From Candidatus Nitronereus thalassa (GTDB taxonomy: Bacteria; Nitrospirota; Nitrospiria; Nitrospirales; UBA8639), in the NCBI RefSeq assembly GCF_032191465.1, contig NZ_JAQOUE010000001.1, positions 2,232,001-2,296,000 on the forward strand: a DNA stretch of 64,000 nt, given 5' to 3'. The position numbers were made by a program, and so were the translations under genes. Shown one piece after another: positions 1 through 64,000 of the stretch (its first letter is position 1; every line of letters begins with the position of its first letter). The notes beneath the pieces are model-generated. The model did no database searches. It had not been told where the DNA came from and worked only from the letters and a program-made list of their open reading frames with translations.

Positions 1-360
1 GGCTTGGACCTGACCGGGACATGGCGAAATGTCGCCAATCCAGCCATTTCGTATTCGCTGGATCAAGATGGCTCCGAGATCACCATGGAGGAATTCACGC
101 TCAACATGTTCGGGCCTGTCATGACGGCGAGTGGGGAAGGACGCCTTCAGGGAAAGACCCTGACTTTAACCTATGTCACGGCATTTCAGACGGGCGGGAA
201 AACCGTCATGACGATTTCCGAGGATGGACAAACCATGAGCGGCACCTTCACGGATTTGGTCTCTGGAGTGACTCTACCCCTATCACTAGCACGGCAACCC
301 AATGATGAAGTACCAACCAACGACCTTTCCCAATTTGATCTCTTCAAGCAATTTCAATGA
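1..360 (+). CDS. hypothetical protein, 5' end outside window
   Basis: The reading frame is open from the first base of the window, so the true start lies upstream. The visible part is about 119 residues. It begins with a pattern of short beta strands (LTGTWRN, then alternating S/T and hydrophobic residues) and GEGRLQGKTLTLTY. This resembles lipocalin-like or avidin-like small beta-barrel proteins with a starting 'GTW' motif, but I cannot place it in a family. It ends with a phenylalanine-rich, soluble tail. The epimerase gene follows 45 bases downstream on the same strand and may be co-transcribed. Confidence 0.6.
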   Translation, partial: GLDLTGTWRNVANPAISYSLDQDGSEITMEEFTLNMFGPVMTASGEGRLQGKTLTLTYVTAFQTGGKTVMTISEDGQTMSGTFTDLVSGVTLPLSLARQPNDEVPTNDLSQFDLFKQFQ

Positions 361-405
361 TTCCTTTTCAAGCGCAGGGATGGAGACAGCAGGGAGACCT
401 AGCAG

Positions 406-1392
406 ATGATATCATTGGTGCTTGGCGCGACCGGCCAATTAGGAGCCAACCTCGTTCGGGCCTTATTGGCCAAAGGGGATGAGGTCCGTGCTGTCGTTCG
501 ACCCTCAAGCCAAGCCATCACCCTTCAAGGAATCGAGATCGAGCGAAGGCCGGGAAATCTTAATGATCTTGATTCCCTAGTCCAAGCCTTCCAAGGTGTG
601 GATGTTGTCTATCACGCTGCCGCCTTTTACCCAACGTCCCAATTCTCTGGCGACGCCGCCACCGCTCAAGCCCTTCAGGAAACGAACAATGTGCTGGAAG
701 CCATTCGGCGATGTTCAGTTTCTCGTCTGATATTTACGAGCACCTTGACCACCATTGGCTTTCCCACCACGACCGGCCGTCTAGCTGATGAAACTTGTCC
801 ATTCAACACTGCCTTTCGCAACAATCCGTACTTGGTGGCTAAGGCGGCCATGGAAGAAGTGGTGCTGCACGCGACTCAGCAAGGGGCCCCAGCCGTGGTA
901 TTAAATCCCACCGTCTTCTTTGGTCCATACGATCATACACCTACCAGTGGCACACAAATTCTCATGATTGCGAAACAACAGATGCCAGCTTATATCGACG
1001 GGCCCACCAACGTAATCGATGTGCGGGATGTAGCCGCCGCCCACATCAGAGCAGCAGAACACGGACGGATCGGAGAACGCTATATCATCGGCAATTGGAA
1101 CACGTCGCAACGAGCACTCAATCAACTCATTGCGAAGGTCGCGAAAGTGCCAGCTCCCACCTTTGCCATTCCCTTCCCCATTGCGCGCTTTGGGTCCAAA
1201 TTAGGTAACTGGGCTTCACGCACCCTTCTTCATCGCCCACCAGCCATTCCAGTCTTCTTTGTCGAAATGCTTAAGCATTTACAACATTACGATTGCACAA
1301 AAGGGCTGACTGAATTGGAATACCCTCAAAGCCCGATTGAACCGGCTATTCGAGATTCGTTGAATTGGTTTCGAGAACAGGGATATGTGTGA
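406..1392 (+). CDS. NAD-dependent epimerase/dehydratase (extended SDR)
   Basis: This 328-residue cytoplasmic oxidoreductase has an N-terminal Rossmann dinucleotide site, GATGQLGANL at residues 7-16. A downstream YLVAKAAME stretch supplies the Tyr-x3-Lys catalytic pair of the short-chain dehydrogenase superfamily. DVVYHAAAFYPTSQF matches the 'HxAA' strand of dihydroflavonol reductase-like and hopanoid-associated sugar epimerases. The substrate cannot be read from the sequence. The length is normal for the family. The gene ends just before a hairpin that separates it from a convergent small gene. Confidence 0.85.
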   Translation: MISLVLGATGQLGANLVRALLAKGDEVRAVVRPSSQAITLQGIEIERRPGNLNDLDSLVQAFQGVDVVYHAAAFYPTSQFSGDAATAQALQETNNVLEAIRRCSVSRLIFTSTLTTIGFPTTTGRLADETCPFNTAFRNNPYLVAKAAMEEVVLHATQQGAPAVVLNPTVFFGPYDHTPTSGTQILMIAKQQMPAYIDGPTNVIDVRDVAAAHIRAAEHGRIGERYIIGNWNTSQRALNQLIAKVAKVPAPTFAIPFPIARFGSKLGNWASRTLLHRPPAIPVFFVEMLKHLQHYDCTKGLTELEYPQSPIEPAIRDSLNWFREQGYV

Positions 1393-1419
1393 GGGAAAAA
1401 AGAGAAGCAGGCCTGAGAA

Positions 1420-1448
1420 ATCATTGGGAGAGGGTCATCCCCAATGAT
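1420..1448. terminator. hairpin between convergent genes
   Basis: ATCATTGGG (1420-1428) pairs perfectly with CCCAATGAT (1440-1448) across an 11-base loop. It sits 28 bases after the epimerase stop and before the end of the convergent gene. There is no clear T tract, so termination is an inference. Confidence 0.4.
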
Positions 1449-1503
1449 CCCAATTCGTTATTAGGTCGTTATTCTAAACGTTTAACGCTGTCACCTTTAA
1501 AGG

Positions 1504-1773
1504 TTAGGCCGTGCCTCCGGCCTCCTTTTGCCCTCGGGCTAAGATTTCTGCAAAACGTTTGCCGACAATACCGGTGACTTTGCTCATTACGTTCGTTAGA
1601 TCTTTCCATTCTTCCGCAGTTAATTCGGCTTTTAAACTCGGATGCAATCCCCAATTGGCCGTCACTTCCTGTCCTTTTCGTTCCACATGCACGTTGAGAA
1701 TTTCGGTTTCAATAGGGTTTTTGGGGGATGCCGGTGGATTGCCTTGATTTTCTTGAGGTCTTTCTTCTGCCAT
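1504..1773 (-). CDS. small conserved-looking hypothetical protein
   Basis: This 89-residue soluble protein has a clear Shine-Dalgarno (AAGGAGAACGGTT before ATG). The N-terminal third is Pro/Glu/Asn-rich and probably disordered. It is followed by a beta-like stretch (ILNVHVERKGQEVTANWG), then an amphipathic helical C-terminus with LTAEEWKDLTNVMSKV. No family is recognised. Its good ribosome site and codon pattern argue that it is real rather than a shadow of the opposite strand. Confidence 0.65.
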   Translation of the reverse strand: MAEERPQENQGNPPASPKNPIETEILNVHVERKGQEVTANWGLHPSLKAELTAEEWKDLTNVMSKVTGIVGKRFAEILARGQKEAGGTA

Positions 1774-1997
1774 AACCGTTCTCCTTACTTAAAACTCTCC
1801 AGAGGGCGTGGCCTTACTGTGACGGCTTCGAGTCTTGGGTGTCAAATCACAGGATATGAGATTTTCCCACTTTTCCAGGTCTCAATTCCCACTTGTCTCA
1901 ACCCGTGTCCGGCGGTAGAGTCAAGAATGAAGGTTGTGAACACGAAGTATACATTGACTCCCCCTGCAACCGGGATCTGGTAAGAAGGACCATAGAG

Positions 1998-2693
1998 ATG
2001 GCAGTTGACTGGAAAGAAATCCTCAAATCCCTCAAAGACGAAGCCGTCCCCAAGCGATGGGACATGAATGAGTTGACCAGGAATTTTTTTGAAGGCCTGT
2101 TTCTTCTCGTCCCGGTGGTTGTCACCGTGGTCGTTGTACTCAAATTATTTGAGATCATCGATGGCTGGTTGAATATCCCGATTCCCGGCCTAGGGTTTGT
2201 GATCACACTCCTCCTTATCACACTGGCTGGGCGCTTGGCCTCCAATGTATTTTTCCGAGGTGCCCTCGGCTCTTTCGAAAAATTGCTCACTCGAACGCCC
2301 TTCATCAAACTAGTCTATACCTCGTTGAAAGACCTCATTGAAGCGTTTATGGGTGAAAAAAAGCGGTTTGATCAACCGGTTATGGTATCCCTGGTCCCGG
2401 GAGGGCATGCTGAGGCCATCGGGTTTGTGACCAGGAAAAGTATGGATATGTTTGGCCAACCGGACCACGTGGCTGTGTATTTTCCTCAATCATACAATTT
2501 CGCCGGAAATTTATTGGTGTTCCCCAAGGATCAAGTTCGGCCCATCGACGCGGAAAGTTCTGAAGTCATGGCCTTTATTGTCTCCGGTGGAGTTTCCGGA
2601 AGAGCCAACAACGGATCCGAGTCCGATTCTTCCTCTCCTGACCCGATTCCTGCCCTTCCTCCACCTGGCGATTCTCCAGACCCCTCGCGGTAA
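1998..2693 (+). CDS. DUF502 family membrane protein
   Basis: This 231-residue inner-membrane protein has two hydrophobic segments, FFEGLFLLVPVVVTVVVVL and LGFVITLLLITLAGRLAS. They are followed by the DUF502 pattern TPFIKLVYTSLKDL, then a cytoplasmic beta-rich part and a Ser/Pro-rich tail. Function is unknown across the family. I chose the ATG at 1998 over an upstream in-frame ATG at 1893. AAGGA lies just before it, it puts the usual short N-terminus ahead of the first helix, and the extra upstream residues look non-coding. Confidence 0.85.
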   Translation: MAVDWKEILKSLKDEAVPKRWDMNELTRNFFEGLFLLVPVVVTVVVVLKLFEIIDGWLNIPIPGLGFVITLLLITLAGRLASNVFFRGALGSFEKLLTRTPFIKLVYTSLKDLIEAFMGEKKRFDQPVMVSLVPGGHAEAIGFVTRKSMDMFGQPDHVAVYFPQSYNFAGNLLVFPKDQVRPIDAESSEVMAFIVSGGVSGRANNGSESDSSSPDPIPALPPPGDSPDPSR

Positions 2694-2752
2694 GTTTCCA
2701 TAGTCCCCTGTCCATTTAATGGACCATCTGAACCTGCCGAATTTTAAAAAAT

Positions 2753-2764
2753 GAATGATCATTC
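2753..2764. promoter_or_regulatory. palindrome upstream of tetR-type gene, candidate operator
   Basis: GAATGATCATTC is a perfect 12-base palindrome 69 bases before the regulator start. TetR-family dimers usually bind such inverted repeats in front of their own operon, so this is a candidate autoregulatory site. There is no experimental support. Confidence 0.4.
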
Positions 2765-2832
2765 TAGCTTGTAGAATTTTTTCTCATGGCATAGAATACT
2801 AATTCAATTTTTGCTCATTGGATTCATGGCCC

Positions 2833-3483
2833 ATGGACCCTCGAACCAAGCGGAAACAGCGTGAATACGAAGCTCGGCGACAGGAAATTCTGTCAGCGGC
2901 AGAATGTCTGTTTTCAAAAAATGGGTTTTTTAAGACCAGCATGGCCGAGATTGCCCAGGGGGCCCAGTTTGCTATGGGAACCGTTTATCGATTTTTTAAA
3001 AGCAAGGAAGAGATTTATATTTCCATTGTGGAAGCCAAAGTTGAGGAATTAGCCGAATTACTCGATGAAGAAATTGCTCTCGTAAAAACCCCGAGTGACA
3101 AAATTCAAGCCTTCATCCGCGTGAAACTCGATTATGCAGATCGCCACCGCGATTTTTTCCGCATCTATGTTTCCGAGTGGAGTGGTTATGAATGGACGAT
3201 CAAGAGCGCCTTTGGCGAGCGTGTCTGGAAACTCTACATGGCCCAAGTCGACTTGGTGGCTGATCTGATTAAAGAGGGCATCCGACGGAAGGAATTCAGG
3301 AAAATTGATCCCAAGGACGCTGCCCTGGCGCTGCATGGAATGTTAAATTCCACGATGTACGTATGGATTTTACAAGCGAAACCCAGCGAATCGTTAATCG
3401 ACAAACGCAACCTCATCAGCACCTTATTTTTGAATGGCATCCAAAAGGAAAGTAAACCAAGCTACATCCGTCGGGTCGTGTAA
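2833..3483 (+). CDS. TetR/AcrR family transcriptional regulator
   Basis: This DNA-binding repressor of about 216 residues has an N-terminal HTH at roughly residues 12-58 (REILSAAECLFSKNGF, then MAEIAQGAQFAMGTVYRFF), the classical TetR_N signature. The C-terminal ligand-binding helical domain is variable. The ATG at 2833 is preferred over a TTG at 2818. It leads directly into the RND efflux genes (25 bases to the adaptor), so it likely controls them in response to a ligand that cannot be predicted. Confidence 0.88.
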   Translation: MDPRTKRKQREYEARRQEILSAAECLFSKNGFFKTSMAEIAQGAQFAMGTVYRFFKSKEEIYISIVEAKVEELAELLDEEIALVKTPSDKIQAFIRVKLDYADRHRDFFRIYVSEWSGYEWTIKSAFGERVWKLYMAQVDLVADLIKEGIRRKEFRKIDPKDAALALHGMLNSTMYVWILQAKPSESLIDKRNLISTLFLNGIQKESKPSYIRRVV

Positions 3484-3507
3484 AATGTTTTTATTGTGAT
3501 TGTAGAT

Positions 3508-4617
3508 ATGAAATCCGCTTCCCTACATCGACTACCCTTCACTCTTTTGGCTGCCGGCCTCCTTGTTGGCACCATGGGGTGTAATGAGCAGCAAGCTGCT
3601 CCTCCACCGCCAGGACGACCACCTGCCCCGGTTCGCGTGGCCTCTATCCTCAAGCAACCCATTCAACAATCGGTGACCTTGGTCGGCACGGTAGAGCCCT
3701 GGAAGCGTAGCATTGTCGCCAGCGAAATTGAGGGATTAGTCCAGGTCTTTCCAGTAGAAGAGGGTAACCAGGCAAAAAAAGGGCAGGTGCTAGCCCGCTT
3801 GCGTACCGCCACCTTGAATATTCAATTGGATTCGGCATTAGCGTCTCATCGTGAGGCTCGGACCCGATATCACCAAGCTCAACAAGATTTAGGACGAATC
3901 CGCGTCTTGTTTGATAAAGAACTCGTCACCCAAAAAGAATTCGATGATGCACTAGCCGAAGAAGGCGCCCTACGTGAACGACTTTCGCAGCTCGATGCGG
4001 AAATTCGACGAGTCAAAGACCAATTAAAAAAATCTCAGATCTTGGCACCCTTTGATGGATGGATTACGCAGGAATTCACAGAAGTGGGTCAATGGGTCGA
4101 AGCCGGTGGGCAAATTGTCGAAATGGTCGATCTATCTCATGTGAAAGTAGAAGTGCCCCTCCCCGAACGATATATAGGAGATATTCATACTGGGAATTCA
4201 GCCGAAGTCTCATTTGATAGCCTGCCGGACTTAACGGCCAAAGGCACCGTCTTTTCAGTCGTGGCGCAAGCCGATCGAGTGGCTCGAACCTTTCCAGTAA
4301 AAATTGATATTCCTAATCCCAATCTTACGATTAAAAGCGGCATGGTGTCGCGTGTCACGCTTAAGGTAGGGCATCCTCACGAGGGAATCGTTATTCCAAA
4401 AGACGCACTGGTGCTTCGAGGGGGACAGGAATTTGTCTTCCTCGTCAACGAGGGAACCGTCGGACAAGTCCGCGTAAAATCGCTGGTACATTTGGATGAA
4501 TGGGTTGAAGTTTCGGGTGATGTACAGGAAGGTATGTCTGTAGTTGTCGAAGGCAATGAACGTTTGTTCCCTGGGCAACCCGTTCGAATACTTGATATGC
4601 CACAACCAACTTCATGA
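3508..4617 (+). CDS. RND efflux periplasmic adaptor (MFP/HlyD family) lipoprotein
   Basis: This periplasmic adaptor of about 369 residues links the inner-membrane RND pump to the outer-membrane channel. It has a lipoprotein signal ending in LLVGTMGC and then a Pro-rich linker. The barrel and lipoyl half-motifs follow (GTVEPWKRSIVASEIEGLV and APFDGWITQEFTEVGQWVE), flanking a helical hairpin (HREARTRYHQAQQDLGRI). The C-terminal beta-barrel and membrane-proximal domains are present. The ATG at 3508 gives a compact signal peptide; a GTG lies at 3496. The stop overlaps the pump start in ATGA, implying translational coupling. Confidence 0.9.
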   Translation: MKSASLHRLPFTLLAAGLLVGTMGCNEQQAAPPPPGRPPAPVRVASILKQPIQQSVTLVGTVEPWKRSIVASEIEGLVQVFPVEEGNQAKKGQVLARLRTATLNIQLDSALASHREARTRYHQAQQDLGRIRVLFDKELVTQKEFDDALAEEGALRERLSQLDAEIRRVKDQLKKSQILAPFDGWITQEFTEVGQWVEAGGQIVEMVDLSHVKVEVPLPERYIGDIHTGNSAEVSFDSLPDLTAKGTVFSVVAQADRVARTFPVKIDIPNPNLTIKSGMVSRVTLKVGHPHEGIVIPKDALVLRGGQEFVFLVNEGTVGQVRVKSLVHLDEWVEVSGDVQEGMSVVVEGNERLFPGQPVRILDMPQPTS

Positions 4618-7600
4618 GTATTATTCAATCTGCCATACGCTACCCGGTAACAACCGCGGTCGGGGTCATTCTGGTCGTATTGTTCGGAATGGTCTCCCTC
4701 ACCAAACTTCCGATCCAACTCACTCCTGATGTGTCGAAACCCGAGATCACCGTGGAAACACGATGGCAGGGCGCCAGTCCCCATGAAGTCGAGCGTGAAA
4801 TCGTGGACGAACAGGAAGAACAGCTCAAGGGCGTCGAGGGACTCGAAAAAATGACGGGAGAGAGTTCCTATGATTCCGCCAATATTGTACTGCGATTTCC
4901 AACCGGGACGAACACTGACACCGCCCTGCTTCGGGTATCCAACCGCCTAAACCAGGTCAAAGAATACCCTGAGGAGGTTGATGAACCCGTGATCAGTAGT
5001 GCGGATACCCGGGGAAACGCCATGGCCTGGTTTATTTTTCGACCATTGGAAGGCAATCCGACAAATATCGAAACCATGCGGGACTTCGCGGAAGACGTGA
5101 TTAAAGCACGGTTTGAACGAATCCCCGGGGTCGCTGCGTCGAATGTCTATGGCGGACGGGAGCGAGAACTCCAAGTGTTAGTTGATCCCGGAAAATTAGC
5201 CACACGCTCATTGACCGTTCGGGAATTGGCGCAAGCATTGGATCAGGAAAATCGTGATTTTAGTGCCGGTGATTTTGAGGAAGGGAAGCGCTCCTATGTG
5301 GTTCGAACTGTGGGGGAATACCGAAGCCCTGAGGATGTGGGAAATGTGATCATTGCTCGACGCAGTGGCGCTCCTGTGTATGTTCGGGATGTCGCCACGG
5401 TACGCATTGGGTATAAAGATCCTTCTCACGTGGTCCGCCAAATGGGGAAAAGCTCCATTGCGGTCAATGCCATCCGTGAAACTGGGGCCAATATCCTAGA
5501 CACCATGACGCAATTGAAACATGCGGTGAATGGTCTTAATCAAGACCTCTTAAACGAACGAGGATTTGAACTCTTTCAAGTCTATGACGAGACGGATTAC
5601 GTCTATAGCTCTCTGACCTTGGTTCAACAAAACCTCGTGATCGGCAGCATACTCGCCATCACTATTTTGTTTCTCTTTCTAAGAACGGGGAGCACCACTC
5701 TGGTCATCGGCTTGGCCATTCCCATTAGCATCATGGGCACGTTCATCGCCCTGTGGGCCTTGGATCGAAATGTGAATGTCATCAGCCTCGCGGGAATGAC
5801 CTTCGCAGCGGGAATGTTGGTCGATAACTCCATCGTGGTGCTAGAGAATATCTATCGCCATCGGGAAGCCGGGAAGCCGCTCTTTCAAGCCGCCTATGAT
5901 GGTACCACCGAAGTATGGGGTGCTGTCCTGGCCAGTACGCTGACCACCATCGCCGTATTCGTGCCTATTGTGTTCATTGAGGAACAAGCCGGGCAATTAT
6001 TTCGGGACATTGCCATTGCGATTAGCGCCGGCGTGGGCCTGAGTTTGATTGTATCCATTACCGTGATTCCTTGCCTGTCCGCTCGGATTCTGAAGATCCG
6101 AAAGGCTGAAAAGAGTTCTGAAATTCCAAAGTCCCGTGTGGCAATCTTGGCCCACGAATTGGTTGATGGCGCCCATCGAATGGCCGAACGAATGGGATTG
6201 AGTGCAGACCGAATTGGGGATTTCGTTTATTGGATGTCCGGCAGCGTGCGTATTCGCATTGGGATCGTACTCGGATTAACTCTTCTGGCGATTGGCATGA
6301 CGTGGCTCCTCCTCCCCAAAGCCGAGTATCTCCCGGAAGGAAATCGCAATCTGATTATCGGGATTGTGCTTCCTCCTCCTGGATACAACATTGATGAATT
6401 CATCAGAATGGGTGAATCCATTGAAGCGGTCCTTGCTCCTTATTGGGATGCTCAACCGGGAAGCCCGGAGGAAACGGCCTTAGACGGCCCAAGTATTAAA
6501 AACTTTTTTTATGTTGCTCGGGGTCGGTCCGTCTTTATGGGAGGACGCACCAATGATGATTCCCAAATTCGAAACTTGATCCCCGTGTTTCGACGTGCCG
6601 TGGCCGATGTCCCTGGCGTGATTGCCATTGTGACCCAAAGTAGTCTCTTTCAACGAGGTCTTGGAGAAGGGCGTAATATCGATATCGAAATTACTGGACC
6701 AGAATTGGATACCCTTGTCGCCTTAGGCGGTCAAATATTTGGCCAAGTCCGACAAGTCTTGCCCGAGGCGCAGGTTCGCCCAAAACCCAGCCTGGATCTG
6801 GGTAGCCCGGAAGTACGTGTCCGGCTCAAACGCGACCGTGCGGCAGATGTCCAAATAACGAATCAGGAATTGGGTTTTACCATTGATGCATTGGTGGATG
6901 GTGCCAAAGCCAGTGATTATCAATATGAAGGAGATGAAATAGATTTAACCATTCGTGGCGTGGATCGGTTTGCCAATCGAACGCAGGATTTGGCGAACTT
7001 ACCCATTTACACGCGAGGGAGCAGGCTCACAACCGTTGGAGACATTGCAGATGTCCAATTGCTCGCTGGTCCTGAACAAATCAATCATTTGGAACGAGAA
7101 CGCGCGATTACCGTACAAGTCATTCCCTCTGAACAAATGCCTTTAGAAACCGCCATGGACCTCATCCAGGATCAAGTGCTTCTCCCCATCAAAGAAAGCG
7201 GGCGCTTGGGACGGTTATATAATGTTCGACTATCCGGCACTGCCGACGACCTCACCAACACCTATGACGCAATGAAATACAATTTCCTGCTGGCATTATT
7301 CATTACCTATTTATTGATGGCGGCGTTATTCGAAAGCTTCCTGTATCCCTTTGTGATTATTTTCAGCGTGCCATTGGCCGCTGCGGGAGGCATTCTGGGA
7401 TTGGGGCTGGTCAACCTCTTCGTGGCCTATCAACCCCTAGACGTCCTGACCATGCTGGGCTTTATCATTTTAATTGGCGTCGTGGTAAACAATGCAATAT
7501 TAGTCGTCCATCAAGCCTTGAATTTCATGGATCCTCACCGGCGAATTCTTTCCGCATCGGGAGAAGTTGAAGCCAACGAAGGGATGCCTATTCGGGAAGC

Positions 7601-7874
7601 CATTACCGAATCCGTCCGATCTCGGGTTCGTCCAATCATGATGAGTATGTTGACCACAACCTTTGGACTACTCCCACTGGTGCTCTCCTCCGGTGCGGGA
7701 TCAGAACTTTACCGGGGAATCGGCAGTGTCGTGTTAGGCGGACTGATTATGTCTACGGTCTTTACCCTTCTAGTCGTACCTGCCTTGTTTAGTTTGATCA
7801 TGGAGTGGAAACTTAAACGGAAAAATATGGTCGCACGGAATGAGATAGTCCCCGAAGGGGTGCAAGAAACCTAA
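4614..7874 (+). CDS. RND efflux pump permease (AcrB/MexF-like HAE1 type)
   Basis: This 1086-residue inner-membrane proton antiporter has the standard duplicated layout: a first helix near residues 10-30, a large periplasmic loop, six helices, a second loop and six helices. Transmembrane segment 4 carries GMLVDNSIVVLEN, whose acidic residue belongs to the proton relay. LPIQLTPDVSKPEITVET is typical of the N-terminal porter domain. The absence of a CusA-like methionine pattern favours organic substrates over metals, though that is weak. It starts inside the adaptor stop codon and is followed by a TolC gene. Confidence 0.93.
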   Translation: MSIIQSAIRYPVTTAVGVILVVLFGMVSLTKLPIQLTPDVSKPEITVETRWQGASPHEVEREIVDEQEEQLKGVEGLEKMTGESSYDSANIVLRFPTGTNTDTALLRVSNRLNQVKEYPEEVDEPVISSADTRGNAMAWFIFRPLEGNPTNIETMRDFAEDVIKARFERIPGVAASNVYGGRERELQVLVDPGKLATRSLTVRELAQALDQENRDFSAGDFEEGKRSYVVRTVGEYRSPEDVGNVIIARRSGAPVYVRDVATVRIGYKDPSHVVRQMGKSSIAVNAIRETGANILDTMTQLKHAVNGLNQDLLNERGFELFQVYDETDYVYSSLTLVQQNLVIGSILAITILFLFLRTGSTTLVIGLAIPISIMGTFIALWALDRNVNVISLAGMTFAAGMLVDNSIVVLENIYRHREAGKPLFQAAYDGTTEVWGAVLASTLTTIAVFVPIVFIEEQAGQLFRDIAIAISAGVGLSLIVSITVIPCLSARILKIRKAEKSSEIPKSRVAILAHELVDGAHRMAERMGLSADRIGDFVYWMSGSVRIRIGIVLGLTLLAIGMTWLLLPKAEYLPEGNRNLIIGIVLPPPGYNIDEFIRMGESIEAVLAPYWDAQPGSPEETALDGPSIKNFFYVARGRSVFMGGRTNDDSQIRNLIPVFRRAVADVPGVIAIVTQSSLFQRGLGEGRNIDIEITGPELDTLVALGGQIFGQVRQVLPEAQVRPKPSLDLGSPEVRVRLKRDRAADVQITNQELGFTIDALVDGAKASDYQYEGDEIDLTIRGVDRFANRTQDLANLPIYTRGSRLTTVGDIADVQLLAGPEQINHLERERAITVQVIPSEQMPLETAMDLIQDQVLLPIKESGRLGRLYNVRLSGTADDLTNTYDAMKYNFLLALFITYLLMAALFESFLYPFVIIFSVPLAAAGGILGLGLVNLFVAYQPLDVLTMLGFIILIGVVVNNAILVVHQALNFMDPHRRILSASGEVEANEGMPIREAITESVRSRVRPIMMSMLTTTFGLLPLVLSSGAGSELYRGIGSVVLGGLIMSTVFTLLVVPALFSLIMEWKLKRKNMVARNEIVPEGVQET

Positions 7875-7896
7875 TCATGCGTGAGAACCCTTTATC

Positions 7897-9249
7897 ATGA
7901 TTAACATGAAATGGCCCATTTGCTCCTTCACGATGACGCTTGGTTTCTTGGCATGTCTTATTGTTCTGCCTGGCATGTTCAGCCCTGCTTTCTCACAGGA
8001 CGAGTCACCACCCAACCAAAAACTTCCTGAGCTGCGTCTAAGTTTGCGTGATGCCATGAAAGCTGCCGTCGATGAAAACCCAACGGTGCAATTATTTAAG
8101 GAACGTATCACCCAAGCAGAAGATCAAGCCTTTACCCAACTCGGAACACTTCTTCCGAATGTCTCGGCAAGAGCCAGCGGCGCCCGACGACGGTTTTTCT
8201 TTGGATCCTTTGCCGGCGGATCTGGCGTGTCGACCCCGCGAGATTTTTATGAAGCGCGTGTGGCACTTACTCAAAGTATTTTTAGCCTTAGTCTTATTCA
8301 AAAATGGCGTGCGGCCCGAACCAACGTGGAGGTCTCTAGCTTAGACTCAGAAGCCAACAAGATGGATACGATGGCTACTGTAGGACTGTCCTATTTAGAA
8401 ACCTTACGGGCCAAGGCTGCGGTCAAGGCCCGCATGGCGGATGTCACCCTCAATAACGAACTCCTTCGCCTGGCAGTAGAACGAAAATATGCGGGAATGG
8501 CCACCAGCCTGGATGTCACGCGTGCCAAGGTTCAATTGGAAAATGAAAAGCAACGGCTTTTGGTCGCCCGCAATGAATACGATCGTGCCAAACTCAACCT
8601 CATTCGCGGCATAGGTCTATCATTCGACATCGCCCTCGTGCTTACCGACGAACTTGAAATTCGCCAAATTCCCGAGCAAACGGTTGAAGAAGCCTTGCAA
8701 ATTGCCACGGAAAACCGTGTTGAGCTTAAAGCGCAAAAGAAACGTGAACGATTGGCAGAACTCTCCTTGAGTTCAGCAACGTTAGAGCGCGTACCGTCAT
8801 TGACCGGAAGTGGAGATGTCGGGATGATCGGCAACCAAATTCCGGATGCACTGACAACAGACAATGTGCAATTGCTGTTGTCCATCCCCATTTTTGACGG
8901 AGGTCAACGGGAAGGCCGCATTTCAGAAAGTCGAAGCCTGGTTCGGCAAGAAAATATTCGGACTAAAGACATCCGCTACCAAGTTGCGCTGGAAGTTCGA
9001 GATGCACTATTGACGCTGGAATCTACCCAACAACAGGTGACGGTGGCGGAGAATGGCCTTCGGCTTGCGCTGGAAGAACTCGATTTGGCCCGTCAACGGT
9101 TTGCGGTTGGCGTGGCAACCAACATCGAAGTCACAGATGCTCAAAATTCGGTTGCTCAAGCCCGTGATAATGTCATTGAGGCCTTGTTTAATTTCAATGC
9201 CTCTCGTGTGAATCTCGCTCGGGCTCAAGGGCAACTGGAAAGCCTCTAA
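7897..9249 (+). CDS. TolC family outer-membrane efflux protein
   Basis: This 450-residue outer-membrane channel of the efflux operon has a signal peptide (MTLGFLACLIVLPGMFSPAFS, cleaved near residue 33). Two homologous halves follow, rich in heptad-like helical repeats. The second half holds LDLARQRFAVGVATNIEVTDAQ, the usual TolC repeat signature. It completes a tetR-adaptor-pump-channel set, so export across both membranes could be performed by this locus alone. It lies 22 bases after the pump gene, suggesting one transcript. Confidence 0.92.
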   Translation: MINMKWPICSFTMTLGFLACLIVLPGMFSPAFSQDESPPNQKLPELRLSLRDAMKAAVDENPTVQLFKERITQAEDQAFTQLGTLLPNVSARASGARRRFFFGSFAGGSGVSTPRDFYEARVALTQSIFSLSLIQKWRAARTNVEVSSLDSEANKMDTMATVGLSYLETLRAKAAVKARMADVTLNNELLRLAVERKYAGMATSLDVTRAKVQLENEKQRLLVARNEYDRAKLNLIRGIGLSFDIALVLTDELEIRQIPEQTVEEALQIATENRVELKAQKKRERLAELSLSSATLERVPSLTGSGDVGMIGNQIPDALTTDNVQLLLSIPIFDGGQREGRISESRSLVRQENIRTKDIRYQVALEVRDALLTLESTQQQVTVAENGLRLALEELDLARQRFAVGVATNIEVTDAQNSVAQARDNVIEALFNFNASRVNLARAQGQLESL

Positions 9250-9268
9250 ATAGCGTGAATGTATCTCG

Positions 9269-9282
9269 TCGCTCGTATCTCG
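9269..9282. repeat. short intergenic repeat, copy A
   Basis: TCGCTCGTATCTCG occurs here and again at 27765-27778, both times just outside genes. The 254-base gap between the TolC gene and prfC otherwise shows no gene. Confidence 0.45.
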
Positions 9283-9503
9283 TTCAGGACTCACTATCGG
9301 TTTGACCAGCCTGAACCTCATTTGCTAGACATAGCCTTTTCCTCGAACCTACTCTAGCCAGAATGCCGAACATCATTTAATTTAGAAGTGTCTACTCGCT
9401 TAGACACCATCCCGTTATAAATCCCAACCGTCATGCCAATACCTTTAAGCGGAAGTTCAGGTTTGGAATTTTTCACCACAGACAGGATCAAGACCTAATC
9501 AAC

Positions 9504-11111
9504 ATGGCTTCATACGATTCACAAATACAAAACGATGTCCGAGCGCAGGCCAAGAAACGCCGCACATTTGCCATCATCAGCCACCCAGACGCCGGAAAAA
9601 CCACAGTCACGGAAAAACTATTGCTGTATTCTGGCATGGTGCGAACCGCCGGCATGGTCGGCAGTCGAAAAAGCTCCACCACGGCCACATCAGATTGGAT
9701 GGGCATGGAACAGGAACGCGGGATTTCCATTACCGCCTCAGCCATGCAGTTCAAATACAAAGGGGCGGTAATTAATGTCTTGGATACTCCGGGCCACCAA
9801 GATTTCTGTGAAGACACATACCGAACGCTCACAGCAGCAGATAGCGCGATCATGGTCATCGATGCAGCCAAGGGCGTAGAAACGCAAACCAGAAAATTGT
9901 TTGAAGTCTGCCGCCTGAGAAAAATCCCGGTTCTGACACTGATTAATAAAATGGACTTGCCTGGCCGTCCCCCTCTCGACCTCATGGCTGAAGTTGAGGA
10001 AGTTTTGGGCATTCATGCTAGTGCGATGAACTGGCCCGTTGGCTCAGGACAACAGTTTGTCGGTGTGGTCGACCGAACAAGCAAGCAGGTCTCCCTGTTC
10101 AAAAAAATGGCTGCCGGAGGTGCCGCCAAAGCGAGCAGGACTGAAATTTCGTTGGACAGCCCGGAAGCCAATTCCCTCATCGAAGAAGAAATCCTCGCGC
10201 AAGTCCATCAGGATCTGGAGCTACTCGAAATCGCCGGTAACCCATTTTCCGAAGAACAATTCTTGCGCGGCGAAGTGACCCCGGTCTTCTTTGCTTCCGC
10301 ACTGACCAATTTCGGCGTGGAAAACTTTTTTGATGCCTTTGTGGATATGGCACCCGCAGCCACACCACGCATTGCGGATCGACCTGATGGAGAAGAAATT
10401 GTTGTCGATCCGATCAACACTCCCTTTAGCGCCTATGTCTTTAAACTTCAGGCCAATATGAATCCCCGGCATCGTGATAGTACAGCCTTCCTTCGTGTCT
10501 GCTCGGGACGGTTTGAACGTGACATGGTGGTGAAACATCATCGATTGAAAAGCGAGGTGCGATTATCTCGCCCGCATAGCCTGGTCGCCAGCGAGCGCAA
10601 CACCGTGGATATGGCCTATCCCGGCGATATTATTGGCATCATCAATCCTGGACAATTTGCAATTGGTGATACGATTTCCATGCAAGATGGGTTTAATTAC
10701 AAACCCCTCCCGCAATTTCCAGCCGAGGTGTTTGCACGGATTCATCCCACCGATGTGGGGAAGCGCAAGGCTTTTGATCAAGGCATGGCACAGATGGCGG
10801 CAGAAGGAACCATTCAATTGATGAGGAGTTTGGATGAGCTGGAATTTTTTGTCACCGCTGTCGGTCGTCTGCAATTTGACGTGCTTCAATTCCGTCTGAA
10901 GAATGAGTATCGAGTCGAAACACGATTGGAGCCTTTATCCTTTGAATGCAGTTCTTGGCTGGTCGGGGATGTGAATACCTTTCGTCCACCCTCGGATGCC
11001 ATGGTTGTCAAAGACCAACAGGATCGCCCTGTGGTGCTTTTCAGATCGCCTTGGTCCAAGAACTTTGCCAGGGAACGCAACCCCGATCACGATTTGTTGG
11101 AAATGGGTTAA
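9504..11111 (+). CDS. prfC: peptide chain release factor 3
   Basis: This 535-residue translational GTPase removes RF1/RF2 from the ribosome after peptide release. G1 is SHPDAGKTTVTEKLL (residues 29-43), G3 is DTPGHQDF and G4 is NKMDLPGR. The RF3 hallmark MVGSRKSSTTATSDWMGMEQERGISI (in overlapping parts) lies in switch I. Domains II and III follow, ending with the RF3-type PLSFECSSWLVGD. Full family length. It is flanked by unrelated genes and probably monocistronic. Confidence 0.95.
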   Translation: MASYDSQIQNDVRAQAKKRRTFAIISHPDAGKTTVTEKLLLYSGMVRTAGMVGSRKSSTTATSDWMGMEQERGISITASAMQFKYKGAVINVLDTPGHQDFCEDTYRTLTAADSAIMVIDAAKGVETQTRKLFEVCRLRKIPVLTLINKMDLPGRPPLDLMAEVEEVLGIHASAMNWPVGSGQQFVGVVDRTSKQVSLFKKMAAGGAAKASRTEISLDSPEANSLIEEEILAQVHQDLELLEIAGNPFSEEQFLRGEVTPVFFASALTNFGVENFFDAFVDMAPAATPRIADRPDGEEIVVDPINTPFSAYVFKLQANMNPRHRDSTAFLRVCSGRFERDMVVKHHRLKSEVRLSRPHSLVASERNTVDMAYPGDIIGIINPGQFAIGDTISMQDGFNYKPLPQFPAEVFARIHPTDVGKRKAFDQGMAQMAAEGTIQLMRSLDELEFFVTAVGRLQFDVLQFRLKNEYRVETRLEPLSFECSSWLVGDVNTFRPPSDAMVVKDQQDRPVVLFRSPWSKNFARERNPDHDLLEMG

Positions 11112-11189
11112 CTGTTATCCCCCCAAACAGAGTTTTTTCGCCATCTCCCTAAAGAAGAATCTTTGCAAAAGTTTGTCATTTTTCTCGCG

Positions 11190-11198
11190 TGATATAAT
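11190..11198 (+). promoter_or_regulatory. candidate extended -10 promoter before sdhA
   Basis: TGATATAAT combines a TGn extension with a consensus TATAAT (11193-11198), 60 bases ahead of the sdhA start. No good -35 sits at 17 bases, as is common for extended -10 promoters. Confidence 0.5.
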
Positions 11199-11258
11199 AC
11201 AAAAGGACATGAAAACTTACAGGCAGATCTTTTCTGACATTTGAAAATTTTTTAAGTA

Positions 11259-12974
11259 ATGACCACTACATATACCTATGACGTCCTGGTTCTTGGCGCT
11301 GGCCTAGCGGGAATGCGGGCGGCCCTAGCTGCGCATGAGGCCGGAGCCAAGGTTGCCATTTTAACCAAAGTTCATCCAGTGCGGAGCCATTCCAATGCGG
11401 CGCAGGGGGGCATTAATGCGGCGCTCACCGATCGTGGAGATCAATGGGAAGATCATGCGTTTGAAACCGTGAAGGGAAGTGACTATTTAGGTGATCAGGA
11501 TGCCATCGAAATTCTCGCGGAGGAAGCCGGACAGGACATCCTCACCCTCGAACACATGGGGGTGATTTTTAATCGAAACGATGAAGGCCGATTAGGCACC
11601 AGACGGTTTGGCGGTCAAAAACGAGCGCGAACGTTTTTTGTTTCGGATTTCACCGGGCAGGCCATGCTTCATGTGTTGTACGAACAAATCATGAAGGCCA
11701 ACCTCCCGGTCTTTGAGGAATGGTTCGCGACATCTGTTGTCCGAGATGACGACGGTCGATGTGCTGGAGTCGTGGCGTTTGAAATTCGATCCGGCACCTT
11801 TGCTTTTATCAAGGCCAAGGCCGTGATCATCGCCGCTGGTGGATTGGGTCGTGTGTTTGAACCTAGCACGAATGCCATGATTTGTACCGGCGACGGCATG
11901 GCCATTGCTTATCGCGCGGGCGCCCCCTTGATGGATATGGAGATGGTGCAGTATCACCCAACGACTTTGAAGGGGAAAGGTCTTTTGATTACTGAAGCCG
12001 CTCGAGGAGAAGGGGCCTATCTTGTCAATAAGGACGGGGAGCGATTCATGGAGCGCTATGCCCCGAACATGATGGAATTGGCTTCCCGGGATGTCGTATC
12101 GCGGGCAGAGCAAATTGAAATCAATGAGGGCCGCGGAATCAATGGATGCGTGTTATTAGACTGCCGCCATTTGGGCAAACGATTGATTCAAGAACGGCTT
12201 GGTCAAATTTACGCAGAAGCGAAAACCTTTGCGAATATTGATTTAACTGAAGAACCTATTCCAATCCGGCCAGGTATGCATTACAGCATGGGAGGAATTA
12301 AAACGGACGTGGATGGTCGTTGTTGGGATCGAAAGGGAGTTTGGGTAGGGGTCCCAGGATTATTTGCCGCAGGCGAAACAGCCTGCTTGAGTTTACATGG
12401 TGGCAATCGTTTGGGAGCAAATTCTCTGTTGGATACCGTAGTTTTTGGCAGGCGAACCGGAACCTGTGCGGCAACCTATTCTCAATCCGTCAATGAATCA
12501 CACGTCTCCGCTTCTATTGCGGACAGCGATCAACAGATGGTCAAAGAATTTTTACAACGCAGGGCAGGGGCCGATACCATCGCCGCTATTCGTGAAGACC
12601 TTGGAACTACGATGAACTCCTATTTAGGAGTGTTTCGTAATCAGGATGGTATGGAAAACGCACAATGCAAGTTGCCTCTTTTTCGAAACCGATGGAATCA
12701 GGTGGGTATTCAGGATAAGGGACGCGTGTTTAACACCAGTCTTGTTCGAGCATTAGAATTAGGTATGATGTTAGATTGTGCGGAGACAATCGTCCGTGGA
12801 GCCATTACACGGACCGAAAGCCGAGGGGCGCATTTTCGAGCCGACTATATTCAACGAGATGACGAACATTGGCTCAAGCATATATTGATTTATCATTCTC
12901 CTGAGGGACAGCCTCATATTGACTATCTTCCGGTTCACCTTACGCGATGGGAACCCCAGGTCCGAGTTTACTAA
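11259..12974 (+). CDS. sdhA: succinate dehydrogenase/fumarate reductase flavoprotein subunit
   Basis: This 571-residue catalytic subunit interconverts succinate and fumarate. The FAD-binding motif is GAGLAGMRAAL at residues 13-23. HSNAAQGG follows (His44), the position that carries covalent FAD in the family. HPTTLKGKGLLITEAARGEG and HYSMGGI are typical active-site segments. A C-terminal capping domain is complete. The stop overlaps the next start as TAATG. In a Nitrospirota host it may run reductively in the reverse TCA cycle or oxidatively; the sequence does not decide. Confidence 0.95.
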   Translation: MTTTYTYDVLVLGAGLAGMRAALAAHEAGAKVAILTKVHPVRSHSNAAQGGINAALTDRGDQWEDHAFETVKGSDYLGDQDAIEILAEEAGQDILTLEHMGVIFNRNDEGRLGTRRFGGQKRARTFFVSDFTGQAMLHVLYEQIMKANLPVFEEWFATSVVRDDDGRCAGVVAFEIRSGTFAFIKAKAVIIAAGGLGRVFEPSTNAMICTGDGMAIAYRAGAPLMDMEMVQYHPTTLKGKGLLITEAARGEGAYLVNKDGERFMERYAPNMMELASRDVVSRAEQIEINEGRGINGCVLLDCRHLGKRLIQERLGQIYAEAKTFANIDLTEEPIPIRPGMHYSMGGIKTDVDGRCWDRKGVWVGVPGLFAAGETACLSLHGGNRLGANSLLDTVVFGRRTGTCAATYSQSVNESHVSASIADSDQQMVKEFLQRRAGADTIAAIREDLGTTMNSYLGVFRNQDGMENAQCKLPLFRNRWNQVGIQDKGRVFNTSLVRALELGMMLDCAETIVRGAITRTESRGAHFRADYIQRDDEHWLKHILIYHSPEGQPHIDYLPVHLTRWEPQVRVY

Positions 12975-13933
12975 TGCCCACCACCTTTCGCATAAAACGT
13001 TTCAATCCTGAATCCGAATCACCTCACCCTTTTTTCCAAGACTTTGAATTCGAAACGGAACGCGCAGATACGATTCTCGATGTCCTCATAAAAATTCGAG
13101 AGTCGATTGATGAATCGTTGACGCTTCGGTGTTCTTGCCGAGGAGCGATTTGCGGCTCGTGCGGCATGCGTATCAACGGACATGCCACATTAGCCTGCAA
13201 AACAAAAGTGTCGTCTCTTGAATCTCTTGATGGGGCTATCCACATCGAACCCATGAACAACATGCCTGTCATCAAAGATCTCGTGACGGACATGGGTGGA
13301 TTTTGGGAAAAAATTCGACACGTGCGACCGTGGCTTCAACCGAGTGGACCTGAACCCAAGACTGAGTACTTGGCATCCCCGGAATCGATGAGCCATTTAA
13401 CAGGTGTGATGGGGTGTATCATGTGCGGGGCTTGCGTATCGGATTGTGCTGCCCTGGAAGTCGATCGCGATTTTTTAGGCCCCGCAGCCTTAGCCAAAGC
13501 CTATCGATTCGTGGCCGACCCCCGAGATGGTGCCAACGCTTCCAGATTATTGGACCTGAATCAACCTAGTGGCATGTGGGACTGCACCCGATGTATGGAA
13601 TGTATTGAGGTCTGCCCCAAAAATGTTGGGGCTATGGAGCGGATCATGACCCTTCGGGCCAAGGGCATTGAGCAAAATGTCCCCTCGACCTGCGGGTCCC
13701 GCCATGCCGAGGTGTTTGCCGATCTTATTGAACAAAAGGGGCGTTTAGATGAACCCATGTTAGCCATGCGAACCTTCGGGATTGGCAACATTAGGCACAT
13801 GCTGTCATATCTTCCTATGACTCTTCGTGCATTGATGCGGGGAAAACTTCCAAGGTCTGGTCCATTACACTTGGCCATTCCAGGGATTGATCGAATACGT
13901 CGTCTTTTTCGCCACTGGAGGACCCGCTCATGA
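12974..13933 (+). CDS. sdhB: succinate dehydrogenase/fumarate reductase iron-sulfur subunit
   Basis: This 319-residue electron-transfer subunit has a [2Fe-2S] ferredoxin domain with Cys55, Cys60, Cys63 and Cys75. C-terminal clusters are at CIMCGACVSDC (Cys147/150/153/157) and CTRCMECIEVCP (Cys203/206/209/213), giving two full C-x2-C-x2-C-x3-C sets. Having four cysteines in the first set is typical of SdhABE-type enzymes. An in-frame ATG at 12947 exists, but 12974 fits the TAATG overlap with sdhA. It is longer than the roughly 240 residues of classical SdhB. Confidence 0.94.
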   Translation: MPTTFRIKRFNPESESPHPFFQDFEFETERADTILDVLIKIRESIDESLTLRCSCRGAICGSCGMRINGHATLACKTKVSSLESLDGAIHIEPMNNMPVIKDLVTDMGGFWEKIRHVRPWLQPSGPEPKTEYLASPESMSHLTGVMGCIMCGACVSDCAALEVDRDFLGPAALAKAYRFVADPRDGANASRLLDLNQPSGMWDCTRCMECIEVCPKNVGAMERIMTLRAKGIEQNVPSTCGSRHAEVFADLIEQKGRLDEPMLAMRTFGIGNIRHMLSYLPMTLRALMRGKLPRSGPLHLAIPGIDRIRRLFRHWRTRS

Positions 13934-14817
13934 AATATGCCTTTTTCCCTGGCTGTGTATCGAAAGGTGGTTGCCCTGAATTGTACCAATCCGTGATGCA
14001 GGTTTACCCACGTCTGGGCATTGAGCTTGAAGAAATGACCACGGCCTCTTGCACAGGCGCCGGCGTGTTGCAAGAAAAAGATCCCCGATTGGGTGATCTT
14101 CTTAATGCTCATACCCTGGCTCTGGCCGAACAGCAGGGGCTCCCCATCATGACGATTTGCAGCACCTGTCAGGGCGTGATGAGTCAGGCCAATCATCGGC
14201 TCAAGTCCAATCCCTCGTATTTAGCTGAAATTAATCAGGTTCTGGAAAAAGAGGGAATCACATATCGTGGAACTACAACAGTCAAACATTTTGTGTGGAT
14301 ACTGCTGGAAGATATTGGAGAAGACACGATCCTCCAGCATGTGAAACAATCTCTAACAGGCCTACGAGCTGCTCCGTTTTACGGCTGTTATTTACAGCGG
14401 CCAAGTGACGCCCTTGGGTTTGACGAAATTCCATCTCGTGCTAAATCTCTGGAAACCGTGATCGATTTGTTGGGTGCGGAGGTTGTCGACTTCCCTGGTA
14501 AAACTCGGTGCTGCGGGCTGCCTCTTCTGACGATCAACGAACCCAATTCGTTAAAGATGGTGGCTCACCACACCTCGGATGCCAAAGAACATGGAGCCGA
14601 CCTTATGGTCACGCCCTGTCCTCTGTGTCACTTGAATCTGGATGGACTACAATCGAAGGCTGGCACACAGAATGGAATGAAGATCGGTCTTCCCATCTTA
14701 CACTTGCCCCAGTTATTAGGATTGGCTATGGGCATGAAACCCAAAACTCTAGGAATGAATCGGAATTTGGTCTCTACACAATCGGTGATGGAGAAAATCG
14801 GGGTAGGCACCACCTAG
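13930..14817 (+). CDS. sdhE: CCG-domain third subunit of complex II (SdhE/HdrB-like)
   Basis: This 295-residue cysteine-rich protein replaces the haem b membrane anchor in SdhABE-type (non-classical) complex II and is related to HdrB of heterodisulfide reductase. The C-terminal CCG motif is intact (FYGC, RCCGLP, CPLC). The N-terminal one keeps Cys9, Cys41, Cys77 and Cys80, but Ser40 stands where the first Cys of the CC pair is expected (ASCTGAG). No transmembrane helix is seen, so it should bind the membrane peripherally. It overlaps sdhB by ATGA. In this and related enzymes it is thought to carry the quinone-side non-cubane cluster. Confidence 0.88.
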   Translation: MKYAFFPGCVSKGGCPELYQSVMQVYPRLGIELEEMTTASCTGAGVLQEKDPRLGDLLNAHTLALAEQQGLPIMTICSTCQGVMSQANHRLKSNPSYLAEINQVLEKEGITYRGTTTVKHFVWILLEDIGEDTILQHVKQSLTGLRAAPFYGCYLQRPSDALGFDEIPSRAKSLETVIDLLGAEVVDFPGKTRCCGLPLLTINEPNSLKMVAHHTSDAKEHGADLMVTPCPLCHLNLDGLQSKAGTQNGMKIGLPILHLPQLLGLAMGMKPKTLGMNRNLVSTQSVMEKIGVGTT

Positions 14818-14829
14818 TACACAACCGTG

Positions 14830-15222
14830 TCAGGCAATTTCTTTCGAGACAGTTTTAAAATATGCCAGCAGATCGCGCGCCGAAATAATCCCAACAATTT
14901 TTCCCTCCTCGGTCACCGCCAAATGCCGAATACGCTTGTCGGCCATCAAATCACGAGCGTAATGAGGGGACAGCTTTTTCTCAACGGATAGAATCGGCTT
15001 TGACATCACATGAGCCACAGAAATTCCTGAAATATTTCCCTCTTCCTCCGCCACGGCACGAACGACATCAGTCTCGGTAATTATCCCGGAAAATTCCTCC
15101 TCCTTCTTCACCAATAAAGACCCAATGCGTTCGTTGTGCATATAGACTGCAGCCTGTTTGATCGTGGCCTCCTCAGATATAGTGCTGAGGTGGCTCGTCA
15201 TCAATTGTCCCACAGTGGCCAT
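14830..15222 (-). CDS. CBS-domain protein (single CBS pair)
   Basis: This 130-residue cytoplasmic protein has two CBS motifs (about residues 6-60 and 70-128), a Bateman module that usually binds adenine nucleotides to regulate a partner. Each repeat shows the signature: VGQLMTSHLSTISEEATIKQA, ending GIITETDVVRAV, and VMSKPILSV, ending GIISARDLLAYF. I chose ATG 15222 because AGGGG lies six bases ahead of it, rather than ATG 15228. It stands alone and converges on sdhE. Confidence 0.9.
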   Translation of the reverse strand: MATVGQLMTSHLSTISEEATIKQAAVYMHNERIGSLLVKKEEEFSGIITETDVVRAVAEEEGNISGISVAHVMSKPILSVEKKLSPHYARDLMADKRIRHLAVTEEGKIVGIISARDLLAYFKTVSKEIA

Positions 15223-15550
15223 TAGCATCCCCTTTTAAAAAAGAACTGGGCTTCTCTGGACTTCGATTATTGTAGGTACTTCACCGCTCCCATGCAACAC
15301 AGAGTCAATAAAGACATAATCAATCTCCCACTCGTCCAATCCCAACGCGTACCATTCAAAAAAAAAGAAGGCCAATTACCAACAACTTCCTCCGACCTCA
15401 CGAAAAAACAAACACAGACACGCTCAACAGTATAGGGAATCAACCGAGTATAGATACTAGAAGGCAATGCATGTGTCCCTTCCCAGAAGGTCATTTGGTG
15501 TTCAGCCGAGCATCAATCACGAAGGAAATTTTCCGTTATGGAGCACCATT
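15223..15550. other. gene-free divergent intergenic region
   Basis: These 328 bases lie between the CBS gene and the TraB/GumN gene, which diverge. I see no convincing gene, hairpin or repeat; the short frames present lack ribosome sites. It presumably holds two promoters. Confidence 0.5.
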
Positions 15551-16357
15551 ATGATGACTCGACAATTTCGATGGCATGTTAGTTTTTTACTTCTCGGCCT
15601 TTTAATTTTGTTTTGGACCACGCCTGTAGTTGGGCACAAAATAGGAAAAGGCTATAACAACGGACCGATTTGGGAAATCAAAACTGAAACCAATACTGTG
15701 TACCTATTAGGTTCCATCCATGCGCTGAACACGGCGTATTACCCACTGACACGTGGGTTTTATTATGCCTATTATGATTCTCCCAATATTGTGTTTGAGG
15801 TTGACCTGGATCAGGTGTTATCCGGAAAAAAATCAAAGCAACTGAAGCGGAAAAGGAATTTTGCGACTATTCGCACTTCGCAAAATGCGCTCCTCATGAA
15901 ATTAGATTTCGAGGGAAAATTCGGCGTGGATCGTCATTTTTACTGGAAAGCCAAAGCTGTTGGAAAACAGATCCTCGGACTTGAGAGCGTAGATTATCAA
16001 ATGAACGTATTAGATGACATTATCTTGAAAAGTCAAAAGGGCATGGCGGGAAAGAATCGTGAACATGCGAAACAGGCCACTCGGCGGCTTAACCAACTTC
16101 TCGAAGCCTGGCACCGTGGGGATGAGGAAACGTTAGAGCGAATGATTGAAGAAGAGAAGGCCACACCAGAAGTGTATCAAGCAGTTTACCACGATCGAAA
16201 CCTCAAATGGCTCCCAAGAATTGAATCGTTTTTAGGCCAAGAAGAAAACTATTTAGTCATTGTCGGTGTTGGGCATCTGGTCGGTGAAGATGGGCTCGTC
16301 AAACTTCTCACTGATAAAGGCCACACCGTTCGACGCATGGTATATGCTATCCCCTAG
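15551..16357 (+). CDS. TraB/GumN family exported protein
   Basis: This protein of about 268 residues has a signal sequence (FLLLGLLILFWTTPVVG) and is thus periplasmic or membrane-anchored. The family signatures are YLLGSIHALN near the start and VGVGHLVGEDGLVKLL near the end. These are two ends of the TraB/GumN fold, related to Tiki-like metalloproteases; the conserved GSIH and GxGH histidines are present. The substrate is unknown. The ATG at 15551 was chosen because it places the signal peptide at the N-terminus; an upstream in-frame ATG at 15467 adds a non-hydrophobic extension. Confidence 0.85.
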   Translation: MMTRQFRWHVSFLLLGLLILFWTTPVVGHKIGKGYNNGPIWEIKTETNTVYLLGSIHALNTAYYPLTRGFYYAYYDSPNIVFEVDLDQVLSGKKSKQLKRKRNFATIRTSQNALLMKLDFEGKFGVDRHFYWKAKAVGKQILGLESVDYQMNVLDDIILKSQKGMAGKNREHAKQATRRLNQLLEAWHRGDEETLERMIEEEKATPEVYQAVYHDRNLKWLPRIESFLGQEENYLVIVGVGHLVGEDGLVKLLTDKGHTVRRMVYAIP

Positions 16358-16593
16358 GGCATATAAATCGTGAGGGGCAAAGCGAAATAATCAATTGGAC
16401 TTCTACACTTCTTGCCTCTATATTTATTTTGATTCTCCAAAAATTTCCAGACTCGTTCAAAATCCAGAATGTGACTTCGCCTTGGGACTCCCTTGCCAGG
16501 CCTTCCACCGTACGTTACCCTGATAAAAAGAGTTCCCTCCAAAATTAAACGGCCATTAGCCCTCGAACAATCCTTTCCGCAGGGAGTATGTGA

Positions 16594-17319
16594 ATGACTC
16601 AAGCTGCCGTGAATATTGACCAAATCGTTCAAAACATGCAGGAGCCCGTAAAAACATTTGTCGCCAGGGTTCAGGAGCTCGGAGGACCAAATTGTCTGGC
16701 CATTACTGCATTTGGAACGATCGCGACTCCAGCATTTGATCCAACTAAACACACGGCCAAAAGCGTTGTGGTCCTCGATCAGATAGACTTATCAATGCTC
16801 AGGGAATTGGCGAAAGAAGGCGTCAAGCTGGGTAAGGCCAAAATTTCCGCGCCCCTGATTATGACCCCAGGGTACATAAAAGGATCGCTTGATGCATTTC
16901 CCCTGGAATTTCTGGAAATCCAGCAATGCCACGTCTGCCTGATGGGAGCGGACTTTTTCAAGGATTTGTCGTTTGATACCAACCATATTCGCCTGCAAAG
17001 TGAACGGGAACTAAAAACCATTCTCATAGCGATGAGGCAAGGCCTCCTGGCTGCCGCAGGACGCGAAAAAATGTTTGGTGCCATGGAGTCCGATATTGCC
17101 GAACGTCTCATCCGAACTTTGCGAGGATTACTCTGGTTACACGGAACAAAAGATTTTCTGACAGCCATCCAAGTCGTCGGGCATATCGAGCAGGAAACGG
17201 ATCGCACTTTACCGGGAATCCGTAAGGCCTTTGCATACAACAGGCAACACGACTGGGACGATTTCACGACCCTTTACCATGAAATTGATGGGCTTAAGAC
17301 GCTGGCCGATAGATGGTAA
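16594..17319 (+). CDS. hypothetical protein coupled to a TPM-domain gene
   Basis: A soluble protein of 241 residues that I do not recognise. ITAFGTIATPAF followed by SVVVLDQIDLSMLRELA faintly recalls a nucleotidyltransferase fold (GSx motif then a hydrophobic strand with an acidic residue), but the second catalytic carboxylate is not evident. The C-terminal half is helical (ERLIRTLRGLLWLHG). Its stop overlaps the start of the TPM gene in ATGGTAA, so translation is coupled, and lemA follows. The trio is likely one operon. Confidence 0.7.
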   Translation: MTQAAVNIDQIVQNMQEPVKTFVARVQELGGPNCLAITAFGTIATPAFDPTKHTAKSVVVLDQIDLSMLRELAKEGVKLGKAKISAPLIMTPGYIKGSLDAFPLEFLEIQQCHVCLMGADFFKDLSFDTNHIRLQSERELKTILIAMRQGLLAAAGREKMFGAMESDIAERLIRTLRGLLWLHGTKDFLTAIQVVGHIEQETDRTLPGIRKAFAYNRQHDWDDFTTLYHEIDGLKTLADRW

Positions 17320-18128
17320 AACTCTCCCTGCCAACACGATTCACGACAATCCTGTTTTTTATATTACTCGCCAGCCCTGGATGGGCTGAAGTGTCCATCC
17401 ATGATCCCGGCACATTTGTCGTCGATGAAGCGGGATTAATCGATCCAACCACCGAAGGTCAACTAGAGGGTTGGCTGAAGGAATTGGAGCAAAAAACCAC
17501 AGCGCAAGTAAAAGTGCTCACCGTCAAAACCACTGAGGGGGAAGATATTTTTGGATTTGCTCAGCGCCATGCCGAATCTTGGCAACTTGGGCAAAAGGAT
17601 AAGGACAACGGTGCGCTCATTGTCCTGGCCCTTGAGGAACGGAAAGTCCGTATCCAGACCGGGTATGGACTAGAAGGCACTTTACCCGATTCCTGGGCAG
17701 GCTCTCTGTCTCGTGCGGTAGCCTCGCAGTTTTTTAAGCAGGGGAAGTATTCCGAAGGGATTTTCCAATTGGCCGTCATTACCGCAAATCAAGTAGCCGA
17801 TGCGCAACAAGTCACACTCACGGGTATCCCCAATTACCGGTATCAACCCAATAGTGGAGGGAATGGCTCTCTTCTCGGCTCATTGATTGTCCCGCTGTTT
17901 TTCCTGGTGATGCTATTTTCCAATTTGCGACGCCGTCGTCGATATTATTCAAATTGGGGTGGCGGTGGCCTTGTGGAAGGGATGCTGCTGGGATCGGCCT
18001 TGGGTGGCTTATCCGGCCGACGTTCTCACATAGGTGGGTTCGGCGGAGGATTCGGAGGCGGCTTTGGCGGTGGATCCTTTGGCGGTGGGGGTGGTTTTGG
18101 CGGCGGTGGCGGTGGTGCCAGTTGGTAA
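17313..18128 (+). CDS. TPM-domain protein (YgcG/Psb32 family), exported
   Basis: This 271-residue protein has a signal peptide ending in SPGWAE. A TPM domain spans about residues 30-165 (VDEAGLIDPTTEGQLEGWL, KVLTVKTTEGEDIFGFAQ and RKVRIQTGYGLEGTLPDSWA), the periplasmic fold found in YgcG. One transmembrane helix (SLIVPLFFLVMLF), Arg-rich cytosolic residues and a long Gly/Phe-rich tail ending GGGGGASW follow. TPM genes are commonly paired with lemA, as here. The function of the pair remains uncertain. Confidence 0.9.
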   Translation: MVKLSLPTRFTTILFFILLASPGWAEVSIHDPGTFVVDEAGLIDPTTEGQLEGWLKELEQKTTAQVKVLTVKTTEGEDIFGFAQRHAESWQLGQKDKDNGALIVLALEERKVRIQTGYGLEGTLPDSWAGSLSRAVASQFFKQGKYSEGIFQLAVITANQVADAQQVTLTGIPNYRYQPNSGGNGSLLGSLIVPLFFLVMLFSNLRRRRRYYSNWGGGGLVEGMLLGSALGGLSGRRSHIGGFGGGFGGGFGGGSFGGGGGFGGGGGGASW

Positions 18129-18222
18129 GATTTTTTTTAAGGCAAGAAAATCATCACCAAAATATTTGGCTGTACTTTGGATAGGTAATCGGTAAGATAT
18201 CCTTGATAAGGGAGGTGCTTTA

Positions 18223-18795
18223 GTGAGTGCAGGACGTATTGTCTTAATCATTTTGGCCGTCATCCTTGTTTTGGGATTGATGGGCGGATGTGCTGTCTAT
18301 AATGGCTATAATCAAGCCATCTCTCTCGACGAAAGCGTTAAAAGCCAATGGGCGCAAGTGGAAAATCAGTTGCAGCGACGATTTGAGTTAATCCCAAACC
18401 TGGTGGAAACGGTGAAGGGCGTGGCTGGTCAAGAGGAAAAAATCTTTCTCGGCGTAGCTGAAGCCCGCAAGTCGTATTTTCAAGCCGATTCCGTTAATGA
18501 AAAGGCACGGGCCGCAAGCGGATTTGAATCAGCCCTGTCGCGTCTCTTGGTATTGCGGGAAACCTATCCAGCCCTAAAATCAGACCAATCTTTCTTAAAA
18601 CTGCAGGATCAACTGGAAGGCACGGAGAATCGACTAGCCGTGGAACGGAAACGCTATAACGATGCGGTTCGGGCACTCAATACTTTTTCCCGCAAACTGC
18701 TAGGACGATTGTATGCCGGTTTGGCTGGGGTCGAACAAGCCGAATATTTTGAAATTGGAGAAGAGGCCAAAACCACGCCTAAAGTAGAGTTTTGA
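18223..18795 (+). CDS. lemA: LemA family protein
   Basis: This 190-residue protein has one N-terminal transmembrane helix (IVLIILAVILVLGLMGGCAVY) and a long helical domain. The signature is WAQVENQLQRRFELIPNLVE, followed by QDQLEGTENRLAVERKRYND. The start is GTG with GGGAGGTG seven bases upstream. It lies 94 bases after the TPM gene. The C-terminal domain is cytoplasmic or periplasmic depending on species. No catalytic residues are known. Confidence 0.92.
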   Translation: MSAGRIVLIILAVILVLGLMGGCAVYNGYNQAISLDESVKSQWAQVENQLQRRFELIPNLVETVKGVAGQEEKIFLGVAEARKSYFQADSVNEKARAASGFESALSRLLVLRETYPALKSDQSFLKLQDQLEGTENRLAVERKRYNDAVRALNTFSRKLLGRLYAGLAGVEQAEYFEIGEEAKTTPKVEF

Positions 18796-18974
18796 CCTCA
18801 GCTTGGCATCTCCTTGAACCAAATCAACCATAAGAAGGCAAAAATACCCCTCTAACGGAAAAAAATGGTTAAGAATGTTCAAAAACAACCGATAAACATA
18901 ATTGACACTCGGAATTCTTCCAAAACGAGCATTTCGAGAAATTAGGGCTTTCCATTCATAGAGGAGGATCTCAC

Positions 18975-19400
18975 ATGTCTACCGCTGAATTAGACGAACC
19001 CCAAACCATGTACGCCCCTCCAACCGATCCCTATTCTGACTTTCCCCGTGATCGCATGTCCGGGGATGCCGCGTTTGGCAAAGAAAAAATCGTGGCCTTC
19101 ATCGGTCAGGGTGTGGAATTCAAAGGGACCATCAATTACAAAGGCAGCGTCCGTATTGATGGAAAACTCGATGGGGAATTACATACCGAAGGTACGCTTC
19201 TCGTCGGTAAGGAAGCCGTCATCACCGCCAAAATCAGCGCTGGGTCTGTGATTAGCAAAGGCAAGATTACCGGGGATATTGTGGCGAACGAAAAAGTCCT
19301 TTTGCTGTCATCCGCCAATATGGACGGGTCGCTAAACACTCCGCAATTATCCATTGAAGAAGGCGTCATTTTTAACGGCACTATTGAAATGAAACGATAA
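18975..19400 (+). CDS. bactofilin
   Basis: This 141-residue polymer-forming cytoskeletal protein has a disordered N-terminal segment (about residues 1-40). A right-handed beta-helix with the DUF583/bactofilin pattern follows: VEFKGTINYKGSVRIDGKLDGEL, then regular hydrophobic positions every five to six residues to IEEGVIFNGTIEM. It has a strong ribosome site (GAGGAGGATCTCACATG). Bactofilins scaffold envelope or chromosome-associated functions. It stands alone, followed by a strong hairpin. Confidence 0.93.
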   Translation: MSTAELDEPQTMYAPPTDPYSDFPRDRMSGDAAFGKEKIVAFIGQGVEFKGTINYKGSVRIDGKLDGELHTEGTLLVGKEAVITAKISAGSVISKGKITGDIVANEKVLLLSSANMDGSLNTPQLSIEEGVIFNGTIEMKR

Positions 19401-19406
19401 GCTCTG

Positions 19407-19429
19407 GGAAGGGAACACGTTTCCCTTCC
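19407..19429. terminator. bidirectional hairpin between bactofilin and gltA
   Basis: GGAAGGGAA (19407-19415) pairs perfectly with TTCCCTTCC (19421-19429) over a five-base loop. It lies seven bases after the bactofilin stop and before the convergent citrate synthase. The T tract after it is weak. Confidence 0.6.
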
Positions 19430-19482
19430 TAGGCCTTTCTGGTCGCCAAAAAACCTGCCGACCCTGACCTCAACTTCTCGCG

Positions 19483-20772
19483 TTAATTCCGTTGTTTCAT
19501 CGGAACATATTCGGTTTGTGTCCGCCCAGTGTACAATTGTCGGGGCCGCCCAATTTTCATATTTGATTCCTCCATCATTTCCCGCCAATGGGCAATCCAA
19601 CCGGGTAACCGCCCTATCGCAAAAAGGACCGTGAACATATTCACGGGAAAGCCAATCGCCTTGTAAATGATCCCACTATAAAAATCGACATTCGGATAGA
19701 GTTTGTGCGAAATAAAAAACTCATCCTTCAGGGCAATGTCCTCAAGACGTTTGGCGATATCCACTAACGGATCTTGCACGCCTAGTGACGACAAAACCTG
19801 ATCACACATTTGCTTTAAAATTTTCGCGCGCGGATCATAATTTTTATACACCCGATGGCCAAACCCGAACAGGCGGAATGGGTGTGCACGATCCTTGGCC
19901 ATCTCCACATATTTCTCCACATTGCCATTGTCGGCATGAATGGTGTTGAGCATATCCATAACTTGCTGATTCGCCCCGCCATGCCGTGGTCCCCATAGCG
20001 CATAGACCCCCGCGGACACGGAAGCAAAAAGGTTGGCATGCGAAGACCCTACCAAGCGGACCGTAGAGGTGGAACAATTTTGTTCGTGGTCCGCGTGAAG
20101 AATAAATAAGAGGTTCAGCGCCTTGGCGACTATAGGATTTGCCTTGTACGGTTCAGCAGGAACCGAAAACATCATACGAAGGAAATTCGAACAATAGTCG
20201 AGTGAATTGTCCGGATACACAAAGGGTTGTCCAATGGACTTTTTGTATGAATAGGCCGCAATGGTTGGAATTTTCGCCAACAGTCGATGCGTGGAAATTT
20301 CCACCTGTTGAGGATCAGTCGGATCGTGGCTATCTTGATAAAAGGTAGAAAGCCCGCCTATCACGGCGGATAGTATCGCCATCGGGTGCGCGTCTTTGGG
20401 AAACCCATCAAAAAACCGTTTCACATCTTCATGCAGCATGGTGTGGCGAGTGATGGTTTGGACAAATATCTCATATTCCGATGAAGAAGGAAGCTCGCCA
20501 TATATCAACAAATACGCGGTTTCCAAAAAATTTGAATGTTCTGCCAATTGTTCAATAGGAATTCCCCGATACCGAAGAATGCCTTGATTCCCCTCAAGAA
20601 AGGTGATGGCGCTCGAGCAAGAAGCGGTATTGACATATCCCGGATCGAACGCGGTCAATCCTGTTCGCTCTCGCAATTTGGTTATATCTATCACTCGTTC
20701 GGCTTCGGTTCCCGTGGCAAGGGGGAAATCAATGGATTGATCATCAATCCTCATGGTTACGGATTCAGACAT
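19483..20772 (-). CDS. gltA: citrate synthase
   Basis: This 429-residue enzyme condenses oxaloacetate and acetyl-CoA. Active-site segments are [20 protein letters not shown] (catalytic His in the LHADHE loop), GPRHGGANQ and [15 protein letters not shown]. The length and N-terminal beta domain fit the type II (Gram-negative hexameric) form. ATG 20772 was chosen because GGAGG lies seven bases ahead; the longer frame to 20829 has no ribosome site. With the SdhABE genes it serves the carbon cycle, in the oxidative direction unless it is the reversible type. Confidence 0.95.
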
Positions 20773-20983
20773 AGGAGAACCTCCTTCAGATATGAAACTA
20801 TGGAACGAAGATCTACCTATAGTGTACAAAACACGGAGGGAGAAGTGATATACAGGGTCCTAGTGTTGCTGAAAAGGAAAAAACTCCGGCAGGAAGACTT
20901 TGGGTAGGCGATTTTGACTAGCCCCTGGCCCATGGGTTACCGTCCGGCTAAGAGAATAAAGTAACGAAATTCTTTTCATCATC

Positions 20984-21451
20984 ATGCCGGACTACCTCAT
21001 TACGTGGATACATTTGATTGCCGCAACGACTCTGATAGGAGGGCTAGTCTTCGTTCAGTTTGTACTGAACCCTTCTGCACACCAAAATCCGCCAGACCCC
21101 AAGACCAAAGAAATGGTCCGATTGGCTGGCCGTCGCTTTCGAACCCTTGCCTGGGTCTGTTTGATCACGTTGATCCTAACGGGCTCGTATCAAATGCTAA
21201 ACGAAAGCGGATCGGCCCGCATTGAAACGGAGTGGGGTGTAGTCCTCATGCTCAAATTGTTTCTCTTTGTGATTGCCTTCGGCCTCATCCTCATCCACGA
21301 CTTCATCCTCGATCCCCATACACCTCCACAAAAGAAAACCATCAATCCTCCGGCATTCATCCCATATTCACGTGCAGATAATTTACAAAAGGCAATTATC
21401 CTCATGACACTCGCCGTCTTGCTCGTCGCCTCTTACCTCACGACGATCTAA
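20984..21451 (+). CDS. CopD-like membrane protein (four helices)
   Basis: This 155-residue inner-membrane protein has four hydrophobic segments and conserved features of the CopD domain: an N-terminal WIHLIAATTLIGGLVF helix, ARRFR-like GRRFRTLAWV, LTGSYQML and a KLFLFVIAFGLILIHDF helix. It resembles the CopD-type protein at 56733-57215 in layout. Candidate roles are copper import or membrane redox (such proteins sometimes bind haem), but no ligand is clearly visible. It has no obvious operon partner. Confidence 0.75.
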   Translation: MPDYLITWIHLIAATTLIGGLVFVQFVLNPSAHQNPPDPKTKEMVRLAGRRFRTLAWVCLITLILTGSYQMLNESGSARIETEWGVVLMLKLFLFVIAFGLILIHDFILDPHTPPQKKTINPPAFIPYSRADNLQKAIILMTLAVLLVASYLTTI

Positions 21452-21486
21452 GAAGTCTGGTTTATTGGTGAAACAATTGCCCTCAT

Positions 21487-22659
21487 TTATAACGGCTCGG
21501 TCCCTTGGTTGATGATTTCTAGATATTTGTCATAAACAAATACTTGCCCCCGTTGCTTGCCTGTTATTTCCCGGACCAGTCCTAACTTCTCCAAATGTGA
21601 AATAGATTTTCGTACGGTTGGTGAAGACAAATTTGTCTCTTCCGAAGCTCGGGGAACGGACAGAATTGGCTTTGATTGAAGATACTGATGCACACGCAGA
21701 GCCGATGCCGCCGGTCGCCCCAAATTTTCTATAAGCAACCGATCCTTTTCGAATAGAGAAAGAATCAATTTTGCTGTCTCCGCTGCTTGATCGGAGGTTT
21801 CCTTAACACCAGTGAGAAAAAACTCAAGCCATGATTCCCAATCCCCCTCCTGCCTGACACGCTGCAACAGATCATAATATTGCTGCCTTTTGTTTTTAAA
21901 AAACAAACTTAAATACAAGAGAGGTTCTTTGAGCGCACCTTCAGCACATAACAAAAATGTAATTAGCAAACGGCCCAGTCGTCCGTTCCCGTCTAAAAAA
22001 GGGTGAATCGTTTCAAACTGCACATGTATTAACCCTGCTTTGACCAGCAATGGAAGTTGGGGAGTAGCTGTATAGATGAATTTCTCCAAATCTCCCATAC
22101 AGGCCATTACCTGATCATGTGGTGGTGGCACAAACATCGCATTCCCTGGTCTTGTGCCACCGATCCAATTTTGGCTTTGCCTAAATTCTCCTGGCTGCTT
22201 CGTGCTTCCTCGTCCTTTTGAAAGAAGAACTTCATGAATCTCGCGCATTAACCTTAGTGACAATGGGAATCCCTCCCTCAGGCGTTTAAGGCCATGGTAC
22301 ATTGCGGCGACATAATTAGAGACCTCTTGTACGTCATTCAATGGCACTCCTGGGGATTCGTTGCTTTCGAATAACAGCAAATCCGACAATGATGATTGCG
22401 TTCCTTCGATCTGGGAGGACAAGATCGCTTCCTTGCGGACATACATGTATAAGAACAAAGGAGTATCTGGGAGGATCGACGTTAACCCATCAAGACGACC
22501 AAGTGCCTGGTTTGATTCGTCCAAAAGACCATAAAGGTCGTATAATCTGATCGGTGGGTTTGGAGGCAGTTGGGGTGGGACAAATGCACGAACGGTCTCA
22601 TTGGCAATCGTTGTTATGACAAGGTCCCCCAAACGATTTCTTTCCACTTGATCTGACAT
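21487..22659 (-). CDS. Fic family AMPylase with C-terminal winged helix
   Basis: This 390-residue class II Fic protein carries the catalytic motif HPFLDGNGRLGR at residues 219-230, matching HxFx(D/E)GNGRxxR, so the AMP-transfer site is intact. The inhibitory helix SSQIEG (residues 81-86) matches the (S/T)xxxE(G/N) autoinhibition motif. The C-terminal 70 residues form a winged helix (SSPTVRKSISHLEKLGLVREI), suggesting DNA binding. No toxin-antitoxin partner gene is adjacent. A 14-base palindrome overlaps its leader. The upstream DNA is AT-rich, consistent with horizontal transfer. Confidence 0.93.
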   Translation of the reverse strand: MSDQVERNRLGDLVITTIANETVRAFVPPQLPPNPPIRLYDLYGLLDESNQALGRLDGLTSILPDTPLFLYMYVRKEAILSSQIEGTQSSLSDLLLFESNESPGVPLNDVQEVSNYVAAMYHGLKRLREGFPLSLRLMREIHEVLLSKGRGSTKQPGEFRQSQNWIGGTRPGNAMFVPPPHDQVMACMGDLEKFIYTATPQLPLLVKAGLIHVQFETIHPFLDGNGRLGRLLITFLLCAEGALKEPLLYLSLFFKNKRQQYYDLLQRVRQEGDWESWLEFFLTGVKETSDQAAETAKLILSLFEKDRLLIENLGRPAASALRVHQYLQSKPILSVPRASEETNLSSPTVRKSISHLEKLGLVREITGKQRGQVFVYDKYLEIINQGTEPL

Positions 22660-22663
22660 TTAG

Positions 22664-22677
22664 GAAAGGATCCTTTC
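22664..22677. promoter_or_regulatory. palindrome at the fic start, candidate operator
   Basis: GAAAGGATCCTTTC is a perfect 14-base palindrome ending five bases before the Fic start codon. It contains the AAGGA-type ribosome site, so a bound protein would block translation or transcription. Binding by the Fic winged helix is an inference. Confidence 0.4.
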
Positions 22678-22900
22678 TTAAGAATTTCAGCAAGGAAACG
22701 ATAGTGCATTTTCCTTTCCTTATGAAGTATACTAGAGAAAAATATTACTATCCAGTTTTTCTATATGTAGAGTTATTTTATGTATTTAGTGATTAATAAG
22801 TACTAAATATGGTTATTCGTGAAATTTTTAGTAAAAAAATTGCAGTTCTATGAATTTAAGGTGTAGATTTTTGGGACCAGGCGCCAAAAATTTTGAAATT

Positions 22901-25573
22901 TTATTCTTGTCTCAACACCACTAGGGGCGGCTCACCCAAAACGCGGAAGGTGCTGAGGAAGCCAACGATCACAGCTAGTCCAATCGTGGCGAAGAGGGCC
23001 CATCCCAGGATTGAGGGTTGAAACGCCCAAGTCAGATCCAAGAAAAAATAAAGGATGGCCCAGGAGAGGGCACTGGCAAGACCTAGGCCGATGAGGCCGG
23101 CCAAACCACCCACCACGGCAAATTCAATGGCGAAGGCTTGCACAATAATCTGCCGTGTACCGCCGATGGCTTTGAGAATTGCGGATTCATAAAGCCGACG
23201 GTAACGCGTCGAAGATAACGCAGCCACCATCACCACCGCCCCGCTGATAATACTTAGGAACGCCATTCCTTGAATAGCCCACGCCAGTTGCTCTAACAGC
23301 CGCGCGACATTGGCCAGCACATCACCAATCTTAATGGCGGTGACATTAGGCAAGGCACGAACTAATGCTTGCTGCAGCGGCACTTCTTCTGCAGGGCTCA
23401 CTTTAGCCGTGGAGATATAGGTCATCGGCGCGCCCTCGAGAGCCCCCGGGCCAAGAATCATAAAAAAGTTCGTGGAAAAACTTCCCCAATCTACCTTTCG
23501 GGTACTTTCCACGATGGTTGGCAAAGGCGTTCCCTGAATATTAAACTCCACCGTCGTGCCTAAATCCAAACCAAGATTTTTGGCAGCTTCGTCTTCCACA
23601 GACATGCGAATGGGAAAAGACCCTATGCTGGCAGAAGGTTTGTCGCTTGGGTCGGTGGACCACCATTGCCCCTTGACCACCGTGTTGTCTTCAGGAAGTT
23701 CGGCCAACGCAGTCAAGACATATTCCCGAGTAAAATACCACCCATTACGTTTACCCTTATGTTCTTCTGGATCGACCGGTTTTCCATCGATCGCGCCGAT
23801 GCGTGAACGAACGACGGGAGTCAGTTTGTAGGTTGCGGTTGGGGTTTGGGCGCGAATGATCTGCTCAAACGTTTCTTTCTGGTCGGGCTGAATATCAATA
23901 AAGAAGAATGTGGGCGCATCTTCAGGAATGCGATCCCCAATCGACGTCAGTAAGGATGCTTTTACCAATGCCACCGTGACGATGACCATCACGCCGACAC
24001 CGATGGCCACCGCCATTCCCAGGGTATAATTCCCTGGTCGTTGCACACTCCCTAATGCTTGCCGAACGGTAAAGGATTGGGGTCGAGGTAACATTCGTAA
24101 TCCCTTCAGCATCAGACGCGCCCCAAACTGGAGAACAACTAATGCCGCGGCAAAGGCTAGAATAAATACGAAGCCAAGGGTTACAGATCGCGCTTGCCAC
24201 ATGGCAAGGAGCATGAGTCCAAGGCCAATCACAACACTGGTCACCAGCCGCTGACGATCTTTCCAGAACGCGACCAGAACGATCCAAGCGTTTCTCCAAA
24301 AAGATCCTTGTTGAACCACCGCATTTCCTTTTTCAACTTCACGCCTTAACACCAGCGCCGGAGGGACAGTTCGAATGGTCAGTAATGGCCATAGGGTAAA
24401 CAGAAGTGTCGTCGCCACTCCTAAAACCAACCCCTTGGCCAAAGGCGACCATGTCACCGTGCTAGTCACGGCCACGGGAATGAGTCCACCAAGTAACAAG
24501 GGAATGGCCATTTGCAACCCGATACCCAACATGGCGCCAATCAGACTCCCAAGGCCCCCCATCAACACACTTTGGCCAAGGTAGGCACGCATGATTATCC
24601 CGGCATCCGCGCCCAAAGTTTTGAGGATGGCCACGGTCGTCATCTTTTGTTTCATGAACCCGTGAATCGTACAAGCAATGCCAATCCCACCGACGAATAA
24701 TGCTGTTAGTCCGATCAGCCCTAAATAGGTCGTGAGTTGTTCCAAAAATTTTCTAATGCGCGGCTGTGCTTCACGGAAGGACGATACGCGGGCTCCTTCT
24801 TTGGCTAACCGTCCCTGCAACTCACCTTGAAGTGAGCCAAGGATTATCGACTCTGGTACTCGCAGGAGATATCGTTGGCGAATACGGCTGCCAACTTGCA
24901 CTAACTCCGTGGCCTCCAAGGCTTCCACGGAAATAATCACGCGAGGCCCCAGGCTAAAGGCGCTGGCCACACGGTCCGGTTCTTTAAGCAACACTCCACG
25001 AATTTCGAACCAGGCCTGACCGATTTTGATAGACGAACCAACTTCCTTTCCCAACGTGATCAATAACGAGTCCTGTACCACAATGCCGAAGCAAGGTTTC
25101 GTGGGGCAGGAGGAAGAAGAGGAAAGTAAAGCATGTAATGGTTGCTTGGGAGCCACCTCTACCTGGCCATACAGCGGATAGTTCGGCTCAACCGCCTTGA
25201 TTTCAACCAATTGTGTCGAAGGAAAGGTTGGATTTTCGGTCAGACCATCAGCCCTCACTTTTTCCTGCACTGCTGACATGCCAACCAATTCTCGGACGTG
25301 CGTGACCTCAATTTTCCTATCTCTTATCGATGCCAGGACGGTCTCTCCGGATTCGTCCAATGGACGGGCCAGCCGAATTTCTAAATCTCCCCCTAACAGA
25401 CTTCGCGCATCTCCCAAAATCATGCGTTCTACATTCGTGGCAAAGAGATCCACTCCCACCACCGACCCAACACCAATCGCCACGCACACCAAAAAAAACA
25501 CAAATTGATGCCAACTGCCGCGTGTTTCTCGCCAAGCCATTTTGAGGGAAATAGGGAGGAAGCGATAACTCAT
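22901..25573 (-). CDS. ybbP: FtsX-like ABC transporter permease (YbbP type)
   Basis: This 890-residue membrane protein has a single N-terminal helix, a large periplasmic MacB_PCD domain, an FtsX segment near residue 260-400, a central helical linker and a second FtsX domain at the C-terminus (about residues 770-890). It is slightly longer than the E. coli homologue. It lies six bases from the ATPase gene. The ATPase, this permease and a divergent GDSL hydrolase reproduce the ybbA-ybbP-tesA order of Enterobacteria, where the complex is linked to handling hydrophobic compounds. Confidence 0.9.
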   Translation of the reverse strand: MSYRFLPISLKMAWRETRGSWHQFVFFLVCVAIGVGSVVGVDLFATNVERMILGDARSLLGGDLEIRLARPLDESGETVLASIRDRKIEVTHVRELVGMSAVQEKVRADGLTENPTFPSTQLVEIKAVEPNYPLYGQVEVAPKQPLHALLSSSSSCPTKPCFGIVVQDSLLITLGKEVGSSIKIGQAWFEIRGVLLKEPDRVASAFSLGPRVIISVEALEATELVQVGSRIRQRYLLRVPESIILGSLQGELQGRLAKEGARVSSFREAQPRIRKFLEQLTTYLGLIGLTALFVGGIGIACTIHGFMKQKMTTVAILKTLGADAGIIMRAYLGQSVLMGGLGSLIGAMLGIGLQMAIPLLLGGLIPVAVTSTVTWSPLAKGLVLGVATTLLFTLWPLLTIRTVPPALVLRREVEKGNAVVQQGSFWRNAWIVLVAFWKDRQRLVTSVVIGLGLMLLAMWQARSVTLGFVFILAFAAALVVLQFGARLMLKGLRMLPRPQSFTVRQALGSVQRPGNYTLGMAVAIGVGVMVIVTVALVKASLLTSIGDRIPEDAPTFFFIDIQPDQKETFEQIIRAQTPTATYKLTPVVRSRIGAIDGKPVDPEEHKGKRNGWYFTREYVLTALAELPEDNTVVKGQWWSTDPSDKPSASIGSFPIRMSVEDEAAKNLGLDLGTTVEFNIQGTPLPTIVESTRKVDWGSFSTNFFMILGPGALEGAPMTYISTAKVSPAEEVPLQQALVRALPNVTAIKIGDVLANVARLLEQLAWAIQGMAFLSIISGAVVMVAALSSTRYRRLYESAILKAIGGTRQIIVQAFAIEFAVVGGLAGLIGLGLASALSWAILYFFLDLTWAFQPSILGWALFATIGLAVIVGFLSTFRVLGEPPLVVLRQE

Positions 25574-25579
25574 AGTTAA

Positions 25580-26257
25580 CTACGAACTCACGGATTGATC
25601 CGACGAAATCGCACCATCATGCAAGGCGATGATTCGTTCGGTCCGGGCTGCAAGGGTGGAATCATGTGTGACCAACACCAGGGTGCTTCCCTGGTCGCGG
25701 TTCAGATTCAGCAGGAGGTCTATCACTTTCTGCCCAGTGGCACTATCTAAATTCCCGGTGGGTTCATCAGCTAAAAGGATCGGAGGACGGCAAGAAAACG
25801 CACGGGCGACAGCCACTCTCTGCTGCTCACCGCCTGAAAGTTGCGTAGGGTAATGCCCCTGGCGGTCTTGCAATCCAACGGCTTCTAACAATTCCTGCGC
25901 ACGCGTATTCGCAGACGAATCCCCACTTAATTCTAGGGGAAGCGCGACATTTTCTAGAGCCGTCAGGGTAGGAATAAGATGGAAGGATTGGAAAATATAC
26001 CCAATATGTTTACGCCGAAAATGGGCTAGCTCGTACTCGGTACAAGTTGTGATCTCTTGCCCATTTAATTGAATTGATCCCGAGGTAGGTTTATCCAACC
26101 CAGCCAAAAGACCCAGCAAGGTCGACTTTCCACTCCCCGACGGCCCGACAATGGCCATTATCTGCTTCGCAGGCACATCAAAGGTAATCCCTTTAAGAAT
26201 GGATACCACTTGCCCACCAGCCCGAAGTTGCATGTTAAGACTATCAACATGGATCAT
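25580..26257 (-). CDS. ybbA: ABC transporter ATPase (YbbA/LolD type)
   Basis: This 225-residue cytoplasmic ATPase has Walker A GPSGSGKST (about residue 38), Q-loop FQSFHLI, signature LSGGEQQRVAVARAF, Walker B ILLADEPTGNLD and switch His in LVTHD. It matches the MacB/LolD/YbbA subclass of two-component ABC proteins working with FtsX-like permeases. Overall length is usual. It is first in the operon and divergent from the tesA-like gene, sharing an AT-rich 57-base control region. Confidence 0.92.
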   Translation of the reverse strand: MIHVDSLNMQLRAGGQVVSILKGITFDVPAKQIMAIVGPSGSGKSTLLGLLAGLDKPTSGSIQLNGQEITTCTEYELAHFRRKHIGYIFQSFHLIPTLTALENVALPLELSGDSSANTRAQELLEAVGLQDRQGHYPTQLSGGEQQRVAVARAFSCRPPILLADEPTGNLDSATGQKVIDLLLNLNRDQGSTLVLVTHDSTLAARTERIIALHDGAISSDQSVSS

Positions 26258-26278
26258 GTAAAAGGCTTTCTTTCATAA

Positions 26279-26310
26279 TTGAAAAACCTTACTGAAAGGT
26301 TATTATTATA
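26279..26310. promoter_or_regulatory. overlapping divergent promoter elements
   Basis: On the + strand, TTGAAA (26279-26284) and TATTAT (26301-26306) are separated by 16 bases. On the - strand the same AT-rich tract contains a TATAAT. They serve the tesA-like gene and ybbA in opposite directions. If the + promoter is correct, the tesA-like mRNA would begin almost at the ATG (26315). Confidence 0.4.
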
Positions 26311-26314
26311 CCGT

Positions 26315-27079
26315 ATGGCAACTTTCACGTCGGTTTTCAGCAAACCGTGTTTCCTGTTCAGGATAAAATTTCCTGTTCTGGTGCTGACATTGGCATTGGG
26401 TCTTCTGCCCCATTTGAGTGGGTGTGACACCCAAGAACCCTCTCTCCCCCAGGAAGCTCCACCCCCCAATCATACGTTTGAACCTACAAACTCTAACATG
26501 CCACCCAGCGCTTCTCCAGGATTCCCCAGAATCGTGGCCTTGGGGGACAGTTTGACAGCGGGGCTTGGCGTCTCGCCGGACCAATCCTATCCATCCAAAC
26601 TTCAGGAACGCCTTGAGCAAGCGGGGTTTCATTATCGGGTGATAAACGCTGGGGTGAGCGGAGACACCACCGCTGGCGGATTGCGCCGATTGGATTGGGT
26701 CCTCAAAAGCCAGCCCAGAATTGTGATTGTTGAATTGGGTGCAAACGATGCCTTACGTGGACATCCTCTGGGTACCACATACTCAAATTTACAGGAAATC
26801 ATCACCCGTCTTCGAGAAGCGAATACCCAGGTGGTTTTGGCGGGCATGAAAATCCCGCCCAATTATGGGCTGGACTATACCCGAGGCTTTGAAGCAATTT
26901 TTGAACGATTAGCTCGGGAATATGACGTCACACTGATTCCCTTTTTGCTGGAAGGTGTCGCAGCCAAACCAGGTCTCAATCAAGCCGATGGCATTCATCC
27001 CACCGCAGCGGGATATGAAATTGTCGCCGATACGGTCATGGAAGCATTGGTACCGTTACTGGATTCCCACGATTTCTGA
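26315..27079 (+). CDS. tesA: GDSL/SGNH esterase lipoprotein (TesA-like)
   Basis: This hydrolase of about 254 residues acts on acyl or aryl esters in the envelope. SGNH blocks are ALGDSLTAGLG (block I, nucleophile Ser), GVSGDTTAGGL (II), ELGANDALRG (III) and DGIHPTAAGY (V, Asp and His of the triad), all intact. The N-terminus has a signal ending in LLPHLSGC, a lipobox, so it should be lipid-anchored rather than free in the periplasm as in E. coli. A Pro/Asn-rich linker follows. The ATG at 26315 is preferred over the TTG at 26279. Confidence 0.88.
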   Translation: MATFTSVFSKPCFLFRIKFPVLVLTLALGLLPHLSGCDTQEPSLPQEAPPPNHTFEPTNSNMPPSASPGFPRIVALGDSLTAGLGVSPDQSYPSKLQERLEQAGFHYRVINAGVSGDTTAGGLRRLDWVLKSQPRIVIVELGANDALRGHPLGTTYSNLQEIITRLREANTQVVLAGMKIPPNYGLDYTRGFEAIFERLAREYDVTLIPFLLEGVAAKPGLNQADGIHPTAAGYEIVADTVMEALVPLLDSHDF

Positions 27080-27116
27080 CTTAGGATATTGGACCTATTA
27101 TTCGTGGCACAAAAAA

Positions 27117-27149
27117 CCCCTGGCTACTTTACTTCCATGTAACCAGGGG
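27117..27149. terminator. bidirectional intrinsic terminator
   Basis: CCCCTGGCTAC (27117-27127) pairs with GTAACCAGGGG (27139-27149), with one mismatch and an 11-base loop. It is preceded by AAAAAA and followed by TTTT, so it can terminate both the tesA-like gene (+) and the small gene on the - strand. Confidence 0.7.
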
Positions 27150-27181
27150 TTTTCTCTCTGTGAAAGGTCTTTTGGAGAAGA

Positions 27182-27355
27182 TTACTCGCTTTTAAAGAAA
27201 ATGTCGTAGGCTCCATAACCAAGAATGACGGCAATAATGCCATAATACATGGCGGTAATACCTTCATACCCTCCGCCTGGCGCATTGGCCAACGCGGGCG
27301 TGGTTCCGGCCAAGAGTAACGCTCCAGTCAACAATCCCTGAATTGTCTTTTTCAT
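27182..27355 (-). CDS. 57-residue small membrane protein
   Basis: A short gene beginning MKKTIQGLLTGALLL, with an Ala-rich signal-like segment (AGTTPALANAPGGG), a second hydrophobic stretch (ITAMYYGIIAVILGYGAY) and a charged end DIFFKSE. The start has GGAGGGTCTGGGA ahead of the ATG. It may be a processed single-span inner-membrane peptide or a two-span protein. No family is recognised. A terminator lies directly after its stop, which supports an independent transcript. It is below the usual 60-codon cut-off. Confidence 0.75.
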   Translation of the reverse strand: MKKTIQGLLTGALLLAGTTPALANAPGGGYEGITAMYYGIIAVILGYGAYDIFFKSE

Positions 27356-27477
27356 TCCCAGACCCTCCTATGCATTATTTTCTAAAAATCAAAAATTTCA
27401 TTCCAAGGCCCAACTGAAAGAAGATTTTATAAAAATTCCTTGGTATTACGCAAGAGAAATTTCTCTTCCATTATTGT

Positions 27478-27723
27478 CTAATCATCCAAATGAGAATGGG
27501 ACCCATCACAAAAAGGAGGCTTTTTCGTATGTTTACAGCCGCACCAGGCCACTCGCTTGGTTTCTGTGAGCTCAACTTCCACAGGGGAATGCTCGGTTCC
27601 GGTATGAGATCCATCACAAAATGGTTGCGTTTGTGACCGCCCACACCGGCACCAATAATACTTGCCCGGCTCCATTTCCATCACATACGGCGTACGTTGC
27701 GCAATAATCACTGGATCACCCAT
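27478..27723 (-). CDS. tandem CDGSH iron-sulfur protein
   Basis: This 81-residue protein has two CDGSH clusters, YWCRCGRSQTQPFCDGSH (about residues 23-40) and a second AWCGCKHTKKPPFCDGSH (about 58-75). Each supplies three Cys and one His for a [2Fe-2S] cluster. Tandem bacterial CDGSH proteins have redox or iron-sulfur transfer roles. There is no signal peptide. It is a stand-alone gene between a small membrane protein and a ChaN-like gene. Confidence 0.92.
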   Translation of the reverse strand: MGDPVIIAQRTPYVMEMEPGKYYWCRCGRSQTQPFCDGSHTGTEHSPVEVELTETKRVAWCGCKHTKKPPFCDGSHSHLDD

Positions 27724-27764
27724 TCAGCCCTCCTACAGTTCATCATTTCGTTATTCGTATATCA

Positions 27765-27809
27765 TCGCTCGTATCTCGCATTCGGCATTTCGTTTTTTAC
27801 GAGATACGA
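27765..27809. repeat. short intergenic repeat, copy B, with hairpin
   Basis: TCGCTCGTATCTCG (27765-27778) repeats the sequence at 9269-9282. TCGTATCTCG (27769-27778) and CGAGATACGA (27800-27809) form a perfect ten-base hairpin. Confidence 0.45.
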
Positions 27810-27849
27810 CATACCAGCGACGTAATACGGAGACCTTTCACCAATCAAT

Positions 27850-28827
27850 CTATTCACCACAACGAGGTTGACGCCCCTGCGGTCCCAAAGTCGTCAGCCA
27901 TACGAAATCTGCAATATTTTCGTTGATCAAATATTCAACATCCTCGGGGTACTCAGGGTCTAGAGCATGCAAATACAAGGTGACCTGCTTCAGCGTACCC
28001 CCCATTTGTCGTTGAACCCGTTTGGGAATCGGGAGCCCATATTGAATATGTCCTGCCCCAGTGTAACTGACAAAAGTCTGAGGGCGACCTACGCCCTCTT
28101 TTGACATCGTGGTGGCAATCACGGATGCCATCCCTTCATCCCGAAAGACCGAGGCTTCATAAATTTTCTGATACACTTCTGGTTTCATTCCACCATGACA
28201 TTTTTCAATTTGGTCGTAAATAACACGGCGATATTCGGGGTCGTCCGCTGGAAATGGATCGGGAAAATTCCATTGTTGCAACACCGGATCAGCCCCGATT
28301 CCCATTAATCCATTCTGCGCCACTTTCCTCACAAAAGGACGAGGCGGATTGAGGCCCAATAACCTGAATTGATGGGTTTTGGCGAAATCCACAAGGGGAG
28401 AATAGTCTTCATATTTTCCACCCCAGTTATCCTTCCAATGAGATTCGGTCAAAAATTGGTCGACGGTGGCGATGTCTCCCTTCAGGTAACGATCAATACC
28501 GGATTGTCCATCCCAGCTAAACATTTCCATTCCCAAAATAGGTGTGCGTCCTTCATCAAGAACGATTTGCAGCACCTGAATCGCCGCATCGAGGTGAGAG
28601 GGCGTATAGTGGGTTTCTCCGATATATATCACGTCTGCTTTTCGTAGGACGGGGCGCAGATCGGCAATGGTTAGGACGGTGTCTTGGGCAACGGCAATGA
28701 TTTGCCCTTCTTGGTATTTAGGAGAGGATTGGGGGGTGGCACAGGCGGTGGTCACCAACAAAACGCCGGCCAGGAGGACAAGGGAGACGAACGGGGGTTT
28801 GGCATACCGAAGAGAGGCGAACACCAT
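27850..28827 (-). CDS. ChaN-family haem-binding-like lipoprotein
   Basis: This protein of about 325 residues has a lipoprotein signal (LLAGVLLVTTACA). The ChaN/DUF399 fold includes the conserved VIYIGETHYTPSHLDAAIQV region and GMEMFSWDGQSGIDRYL, then LLGLNPPRPFVRKVAQNGL and FVSYTGAGHIQYGLPIPKR. Members bind haem or affect iron uptake; the TraB/GumN protein at 15551 is distantly related in fold. The start at 28827 was chosen because it places the signal at the N-terminus; 57 upstream codons in frame overlap the divergent gene and look non-coding. Confidence 0.85.
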   Translation of the reverse strand: MVFASLRYAKPPFVSLVLLAGVLLVTTACATPQSSPKYQEGQIIAVAQDTVLTIADLRPVLRKADVIYIGETHYTPSHLDAAIQVLQIVLDEGRTPILGMEMFSWDGQSGIDRYLKGDIATVDQFLTESHWKDNWGGKYEDYSPLVDFAKTHQFRLLGLNPPRPFVRKVAQNGLMGIGADPVLQQWNFPDPFPADDPEYRRVIYDQIEKCHGGMKPEVYQKIYEASVFRDEGMASVIATTMSKEGVGRPQTFVSYTGAGHIQYGLPIPKRVQRQMGGTLKQVTLYLHALDPEYPEDVEYLINENIADFVWLTTLGPQGRQPRCGE

Positions 28828-28917
28828 GGAAATGGTGTAACATAGCCCCAATTCTGCCGCAACTGATGAGGGATTTCGCGCTTGACGCAGGATCAAATCG
28901 ATCGCTAGTCTCCAATC

Positions 28918-30249
28918 GTGACACGTGAATCTTCCCTGAATATTTTTACGACTAGCCTCCATGAGGAATTCAGCCAGTTCCGTCACCAGGTAAAACAAGC
29001 AAAGTCTGAAGACCCTGTGGGGTGGGAACTCACAAGAAAACTGGTTGAACCGAGGGTACTACCAACAACCCTTGACCGATTGACAGAACACCTTTCTCAG
29101 AATGCCTACCCTTCATCGATCCAAGAGAGGTTAATCGCTGCGCTTCAGTCCTTAAAAACACCCACTCCAAAAACGAAGGCATCTACCGACACTTTCAGGG
29201 AATTAACGGGCCTTCCCCCAACCAAAGCTATTCGAGCACTGTGTGTATTGTTTGGTTTTGTTGTTCAAAAGCTTTCAATAGTTGATTCAGCAAAACTGGA
29301 GGCATTTGTTCGAGCCCATCCCAATCCCTACGACTGGCTTCTTGAGACCGATCAACCCTCTCTGCTGGACCTGGGCGCTGGAGATTTATCGTTTGAAGAA
29401 GAACTCACGGAACAGTACCTTCCCCAACTTCACAATTCCAAGAAATCGCTAACACTCCACGCCCTGGATCGTCTCCAGCCAGGTTCTCAGCTGGGAGGAG
29501 TCTACCATGCCAACCCGGAGCGCCTCACTCGATTGGCCAAAATTTCTCCCGAGCACCTCAATTTTCGATTTTGGGGAGCGAAGGATATGCTTGATCTCAG
29601 CACCTCCCGCGAACGCCTCACGACCTATTCGGTCGTCACCTGCCATGCACCTGCCACACCGACTTTCGCCTATGAACCTACCCGCGTATCGCAGCACACC
29701 ATCGAACAGCACCTCCAGCAGACGAAAGGCGAATTCAAAACAGTCCGGATAGATGGAGAGGAAGCTTTAGAGGTCAAGCACCGAGGACGAACCCTGACCT
29801 TTCCTTCCTGGAAATTTGCCATTCGCGGCCCCCTCGCCCTGCTGGATGTTCTTTTTCGCCAGGGTCAACTCTGTATCCTCTCAGCTATTGACGCAGAAGT
29901 GTTTTGGGAGATTTTGGCTCAACTCGTCGACAATGAGGCCATGCGACCTTCAAACATCATCTTTACTGAGGAGAACCTGCCGACAATTTTCAAGCAGGTC
30001 TACGAATCGCTATCCTCCTTAAACGAGGGCGAGCGCTGCGACCTATCCAACCTGATACCGTTAAGAGTTCGATTACCGCAGGTGTTGACTCCGCGGATGC
30101 CTGGCGCATCGGGATTCCGATTTCGTTATGTTGAAGTTCGACGCGGTGCGGTATTTTCAGATATGCCTGCCAGCTTTACCGCCAAGCAATTCTCGCAGAT
30201 GAGTGAAGAGGCACCACCCTGGTGCCTTATTCTCATCCCTGATCGGTAA
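28918..30249 (+). CDS. hypothetical protein, methyltransferase-like motif
   Basis: A soluble protein of 443 residues that I do not recognise. SLLDLGAGDLSFEEEL near residue 146 resembles motif I of class I SAM-dependent methyltransferases (hydrophobic-x-D-x-G-x-G). This is followed about 30 residues later by LHALDRLQPGS, a plausible acidic second motif. VVTCHAPATPTFAYEP could be the motif IV equivalent. The N-terminal 145 residues are helical. The C-terminal part (RLPQVLTPRMPGASGF) is unlike standard methyltransferases. It starts with GTG, 90 bases from the divergent ChaN-like gene. Confidence 0.6.
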   Translation: MTRESSLNIFTTSLHEEFSQFRHQVKQAKSEDPVGWELTRKLVEPRVLPTTLDRLTEHLSQNAYPSSIQERLIAALQSLKTPTPKTKASTDTFRELTGLPPTKAIRALCVLFGFVVQKLSIVDSAKLEAFVRAHPNPYDWLLETDQPSLLDLGAGDLSFEEELTEQYLPQLHNSKKSLTLHALDRLQPGSQLGGVYHANPERLTRLAKISPEHLNFRFWGAKDMLDLSTSRERLTTYSVVTCHAPATPTFAYEPTRVSQHTIEQHLQQTKGEFKTVRIDGEEALEVKHRGRTLTFPSWKFAIRGPLALLDVLFRQGQLCILSAIDAEVFWEILAQLVDNEAMRPSNIIFTEENLPTIFKQVYESLSSLNEGERCDLSNLIPLRVRLPQVLTPRMPGASGFRFRYVEVRRGAVFSDMPASFTAKQFSQMSEEAPPWCLILIPDR

Positions 30250-30608
30250 AATCACCAGCAAATCAGTTAGTTATGAATGAGGGCTGGCTATAGCCTTGGC
30301 CAGTTGCTTGGATGCATCTGAGATATCCACGGTATCGCTAACTTTGTACGGGGCAAGACTTGGTCGGCTGACCGCCTGTAATGGTGTTTTGCAAGAGGAT
30401 GAGGGCGGGATTGTTCTCCACTGCGGAGGAAATATTCATGAAAACTCCTATGGCGACACAGGTTTCATTTTCGGAAATTCCATTTGGAGGCTAAACTGAC
30501 AGACTCCTAAAAAAACACCATTACCCGTCCCCCAAGTTCCTCTCCCGAGACCCATTCTTAATTATTTCCAGAAAAAACCGAAATTAAAGAGAAGAAGAGG
30601 AGGAACAC
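30250..30608. other. gene-poor stretch with long-range inverted repeat
   Basis: These 359 bases lie between two + strand genes. GTAATGGTGTTTT (30378-30390) and AAAACACCATTAC (30512-30524) form a 13-base perfect inverted repeat. Inside is a tiny frame at 30438-30494. Nothing else convincing is seen; a 67-codon frame at 30296 has no ribosome site. Confidence 0.45.
30438..30494 (+). CDS. possible 18-residue peptide
   Basis: An ATG with GGAGG eight bases upstream opens an 18-codon frame MKTPMATQVSFSEIPFGG. It lies inside the 13-base inverted repeat. It could be a leader peptide, a remnant of a deleted gene or chance. Only the ribosome site and spacing support it. Confidence 0.25.
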   Translation: MKTPMATQVSFSEIPFGG

Positions 30609-30983
30609 ATGAAAAATTCTACAAAACTGATCACCATCTGCATTCTATATTTGGCCATAGGCAGTGCCCTCAACTCATCTGTTATGGCCCAGGCCATCAA
30701 ACCCCTCTCAGGGACAAAAGGCGCTGAAGCGGTGAACAATGGCGTCCAACATTTCAATCAAGGGAACATGGATAACGCCCTGTCAAAATTTCAACAAGCC
30801 TTGACGCAAAATCCTCGCTCTGGGGTGGCCCATTATAATTTGGCATTAACTTATAGTCGGCTAGGCCGGTCGGATTTGGCAGCCAAACACTTTCAACAGG
30901 CCTCGGAATTTGGACGAGGGAATCCCTTCATCCAGAATTCCTCTATTCTGAAACAGCATACCCAAAAACAAACGAAGAAATAG
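30609..30983 (+). CDS. exported TPR-repeat protein
   Basis: This 124-residue protein has a signal peptide (ITICILYLAIGSALNSSVMA, cut near AQA). Two tetratricopeptide repeats follow, AVNNGVQHFNQGNMDNALSKF and AVAHYNLALTYSRLGRSDLAA-like (about residues 40-105). Such small periplasmic TPR proteins act as scaffolds. GAGGAGGAACAC precedes the ATG. It sits upstream of the convergent tRNA. Confidence 0.8.
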   Translation: MKNSTKLITICILYLAIGSALNSSVMAQAIKPLSGTKGAEAVNNGVQHFNQGNMDNALSKFQQALTQNPRSGVAHYNLALTYSRLGRSDLAAKHFQQASEFGRGNPFIQNSSILKQHTQKQTKK

Positions 30984-31033
30984 CGAAAGTTTCCTGACAG
31001 CAATGTGAAGTGGGAAATTGTTGGGAAAGGATT

Positions 31034-31108
31034 TGGAGCGGGAAAAGGGATTTGAACCCTCGACCCTCGCCTTGGCAAGGCGATGCTCTACCACTGAGCT
31101 ATTCCCGC
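31034..31108 (-). tRNA. tRNA-Gly (anticodon GCC)
   Basis: Read on the - strand it has GCGGGAA/TTCCCGC acceptor arms, D arm AGCTCAGTGGTAGAGC, anticodon loop TTGCCAA with anticodon GCC, and T loop GGTTCAAATCC. The CCA end is encoded (31034-31036). All arms pair well over 75 bases. Confidence 0.95.
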
Positions 31109-31384
31109 TCTCCAGAAAATAGGTAGAATTCGATTCTAGTTTCCGTATAATACCCTGTCAAGCCTACACAAACCCATTAGGCCGTTACTACTTGTAGATA
31201 CCGTTTGCCTAAAGATCCGACCTGCTGATGCCGATTTACCAGTTGGATGCGAGTTCCTGCTCAGCTTTCCCAAGGCATTGACTTAGTCCTGCCCTGATGG
31301 GACTCTAAGAGCGTCACTCTCAGCTGATTGAATATTGAAAATTGTACATTTTTATCACTCTCTCCACTTTTTTAAGAGGTTGCC

Positions 31385-32716
31385 ATGCATATTAGTGTTC
31401 TTGGAACTGGGTATGTCGGATTAGTCACCGGGGCTTGCTTTGCAGAGTTTGGGTTGCACGTGACATGCATGGACGTAGACCCCACTAGAATTGAGAAATT
31501 AGAGAATGGGGAGGTTCCCTTTTATGAACCAGGTCTGGCCGAATTAGTCGCCAAAGGTCGAAAAGCAGGAACTCTAAAATTTACCACGGATTTAAATGCC
31601 GCCCTGGATACCGCCTTAGTCATCTTTATTGCCGTTGGCACGCCATCCAGACCCGATGGTTCTGCGGATCTTTCTTATGTGGATGAAGTCGCTCGGAGCA
31701 TTGGAAGCCGCATGACAGGGTATAAGGTGGTGGTGACAAAATCGACCGTCCCCGTCGGCACGGCGAATCGTGTGCGAGAACTCATCAAAACCAATCAGCC
31801 CAGCCCGATCAACTTTGATGTGGCCTCGAATCCGGAATTTCTCCGAGAAGGGTCAGCCATTGGAGACTTTATGCGGCCCGATCGCGTGGTCATTGGCGTC
31901 GATAGCGACCAAGCCGCTGCCATTATGAAGGACTTGTATCGTCCACTCTATTTGCTCGAAACGCCAGTGGTCGTCACCAATGTTCCTACGGCTGAAATGA
32001 TTAAATATGCCTCCAACGTGTTTTTGGCGACCAAGATTTCCTTCATCAACGAAGTGGCTAATCTTTGCGAAATGGTCGGTGGCAATGTACAAACCGTGGC
32101 AAAAGCCATGGGGTTGGATAAACGGATTGGGTCAAAATTCTTGCATGCCGGCCCGGGGTATGGTGGATCATGCTTTGGCAAGGACACTGCCGCCCTCGTT
32201 CATATTGGAGAGCAGGCTGGCTATGAAATGAAATTGGCGGCCACCACCAAGCGAGTCAATGAACAACAACATGGTCGGATGGTCGATAAAATTCGCGAGG
32301 CCCTTGGAGGGGTTCAAGGAAAAACCATCGCGTTATTGGGATTGTCGTTTAAACCCAATACGGACGATTTACGAGATTCCCCCGCCCTGGTAATTGCGGA
32401 GCATTTGATGAAGGAAGGCTGTAAGGTTCGTGCCCATGATCCCGAGGGCCAAAAGGAAGCGGTAAAGAACTTCCAAGGTTTGATCGGATGCCAAGATGCC
32501 TACGATGCGGCAACTGGCGCAGACGCCATCGTCTTGGCGACGGAATGGAACCAATTCCGAAACTTGGATCTTGAACAAATGAAATCCTTGCTCAAGACAC
32601 CAGTGCTGATTGATCTTCGAAATGTTTATGAACCGGAGAGAGTCGCGGAACAGGGATTTTACTATGTTTCGGTAGGACGGCCTTCGGCAGGAGCCAATCC
32701 ATTTAAAAAGTCTTAA
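31385..32716 (+). CDS. ugd: UDP-glucose 6-dehydrogenase
   Basis: This 443-residue enzyme oxidises UDP-glucose to UDP-glucuronate for envelope polysaccharide synthesis, using NAD. It has a Rossmann NAD site (GTGYVGLVTGACFAEFG, residues 7-23). SNPEFLREGSA contacts substrate, and the catalytic Cys lies in GPGYGGSCFGKD. The C-terminal UDP-binding domain continues to residue 430. Length is normal. AGAGGTTGCC precedes the ATG. Upstream 274 bases show no gene. A hairpin lies after the stop. Confidence 0.95.
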   Translation: MHISVLGTGYVGLVTGACFAEFGLHVTCMDVDPTRIEKLENGEVPFYEPGLAELVAKGRKAGTLKFTTDLNAALDTALVIFIAVGTPSRPDGSADLSYVDEVARSIGSRMTGYKVVVTKSTVPVGTANRVRELIKTNQPSPINFDVASNPEFLREGSAIGDFMRPDRVVIGVDSDQAAAIMKDLYRPLYLLETPVVVTNVPTAEMIKYASNVFLATKISFINEVANLCEMVGGNVQTVAKAMGLDKRIGSKFLHAGPGYGGSCFGKDTAALVHIGEQAGYEMKLAATTKRVNEQQHGRMVDKIREALGGVQGKTIALLGLSFKPNTDDLRDSPALVIAEHLMKEGCKVRAHDPEGQKEAVKNFQGLIGCQDAYDAATGADAIVLATEWNQFRNLDLEQMKSLLKTPVLIDLRNVYEPERVAEQGFYYVSVGRPSAGANPFKKS

Positions 32717-32733
32717 GAAAACCTAACGGGATC

Positions 32734-32783
32734 CGTGATGCGTAAAGCATGAAAAACTTATTTTTTCCTCTTTACGCATCACG
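32734..32783. terminator. 14-base inverted repeat between ugd and the HEAT operon
   Basis: CGTGATGCGTAAAG (32734-32747) pairs perfectly with CTTTACGCATCACG (32770-32783), with a 22-base AT-rich loop. It separates the convergent ugd and HEAT genes and could terminate both. Confidence 0.6.
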
Positions 32784-32799
32784 CCTAACTCATCACGAT

Positions 32800-33465
32800 C
32801 TACGCTTCTTTCGGCTTATACCCCATTCGATCCAACACTTTCATAATCCGTTTTTTCAAGGTCGCATCGGCATCTCCAAGAGCTGCCGCCAAAGGCTCTA
32901 CAGCGGGCTTGCCAATCTTTCGTAGAATTTCAGTGGCAGATTGCCGAAGCTCATCTTCTTCAGCAACCAACAACGGAATTACTTTGGTCACCGAAGGCGC
33001 GCCGATTTTAATAAGGGATTCATACGCTCGATTCCGAACATCGCCCACCTCATCGTCCAAACAGGCCACCAACTCATCAACGGCAGCCGCCGCCTTCAGC
33101 TCCCCCAAGACTTCAATTGCATACTTCCGGTTCAGCCAATGGGAATCCTTGAGATCCATCAAGGCCGCATCGACTTTCACCATATTGGGGTCTTTGGAAC
33201 GAATACGGAATTGCTTGACAACCCGTTTACCGTCTTCTTCCACTACCCGGAGGGTCGCGCCGTCACCGAGCTTGATCCGCTGAAGATCGGGCAATGCCTC
33301 TTCGGACACCTCAAGCAACACCGTCTTGCCATCATAGGCTAGTAATTCAATCTCTATTTGTTTGTCCTCCAAGTGGATCGCCGTGACATTTTCCGTCACA
33401 AGGTTAAACCCTTCGACTTTGGCGCTCTTGGGCATGATTTGAACGAGTTTGACTGGATCTGCCAT
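32800..33465 (-). CDS. HEAT-repeat protein with N-terminal beta domain
   Basis: This 221-residue protein has about 100 N-terminal beta-rich residues (AKVEGFNLVTENVTAIHLED, LLEVSEEALPDLQRIKLGDG) of no known family. Four PBS-lyase-type HEAT repeats follow (for example KYAIEVLGELKAAAAVDELV). It is the last gene of a four-gene HEAT operon running right to left, 92 bases from its neighbour. The start has AGAAGGAGAAGTACCC upstream. The N-domain distinguishes it from the three pure HEAT proteins and may be the part that binds a target. Confidence 0.8.
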   Translation of the reverse strand: MADPVKLVQIMPKSAKVEGFNLVTENVTAIHLEDKQIEIELLAYDGKTVLLEVSEEALPDLQRIKLGDGATLRVVEEDGKRVVKQFRIRSKDPNMVKVDAALMDLKDSHWLNRKYAIEVLGELKAAAAVDELVACLDDEVGDVRNRAYESLIKIGAPSVTKVIPLLVAEEDELRQSATEILRKIGKPAVEPLAAALGDADATLKKRIMKVLDRMGYKPKEA

Positions 33466-33557
33466 GGGTACTTCTCCTTCTTTCTATACAGGTGCGAAAC
33501 ACCTGGCACGAAAATTCTGTATTTCGAAAAATTTGCTCAAGCCAGTAGACCTTTGTA

Positions 33558-34313
33558 TCACGTCTTGGGTTGCCAGCCCAAGCTGGCTAATACGCCTTCA
33601 GCAGTGTCACGAACCATTTCGTTTTCATCTTCAAGTAATGGGACGACCGACTCAATGGCACGAGTGTCTCCTAACCGGGCCAGGGATTCGACGGCATTTC
33701 GCCGAACCAGCCAGTCTTCGTCAGAAAGCGCTTCCACTAATGGTCCATAGCCCTTGGCATCTCCAATCTTTCCCAAGGCTTCTGCGGCATGCCGACGCAC
33801 AATCCAACTCGACCCTTGCAATCCTTCGATCAACGCATCCGTGGCGCGCTCATCGCCGATCTTTTTCAGAACACGAGCCACATCTTCGCGCAACATCGTA
33901 TCCACCAGACATTCCACCAAAGCAGGAACCGCACGCGAGTCCCCGATCCGTTCCAAGGCCCATACCGCAGCAGTCCGAACCCCACCATCTTTGTCCTTGA
34001 GGGCTTTGATGAGGGGATCTACCGCGCGCGGAGTTTTCAACTTTCCTAACGCCGAAGCCGCTTGTTCCCGTACCGCCCATTCATCCTCTTCGAGCGCCTC
34101 TATGAGTGGATCAATGGCCGGCTCTCCAATTTGAACCATGGCGCTGGTCGCGGCTTCCCGAATGACTAAATCGTCATCTTCAAACATTTCAATTAATTTT
34201 GGAATGGCGGAGGCGCCAATTTGCCCAAGGCCCGATGCCGCATGATTTCTCAAGCCCTCATTTTCATCCCGGAGCGATAATAGCAGTTGCTCTATCCGAT
34301 CACTGTCAGCCAT
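33558..34313 (-). CDS. HEAT-repeat protein (PBS lyase-type)
   Basis: This soluble protein of about 251 residues is built almost entirely of 31-residue HEAT-like repeats with the DxxVRxxAAxALGxIG pattern (for example WIVRRHAAEALGKIGDAKG). About eight repeats form a curved scaffold for protein binding. ATG 34313 was chosen because AGGAG precedes it by seven bases. It overlaps the preceding gene by eight bases, implying coupling. No enzymatic residue is seen; phycobilin lyase activity is improbable in this organism. Confidence 0.85.
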   Translation of the reverse strand: MADSDRIEQLLLSLRDENEGLRNHAASGLGQIGASAIPKLIEMFEDDDLVIREAATSAMVQIGEPAIDPLIEALEEDEWAVREQAASALGKLKTPRAVDPLIKALKDKDGGVRTAAVWALERIGDSRAVPALVECLVDTMLREDVARVLKKIGDERATDALIEGLQGSSWIVRRHAAEALGKIGDAKGYGPLVEALSDEDWLVRRNAVESLARLGDTRAIESVVPLLEDENEMVRDTAEGVLASLGWQPKT

Positions 34314-35403
34314 TGACATTCTCCTTTGCTAACCAAAATTCTTCGTCCAATTGAGCAGCGGCCGCTTCGAGCTTATCGATAATCACTCCTGAATTATAAG
34401 ACACCAGGCCATCACGATCGTTTTTCAATCGTTTAAACACTTCGGCATGGGGCCGCAATGCTTCAATATCTTTTATTTTTTCCAAGGCTTCCACAGCAAG
34501 TACTCGCAGGGGTTTAATGGGAATCATATCAATGAGCAAGTCCACAGGCCGAGAATCACCGATCAATCCCAGACCCTTCGCCGCCAATTCCTTCACCCCC
34601 GTATCCGGGTCCTTACGCAACCGGGCAATGAGTGGCTCCACGGCACGAACATCCCCGATTTTCCCCAAGACATCCGCCGCGGCTTCCCGCACGACCCAGT
34701 CGTCGTCTTCAAGATATTCAATGAGAATTTCCACGGCAGGGCGGCCAATCGGATGCAGGCTGATTACCGCTTCTTGGCGGGCACCCTCACGGAGCTCAGA
34801 CTCCTCCACGCTACTTAATTGGTTCATCACCTGATCAATACGATCGCGAATAGCCCCAAGTTTTTTTAAGGTTTGAACCGCCATATCCCGAATAGACGGA
34901 TCACCCATGGCATCCACAAGCGCATCCGCAGATCGAGGATCCAATAAATGGTCGAGAATTTCCGAAGCCTTAATCCGAGCCTCTTCATCGGGATCTTTTA
35001 ACATTCTGGTTAAAGGCTCGATTGAGGTGGGAATGACTCCCAACAACGCTGTCACCTGAGGGCGAAGGGCTTCTTCTTTCAATAATTCAACCAGAGCCGC
35101 GGCCGTCGGTTCATCAAGAATACCAGCCATCTGTTCTAGGGAGGCAGCTACCGCTTCACGAACGCCTTCTTCTTCACCAGCCAATAATTTTACTAAGGGC
35201 ACCCCGGCACGTGGATCACGAATCCGAGCCAACATTCTGGCCGCTTCAATTTTATAGGAAGGAGAGCCCGTTTGAATTTCTTTAATGATGAGATCCACGA
35301 CTTTGGGACCACCTTTAAGACAGGTAGCGGTGGCACGCATTCGACGCCAATCCTCTTCGTGGCCCAATTCCGTAACGATGACTTCTACTGTTTCTCTAGG
35401 CAT
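34306..35403 (-). CDS. HEAT-repeat protein
   Basis: This 365-residue alpha-solenoid has about ten HEAT units, from RDPRAGVPLVKLLAG near residue 70 to DVRAVEPLIARLRKDPDTGV and beyond. The first and last 60 residues are less regular (N-terminal VEVIVTELGHEEDWRRM). It is the second gene of the HEAT operon, 32 bases after the upstream HEAT gene and overlapping the next. Its role is probably as a scaffold; partners are unknown. Confidence 0.85.
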   Translation of the reverse strand: MPRETVEVIVTELGHEEDWRRMRATATCLKGGPKVVDLIIKEIQTGSPSYKIEAARMLARIRDPRAGVPLVKLLAGEEEGVREAVAASLEQMAGILDEPTAAALVELLKEEALRPQVTALLGVIPTSIEPLTRMLKDPDEEARIKASEILDHLLDPRSADALVDAMGDPSIRDMAVQTLKKLGAIRDRIDQVMNQLSSVEESELREGARQEAVISLHPIGRPAVEILIEYLEDDDWVVREAAADVLGKIGDVRAVEPLIARLRKDPDTGVKELAAKGLGLIGDSRPVDLLIDMIPIKPLRVLAVEALEKIKDIEALRPHAEVFKRLKNDRDGLVSYNSGVIIDKLEAAAAQLDEEFWLAKENVNG

Positions 35404-35435
35404 AGAGTTTTTCTAACAATTTCTGCTGTTCTACG

Positions 35436-36530
35436 TCACGAGAGTCGAATCCGATTGGGATTCCACCCTAAACGAGTGAGGGTTTCCTTCAAATGATACT
35501 GAATGTTTTCGTCCGGTTCTTTTTTGAATTGCTCGACCAATGGTGGAATCGCCGCTTTACCAAAAACACTTAACGCCTCCGCGGCTTCTTTTCGGACGAG
35601 TGTACTCTGAAGAGCTAAAATTAGCACCGGAATGGCTTGGTCATCTTTTAATCGAGCCAAAGCGCGAACCGCTGCCTCCACCAGGGCTAAATCCCGCTCA
35701 TACTTTTCGTCATCACAGGTCGGCACCCGTCCTTCAAACTCACGAGGATCTAATCGTATCACCAACTTCAATAGGGTTGGCACGCTTCGTCGATCGCCAA
35801 TTTTCCCTAACGCCTCAATCGCTTGTATTTGAAGACGAGGGTCTTCTATAAGGCCTAATAAATATTCCGTAGCCGTCTGATCGCCAATCTTTCCCAGAGC
35901 ACGGATGGCATCCTGACGAACAGCCGTATCCGGATCATCTTTTACAATTCCCATCAGCGGCTGAACAGCGGTTTTTGACCCCAGAACACCCAAAGTTTCA
36001 GTGGTCTTGAGACGAACCCGCCAATCCTTATCCTTTAACGTGTTCAGAAGGGGAGTCATCACATGTTCACCAATAGCTTTAAGTGCCAACATCGCTTCAT
36101 CCCGAACTGCAGGGACTTTGTCCTGTAAAAGAAGCACCAAAGTCTCGATCGCTTGTGGACAGGCCAGGCGAGCCATCGCCCGCGAAGCATGCATACGGAC
36201 CACCCAATCTTCGCTTAGGAGTGCCGACATGAGGGGTTCAACCACCCGTTCATCAGCAATCGAGGATAGAATCGAGGCTGCGGCTTCTTGAACCGATAAA
36301 TCTGGATCTCGTAAGCAACTTCCCAGATCCATGATAGCTGGTTCTCCAATGGCCATGAGAGCTGACGTGGCCGCGGTTTGCACTGCCCGGTCGGAATCTC
36401 GCAACGCGTCGATCAAGGGGCGAACTCCTCGAGGATCTCCAGATTGCCCCAAAGCGAGTGCCGCATCCTCCCGAACTCCCCAATCTTCATCCCGTAACGC
36501 GGCGATCTGTTCACCAACATAATCAGCCAT
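35436..36530 (-). CDS. HEAT-repeat protein, first gene of HEAT operon
   Basis: This alpha-solenoid of about 364 residues has roughly eleven repeats starting at residue 10 (IAALRDEDWGVREDAALALG) and continuing to the end (LKETLTRLGWNPNRI). The operon's 251-residue member ends similarly (ASLGWQPKT). ATG 36530 is used; a GTG at 36539 is also possible. It leads the four-gene set; the 260 bases upstream to the BCCT gene carry a direct repeat AGAGGACAAT twice (near 36754-36770) but no gene. Confidence 0.82.
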   Translation of the reverse strand: MADYVGEQIAALRDEDWGVREDAALALGQSGDPRGVRPLIDALRDSDRAVQTAATSALMAIGEPAIMDLGSCLRDPDLSVQEAAASILSSIADERVVEPLMSALLSEDWVVRMHASRAMARLACPQAIETLVLLLQDKVPAVRDEAMLALKAIGEHVMTPLLNTLKDKDWRVRLKTTETLGVLGSKTAVQPLMGIVKDDPDTAVRQDAIRALGKIGDQTATEYLLGLIEDPRLQIQAIEALGKIGDRRSVPTLLKLVIRLDPREFEGRVPTCDDEKYERDLALVEAAVRALARLKDDQAIPVLILALQSTLVRKEAAEALSVFGKAAIPPLVEQFKKEPDENIQYHLKETLTRLGWNPNRIRLS

Positions 36531-36798
36531 GCACGACACTCGTGAAAACGTTCCCTACCTAATTCAAAGCAAATATTCTGGCAATTCCGATGCAAAAATT
36601 GTTGATCGGCCCAGAATTCTGAAACCGTTCCAAATCACAGAAAATGTTGAAAAAATCCGATGCTGCCAACTTACCACAGGGTTTTTTTTGCGGTCAAAGC
36701 AACGCAGGAGGTGAGAAATCGATTCAAAAGACGCTTCTCCTGGGATTCACTAGAGGACAATAGAGGACAATGTTTCGGTGTTGAGGTATTCCAACCCC

Positions 36799-38286
36799 TT
36801 AACCATTAGTTTTGGATTCGATTTTGAAAGCCTTAAGAAGTGACCCCAACAGAAGAAGCATGATAAAGGCAAAGGGAAATGCCGCAAGAATGGACCCCGT
36901 TTGAAGACCTTTGAGGCCTCCGGACCACAACAACACAGCCGCGACCACGGATTGCACCACCCCCCATGTCAGTTTCACAGAATTTGGCGGGTTTAAATTA
37001 CCTTTGGTGGTCAAGGTTCCCAACACAAATGTGGCGGAATCGGCGGAGGTAATAAAAAACGTGGAAATGAGAAAAATGGCGATCAATGACATGAGGCCAC
37101 CCAAGGGAAAATGCTCTAGCAATGTAAAAAGGACCACCTCTTTCCCTTGGGCCTCAATCACTTGGTTAAGCCCGGTTTGCTGAAACAATTCCAAAGAGAT
37201 GGCCGTTCCCCCAAAAATCGAAAACCAAAAGGCGCAAAAGAGTGACGGGACAAATAGCACACCGAGAATAAACTCTCGAACGGTCCGGCCTCGTGAAATC
37301 CTGGCAATGAAGGTACCAACAAACGGAGCCCAAGCAATCCACCAGGCCCAATAAAATAATGTCCAATTTTGCACCCACCCTGAGTTATCGAATGGAGCTA
37401 AATTTAAACTCATTTTTGGCAACTTATGGAGATATTCCCCTAAAGCCGAGGTAAAGATTTCCATGATGAATTTGGTTGGCCCTAAAAAAAGGAGGAATAC
37501 CATGAGGGACAGGGCCAAGATCATATTCAAATTACTTAAATACTTAATTCCCCGTTGCAGGCCCGTCTGTGCTGACAACATGTACAACACCGTCACCAAA
37601 CCAATGATGCCCAATTGTGTATTGATCGTATTGGGGACTCCGAACAGATAAGACAGTCCTCCGCTAATTTGGATAGCCCCAAACCCCAACGAAGTGGCTA
37701 CCCCAAAGACCGTGGCAAATACCGCAATAATATCAATGGCATAGCCAGCGGGCCCATCTGTACTCCCCCCTAATATTGGCTTGCAACTTGCGCTAATGAG
37801 GCCAGGCTCCTGTTTTCGAAATTGGAAATACGCAAGACACATACCCACGAGGGTATAGATCGCCCATGGGTGCAATCCCCAATGAAAAAAAGAATATTGC
37901 ATAGCAACCCGCGCAGATTCGGGGGTACCCGGCGACCCAAACGGTGGATCATAAAAATGAGAGATGGGCTCGGCGGCCCCCCAAAACACTAACCCGATCC
38001 CCATTCCGGCACAAAACAGCATGGCAAACCAGGTGAGCAGGGGGAATTCAGGTTTTTCCCCGTCACGTCCTAAGGGAATATCTCCATATTTGGAAAAAAT
38101 AAGTAGAATCACGGTAGTTAAAAAGCCTGCGGCACACAGAAGATAGAACCATCCAAACGCATCCAATAACCAGATTTGGATCGAGCCAGAAACCTTGGCT
38201 AATTGCTTGGGGGCGAAGGCCCCCCAAATGAGAAAAACCGAAGTTAGAGCAAGCGATACGAATAAAACGGGACGACTGTTCTTCAC
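36799..38286 (-). CDS. BCCT family betaine/choline/carnitine transporter
   Basis: This 495-residue inner-membrane protein has 12 predicted helices and the BCCT signature WAWWIAWAPFVGTFIARISR. The tryptophan box in transmembrane segment 8 (WAWWIAWAP) lines the substrate path, and FISTSADSATFVLG-like FFITSADSATFVLG lies near residue 415. It imports osmolytes with Na+ or H+. The start is GTG. It is divergent from the betaine-synthesis methyltransferase gene, so uptake and synthesis of glycine betaine are placed back to back. Confidence 0.92.
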   Translation of the reverse strand: MKNSRPVLFVSLALTSVFLIWGAFAPKQLAKVSGSIQIWLLDAFGWFYLLCAAGFLTTVILLIFSKYGDIPLGRDGEKPEFPLLTWFAMLFCAGMGIGLVFWGAAEPISHFYDPPFGSPGTPESARVAMQYSFFHWGLHPWAIYTLVGMCLAYFQFRKQEPGLISASCKPILGGSTDGPAGYAIDIIAVFATVFGVATSLGFGAIQISGGLSYLFGVPNTINTQLGIIGLVTVLYMLSAQTGLQRGIKYLSNLNMILALSLMVFLLFLGPTKFIMEIFTSALGEYLHKLPKMSLNLAPFDNSGWVQNWTLFYWAWWIAWAPFVGTFIARISRGRTVREFILGVLFVPSLFCAFWFSIFGGTAISLELFQQTGLNQVIEAQGKEVVLFTLLEHFPLGGLMSLIAIFLISTFFITSADSATFVLGTLTTKGNLNPPNSVKLTWGVVQSVVAAVLLWSGGLKGLQTGSILAAFPFAFIMLLLLGSLLKAFKIESKTNG

Positions 38287-38643
38287 CCTTTGGTTACACC
38301 TTTCTCATATGTTATCCATAAAACGACTTCCCACCTAAAAATCATGGTCACCATTGAAAAATATGCAATATTTTCAAATATTTCAATAAATTCATTGCTT
38401 GAATCCTGATCGGAGTAATGAATTTTTCCAGTGTGAAGGGAAGTACCTAAGAACACAAGACTTAATCCCGGTCCTGGAACCGGGGTTGCTCCTTGGCAAA
38501 GAATGACGGTACACTCAAACTCTTCATTGACATCCAGAAGGATCTCTTTCCCCCCACCGACTTGGGAAATGCTCGAAAGCTCCTGGAACCTTGGTTAAAG
38601 GGTCCAAGGTTATTGCAAATTGTTTGAAGGAGGAATTTGTACG
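38287..38643. promoter_or_regulatory. divergent control region between osmolyte genes
   Basis: These 357 gene-free bases have an AT-rich core near 38350-38400 with an imperfect 20-base palindrome GAAAAATATGCAATATTTTC (about 38355-38374). It likely contains promoters for both the BCCT gene (-) and the methyltransferase (+). Confidence 0.45.
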
Positions 38644-40296
38644 ATGGCAAAAGAACAGGCTTATGGAGCCAACCCTATCGCCCAGCGAAAAACCGACCTA
38701 TACAAAAAGGAATATGTCCATAGTTTTGTTCGCAAATGGGATGAACTTATCGATTGGGACGCCAGAGCCACCAGTGAGGGGGACTTTTTCATTAACCTGA
38801 TGAAGGAACGGGGAGTTAAAAGGGTCCTCGATGTCGCCACAGGGACAGGCTTCCATTCAATTCGGCTTCTGAAAGCCGGATTCGAAGTCACCTCAGCCGA
38901 CGGGAGCCCTGAGATGTTGGCCCAGGCATTTGAGAATGCTCGGCGAGCAGGGTTTATTTTGCAGACCATCCATGCAGATTGGAGATGGCTGAGCCGGGAC
39001 ATTCACAATAAATATGATGCCGTCATCTGCTTGGGGAATTCCCTGACACATTTGTTTTCCGAACAAGACCGACGAAAGGCCCTGGCAGAGTTCTATACCG
39101 CCTTAAAACACGATGGCGTACTTATTCTCGACCAACGGAACTACGATGGGATTTTAGACAACGGGTTCACCTCAAAACATGTGTACTATTATTGCGGTGA
39201 TAATGTTTCCGCAGAACCGGAATATGTGGATGAAGGGCTAGCCCGCTTTCGTTACCGCTTTCCAGATAACTCCGAATACCATCTGAACATGTTTCCGCTT
39301 CGGAAAGAATATGTTCGAAACCTTATGGGCCAAGTTGGCTTTCAGCAAATCAAAACGTATGGGGATTTTCAAGAAACCCACCGCATCGAAGATCCAGACT
39401 TTTTCATTCATGTCGCCGAAAAACTGTATAAAAACGAAGAGCGCTCCCAAAAAGTCGATATTGCTTCAACCTATTCTCAAACCGTGGAAACCGCGAGAAC
39501 CTATTACAATAGCACCGATGCCGACCGCTTCTATGCGACCATCTGGGGGGGAGAGGACATTCATATTGGTTTGTATGAACAGGAAAGCGATACCATTGCT
39601 GATGCGAGTCGCCGCACCGTAGAAACGATGGCTTCGATGCTTCAAGATCTTGGACCAAGAACCCGTGTGCTCGATATCGGATCAGGATATGGAGGTTCTG
39701 CCCGATATTTAGTGAAGGCATTTGGTTGTCATGTTGGTTGTTTGAATCTGAGCGAAATTCAAAACAAACGAAATCGAGAATTAAATATCCGCGACGGATT
39801 GTCGTTAGCCATTAATGTCGTCGATGGGAATTTTGAGGATATCCCCCTCCCAGATGATAGCGTGGATATTGTCTGGTCCCAGGATGCCATTCTACATAGC
39901 GGGAATAAGAAGAAAGTCTTCGAAGAAGTTCATCGGGTCCTAGCCCAAGGCGGACAGTTTATTTTTACGGACCCCATGCAAAGTGAAACTTGCCCCAAGG
40001 ACGCCTTAACACCGATTCTCGAACGGATTCATCTCGACTCTTTAGGGTCAGTTCAATACTACAAGGAGTTACTGCTTGGCTTGGGATTTAAGGAAGTTGC
40101 GATCAGTGACCATTCGAAGCAATTAGCAAATCACTATGGCCGAGTTCTTAAGGAAGTTGAGGCCAACACCTTTAACCTCAGCCGTGTCTGCAGTGACGAA
40201 TATGTTGAGCGCATGAAAATTGGCCTTCAACATTGGGTCGATGGCGGCAAGGCAGGAAATTTGAAGTGGGGAATCCTTCACTTTCAGAAAACGTGA
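38644..40296 (+). CDS. fused glycine/sarcosine and dimethylglycine methyltransferase
   Basis: This enzyme of about 550 residues makes glycine betaine by three SAM-dependent methylations of glycine. The N-terminal half is GSMT-like with motif I VLDVATGTG (residues 61-69). The C-terminal half is SDMT-like with VLDIGSGYGGSARYLVKAF from residue 342. The two domains together match the fused form known from some halophiles. Start 38644 has GGAGG ten bases ahead; the TTG at 38620 is less likely. It is divergent from the BCCT transporter, consistent with salt-stress regulation. Confidence 0.92.
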   Translation: MAKEQAYGANPIAQRKTDLYKKEYVHSFVRKWDELIDWDARATSEGDFFINLMKERGVKRVLDVATGTGFHSIRLLKAGFEVTSADGSPEMLAQAFENARRAGFILQTIHADWRWLSRDIHNKYDAVICLGNSLTHLFSEQDRRKALAEFYTALKHDGVLILDQRNYDGILDNGFTSKHVYYYCGDNVSAEPEYVDEGLARFRYRFPDNSEYHLNMFPLRKEYVRNLMGQVGFQQIKTYGDFQETHRIEDPDFFIHVAEKLYKNEERSQKVDIASTYSQTVETARTYYNSTDADRFYATIWGGEDIHIGLYEQESDTIADASRRTVETMASMLQDLGPRTRVLDIGSGYGGSARYLVKAFGCHVGCLNLSEIQNKRNRELNIRDGLSLAINVVDGNFEDIPLPDDSVDIVWSQDAILHSGNKKKVFEEVHRVLAQGGQFIFTDPMQSETCPKDALTPILERIHLDSLGSVQYYKELLLGLGFKEVAISDHSKQLANHYGRVLKEVEANTFNLSRVCSDEYVERMKIGLQHWVDGGKAGNLKWGILHFQKT

Positions 40297-40465
40297 TAAG
40301 ATCGTATCCCGACCTTCGTATTTCGAAAGGAAAACCCGGTTATTTTAAAATGACTTTTCTCCTGGGTTTGCCCCACAAGAGGAGCCACAACAAACTCGCC
40401 CAAAGCCTTCCAAGGCTAAAAAATTGTGACAAATTGATAGATTTTTTAACGAGATACGCCGAACC

Positions 40466-41851
40466 CTACCGTTCTATTTTCAAGGACTTGGCGGGCTTAG
40501 CAAAATCCCCTGAGGCGCCGAATCGACCTTCCGTCCCGAGCACTTTATCAGTATCGGTATACTGCAGATCTTGACGGGAATCCTGGCCTTCTTCTTTCAA
40601 TGGTTCCCATCCTAATTTTTCCAATGTCTCTAACACGGTCTTTTTTAACGCACTAGTCGCAGTCAACCGAGTCGAGGCAAAGGCCAATACCCGCTCGCTT
40701 TCTTTTTCGACCTTGGAGGCATCAGGGTCATGAAGAAAAGCCACTAATGGCTCAATGGCCACGTCTCCAATTAAAATGAGTGAATTCGCGGCGTACTCTC
40801 GTAACACAATGTCTTTTAACAGGAAAATAAGGTCCGGAATGACCTTGGGGTCACGGAAATGCCCTAAGGCCGTGGCTGCCGACTCCTTAATGAGCTGATC
40901 TTCACTAATAATGCACCCAGGCGTTGGAGTGCCATTTTGAGGAATCCCTTTCCCTTTCAGGGCATCTAACACTGGGTGCAAGGCTCGAGCATCTCCAATC
41001 ATTCCCAAGGAAGCAATGGCATGCCGTTTGACGGATCCATCTTTCATGGCCTCGATCAAACCAGGAACAGCCCGTGGATCTCCAATGATACCCAAGGCAA
41101 TGGTGGCATCTTCTCGGACGGCGCGGTCCTCGTCTTTGAGCATGCCGACTAAAGCATCCACGACTTCTGGATCTTTAGTCCAGGCCCGTCCCATTTGATA
41201 GTCCGTGGTCATTCCGCCTAACGCCCGAACACCGTGACAACGAACGACAAAATGCGGATCTTTCAAGGTTTCGATTAACGCGGGAATGGAGGCCTTTCCA
41301 ATATACACCAGAGCAGTGCCAGCAGTTTCTCGAACGATCTTTGAGGTATCTTTGAATAGTTTAATGAGGGCCGGAATGGCTTTGGGATCCCCAATTCGAC
41401 CTAAGGACTCCGCCGCAGCGCTTTTGACTGCGCCATCTCGATCTCGGCAAGTAATTGTCAGGCCCTGTACCGCCTGAGGATCTTTGAGCAAACCCAGTGC
41501 CTTGGCCGATTGCTCGCGCACCCGCCAGCGTTCGTCCTTTAAACAGGTGATCAATTTTGGAACCGTGCCCGTCCCCATGGAGGCCATGGCGGAAACCGCC
41601 TCGGCCTGAACTTCCATCATGCTATCATTAAACAAGGTAATGAGCCCATCGATGGCTTGTTCTCCACCAATTTTTGCCAAGGCCCATCCCACCTGAGCTC
41701 GGACGGCCCAGTAATCATCTTCTAAAGCGGTCAGGAGTGCTTCTAGCGTACTCGGGTCGCCCAATTCCGCCAGCGCCTTGGCGGCTTCTTCGCGTGTGGC
41801 GTCATCGACATCTTCTAAAGCTTCAAGCCAATCTTGTACACGTTGGGACAT
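40466..41851 (-). CDS. HEAT-repeat protein, second locus
   Basis: This 461-residue alpha-solenoid has about 12 repeats from residue 10 (ALEDVDDATREEAAKALAEL) to about residue 420, followed by a charged, non-repeat C-terminus (EGQDSRQDLQYTDTD). It has the same repeat consensus as the proteins at 32.8-36.5 kb and probably shares an ancestor. It is the last gene of a minus-strand group with an exported protein and a degenerate phosphatase. Confidence 0.85.
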   Translation of the reverse strand: MSQRVQDWLEALEDVDDATREEAAKALAELGDPSTLEALLTALEDDYWAVRAQVGWALAKIGGEQAIDGLITLFNDSMMEVQAEAVSAMASMGTGTVPKLITCLKDERWRVREQSAKALGLLKDPQAVQGLTITCRDRDGAVKSAAAESLGRIGDPKAIPALIKLFKDTSKIVRETAGTALVYIGKASIPALIETLKDPHFVVRCHGVRALGGMTTDYQMGRAWTKDPEVVDALVGMLKDEDRAVREDATIALGIIGDPRAVPGLIEAMKDGSVKRHAIASLGMIGDARALHPVLDALKGKGIPQNGTPTPGCIISEDQLIKESAATALGHFRDPKVIPDLIFLLKDIVLREYAANSLILIGDVAIEPLVAFLHDPDASKVEKESERVLAFASTRLTATSALKKTVLETLEKLGWEPLKEEGQDSRQDLQYTDTDKVLGTEGRFGASGDFAKPAKSLKIER

Positions 41852-41862
41852 GGAGTGCCCTT

Positions 41863-42336
41863 CTAATTCTGATTCGGATAGTCGTAATCAGGATCTTGTT
41901 TATAGGGTTGCGTATGGCTGCATACAATCACCAGCTTATGGGTGCCACGCCCTTGGACACATTGAGATAAGGATTCCGAAAATTCTAATTGCCCATCAAG
42001 GGTCACGCGAAATAAAAAATCGAAGGTAAAGGTGCCAAATCGATACTCTCCAGGTTTCAATTTAATTTCATGCACCTCAGTCGTCTTGAAGGATTCATAT
42101 GTGGTCGGATCTTTGGTCCAAATCAAGGGGGTAACTCCAGGCACATGCCACCAGGTCGGTGGGTCGAGGGCAGTGGGATCGATCGTGATGGTATGTTCTC
42201 TCGTCAGAGGATTCACAGGATCAGCAGCATGTCCAGATCCAAACTGAAATAGTGCAAGGAGTATTCCAAGCGCAGCTCCGGACAAAAATCCGGATCGTGT
42301 ACTGTGATTGAGAAATTTATCGTGCAAAGCTCTCAT
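41863..42336 (-). CDS. small exported protein
   Basis: This protein of about 157 residues has a signal-like hydrophobic stretch (GFLSGAALGILLALFQFGSGHA) and a beta-rich mature part rich in Trp, Pro and Thr (DPPTWWHVPGVTPLIWTKDP, then EIKLKPGEYRFGTFTFDFLF). Two Cys near the end could form a disulfide. This pattern suggests a cupredoxin-like or immunoglobulin-like fold, but no copper ligand set is visible. It overlaps the phosphatase-like gene by about 20 bases, implying coupling. Confidence 0.7.
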   Translation of the reverse strand: MRALHDKFLNHSTRSGFLSGAALGILLALFQFGSGHAADPVNPLTREHTITIDPTALDPPTWWHVPGVTPLIWTKDPTTYESFKTTEVHEIKLKPGEYRFGTFTFDFLFRVTLDGQLEFSESLSQCVQGRGTHKLVIVCSHTQPYKQDPDYDYPNQN

Positions 42337-43327
42337 TGCCAGTGGTCTTTCTTTCAGGGGTTTTGATGAAAATTTCATTGAGTGCCTTACTTTCCCATTC
42401 CGTATGCGTTTCGAGCCCTAAGGCTTCCATCACCGTCGCGCCGGTATCCATGATAGAAACTGGGGCGACAATACGGTGCCCGGATTTAATGTTTGCCCCC
42501 CAGGCAATCCAGGGAACGGACATCCCGAGGTTGGTCGTACCCAACGACCCATTTTTTTGTCCATTGGCGCCAGAGCCCTGCCCATTTAAACCCGTGACAA
42601 TCACCATGGTCTTATCAAGTACTTCATGGCGAGAATACAGTGCCAGAACATCTCCAATGGCTTTATCTGTCGCCGAAAGGGCTTTGGAATAGGCTGGGGA
42701 ATCCCATCCACGTTTTAAGGCGGCATCCATTGGCGCGGGCACATGCATGACTAGTAGCCCCGGGACCTCAAAGAGCCGAAATCCATAACCACCCTGGCTC
42801 ACAACCTTGGTCAGGTAATCATCAATATACCCCACCACGGTCCCAGGGTTGCATTGGGGTTTGGATTTTCCGCAGGTCTGCAGATCCACATAAATTTCCG
42901 GTCTGGACAATTGATAAAACCGCTCATCCATAATAAAGAGGGCGGTATCCACCCCACCAGCTAAATCCAGATAATCAAACAAGGTGGGCGACCGAAGAAA
43001 GGATCGTGAGAAATCATACGTCTCCCAATCGGCATTCACGCGATGTCTGGCAACAGGTTCCCCAGTCAGGAGAGTCGCCATCGCGGGCACTGTGAGGGGA
43101 GGGGAAACCGATTGGGCATCAAGTTTGGCAGCCCCTTCTTTGGCCATCTTCTTGAGAATCGGCATATCATGGGCTTCTATCGCCTCATTGTTGACACCTT
43201 CTAATACAAACAAAAGAACATGATTGGTCGTAGCCCAAGCCGGGGAAGGAAGAACAAGCCAAAAGCTCAAGAGGACCATGCCCAATCCCAAAACAGATGC
43301 AAGCCGGAAAGATAATGAATTATTCAT
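42317..43327 (-). CDS. alkaline-phosphatase-fold protein with missing metal ligands
   Basis: This 336-residue exported protein (signal ending in LPSPAWA) has the alkaline phosphatase/nucleotide pyrophosphatase fold. The putative nucleophile Thr79 is in SPPLTVPAMATLLTGE. However, the first metal-binding Asp is replaced by Glu43 (LLFVLEGVNNEAIEA). The usual 'DHG' is GLNGQG (VTGLNGQGSG), so the usual Asp and His ligands are absent, and the terminal His region also differs. It may be a catalytically dead scaffold. It is followed by the exported protein and HEAT protein. Confidence 0.8.
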   Translation of the reverse strand: MNNSLSFRLASVLGLGMVLLSFWLVLPSPAWATTNHVLLFVLEGVNNEAIEAHDMPILKKMAKEGAAKLDAQSVSPPLTVPAMATLLTGEPVARHRVNADWETYDFSRSFLRSPTLFDYLDLAGGVDTALFIMDERFYQLSRPEIYVDLQTCGKSKPQCNPGTVVGYIDDYLTKVVSQGGYGFRLFEVPGLLVMHVPAPMDAALKRGWDSPAYSKALSATDKAIGDVLALYSRHEVLDKTMVIVTGLNGQGSGANGQKNGSLGTTNLGMSVPWIAWGANIKSGHRIVAPVSIMDTGATVMEALGLETHTEWESKALNEIFIKTPERKTTGNESFAR

Positions 43328-43600
43328 GATAGTTTTGTGTGATGTTAGGTGAAAAGATTTATGGGTTTGCGAATTTCAAAATTAAACAAAACGCCTGCCA
43401 CAACAGTTGAAATCAACTTAACACGCAAATTTTCTGACGGTCAACTGCGGTAATCTATTCAGGCGTTCCGGCAAAAAAGATGCTTGGTGAGACTATGTAC
43501 ACTTTGTTCGCCGTTGCACGGCTACTATCGTTCAGGGTATGAGATTAGCCAGAGATAGTCTAAAAATTACTAATATTTTCTTGACCAGGGCCATGAACTG

Positions 43601-44866
43601 ATGCCGGAAGATAATAATTTTCATCATGCAAAATATTCCAGGTCCGATCCTGCCAATCGAGTTACGTACTTGACCCTTGAACCCGGGGCTGCGCCCTTTT
43701 CCCCCGCATGGAAGGAATCGTTAGGAGTTGCCGGAAAAACCCTCCATGATTCTGGGGTGCGACTAGTTCTCCTATTATATGGCTCATACTTGGGAGCTGA
43801 TTTATTTGGAGCCGGGCGTCTTGATGCAGTTGGCGGGCTTAAGAGAGGGTATTCCCGCGGTATACCAGGTCTGGAATCACTCCTGGCCATGTTGAGACCT
43901 GGGGATTACCAAAAGTGTCGGGAGGATGAAACCCTTACCCCACCCTTTGCCAATGACGAGGCGACTAAAACCCGAATCGACAAATGCGTAAAGGATCACG
44001 GAAATTTTTCCTCGGAATATCAACAGGGCCTTCAGGAAGCTCTTTCCTCATCAACATTAACTCCAATTACCTGCGTTCGCCACCTCTGGTCATCCCGACA
44101 TCATCACCTTGGAAGAATGGAAGGGGCACTTTATCTTTTCCATGAATTGATGAGACTTCAACGAGAACTGCATTTGACCCAAGACCACCGGATTCTCATA
44201 TTGGCCCATGGACATGCTGGACAACTCACAGCCTTGCTTTCGAATTTATTAGGGCCAGAGGAATCTTTTGTTCGAGGAGACCTCATTGAGGCTCTAGGTC
44301 AATTTTACGGACAGTCCGATTCGCCACCACCTGCCCTGACCCATCTTCAGGAGTTGGATCAATTTCTTGCCACCAATCAAAACCAATCCTTTCCTGCCCT
44401 GGATGTCGTCACCTTAGGAACGGCCATACGGTATGGATGGAATACCAGTGGAATCGGGAAATTGCTTCACCTGGTCAACCACCGCCCCCTACGAAGCGAT
44501 GGCAAACGTTGGCTGGCAAAAATGGACTTGCCAAACATCGTTATGGAAATGCCAGCCGTCATGGGCGGGGACTACGTTCAGCAATTAGCCGTGGCCAGCA
44601 CCGATGCGGTCCCGGCCACACCACTCCAAGAGGAATTCAATCAAACCCTCCAGGAAAACTTAGAACCCTACGATGGATTTGAACGATGGCTGGAATGCGC
44701 AAGGCGGGTGACACGATGCCCCAATGATGGCCGGTGCTTCCTTATTGATTACCAAGATGCCGGGGAAGGCTCACCTGCAGAACACCTGTATGGACATGCC
44801 TGTTATACTCAGCTTTCGACATTGCTTTTTCAGACCAGACAGATCGCGAAAGCCTTTTACTCCTAG
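43601..44866 (+). CDS. hypothetical protein, hydrolase-like motif
   Basis: A soluble protein of 421 residues that I do not recognise. HRILILAHGHAGQLTALLSNLL near residue 196 looks like the nucleophile-elbow neighbourhood of alpha/beta hydrolases (strand, HGH, helix), but the expected Gly-x-Ser-x-Gly is absent. VVTLGTAIRYGWN and LLHLVNHRP follow. It has no signal peptide or membrane helix. It is flanked by intergenic gaps of 273 and 208 bases and seems monocistronic. Confidence 0.6.
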   Translation: MPEDNNFHHAKYSRSDPANRVTYLTLEPGAAPFSPAWKESLGVAGKTLHDSGVRLVLLLYGSYLGADLFGAGRLDAVGGLKRGYSRGIPGLESLLAMLRPGDYQKCREDETLTPPFANDEATKTRIDKCVKDHGNFSSEYQQGLQEALSSSTLTPITCVRHLWSSRHHHLGRMEGALYLFHELMRLQRELHLTQDHRILILAHGHAGQLTALLSNLLGPEESFVRGDLIEALGQFYGQSDSPPPALTHLQELDQFLATNQNQSFPALDVVTLGTAIRYGWNTSGIGKLLHLVNHRPLRSDGKRWLAKMDLPNIVMEMPAVMGGDYVQQLAVASTDAVPATPLQEEFNQTLQENLEPYDGFERWLECARRVTRCPNDGRCFLIDYQDAGEGSPAEHLYGHACYTQLSTLLFQTRQIAKAFYS

Positions 44867-45074
44867 CCCTTTCTTCCTATTTTTTGGTGCAGTTAGGTCT
44901 TTTGGGGGCATTGACCCTGCTTTCCTACTTGTGGTATCCCTCCACAGTTTGTCCGAACCAGATCCAGGCGACCCAATTCGTTGCAACTGGTTGGCATAAA
45001 TTGTTAAGCAGGTCATACACATAAACACACAAGTAAATTTTTCGGTTCATTCATTCTAGTTTGAGTACACAAAT

Positions 45075-46253
45075 ATGATTATCGGTGTCCCTAAAGAAAC
45101 ATATCCCGGTGAAACACGGGTGGCATTAATTCCAGCCGTCATTCCCTCCCTCATTAAGGCAGGCATGGAAGTCCACATTGAAAGTGGGGCGGGTGCAGAA
45201 TCAGGTTACCCTGATTCCGCTTATACTGAAAAAGGTGCCGCCATTGCCTCTTCCCGCCTCCAATTATTTGAAACCGCCAAGATCATTGTGCAAGTTCGCT
45301 TGCTGGGAGCCAATCCGGAACAGGGCAAAACCGATTTACCCTTGATGCAAGACGGGCAATTGATTATTGGGCTGGCAGAAGCGCTTTCCAATCCTCATGC
45401 CCTTCGAGAACTGAATACCCGAAAAGTTCTGGCCTTCGCTATGGAACTCATGCCGCGCATTACCCGCGCACAAAGTATGGATGTTCTTTCCTCCATGGGC
45501 ACTGTGGCCGGGTACAAAGCTGTACTGATGGCGGCCAATGCCTTGCCAAAAATGTTTCCCATGCTCATGACGGCCGCAGGAACCGTGGCGCCATCCAAAG
45601 TGTTGATTATTGGAGCTGGCGTGGCCGGGCTTCAGGCCATTTCCATGGCCCGACGGTTAGGGGCCTCGGTCGAAGCTTATGACCTTCGACCTGCCGTGAA
45701 GGAACAGGTATTAAGCCTCGGAGCAAAATTCGTCGATCTTCCTCTAGAGACGGCTGATTCCGAAGATAAGGGCGGCTATGCCAAAGCTCAAGATGAGGAA
45801 TTCTATCGAAAACAGCGAGAATTATTAGGGAAGGTCATTGCCTCCAGTGATGTGGTAGTTACGACCGCTGCCGTCCCAGGAAAAAAGGCGCCGATTTTGA
45901 TCACCGCCGACATGGTCGCGGCTATGGCTCCCGGTTCAGTCATTGTGGATTTGGCGGCTGAACGAGGCGGAAACTGCGAACTCACCAAAGCCAATCAAAC
46001 GGTTGTCGCCCACGGAGTTACCATTATCGGTCAGGAAAACATTCCTTCTCAGGTACCGTATCATGCGAGCCAAATGTACAGTAAAAACATTGCCACCTTC
46101 CTCCTCCATTTAGTGAAAAAGGGAGAATTAACGCTCAACATGGAGGATGAAATTACGCGAGAAACTTTGTTAACCCGCGATGGGGAGATTGTCCATTCGC
46201 GGGTCCGCGAAATTTTAGGGCCCTTAGCTGGAAGACGAGCAGAGGAGACATAA
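45075..46253 (+). CDS. pntAA: NAD(P) transhydrogenase alpha subunit, domain I part
   Basis: This 392-residue protein binds NAD(H) in proton-translocating transhydrogenase. It has the N-terminal AlaDh/PNT pattern VPKETYPGETRVALIPAVIP. Its NAD site is VLIIGAGVAGLQAISMARRLGA (about residue 175), and APSKVLII precedes it. Unlike E. coli PntA, it lacks the membrane helices, which are on the next gene. It is the split form common in many bacteria. Start ATG 45075. It is the first of three adjacent genes. Confidence 0.93.
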   Translation: MIIGVPKETYPGETRVALIPAVIPSLIKAGMEVHIESGAGAESGYPDSAYTEKGAAIASSRLQLFETAKIIVQVRLLGANPEQGKTDLPLMQDGQLIIGLAEALSNPHALRELNTRKVLAFAMELMPRITRAQSMDVLSSMGTVAGYKAVLMAANALPKMFPMLMTAAGTVAPSKVLIIGAGVAGLQAISMARRLGASVEAYDLRPAVKEQVLSLGAKFVDLPLETADSEDKGGYAKAQDEEFYRKQRELLGKVIASSDVVVTTAAVPGKKAPILITADMVAAMAPGSVIVDLAAERGGNCELTKANQTVVAHGVTIIGQENIPSQVPYHASQMYSKNIATFLLHLVKKGELTLNMEDEITRETLLTRDGEIVHSRVREILGPLAGRRAEET

Positions 46254-46260
46254 AAAGACC

Positions 46261-46539
46261 ATGGATATTATTTCCGGAATTACCATTTTTGTACTTGCCA
46301 TTTTTATTGGGTTTGAAATTATCAACAAGATTCCGCCGACCCTCCATACGCCACTGATGTCCGGGTCTAACGCCATTTCGGGAATTACAATTGTTGGGGC
46401 CCTGCTCTCTTCAGGATCTCAGCATACGATGGTGACCACGGTCCTGGGATTCCTGGCGCTCCTTTTCGCAACGATTAACGCCGTTGGCGGGTTCATGGTC
46501 ACAAACAGAATGTTGGAAATGTTTAAAAGAAAAGTCTAA
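46261..46539 (+). CDS. pntAB: NAD(P) transhydrogenase alpha subunit, membrane part
   Basis: This 92-residue membrane protein has three helices: ISGITIFVLAIFIGFEII, then IPPTLHTPLMSGSNAISGI, which is conserved in the proton channel, and TTVLGFLALLFATINAVGG. It corresponds to the C-terminal domain of fused PntA. It starts seven bases after pntAA and ends four before pntB, so it is certainly in the operon. Confidence 0.93.
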   Translation: MDIISGITIFVLAIFIGFEIINKIPPTLHTPLMSGSNAISGITIVGALLSSGSQHTMVTTVLGFLALLFATINAVGGFMVTNRMLEMFKRKV

Positions 46540-46542
46540 GAC

Positions 46543-47931
46543 ATGACAGAAATACTGATTAATATTGGGTACTTACTCTCCGCCGCGCTCTTTATATTTG
46601 GCTTAAAAGGTCTCACCCATCCCCGAACAGCAGTCAGGGGGAACCTCTTTGGGGCCTGCGGCATGCTGCTCGCCGTCGTTATTACGCTGCTTGATAAAAG
46701 CATCGTAAGTTTTGAGGTCATTATTGCCGGCTTGATCATTGGTGCCATTGTTGGAGCCGTATTAGCCATCAAAATTGAAATGACCTCGATGCCAGAGCTG
46801 GTTGCCGTCTTTAATGGATTTGGAGGTATTGCTTCCGTCTTTGTCGCAGGCGCGGCCCTCATTGAAAGCACCATAAATGGCGCAACTCCATTGACCCAGG
46901 CAACCATTGCCGTTGCCGCATCTGGTCTCATTGGGGCGGTCACATTTTGGGGAAGCCTCGTCGCATTTGGAAAGCTGAAAGGTCTTATTGGCGATGGCGC
47001 CGTCCTGTTTTCCGGCCAACAAATTATTAATGCCGCACTTGCCATCACTGCCCTAGCTTTAAGCGCGGGGGTGGTAATGGATCCAACCAATGTGATTCTC
47101 TACTGGCTTTTGGTAGTGGCAGCCTCCGCCCTTGGAGTTCTGTTAGTTATCCCTGTTGGTGGGGCCGATATGCCGGTGGTGGTAGCGCTGTTAAATTCCT
47201 ATTCCGGACTTGCCGCCGCGGCAACCGGGTTTGTGTTATCGAATAACGTACTTATCATCACAGGGTCCCTGGTTGGGGCTTCGGGAATCATCCTGACACA
47301 AATTATGTGTAAGGCTATGAACCGATCCCTTTTCAATGTCCTTTTTGGGGTCCTCGCCCCCACGGGTGGTGGGGCCTCGGCGGATGAAGTGTATACTGGT
47401 CGCGTAAAGTCGACATCCCCCGAAGAGGTCGCCTTATTATTTGATGCGGCTCGAAGAGTCGCTATCATACCTGGCTATGGCATGGCCGTGTCCCAAGCCC
47501 AACACCCCGTGGCAAATTTGGCAGCCATACTTCAAGAGCGTGGAATTATTGTTGAATATGGGGTTCACCCAGTGGCAGGACGAATGCCAGGACACATGAA
47601 TGTACTTTTGGCCGAGGCCGATGTTCCCTACGAATCCCTCAAAGATATGGACGAAATTAACCAGGATATCGACCAAGTCGACGTGGCCTTGATCATCGGA
47701 GCTAATGATGTGGTCAACCCCTTGGCCAGAACCGACCCCACGAGCGCCATTGCAGGCATGCCCATCATTGATGTCGATAAAGCCAAAACCGTGGTAAATA
47801 TCAAACGGAGCCTAAGTCCAGGGTTTGCCGGCATTCCCAACCCACTGTTTGCCTTAGATAACTCGTTGATGCTGTTTGGTGATGGGAAAAAGGCGGTTTT
47901 GGATATTATTGCAGCACTGAAGGATTCCTAA
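46543..47931 (+). CDS. pntB: NAD(P) transhydrogenase beta subunit
   Basis: This 462-residue protein has nine hydrophobic segments in the first 270 residues. A soluble NADP-binding domain follows with GYGMAVSQAQHPVANLAAIL, GRMPGHMNVLLAEADVPY and IIGANDVVNPLARTD. It uses the proton gradient to drive NADPH formation from NADH, which is useful for reductive carbon fixation. It is the last gene of the three, followed by 252 AT-rich bases before rpsU. Confidence 0.94.
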   Translation: MTEILINIGYLLSAALFIFGLKGLTHPRTAVRGNLFGACGMLLAVVITLLDKSIVSFEVIIAGLIIGAIVGAVLAIKIEMTSMPELVAVFNGFGGIASVFVAGAALIESTINGATPLTQATIAVAASGLIGAVTFWGSLVAFGKLKGLIGDGAVLFSGQQIINAALAITALALSAGVVMDPTNVILYWLLVVAASALGVLLVIPVGGADMPVVVALLNSYSGLAAAATGFVLSNNVLIITGSLVGASGIILTQIMCKAMNRSLFNVLFGVLAPTGGGASADEVYTGRVKSTSPEEVALLFDAARRVAIIPGYGMAVSQAQHPVANLAAILQERGIIVEYGVHPVAGRMPGHMNVLLAEADVPYESLKDMDEINQDIDQVDVALIIGANDVVNPLARTDPTSAIAGMPIIDVDKAKTVVNIKRSLSPGFAGIPNPLFALDNSLMLFGDGKKAVLDIIAALKDS

Positions 47932-48183
47932 CTGCTGATATTTTCTATACTTTATAATTATAAAACAAGAGTATTTTCACCTACTATATTTCATGTAACA
48001 AAATAAATAAAATTTGGCTTGACTCGCCTCAATGCAATATTCATAACATATTGATTATATTAGTGAAAAATAATTTATAACTTTGGCAACCTTTTGTCTT
48101 GTCTGATCCTTTGCTTGTGTGCTACATTCAAGAAATGTCAATTGGAATTGAACTATTTTTAAAATCTGGAAATTGATAATGCC

Positions 48184-48378
48184 ATGGAAATAAGAGTCGT
48201 CAATAACAATGTAGAAAAAGCCTTACGAGTTGCAAAAAAGAAACTTGCAGCTGATGGTTTATTCCGTGAGTTGAAACGTCGTCGCTTTTACGAGAAACCG
48301 AGTGTCAAAAAGAAAGCTAAGGAACGAGAAGCGGCGCGTCGTAGACAAAAATGGCTAGCCAAGCGTACGTTCCGGTAA
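48184..48378 (+). CDS. rpsU: 30S ribosomal protein S21
   Basis: This 64-residue, very basic protein matches bS21: MEIRVVNNNVEKALRVAKKK, then LFRELKRRRFYEKPSVKKK and a basic tail. It is usually required for initiation through the 16S 3' end. It is preceded by 252 AT-rich bases without a gene, and stands alone as is common. There is no visible ribosome site of strong type. Confidence 0.93.
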   Translation: MEIRVVNNNVEKALRVAKKKLAADGLFRELKRRRFYEKPSVKKKAKEREAARRRQKWLAKRTFR

Positions 48379-48447
48379 TTCTTTCCCCTAAAACACATTC
48401 AGACTCTCTAGTCCAAAATTTCGTATCTATACATTACATTTCTTCCC

Positions 48448-49104
48448 ATGCGTGACCGTCAGATTCACGCGGCTGTCAAAATCGTTAAGAACACTATTCG
48501 GCAATGGGAAGAGCCTATTGTCGGAGTCGTGGCCCGAGAATCCCGCGATCCTTTCCAGATCCTCATCGCCTGCCTTCTTAGCCTTCGCACCAAAGATCAC
48601 ACTACGGCTGAAGCGAGCCAACGATTATTCTCTCTAGCGGATAACCCAGCACGAATGCTCAAGCTACCACTCAAGCAAGTGGAACACGCTATCTTCCCTG
48701 TAGGATTTTACAAAACCAAGGCCAAACAAATTCATGCGATCTGTCAGAGTCTCTTAGAAAACTTTGAGGGCCGAGTTCCCCGCACAATTGATGAATTGCT
48801 CACACTCAAAGGAGTAGGGAGAAAAACGGCAAACTTAGTGGTCACTGTGGGATATAACAAACCGGGAATTTGCGTGGATATTCATGTCCACCGCATCAGC
48901 AATCGTTGGGGATACATTCAAACCAAAACCCCTGAGGAATCCGAGCAAGCGTTACGGAACAAACTCCCCAAAAAATATTGGATCCAATTTAACGATTGGC
49001 TCGTCCCCTACGGCCAAAACCTCTGCCGCCCAGTTTCACCCTTTTGTAGCCAATGTCCTGTGAGTGATTATTGTGATCGGGTGGGTGTGACTACCTCGCG
49101 GTAG
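48448..49104 (+). CDS. nth: endonuclease III
   Basis: This 218-residue DNA glycosylase/AP lyase repairs oxidised pyrimidines. The helix-hairpin-helix LKGVGRKTANLVV contains the catalytic Lys, and the Asp in CVDIHVHRISNRWG is the second active residue. A [4Fe-4S] cluster is supplied by CRPVSPFCSQCPVSDYC (Cys-x6-Cys-x2-Cys-x5-Cys). Length is normal. A repeat element begins about 55 bases after the stop. Confidence 0.95.
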   Translation: MRDRQIHAAVKIVKNTIRQWEEPIVGVVARESRDPFQILIACLLSLRTKDHTTAEASQRLFSLADNPARMLKLPLKQVEHAIFPVGFYKTKAKQIHAICQSLLENFEGRVPRTIDELLTLKGVGRKTANLVVTVGYNKPGICVDIHVHRISNRWGYIQTKTPEESEQALRNKLPKKYWIQFNDWLVPYGQNLCRPVSPFCSQCPVSDYCDRVGVTTSR

Positions 49105-49160
49105 ACTTCTCTTACCCGAGTTGTCATTCTGAGCGGAGTGAAGAATCTCTCTTTTTTATA

Positions 49161-49398
49161 TGCAGGGTTTCGCCCCTGCAGACGAGGTCCTTTTGTTTCG
49201 GCAAAAGGACCCAAAACCATTCTCGCCCGTGCGCGGCCCCTCCAACCTTACTAAGAAGCAAGGTCCCGGGGTCCCCTCCGCTTCCGTACCGAATAAGATG
49301 GCTCAGAAACTCGCTCCGAGGTGAAAAACCACCTCTCCACTCAAACAGCCTTCGCCGAGAGGTTGGATTCGGCACTCCACCTCCGCCGCGCCCAAGGC
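49161..49398. repeat. structured repeat, copy 1 (inverted)
   Basis: This 238-base element matches 50554-50745 in inverted orientation. It holds two hairpins: TGCAGGG/CCCTGCA (49161-49180) and GTCCTTTTG/CAAAAGGAC (49187-49210). GC-rich blocks with the same order as copy 2 follow (GCGGCGGAG, TCGGCGA, GGCTGTTTGAGTGGAG on the - strand). Compared with copy 2 it has an extra 40-50 bases in the centre. It occupies most of the 363-base gap after nth. Confidence 0.8.
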
Positions 49399-49467
49399 GT
49401 GGGGAAATGACCATTTGATGTTTTCAACCGGACAATACTATCAACAATATATTTGGCTCCATTAACC

Positions 49468-50259
49468 TTACGACGCAGCACCCACTTTCCATTTCACAAG
49501 TTTTTGATATGAAATTGAAAGAATGGCTACTTCAATGAGGATTAAAAAACAGTGTGCGATTTCGTAGATTATCGTTGCGCCAAAGCCAAATTTCTCCATA
49601 GAAAGATCACCAATAATCGTCGGCAAAAACAAAAATGCTACCGGAATCCCTGCTACAAGAATTCCCAACCTCCACCCATTTCCAATGGAAAGAGCCCATA
49701 CAGATGAGAAGTCCTGGTCAAGATTTAAAGCGATTGACGGGAGGATTAGACTTAGCCTCCCCACAATGGGAAAGAAAGCTATCACCATTAGGAGCAGCCA
49801 ACTTCCAAAAAACGGTCCAGAGATTTGTGGCGGGACAAAAGCAGATCCACCCATTGCTAAAACTAGTATTGGACTAAACATCATTAATAGACCAATGATA
49901 TAAATTCCGGTGAATCTCAGTAAAAACTGAGTCTCCCGCATGGCCCAACCACCAAAACCGAACTGCGGAACAACATGTTTTCCAATGAGAATGGAACGAT
50001 GGCAAGGAATCGCAAATATCGTAAATATTATTGAGGCTGGGATAATTGCTATAAAACTTAGTCCAATCTGGACCCAAGTGTCTTCCACAACTCCAATCAA
50101 ATACGTTTCTAGGAGATGGATCAATACCCACAGGCCAACCGGGACAATAAGCAGTCGTCCAAAATGAAACCGATCACCCCATACCACCATGATAGCTTCC
50201 TGAATGGTGGGCCATAGGGGTAAACGTGCTAGTTTTACATCTTCGTGTATCTCAGACAT
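49468..50259 (-). CDS. six-helix membrane protein between repeat copies
   Basis: This 263-residue inner-membrane protein has about six hydrophobic segments (LIVPVGLWVLIHLL, FIAIIPASIIFTIFAIP, FTGIYIIGLLMMFSPILVL, GSWLLLMVIAFFPIVG, VAGIPVAFLFLP and CFLILIEVAILSISY). I do not recognise a family. The N-terminal cytoplasmic stretch is short. It is the only gene between the two inverted repeat copies, which makes a passenger role conceivable. There is no adjacent partner on either side. Confidence 0.7.
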   Translation of the reverse strand: MSEIHEDVKLARLPLWPTIQEAIMVVWGDRFHFGRLLIVPVGLWVLIHLLETYLIGVVEDTWVQIGLSFIAIIPASIIFTIFAIPCHRSILIGKHVVPQFGFGGWAMRETQFLLRFTGIYIIGLLMMFSPILVLAMGGSAFVPPQISGPFFGSWLLLMVIAFFPIVGRLSLILPSIALNLDQDFSSVWALSIGNGWRLGILVAGIPVAFLFLPTIIGDLSMEKFGFGATIIYEIAHCFLILIEVAILSISYQKLVKWKVGAAS

Positions 50260-50553
50260 TATTGTTGGTTATTAAATTTCATAAAACTTCAGCCATAGAT
50301 TTCTCGTAAAGTAAAGAAGTGCACGATTTGTGCCTTATTGCCTTTCCCGAATATAAAGAATAAAAAATCACACTAACTTGTTGTTATCAAAGGCCAAGGG
50401 AAATGTAAGATCTTTTTAATCACTTTCCAACAAATAGAAATTGTATCTGAAAAGATACACTCAAGTACCCTTTGGTGCTTTCAAAAAGCTGACACTATTC
50501 CTTAAAGAACAAACTGTGGGAATAATTTTTAGTTAACTTATGGATGCACCTTG
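50260..50553. other. AT-rich gene-free flank
   Basis: These 294 bases lie between the membrane protein start and repeat copy 2. I see no gene; the base composition is clearly more AT-rich than the neighbours. Confidence 0.5.
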
Positions 50554-50745
50554 CCTTCGGGCGCGGCGGAGCCGAGGTGCTGAATTCGACTCTTCGGCGA
50601 GGGTTGTTTGAGCGGAGCGAGTTCCCGAGCCATGTAATTCGGGACCGTGGCGGAGTTTACCCACAGGGACGCGCACGGGCGGATATGGTTTTGGGCACTT
50701 TTGCCGAAACAAAAGTGCCTCGTCTGCAGGGGCGAAACCCTGCAT
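50554..50745. repeat. structured repeat, copy 2 (direct)
   Basis: This 192-base element matches copy 1 in reverse orientation. It has the hairpins GCACTTTTG/CAAAAGTGC (50695-50718) and TGCAGGG/CCCTGCA (50725-50744). The first stem differs from copy 1 at two pairs, both with compensating changes, while the loop CCGAAA and all flanking bases around the stems are identical. Confidence 0.8.
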
Positions 50746-50789
50746 GAAAATAATTTCTCAATAAGTGAAAAGTTTTGTGAAAGGGAAGT

Positions 50790-51209
50790 CTAGATAAACA
50801 AGGTCGTCTCGGCCCCTGCCGCCATCGCCAAAATAGCCGGCAGCCCCATCACTTCGTCTACGCTTTTTGCCACCGCATCCGCATCCACACCCATATATTC
50901 TAATCCCGCACTACAGGCGATAAGTCGAAATTGGCCAACCTTCTTGGCGTCTTCAAACATCTCAGAAATTTGTGGAACTTTGCGCTCGGCCAGTAGTCGA
51001 GTAACTTCATCATGATACGCCTGATACTCCGGAGGGAAGTCCACCTTATTGATGTTCCCTTCAGCCAGTTTCTTAATGGTCCAAAAAAGCAGAACGACCG
51101 TTACCTCTTTTCCCATAGCCGACGCCGTCAGCCCTAAGGTTGCGACTTGATGCAATTTATCGTAAGTGGCGTTATGGGCATAAATGATAAAGCGTGGCAG
51201 AGAACTCAT
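50790..51209 (-). CDS. DsrE/DsrF-like protein
   Basis: This 139-residue soluble protein has the DsrE fold: FIIYAHNATYDKLHQVATLGLTAS at the start, then VTVVLLFWTIKKLAEG and the conserved LIACSAGLEYMGVDADAV near residue 105, with the Cys of LIACSAG as the candidate sulfur carrier. Related proteins handle persulfide sulfur, but this one lacks neighbours such as dsrA or tusA, so its donor is unknown. It stands alone. Confidence 0.85.
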   Translation of the reverse strand: MSSLPRFIIYAHNATYDKLHQVATLGLTASAMGKEVTVVLLFWTIKKLAEGNINKVDFPPEYQAYHDEVTRLLAERKVPQISEMFEDAKKVGQFRLIACSAGLEYMGVDADAVAKSVDEVMGLPAILAMAAGAETTLFI

Positions 51210-51342
51210 ACAATTATTATTCTTGCATTGGGAGGATATGGATAAATGGAATCGTCACGGGAGCGATTATAGCGGTGGGCCGAATCACTCGCAATAGAGA
51301 GAACCCATTAAAAATTGTTCTGTATGATAACTTGAGGGGAAA

Positions 51343-52086
51343 TTAGGACCGATTGACTTGAATGAGGGGTGATCGAGATGAGCGAGGGAGAGGCCAATCG
51401 TCTTGTTCAAACATCAAACAACATTTCAGTCGCCCACAAACCCCAATGCGATGCGTATCATTACCCCACGCGCTTTCTTTTCTCGACAGCTTCAAATTTA
51501 CGGGTTTAAAGTCGGACAAAAAACTCGCGCAACACAACACCAAACCGCAGGTATCGACCCCACTGATTCGACGGGCCTCCTCTCGGCTGGAAATCTGCCG
51601 CATTTCAATACGACAACTAAAATGCTTGGCTAAATCTTTGACGAGCTGACGAAAGTCCACCCGCGATTCTGCCGTATAGCAGAACGTCAAAATGCGCCGC
51701 TGAAACGAACCATACACTTCCACCAATTTCATTTGGAGGCCCAAAGCTTCGGCCCGTTCTCGGCAAAATTCCTTTCCCGACTTGGCGATCTTTTGTTGGG
51801 AAGCAATATTCGCTTCATCTTCCGAAGTCGCCTTCCGCAGCACACTTTTCATCACTCGCATGGGAGGGATAAAAGGAAGAACCTGTGGCGCTGAATACAC
51901 TTTCCCATAGGTCACATCGTTATCCAATTCCAGAACGACCCAATCTCCCACTTCTAAGGAGGCACCATCCACTCGAGCCTGCTTCACTTCACCTTCATCG
52001 CGAACTTTCACACCAACAATAGTGACAACTTCGGGGTAGGATTCTTCATCGTGGGGATTGGGGGTGGGAATGGTTGATTCAGTCAT
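51343..52086 (-). CDS. PSP1-domain protein (RicT/YaaT-like)
   Basis: This 247-residue protein has the PSP1 C-terminal domain with VDTCGLVLCCASFLSDFKPV and GVCGRLKCCLMFEQD. The clustered Cys pairs (CC at two sites) could bind an iron-sulfur cluster, as in the Bacillus RicT/RicA/RicF complex controlling mRNA processing. The N-terminal part is a beta-rich YaaT domain (DWVVLELDNDVTYGKVY). No ricA or ricF is adjacent. Length is near normal. Confidence 0.87.
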   Translation of the reverse strand: MTESTIPTPNPHDEESYPEVVTIVGVKVRDEGEVKQARVDGASLEVGDWVVLELDNDVTYGKVYSAPQVLPFIPPMRVMKSVLRKATSEDEANIASQQKIAKSGKEFCRERAEALGLQMKLVEVYGSFQRRILTFCYTAESRVDFRQLVKDLAKHFSCRIEMRQISSREEARRISGVDTCGLVLCCASFLSDFKPVNLKLSRKESAWGNDTHRIGVCGRLKCCLMFEQDDWPLPRSSRSPLIQVNRS

Positions 52087-52191
52087 GACGAGAGCCCAGA
52101 ATTATTCACCGATTGTTAGTCGTATCACATTAAATGACGGGACAGCAAGAAAGTATACCTATCTGGAGACCGAAGAAATACATGACAGCCC

Positions 52192-53814
52192 CTACCTTGA
52201 AGCACCAGTAAGCGCTAGAGGCAACTGATGTTCGAGTTGATAAAGAATGGGAGGAGCTAAGGTCTCGGCACTCGCATGAACCTGAACCTGACCGTTGTCA
52301 TGCACTCGAACGATATCTAAGGCTTGACCATGGTGATAATGACACCCCAAAGGCGCTAACAACTCCTTCAGAGATTCTGGCGGATCCCAATGGGCGGTCA
52401 GCAAAGCCGTACGGGCGGGATTTCGATGACTGAACATAAACGAAAGATGATCTGGATACCAATCCGCTCCACCCGTGGCATAAGAGACAAAAAGTTGAGC
52501 GTTGGCTTGGGCAATAAGCTCCGATAAATATTGATTGGTCAAAAATCCATTTTCCCCAACCTCTAACCATTTTCCAGGATGAGACAAGCTCGCATGGGCG
52601 GCGTAGGAACGAATTTCTTTCAACTGTTGTTGCGAGGCATAGACGGTCGCAATGGAACCATATTTCTCCACAAGCTTGTTCATTACTCCGTTGTGAACCG
52701 CAGAGTCCCCGTCATTCGTGGGACCGCTATCCGCATGAACTAATGTATTATGGCCCCGATCCACAATGAGGTAACAATTTCTCGGCAACGCCAAGTCACA
52801 AGGATCTTCTCCATAGAAAGGCACCGACACCACCTCGCCGCCCTCAAACTTCCAAGACTCTCCATGAGCCAATTCAATGACATTCGTAAAGCCGAGCTCT
52901 TGCATGAGCGAAAGATAATCGAAATATAAGGCTTGCCGGTTTTTCCGGCTCGGCACAATGATCGGTGCATCTTTCGGTAGATGGAGCAGGGTCCGGGGAT
53001 CCACATGATCGTCATGGTCATGTGTCAAAAACACCGCCGCAGGAGATGGCAACAGAGAATTCCAAAGCGAAGGAACGGGAGACTCCGCAAACCATGGCAT
53101 GAGCCAAGGATCAAACCATAGAAACTGGTTCTGCTGTCTATACATCAACGCCGCATGTCCTAAGTGCACCATGTCTCGATCCCGCGTGGCATCCAACCAA
53201 TAGGTGCGGACTGAAGAGGTATCGGAAACAGTCAAACATTCATGCGTGGAGAGTTGCTCGACAAGATGATTCAAATGTCGCTCAATCTCACGACCCGACG
53301 CTGTGGCAATCGTGCGAATCTCTGCCACTGTGCGTGTCCCATTTAAAAACCCCAAGAGCTTGCCCACATATGGGGAGAGAGGTCGATCAAATCCAAAGGG
53401 GATAGCCTGGCGTTTTACCGCATTGAAAATTCGCAATCCACCATAATTCATGACGGCGGACTTATCCCGATCGTGGGGAAATTCCCAGAGAAACGTGCCA
53501 TCCGGATTTCGTCCGCACCGAATATGGTCTTGAAGACGCGGTCGGGTGCGCACGACTTCTGCATAGGCATCTTCAAGCCGCTTCTGAACGTTGGGATCGT
53601 CGACGGTCGTCCGTCGCGCAAACACATCACTAATGGCAGTTTCCACCGAACTCATAAGTACGCTGTGCACTTCGTGCAAGCTCGCGACCACCTCAGGATC
53701 TACTCCCCCCATAAAAGGAAACGGCCCCGGAGGTTCAGCACTTTCCAATTGCACCCACACCCAGGGCTGCAACCCTAAAAATTGATTCGAGCCAAATTGG
53801 TCCCAAATAGGCAT
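52192..53814 (-). CDS. metallo-beta-lactamase-fold protein with PqqD-like domain
   Basis: This 540-residue cytoplasmic protein has two modules. The first includes a PqqD-like winged helix at about residues 144-196 (GKLLGFLNGTRTVAEIRTIA and an ensuing helix pair). The second is an MBL domain with zinc motif THDHDDH at residues 264-270 plus later His residues (VHADSGPTNDGD). PqqD-like modules often bind a peptide for radical-SAM peptide modification. No peptide or SAM gene lies nearby, so the function is open. Confidence 0.82.
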   Translation of the reverse strand: MPIWDQFGSNQFLGLQPWVWVQLESAEPPGPFPFMGGVDPEVVASLHEVHSVLMSSVETAISDVFARRTTVDDPNVQKRLEDAYAEVVRTRPRLQDHIRCGRNPDGTFLWEFPHDRDKSAVMNYGGLRIFNAVKRQAIPFGFDRPLSPYVGKLLGFLNGTRTVAEIRTIATASGREIERHLNHLVEQLSTHECLTVSDTSSVRTYWLDATRDRDMVHLGHAALMYRQQNQFLWFDPWLMPWFAESPVPSLWNSLLPSPAAVFLTHDHDDHVDPRTLLHLPKDAPIIVPSRKNRQALYFDYLSLMQELGFTNVIELAHGESWKFEGGEVVSVPFYGEDPCDLALPRNCYLIVDRGHNTLVHADSGPTNDGDSAVHNGVMNKLVEKYGSIATVYASQQQLKEIRSYAAHASLSHPGKWLEVGENGFLTNQYLSELIAQANAQLFVSYATGGADWYPDHLSFMFSHRNPARTALLTAHWDPPESLKELLAPLGCHYHHGQALDIVRVHDNGQVQVHASAETLAPPILYQLEHQLPLALTGASR

Positions 53815-53901
53815 GACTAAAGACAGGCTTTCTGTGAAATGAGGAATGGCAAAGTTATGATCATAATGAGATCAATGAGAGTTTTAAAAATTATTCGGCG
53901 A

Positions 53902-54339
53902 TCAGGAAGAGAACCGAATAGGGCTTATCGTGGGTTCGTAGAGTACTTGGATCACGATGTGGTCCGGATCTGCAAGGTAAAATGAATAACTGCCGTCTCG
54001 ATGTTGTTTGGGTTGATGTACAATCCTGATTCCTTCCTTCACCACCTGGGAATACAATTGATTCACACTCTCCGGAGATTCCATTAAAAACCCCAAGTGG
54101 TCGAGGAACTGTCCATGGTTCGGTTGGTGTAGTTCAAGATCTTCAACTGGAATTTGGTGCAGGGCTAGGTTATCGACCCCGGAACTCATATACACATTTT
54201 CGGCATCTGGTTCCCATACAATGTTCATTCCAAACCAGGTTTGATAAAAGGCTTTCGAGGTGGCAAGATTGCTCACCTTGAGCGCCACATGACGTAACCC
54301 TTTAGTGGAAGGAATATTTGATTGATCGTTTGCAGCCAT
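53902..54339 (-). CDS. VOC/glyoxalase-fold protein
   Basis: This 145-residue soluble protein has one VOC module pair. GLRHVALKVSNLATSKAFYQ (about residues 14-33) and LDHLGFLMESPESVNQLYSQ begin the two halves, and FYLADPDHIVIQVLYEP ends the domain. Possible metal ligands are H18, H85-like and E/H near the end. Substrate unknown. It diverges from hemD with a short gap. Confidence 0.88.
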   Translation of the reverse strand: MAANDQSNIPSTKGLRHVALKVSNLATSKAFYQTWFGMNIVWEPDAENVYMSSGVDNLALHQIPVEDLELHQPNHGQFLDHLGFLMESPESVNQLYSQVVKEGIRIVHQPKQHRDGSYSFYLADPDHIVIQVLYEPTISPIRFSS

Positions 54340-54409
54340 GACTCTTGTTCAGGAACACCCAAAGAATCCATCTTAGCCATGCCCACGATATGGAGCAACC
54401 CCGACGAGT

Positions 54410-55300
54410 ATGTCTTGGAGGACCATGACCGTTCCCTCTAGTTCAACCCCGCCGCATGGATTCTCAGGGTTAACTGTGGCGGCCTTCGAAAGTCGAATGG
54501 GGGAGCAAATGGCCACACTAATTTCACGGCATGGCGGTATTCCCTTGGTTGCACCCTCCATGCAAGAAATTCCTTTGGAGAATAATTCTGAGGCCTTGGC
54601 CTTTGGCCACCGTTTACTGGCGGGCAATATCGACATCCTCATTTTGCTAACCGGGGTCGGGACCAGAACGTTATTGGAAGTTTGGAAAACACAGTGGAAC
54701 TTGGAAGATATCAAGCATGCCTTGACCCAGACAACAATCCTTGTGCGTGGGCCTAAACCCTTGGCCGCCCTTAAGGAGTTCGGTCTCCAGCCACACCTTA
54801 CGGTTCCCGAACCTAATACCTGGGAAGACATTCTCCAGACCCTTGATATATTCAAGCCAGAAGGGCTTTCTCGGCTCACCATCGGCGTACAAGAATATGG
54901 CACCACAAACGTGGAATTAATGACCGCCTTGGGTTCCAGAGGCGCCGAGGCGATTGGGGTGCCAGTGTATCGATGGGCCCTCCCAGATGATGTGCAACCA
55001 TTACAAAAGGTCCTCCAAGCTATTCTTTTCCAATCAGTCGATGTCCTCCTATTTACGAGTGGGGCCCAAGCCACACACATTGTGGACCTCCTCAATCGAT
55101 CCCATCAGCTCCAGGACTTTCGTCAGGCTCTCGATCGGATAATGGTAGCCTCCATTGGTACTATCACCAGTCAACAACTTCGTGCCTACGATTTTCCAGT
55201 GGATTTAGAACCTAGCCATTCCAAAATGGGTATCCTTGTAAAGGAAGCCAGCCTCAAAGCTCAGGACATCCTCCAACACAAACGCGGAACAGGCTCCTAA
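54410..55300 (+). CDS. hemD: uroporphyrinogen-III synthase
   Basis: This 296-residue enzyme cyclises hydroxymethylbilane to uroporphyrinogen III in haem synthesis. It has two alternating HemD domains: VAAFESRMGEQMATLISRHG, LLTGVGTRTLLEVW and the second TIGVQEYGTTNVELMTALGS with LFTSGAQATHIVDLL. Conserved catalytic residues are few in this family. The exact start is unclear: ATG at 54410 or 54425. No other haem gene is adjacent. Confidence 0.88.
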   Translation: MSWRTMTVPSSSTPPHGFSGLTVAAFESRMGEQMATLISRHGGIPLVAPSMQEIPLENNSEALAFGHRLLAGNIDILILLTGVGTRTLLEVWKTQWNLEDIKHALTQTTILVRGPKPLAALKEFGLQPHLTVPEPNTWEDILQTLDIFKPEGLSRLTIGVQEYGTTNVELMTALGSRGAEAIGVPVYRWALPDDVQPLQKVLQAILFQSVDVLLFTSGAQATHIVDLLNRSHQLQDFRQALDRIMVASIGTITSQQLRAYDFPVDLEPSHSKMGILVKEASLKAQDILQHKRGTGS

Positions 55301-55640
55301 AAGGTCTCCTCCTTCGTGCAACATTACTCCCAAACAACTCTCTTAATCTTCTGAAGGAAGAGTTCCAGATAGGAACCCCAATCCCTGTGTAGTTTTGCCT
55401 CAAAATTTCCTTTCGCCATTTTTATGGTCAAGCGCTTTAAAGTCTCCCTTTCCCCCTCCTTGGCACGTTACCAAAACCAAAAAACCTGAGAAAAAATGTA
55501 AAGAAAATGCGACTGGGCCTACCTTTGTGGAAATAGATTTTGGTATCCTATATAGATTGAAAGGCAGAGCATGGATTGCTACAAATTAGGATTCCCGACT
55601 CGCCATTTTTTCACCCAACCATCACGAAAGAGTTGTCACC
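55301..55640. promoter_or_regulatory. leader region of copper cluster, candidate promoter
   Basis: These 340 bases are gene-free. TTGTGG (55525-55530) and TATATA (55549-55554) are 18 bases apart, the only promoter-like pair, about 85 bases ahead of the cupredoxin gene. No copper-box or Fur site was recognised. Confidence 0.4.
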
Positions 55641-56585
55641 ATGTGTTATCACTCAAAGATTTTTGTGGTTCTTGTATGCAGCTTGTTATTAAGCATTTCT
55701 ACTGGTTGGGCCTACACCGAAATTCCTGTAGACAATGGTGGCGCAGTCACCGGTCAGGTAACCATGAAGGGCGACGACCCTGAATCTCTTGCCTACAACT
55801 TAGCCCTCTTTCCAGACCCTGCGTTTTGTGGGCGCATCTCGACCGGCACCGGGTGGCGTTTGTATGACCAGTTTCAAGTATCCGCCGATGGCGCCCTACA
55901 AAATGCGATCGTGATATTGGAAGGCATTCATCAAGGAAAGCCATTTACTATGCCACCGGCTGTCGTGGAAGCGAAAGACTGCATTTTTTCACCAAACACC
56001 CTCGTAGTACGCAATCAGCAGGAAATTCGGTTTCTTAATATGGATCCCATTGTCCATGACATCCAATTGTACGAAACGGCTCCTAATGGGTCTTCGATTA
56101 TTTTCCATCGCCCGCTTCGCATGAACCCCTACCACTCCATGCTAGAACCTCAAGACCATGACCATCGCCCAGGTGAACCCCTCATTGATACCTTCCAATT
56201 CACCAAAGGACGTCGCATCTTTTTGGCCGAATGCGGACAACATCCGTATATGCAAACCTGGGGACTGGCCGTCACGAATCCCTATTATGCGATTACCGAT
56301 AAAGACGGACGTTTTACCATATCGGACATTCCTGAAGGCGTGTACTCCTTGATCGCTTGGCATCCCTGGATCGGGGGAATTCTCGAAATGAAAGTGGTGG
56401 TCTTAGCCAACGATACTCTCAAAACCCAATTTATCTTTGATGCACCACCTATCCGAAAAAATTCCCATACCACCATGGTGAAAAATCCCCATTTTAGCTT
56501 TGATGCCATTGGACGAGACGGCAAAATCGTTCCCGACGTCATTCCCGATCACGAGGTTCAAAATACTCCCCATCATCATCATTAA
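55641..56585 (+). CDS. exported cupredoxin with carboxypeptidase-regulatory domain, paralogue 1
   Basis: This 314-residue protein has a signal peptide (VVLVCSLLLSISTGWA). The mature part has a putative type 1 copper site with His139 (DPIVHD), Cys198, His201 and Met204 (ECGQHPYMQ), the usual H...C-x2-H-x2-M spacing. A carboxypeptidase-regulatory-like domain follows at about residues 213-265 (YAITDKDGRFTISDIPEGVY). A His4 tail ends the protein. CGRISTGTGWR near residue 63 is also in the paralogue at 58217. It may move electrons or copper in the periplasm. Confidence 0.78.
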   Translation: MCYHSKIFVVLVCSLLLSISTGWAYTEIPVDNGGAVTGQVTMKGDDPESLAYNLALFPDPAFCGRISTGTGWRLYDQFQVSADGALQNAIVILEGIHQGKPFTMPPAVVEAKDCIFSPNTLVVRNQQEIRFLNMDPIVHDIQLYETAPNGSSIIFHRPLRMNPYHSMLEPQDHDHRPGEPLIDTFQFTKGRRIFLAECGQHPYMQTWGLAVTNPYYAITDKDGRFTISDIPEGVYSLIAWHPWIGGILEMKVVVLANDTLKTQFIFDAPPIRKNSHTTMVKNPHFSFDAIGRDGKIVPDVIPDHEVQNTPHHHH

Positions 56586-56732
56586 CGCCAGAAAAGAATC
56601 CTTTAGGTTAATTCCGAATTGATGGAATTTCGTGGTTGGCGTGGGAAGAGAGGGTATTCTCATTCCCACGAGGATTGATCATACGAAATAGGCCGCTCAG
56701 ATTCCCCGAAAGTTTATAGGGATTCAGTCCCT

Positions 56733-57215
56733 TCAGGCTCTGGAAATCGCCACTCCTGCGCAGACTACGGCGACTCCCAATAAAAGAATCCCTCTGGCGA
56801 ACCACGGCGACCATTGCAAGAAAATTCGTTCAGTCTCGTTTAAAGATTCTGTACCTTTCATTCTGAGTCTACCCATTCGAGGACCAATTATGAAGTCGTG
56901 CAATCCCGCGTTAATTATCAGAATGGCCACAAGACTCAATTTTATCAGGATCACGAACGGCCAATCCTGAACAGGACCTTTCCCAAAAGTTTGTTGAGAG
57001 AGAAGGAAGCCGCCAGTCAAACCCAAAAGGGGAATAACAACCCAGACACCTTTGGCAAATCGTTTCGCCGCCTGTTGGAATAAGCCATAAGAGTTTGACT
57101 GAGCCATCTTAGATCGAAAAACCGGGGCCAAGACCAGGGTAAAAAACAGCATGCCCCCTACCCAGTAGATTGCGGAAAAAACATGAACCCACAAAACTAG
57201 GAGGTTAGCTGTCAT
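56733..57215 (-). CDS. CopD-like membrane protein
   Basis: This 160-residue inner-membrane protein has four helices with conserved VHVFSAIYWVGGMLFFTLVL, LTGGFLLSQQ, IKLSLVAILIINAGLHDF and a final WFARGILLLGVAVVCAGV. Histidines in VHVFSA and GLHDF could bind copper or haem. It resembles the protein at 20984-21451. It lies between the cupredoxin paralogues and downstream of the outer-membrane protein, so a copper role is a reasonable inference. Confidence 0.78.
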   Translation of the reverse strand: MTANLLVLWVHVFSAIYWVGGMLFFTLVLAPVFRSKMAQSNSYGLFQQAAKRFAKGVWVVIPLLGLTGGFLLSQQTFGKGPVQDWPFVILIKLSLVAILIINAGLHDFIIGPRMGRLRMKGTESLNETERIFLQWSPWFARGILLLGVAVVCAGVAISRA

Positions 57216-57263
57216 TTAAAATTTGCAAAACAAAAGTGGGAAAGAGACTTTTGGTTTCGTCTT

Positions 57264-58082
57264 TCAGAAAGCCAGGCCCATATACCCACCCACAGTACCA
57301 AAACTATTATCTGTATCCGTTTCGCCAGCTGCTAAATGAAAACGCCCGTCCACTCCAATATGCAAAGCTTTCCAAACGCGATACTGGGCTCCGACGGCAA
57401 ATTGTGCACCCACATCAAGCACAGTAATATCGCCTGATGGGGGACTGATCACATGAAAATCTAATCCGACTGGAATAATCCAGGGACGTAACCGGCTTCC
57501 TTCCATAAAGAGAATTTTGGGAGATACCGATACGGTCAATTGTGTGATTTCCACTTTCGTCGTCAAGTTCCCTACTCCGGTTAAAGTGCTTGTGGCACTC
57601 CTCACGGTACTCGAATTAAACCGTTTATATTCCACACCGATTTCACCGAGAACCCAGGTTTTCGATAGCATTCCCCAGACATCCTTTGACAATACCAAAT
57701 CCAACCCGGCACCGATATAATACCCATTATCTCCTTTATTAAACCCACTAGCCCCGCCAACATCCGTTAACACTTCACCCGAACGATCACCTGTCGCAAA
57801 TGCTCCACCACCTCGGAAAAATACCATATTCCCGGTTTCTCCCCCCTGTGAAGCCGGCTGTTGCCGCTCTAATTTCTCTAAGCGTTTTTCCACCTCTTCC
57901 CAGTCAATGTGACGAGGCTGCTGGACCTGCTTTTGCATTTGTTCAATACGCTGCTCAAGCTTTTGTATACGATCATCCACACTCGATCCTGCTGCCAAGC
58001 TGAATCCTGAGGGACATAAGAACACCCCGGCTACAAAAGCTGTCACCATGAAACGAGGAGTAAAGTTCCTAGCTTTTCTCAT
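57264..58082 (-). CDS. outer-membrane beta-barrel protein with coiled coil
   Basis: This 272-residue protein has a signal peptide (MVTAFVAGVFLCPSGFSLAA), a coiled coil at about residues 37-77 (VDDRIQKLEQRIEQMQKQV, then EEVEKRLEKLERQQ) and a barrel of alternating strands ending in a terminal Phe (GGYMGLAF), the usual outer-membrane sorting residue. GGAG lies seven bases before ATG 58082, so this start is chosen over 58193. It could be a pore or anchor for the copper cluster. Confidence 0.82.
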   Translation of the reverse strand: MRKARNFTPRFMVTAFVAGVFLCPSGFSLAAGSSVDDRIQKLEQRIEQMQKQVQQPRHIDWEEVEKRLEKLERQQPASQGGETGNMVFFRGGGAFATGDRSGEVLTDVGGASGFNKGDNGYYIGAGLDLVLSKDVWGMLSKTWVLGEIGVEYKRFNSSTVRSATSTLTGVGNLTTKVEITQLTVSVSPKILFMEGSRLRPWIIPVGLDFHVISPPSGDITVLDVGAQFAVGAQYRVWKALHIGVDGRFHLAAGETDTDNSFGTVGGYMGLAF

Positions 58083-58216
58083 CTTATTTCTCCAGGTAAG
58101 AGTGAATAGGACCTGATTATTTCTAGTAATTTTTTTGAGGTGGAATCGAAGGGTATAAACAAAGAATTCCCTCGAATAGGTTTCCCGCCTCACAATACAA
58201 ACCGACGACCTTGCAT

Positions 58217-59134
58217 TTAATACTCTTGCACTCGAATAGACGGTATTATCTCGATATCTTCTCCTAACAACTCCAACCCAAATCGTGGATTTTCTTCAAT
58301 TTCGTGGGCACTGCGCCGACCCTGAGGAGCCTGGTATTCAAAATTGGCTAAAAGAGATTCATTGGTTTTGATCGTTACCGTTTGCTCTAAAAAACTATTC
58401 ATGCCGGGATGCCAGGTGGAGAGGATATACTCTCCAGGTGGAATATCCGTGATTTCAAATTTCCCATCTTCTTTGGTAATACTGAAATACGGATTGTTAA
58501 CGACCAGCCCCCAGGAAAACATGTAGGGATGAAAACCGCATTGCATGACAAATACATTGCGTCCTTTGGTGAGATGAATTTTTTCCACCATCGGTTCGCC
58601 AGCCATGTACTTTTTTCCAATGATCCCAGCGTATTTCAAGAAGGGATTCATAGGTAACGGCCGATTAAACAACACACGAGCTCCGCGTTTTCTGGCTGTT
58701 TCATATCCCTGGATGTCATGTTCCACTGGATCCATATTGATGACCTCAATTTCATCTCGATCCTTCAACACATTTACGAACGGAATAAAGTCACAATCCT
58801 TTGATACAATTTTGACTCTTGGAATCTCGAACGGTTTTCCTTGCTCCACTTCTTTCAAAAACACCACGACATCTTTCAGGCTTTTATCCGGGGCAATGAT
58901 AAAATCCTCGACAATGCGCCATCCCGTTCCCGTGGATATGGTTCCACAAAACACGGGGTCGGGGATGGTCACTAGGTTAAAGGCCATAGGTCTTGGCCGT
59001 TCGCCTTGAATGGCGACATGCCCTTGGATGGTTCCTCCATCCTTGACGGTAATTTCCTGATAGGTCCATGCCGTTTGAACGCCAAAGACCACGGCAAACA
59101 TTCCTAGCGCTATATGGACTATTCCCTTTCTCAT
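58217..59134 (-). CDS. exported cupredoxin with carboxypeptidase-regulatory domain, paralogue 2
   Basis: This 305-residue paralogue of the gene at 55641 is the same architecture: signal peptide (IALGMFAVVFGVQTAWT), CGTISTGTGWR near residue 63, Cys114, His139 (DPVEHD), Cys199/His202/Met205 (QCGFHPYMF), and a carboxypeptidase-regulatory domain at about 215-265 (FSITKEDGKFEITDIPPGEY). It is slightly shorter and lacks the His4 tail. It is the first gene of a minus-strand group with the barrel and CopD proteins, beyond the terminator of the oxidase. Confidence 0.78.
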   Translation of the reverse strand: MRKGIVHIALGMFAVVFGVQTAWTYQEITVKDGGTIQGHVAIQGERPRPMAFNLVTIPDPVFCGTISTGTGWRIVEDFIIAPDKSLKDVVVFLKEVEQGKPFEIPRVKIVSKDCDFIPFVNVLKDRDEIEVINMDPVEHDIQGYETARKRGARVLFNRPLPMNPFLKYAGIIGKKYMAGEPMVEKIHLTKGRNVFVMQCGFHPYMFSWGLVVNNPYFSITKEDGKFEITDIPPGEYILSTWHPGMNSFLEQTVTIKTNESLLANFEYQAPQGRRSAHEIEENPRFGLELLGEDIEIIPSIRVQEY

Positions 59135-59198
59135 CTCTGTTCCTCTCCGGCCATTAGGATTGGTTCACTAGACTTTGGCGAGTTGGCTCTCAAAAAAA

Positions 59199-59225
59199 AC
59201 GGGGGAGCTTTGTGAGCTCCCCCGT
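59199..59225 (-). terminator. intrinsic terminator of the multicopper oxidase
   Basis: ACGGGGGAGCT (59199-59209) pairs perfectly with AGCTCCCCCGT (59215-59225) over a five-base loop. On the - strand it is followed by an eight-base T run, a strong rho-independent terminator 28 bases after the oxidase stop. Confidence 0.9.
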
Positions 59226-59252
59226 CTCCACTGATCCGATGTCCTCCCCCCG

Positions 59253-62200
59253 TTACTTAAAGGACGCCGGAGTGGCTTTGAAGTTTTCGGGTTGCTCGCC
59301 TTCAACGTGTCGTTGACTCATCGACGACCCACCCAACGGCAGGATTCGTTGATCATTAGCAGGCAACACCCGGAGGTATCCCCATTGCCCGGATTGCGAA
59401 TAGGGAAGTCGTCCATTACTCCAGACATAATCCCCTGGCAGGGAATACTTTCCACCTGCTCCAGGCACAAACACATCCAACCCTTCTGATCCTGCAAACT
59501 CCACAGTGCTGATCATATCCGCGCCTGGCAGGAACGGCTCAATGGGCCATTCATGTTTTTCAATGGTAAACATCCCATTTTGCTCACTGCTCGCACCGAA
59601 CACATGCACCCGTACCGGGTCGCCAGCATGGGCTTGGATGAGTGGCGTGACCGGATCTTGTGGATTATCCACTTCACATGGCTGGAACATTCGACCAAGT
59701 GAACACCCAGCTTCTTCGCGATGGAGATACGGTTCCGCTCGGTAGTTCACCCCGGTCAGCCCCGCCACGTTTTGGACATAAGGCATGAAGCTCGTTCCAA
59801 TGATGTTATCTTCATCTTGGAAGTACAAAGCGACATCACGATAATTCGCGCGATTTTCATTGCCTTGAATGGTCTGATCTACAATCACGTCGGCGGTCCA
59901 ACTATTTTTCAGAGAAATATCTTCACCGGTTTTTGGATCACGATAAGTGGATCCTTTCGGACCAATGATGATTCCTCCGAACAAACCATTCCGAGGATTC
60001 ATGGCAACATTTCCCCAATCCCACACCAACGTTTGTCCTTCGCCATTAAACGGATCGGCATAGTAGGTGTATGTGCGGGATTGCCCGGACGCGACTGTTT
60101 GGTCACCTGAATTGTTACCAAGGTTGACTCCTTGAGAATCTTTGGGATCAAACGCCAGACCAAATGCTGAGAATGAGGCCCGACCTTCCTTGAGTTTATT
60201 GGTGAGCTTCACTTTGATGCAGTCACCCACATTCGCCCGAAGTGTTAAAGGCATGGGTTGCGCATCTCCCGAAACACGCTGTGCATCTTCCTCAAGCACA
60301 TAAATCTTCGCATCAGGATTACGAAGTTCAATTTTTCGTTCAAAGTCCACTTCAATGGCTTCCGGTGCATTAGGGTTGAAGCTCATGGACGGATGATCCA
60401 TGGCCACAACATTAAATTGCTTCACCGGGGCATCTGATGGACAGACCGGAAGCCGTTCGGGCATTCCTTCTTTGCCATAGGCCTTGTTTGGTAATGGCTG
60501 AAGATCCGAGACGGGTTTATCCAACACGCGGATAATTCCCCACGCCCCTTCTGAGAACTTGGAACTCCGACCATTGAAGAACAAATAATCGCCAGTCTGA
60601 TGGCGTGGGCCACCGGCTTCCGCCACCACTAAGTCATACCGTTCGGCAATTCCAATATGCAGAGAATTTTTCCGATTGGCTTCTTCCGCATATCGCTCAG
60701 ACCAGAAGGTATGCCCAGAAATGGTGAACACATTACTTTCGTTCATGGTCACATCTAATAAACGGAACACAATGGCATCACCAAGATATGCCCGCACCAT
60801 GGCTGTGCTTGGATCGCCATGCACGGCACTGCTGAAAATCTTCGACGTATCAGGATTATTCGACAACCGATGAGCAAATGGTTCCGCCCGGAAATTCAAG
60901 GCGCCACCGGTCGTATGCGTTCCACCATTCAAAAATGGCATCGGGGTCATTTTAATTTTATCGTTCGGCGGCATTTGGAAAGACACTGTACGTCCGGCTT
61001 CCAATGCCACTTCCACGGGTTGACCAGGAGGATTCCCGGCTGTCACCACGTTAACCGTATGCGGCACGGTATCCATGATATGTACCATCAATTCACGGAA
61101 ACTCCCGGCCACATCATGACCAACTCGCTCCACAGCATGAATATCCGCAACCGGCCCTGTTCGAATCCGCTTGCCGGTTTTGGGATCATGCCAGGTTGAA
61201 CCAAAGGGTTCCGCAATCATCGTTCCCACCGCACCATGTGGCCAGGTGGTACCACCGAAAGCATGGTCATGCCAGAACACACTCCCGACATCAGCATCCA
61301 CCCAGAACCGTTGGCGCACATATTCGACGGTGACAATGTCCCCGACGGGATGCGCATTCTTAAGTGGGGTAGTAAATGTCAACGTCCCATCATCAATTTT
61401 GGCAATGCGAAGTACTTCTTGGCCCTTCACATTATCCGCACCTACCAGGATCGGAATACCGACATGATATTGCTTGGCATTCGTCACGTGGATGGTCTTA
61501 TCTCCCATTTTGGCCATCTTAGTGATCTTGGCATTCATCGGTATGGGCAACCCTTTTTTCGTCGGCTTATCAAACTGCGTAAACGGACGCATCGATTGCT
61601 CGTAAGAAAATCCTGAGATCACACCATCTGAGGCCTGATTATCAAACTGAAAGAAATGGAAATGCGTGTTAATCTTGGATGATTGGAAATTGGTGATATC
61701 GTCATCGATCCACTCGCTGGTTAACATCCAATCAATACAATCATACACATTCGCCCGAACAACTAATGGAAACTTCTTGTCATTGTCTGCGCGAACTTCA
61801 GCTTCCTCTTCATGGACCACATACAGCAGTCCGTTTGGATCAACAATGGCTGGCTCACTTCCCTGCGCTGCGGAGAGTTCAATCGGCAACTGAATGAAGT
61901 GAACCTTATAATCTTGAGAACCAGCCCGATCCGGACACAAACTCCAGTTCCCATTTTCTCCAGGCTTCGCAGGTTCGACAGACCGTGTTCCATCCTTATT
62001 GAGCCGGATCATTTCTAACCAAGGAGCTGGGTTATGATCGTTGGAGAACGGAACGCGCTTGCCAAAATGCGGGGTCAACCATGGCCAAGCTACTTTTCCC
62101 GTTGAGGGTTCAAACCAGATAGCCCGGCGTTTTCCGGGTTCATATCCCTGCCACTCTGGACGATACTTGGGATTTTCCCCGAGGGTGGCTTCCTTCTCAC

Positions 62201-64000
62201 TCATTGCCCGATTACCTTCCCATACCCAATCGATGACGGTGGCATCATAGGCCTTCATCTGCCCAAGTTCGTCATCCTTATGACCTGGTTTACCTTGGTT
62301 GCTCAGCTGCATGGAAACCCAATCCTTCAGATTGACCACCGCAGGCTCAGATTTCCAATTGCTTTTTCCTGACCCTACAATTTTAAATTGCTTTCCAAAC
62401 CAGTTAACAGTGGTTCCCACTAATTTATCCGATGTCACTGGTTTATGAATTCGTCCAAGCCGATCGGGCAACTCCCGCAATGGAGTCATCACATCGTTTT
62501 GGATTCCTGGCGTCTGTAGGGTGTTGTACACTCTCCAATACCCCCACATCCCGGCGACATAATGATGCGCGACATGGCAATGGAACAGGAAATCCCCAGC
62601 CAACCATTGGCACAGACCAGAACCGCATTCCGTTTCCAGATCCAAGGCTTCTGAAGGCCCAATCACTTCGACATCGACCCGATCAGACTTTGTCCGTACC
62701 ACTGGATACTTTACCGGACCGGCTTGACCCGTACTCCAGACAGGCATTTGGGTGGCCCGAGGACTTCGTTGCCAACGAATGGATCCACCATGTGGATGAT
62801 GAGAATGGAAGACTTCCGAACCGCCGTGCACAATGCGGAATTTCGCCGGATCGCCTAAATAACTTCGCGGAATGGTCGGTGCCGCATCGCCAAACGTATA
62901 GGAACTATACGCCATGGATTCGTCTTCGAACCCAAAGTATTCATGCTGCACATGCATATTATTGATGCCGAAGGGTTCGCTACGATAATTCAACGCGCGT
63001 GCGCCAGGTCGGTAGGCATCAGTCAACGGATCGCGTTGCGGAAGGAAGTCGCCGTGCTTATTCACCGGGCGAAACGCTTCATCACCGACCTCATGATATA
63101 TCAACACAAATTCCCGAAAGTCCGGGCCCGTGCCATTCTTAATCATGGTTTGCCAGCCGCTTCGATCCTTCGTCGCTGGCCCCGTCCCTAGGGGATCGTA
63201 ATATTCCGAGCCACGGGGCTCGACAACAAAGACACCAAACAGCCCCATCACCGTCAACTCTCGGTCATTACTAAACGTGTGAAATTGGCGTCCACCTTCT
63301 TGCGTATCAGGATGGATGTACCATTCCATTTCCACGGTCTCGCCTTCACCAGCCACAGAATCAGGATTCGTTGTTGTCGCGGGTTGACCGGTCTTGCTCA
63401 TGACCATATCCGACCCATTGATATGAAGGCTGACCTCTTCACCGAATTCAAGTTGATTGCGAAGAGTCACTTTGACACAGTCACCTTGATTTCCCCGGAT
63501 TACTAAAGGCTGAATCCATTGATCTTGTATGCCATTTTTTACTCCGCCCGGATCATGATGACCTTCTGTTTCACGGGCTTCCGCATTCTTCGCTTCTTCT
63601 TCACGAATCTTGTCGATATCTTCGGTCAGGGCATACATATAACCCGGATAGAAATCCAACCATTGGTTCAACGTAATTTCTACGTCAATTGCGGAGATAT
63701 CATAATCCCGGACCGGGGCAGTTTTTGGACACATTCCCCCTTTCATAGAGACTGGCTCCACCCCGGAGGTGGAGGCCAATAGTCCATTGGCTGGACCGGC
63801 TCCATATTGATGCATCATGGACATGGTATTAAAGGCACCAGTGGTGTCACCACGGTGTTCCATTTCCTTTCCCATTTGCTGCATCAGACGTTGATGTTGA
63901 AGTTCAACCAAGGCCGAACGCTCCGCCCGCCCTTCTACTGAATTTTCAGTGATTGTTTGTCCTTTGAGCCGCTCGGCCCAACCTGGGGATTGAGAAGACA
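59253..64000 (-). CDS. giant multicopper oxidase, 5' end outside window
   Basis: The frame remains open through the right edge, giving at least 1582 residues; the TTG at 63911 is not the start. It has about six cupredoxin domains in three pairs, unlike the usual two to three. All four copper motifs are present once: HSH at about residue 368 (counting from 63911), HCHVAHHYVAGM at about 444, HFH at about 749 and HDH at about 876. HCHxxxHxxxxM is an intact type 1 copper site with Met. The best guess is a large metal oxidase like MofA/MnxG of Mn(II)-oxidising bacteria. Whether it is exported cannot be seen. Confidence 0.88.
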   Translation of the reverse strand, partial: SSQSPGWAERLKGQTITENSVEGRAERSALVELQHQRLMQQMGKEMEHRGDTTGAFNTMSMMHQYGAGPANGLLASTSGVEPVSMKGGMCPKTAPVRDYDISAIDVEITLNQWLDFYPGYMYALTEDIDKIREEEAKNAEARETEGHHDPGGVKNGIQDQWIQPLVIRGNQGDCVKVTLRNQLEFGEEVSLHINGSDMVMSKTGQPATTTNPDSVAGEGETVEMEWYIHPDTQEGGRQFHTFSNDRELTVMGLFGVFVVEPRGSEYYDPLGTGPATKDRSGWQTMIKNGTGPDFREFVLIYHEVGDEAFRPVNKHGDFLPQRDPLTDAYRPGARALNYRSEPFGINNMHVQHEYFGFEDESMAYSSYTFGDAAPTIPRSYLGDPAKFRIVHGGSEVFHSHHPHGGSIRWQRSPRATQMPVWSTGQAGPVKYPVVRTKSDRVDVEVIGPSEALDLETECGSGLCQWLAGDFLFHCHVAHHYVAGMWGYWRVYNTLQTPGIQNDVMTPLRELPDRLGRIHKPVTSDKLVGTTVNWFGKQFKIVGSGKSNWKSEPAVVNLKDWVSMQLSNQGKPGHKDDELGQMKAYDATVIDWVWEGNRAMSEKEATLGENPKYRPEWQGYEPGKRRAIWFEPSTGKVAWPWLTPHFGKRVPFSNDHNPAPWLEMIRLNKDGTRSVEPAKPGENGNWSLCPDRAGSQDYKVHFIQLPIELSAAQGSEPAIVDPNGLLYVVHEEEAEVRADNDKKFPLVVRANVYDCIDWMLTSEWIDDDITNFQSSKINTHFHFFQFDNQASDGVISGFSYEQSMRPFTQFDKPTKKGLPIPMNAKITKMAKMGDKTIHVTNAKQYHVGIPILVGADNVKGQEVLRIAKIDDGTLTFTTPLKNAHPVGDIVTVEYVRQRFWVDADVGSVFWHDHAFGGTTWPHGAVGTMIAEPFGSTWHDPKTGKRIRTGPVADIHAVERVGHDVAGSFRELMVHIMDTVPHTVNVVTAGNPPGQPVEVALEAGRTVSFQMPPNDKIKMTPMPFLNGGTHTTGGALNFRAEPFAHRLSNNPDTSKIFSSAVHGDPSTAMVRAYLGDAIVFRLLDVTMNESNVFTISGHTFWSERYAEEANRKNSLHIGIAERYDLVVAEAGGPRHQTGDYLFFNGRSSKFSEGAWGIIRVLDKPVSDLQPLPNKAYGKEGMPERLPVCPSDAPVKQFNVVAMDHPSMSFNPNAPEAIEVDFERKIELRNPDAKIYVLEEDAQRVSGDAQPMPLTLRANVGDCIKVKLTNKLKEGRASFSAFGLAFDPKDSQGVNLGNNSGDQTVASGQSRTYTYYADPFNGEGQTLVWDWGNVAMNPRNGLFGGIIIGPKGSTYRDPKTGEDISLKNSWTADVIVDQTIQGNENRANYRDVALYFQDEDNIIGTSFMPYVQNVAGLTGVNYRAEPYLHREEAGCSLGRMFQPCEVDNPQDPVTPLIQAHAGDPVRVHVFGASSEQNGMFTIEKHEWPIEPFLPGADMISTVEFAGSEGLDVFVPGAGGKYSLPGDYVWSNGRLPYSQSGQWGYLRVLPANDQRILPLGGSSMSQRHVEGEQPENFKATPASFK

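Follow-up and report, generated by a model that had tools for sequence, protein, structure and literature searches.

The window, a 64,000-nucleotide stretch of the Candidatus Nitronereus thalassa genome, carries two inverted copies of a structured repeat between two convergent conserved genes, with a single small gene enclosed by the repeats. The features of this locus, with the strand in brackets, are as follows:

48448..49104 (+): nth, conserved outer neighbour, coding for an endonuclease III-like protein
49152..49402 (-): left repeat copy, about 250 nt, located by profile match; long form with both hairpin-tip insertions present, 5' end toward the cargo gene and 3' terminal hairpin toward nth
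49161..49183 (-): terminal hairpin P6 of the left copy, stem TGCAGGG/CCCTGCA
49187..49210 (-): stem P5 of the left copy, GTCCTTTTG (49187-49195), loop, CAAAAGGAC (49202-49210)
49468..50259 (-): cargo gene, coding for a 263-aa predicted membrane protein
50552..50754 (+): right copy of the repeat, in its short form (about 203 nt)
50694..50719 (+): stem P5 of the right copy, GCACTTTTG (50695-50703), loop, CAAAAGTGC (50710-50718)
50722..50744 (+): terminal hairpin P6 of the right copy
50790..51209 (-): conserved outer neighbour, coding for a DsrE/F-like protein of 139 aa, convergent with nth

The inverted arrangement of the two copies, described in an earlier note on this DNA, was recovered as arms of 88 nt (49152-49239 and 50666-50753) that are 88% complementary, together with two more matching blocks. 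The stem sequences with their matched changes are present in both copies exactly as that note had written them, and the loop of P5, CCGAAA in element orientation, is indeed identical between the two. The window contains just two occurrences of the terminal hairpin GTCTGCAGGGGCGAAACCCTGCA, against zero expected from shuffling. Compared with shuffled sequences, single-sequence folding was strong for copy 1 (z = -3.66) and modest for copy 2 (z = -1.95). The main point, however, had been missed by the earlier note: the pair frames a cargo gene, and the cargo differs between relatives at the same locus. As for the 263-aa protein found here, no match was obtained in Pfam, PADLOC or NCBIfam, and distant homologues (28-35% identity) were present in only 6 of the 48 other genomes of the family.

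Other repeats were also observed in the window. Between nth and the left copy lies a different short repeat (49123-49150, CATTCTGAGCGGAGTGAAGAATCTC); similar sequences are found at the same place in the sister genome, hereafter G001, and also beside other repeat copies, which gives it the look of an independent intergenic repeat with a wide distribution. Eight copies of a degenerate 43-nt repeat extend over 33666-41120, probably within the coding sequence of repeat-domain proteins, and three copies of a 42-nt repeat, spaced by 1.5-1.7 kb, are located at 60200-63499.

The structured repeat itself extends well beyond the two copies first noticed, contrary to the lack of further copies that the earlier note had named as refuting its reading, since about 48 matches to copy 2 were found in the same genome (4.0 Mb in two contigs), with E-values of up to 4e-4 among the matches listed; these counts rest on searches and on fetched stretches. 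The repeat was present in 29 of the 60 relatives searched, all belonging to the same taxonomic family, and absent from all 23 other members of the order. A pattern scan of species genomes with the P5 region returned, among the matches listed, mainly Nitrospirales MAGs, as well as a few Gammaproteobacteria MAGs and one Nitrospinota MAG. In the gammaproteobacterial MAGs, the match is limited to the last 70 nt or so (P5-P6), i.e. the 3' part of the element, which suggests a wider superfamily with a swappable 5' domain. No occurrence was detected in the plasmid records, phage records and viral contigs searched, so that a plasmid or phage origin is without support. Against Rfam 15, only a tRNA was reported for the DNA at gathering thresholds, with no family for the repeat, and only a weak U7 match (E = 1.2) at relaxed thresholds. 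No description of the repeat was encountered in the literature searched, which left out most subscription journals. As a whole, the repeats make up an extensive family of folded DNA/RNA elements, not filed before, whose members lie as inverted pairs around small accessory genes. Concerning the upstream part of six gammaproteobacterial elements, it was seen by eye to be different and hairpin-rich.

The copies mostly form inverted, 5'-to-5' pairs, 0.6-2.5 kb apart, and in this genome the stretch between the facing 5' ends measures 0.6-2 kb and holds one or two small genes. For successive copies less than 3.5 kb apart, the orientations were -+ in 15 cases, ++ in four, -- in one and +- in none (binomial 4e-6). 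The genes on the two sides of the repeat also differ: 5'-side genes have a GC content of 0.432 and a homologue among the loci fetched from other genomes in 7 of 47 cases, vs. 0.497 and 28 of 48 for 3'-side genes (Wilcoxon 2e-7 for GC; Fisher 1.5e-5 for homologues). The homologue counts depend on the stretches fetched, the G+C contrast being independent of this. Most of the 3'-side genes (39 of 48) point toward the repeat, and the same 5'/3' polarity was found in the sister genome. Exceptions to inverted pairing are single copies, copies in direct orientation and arrays. At three loci in some relatives, direct-orientation arrays resembling integron arrays are interleaved with toxin-antitoxin-like genes, which by eye are DUF433/PIN-like, BrnT/BrnA-like and HicB-like.

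The cargo is distinctive in its content. Among the 51 ORFs located between facing repeats, matches were obtained to TIR, SEFIR, Cap12-TIR, SNase, DUF4238, HigA, RelE, YafQ and candidate defence families, and the variable-side genes beside single repeats include Schlafen AlbA_2 and FRG proteins. HNH is also among the cargo families. A control set of 51 flanking ORFs consisted mostly of housekeeping genes (ribosomal L20, PheRS, DapB, AccA and others); 41 PADLOC families were matched by the cargo vs. 12 by this control. Many cargo proteins, including the 263-aa protein of the window, are without a known family. A HigBA-type pair was found at different loci in two genera, ending about 55 nt before a repeat in two clear cases and, in a third, before a repeat fragment.

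At the window locus, three states were observed. In the relatives G003 and G004, nth and the DsrE/F-like gene are directly adjacent and no repeat is present; in the sister genome, only the orthologue of the right repeat occurs, beside an unrelated 125-aa gene, and the 263-aa gene is absent; in the present genome, both repeats and the 263-aa gene are found. Other orthologous loci likewise share a repeat and differ in their 5'-side genes. At the Der/M20-peptidase locus, G001 has two facing repeats separated by a spacer of about 71 bp with no gene, and these two repeats enclose a nuclease gene in the present genome. Homology on the left side of this locus stops at the 5' edge of the left repeat, and the right repeat is closer to the repeat of another locus than to its positional counterpart. 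Orthologous repeats are in fact often not mutual closest relatives, and a breakpoint search inside them gave mixed signals.

Eight empty facing pairs were recorded, with spacers of 61-115 bp, several of them sharing an asymmetric spacer. In addition, short palindromes that join two outer ends at P5 were detected three times in this genome and nine times in G001, and the controls (the reversed pattern, and four repeat-free relatives) gave none. Mismatches between their P5 arms are about as frequent as in random two-copy chimeras, whereas full pairing at the three variable P5 positions was seen in 123 of 143 intact copies. These fused palindromes look like deletion scars, and on the simplest reading the DNA between two facing copies would have been deleted from one P5 palindrome to the other, the two acting as short direct repeats. 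Such deletion is a known behaviour of DNA flanked by inverted repeats.

Copies range from 200 to 265 nt, the length differences being confined to two hairpin tips. RNAalifold, applied to 103 copies, gave a multi-branch consensus in which P1 is the closing stem and P2 a long one, the others being two variable-tip stems, P5 and the terminal hairpin P6. Covariation was assessed on 155 full copies against 100 alignments simulated from the consensus along the copies' own tree. Of the changed cells at paired columns, 59% still pair, vs. 25% in the simulations (maximum 30%), and 848 double-compensated cells were counted, vs. a simulated maximum of 385. By helix, pairing is kept in 52% (P1), 58% (P2), 79% (P5) and 75% (P6) of the changed cells, with simulated values of about 25% each (P1 25%, P2 23%, P5 25%). 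P5 is therefore among the strongest helices of the family, and its pairs are not broken as often as loop bases, the outcome that the earlier note had named as telling against its folded element. A stricter APC-corrected G-test of the R-scape type, with 60 tree simulations, left three significant pairs (E < 0.05), each of them located in P5 or P6. A direct comparison of the orthologous repeat at the Der/M20 locus also revealed a compensatory change, with AGAATGGTGG...CACCATTCT in G001 vs. AGAATGGAGG...CTCCATTCT here. That the element is folded and conserved, as first proposed, is thus borne out by compensatory change across many copies and genomes.

The outer boundary of the repeat is sharp, about 11 nt past P6. 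An intrinsic terminator was rejected by inspection, since the run that follows P6 on the element strand is A-rich and not T-rich. On the inner side, a promoter-like 5' motif, TTGAGAGTTTT, was found with up to two mismatches in 15 of 97 copies, vs. three in shuffled sequences. Several unrelated types of inner flank exist, and for this reason no single promoter or core site is claimed. One of the approximately five types is a GGGGACGTTACCC-type REP-like hairpin, seen just inside several copies (5' flanks of four loci), in a genome without a Y1 transposase.

Whether the paired changes reflect selection was considered from two sides. The earlier note had read them as selection for a folded RNA or DNA hairpin, which is too strong for the short P5, since a single template-switching event in DNA replication can make the two arms of a hairpin match again (PMC8794818). 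The two-pair P5 change from which that reading started, which alters two adjacent pairs at once, could be a single event of this kind, and some of the P5 covariation in general may have the same origin. Template switching can also homogenise the arms of inverted repeats (PMC8604942), and P5 and P6, as short perfect hairpins, are the best substrates. That mutation alone, through template switching and gene conversion, keeps the arms complementary is nevertheless unlikely in our judgement: loop inversion is an expected by-product, yet CCGAAA was found in 138 of 143 copies and its inverse in none, and the longer-range helices P1 and P2, less easily explained by template switching, covary too. The constant orientation of the P5 loop and the long-range covariation argue that the signal is not wholly due to template switching. 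A cellular role of the element, as a structured non-coding RNA or as part of 3' UTRs, with accessory genes that are incidental at intergenic spots tolerant of insertions, would agree with the tree-controlled covariation over all long helices, with length changes at hairpin tips only and with the strong folding of copy 1. G-U cells also outnumber A-C cells (186 vs. 100), although this ratio, a test of which strand folds, does not leave the range of the simulations, and the folded form may be RNA or single-stranded DNA. The modest folding of copy 2, the direction of the conserved 3'-side genes, which mostly read into the opposite strand of the element, and the numerous, dispersed, head-to-head paired copies, unlike a housekeeping RNA, make such a role improbable.

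The inverted pairs, with their sharp outer ends and a cargo gene inside, partly agree with the transposase-recognised element that the earlier note had envisaged, but no transposase was found with the repeats. The HUH transposase/RAYT family Y1_Tnp (PF01797) is absent from this genome, the control genomes being positive; no reverse transcriptase was found in it, and a TnpB-type gene (PF07282) is absent from it and from most repeat carriers. No recombinase or transposase recurs beside the repeats, and in 24 pairs examined for target-site duplications the flanks share no common words beyond those of shuffled pairings. A MITE-like or MIC-like transposon, in which the pair moves whole, as a unit that ends in long terminal inverted repeats and is served by a transposase in trans, would account for the single enclosed gene, the lack of a transposase inside and the many genomic loci. 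It is doubtful all the same, given the missing duplication and enzyme; moreover, similarity within a pair is no higher than between any two copies (0.744 vs. 0.753), and a single repeat is often shared with different cargo at orthologous loci, which insertion of a whole unit does not predict. Far less probable still is a derived integron, with the repeats as oversized attC-like sites served by an integron integrase. The cassette-like gene with a downstream repeat, the toxin-antitoxin-rich cargo, the direct-repeat arrays of some relatives and the three integron integrases above cut-off in G001, one of them beside an empty pair, are in its favour. Against it, no integron integrase (TIGR02249) scores above cut-off in the present genome despite its 48 copies, genome G007 has one above cut-off and no repeats, the copies are dispersed and mostly inverted, and in many copies the GTTRRRY-like GTTGGGC of the 5' end reads CTT. 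The G001 integrase gene mentioned above lies directly beside an empty facing pair on contig C99 (1197-2660).

With moderate confidence, the repeats are best regarded as the two ends of a non-autonomous gene-cassette frame whose cargo is exchanged through the repeats. The anatomy of the pairs, their polarity and the turnover of their cargo are read directly from the genomes. A structured repeat composed of P1, P2, the two variable-tip stems, P5 and P6 lies next to a core gene, at its 3' end, with P6 toward that gene, and two such repeats facing each other 5' to 5' delimit a space for a small, foreign-looking, replaceable gene. From this we infer that cargo would be exchanged by recombination between the repeats of incoming and resident DNA. 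This recombination may be homologous, which needs no dedicated enzyme and is our first choice, or it may depend on a recombinase that reads the hairpins. Cargo would be lost when slippage occurs between the P5 palindromes of a pair, each a short direct repeat of the other, and a scar of about 85 bp would remain. Toxin-antitoxin and defence functions would arrive with the framed genes, as they do with integron cassettes, although no integron is involved. A bolder version, a specialised system of gene capture and exchange unlike integrons and transposons, would use the folded repeats, about 200 nt long, as its recombination sites, and a putative host factor would exchange toxin-antitoxin and defence genes through them in relatives of nitrite oxidisers and beyond; this version is rather unlikely.

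The repeats mark, at the sequence level, the sites of replaceable accessory genes in a bacterial group that has been little studied, and new defence and toxin-antitoxin candidates could be found by reading between facing copies. They also provide a test case for the movement of defence genes in the absence of a visible mobile element. Because intact copies and fused scars share the same stem and have different histories, they provide another for how far DNA hairpin repair, and not selection, can mimic RNA covariation.

Several known systems resemble the one described here. In mobile insertion cassettes (MIC231, mic-qnrD), two inverted repeats bracket a non-transposase gene with no transposase nearby; their repeats are short transposon ends (24 bp in mic-qnrD) with target-site duplication (PMC3913671), whereas those found here measure 200-265 nt, are folded and covarying, show no duplication, and one of them can stay while the cargo changes. 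Integron cassettes and their attC sites share with the repeats the small, toxin-antitoxin-rich cassettes, a folded site downstream of the gene and, in part, the arrays. The present copies differ as dispersed inverted pairs (15 of 20 neighbouring copies are 5'-to-5') with no single platform, as much longer, multi-branch sites, and in the lack of a resident integrase in this genome. REP/RAYT systems (REPtrons) and CGTC-tagged repeats, the latter likewise without a dedicated transposase (PMC3733652), are also high-copy intergenic palindromes near gene 3' ends, with head-to-head dimers and the logic of single-stranded DNA hairpins. REPs are, however, only 20-40 bp long, whereas the present repeats are multi-helix, measure at least 200 nt and frame cargo, in a genome with no Y1 transposase. 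As for the REP tag (GTAG or CGTC), CGTC follows P5, but inside a longer conserved stretch. The TnpB that goes with the RNAs of OMEGA and IS200-IS605 systems is lacking here. The pairs work like a gene cassette system but are filed under none of these, as they fail the defining tests of integrons, REP/RAYT and MIC. In the minimal mobile elements of Neisseria, different genes occupy the same site between conserved genes and are exchanged by homologous recombination, the homology being supplied by the conserved flanking genes. Here, by contrast, the variable part is bounded by a dispersed structured repeat, which makes exchange between different loci possible.
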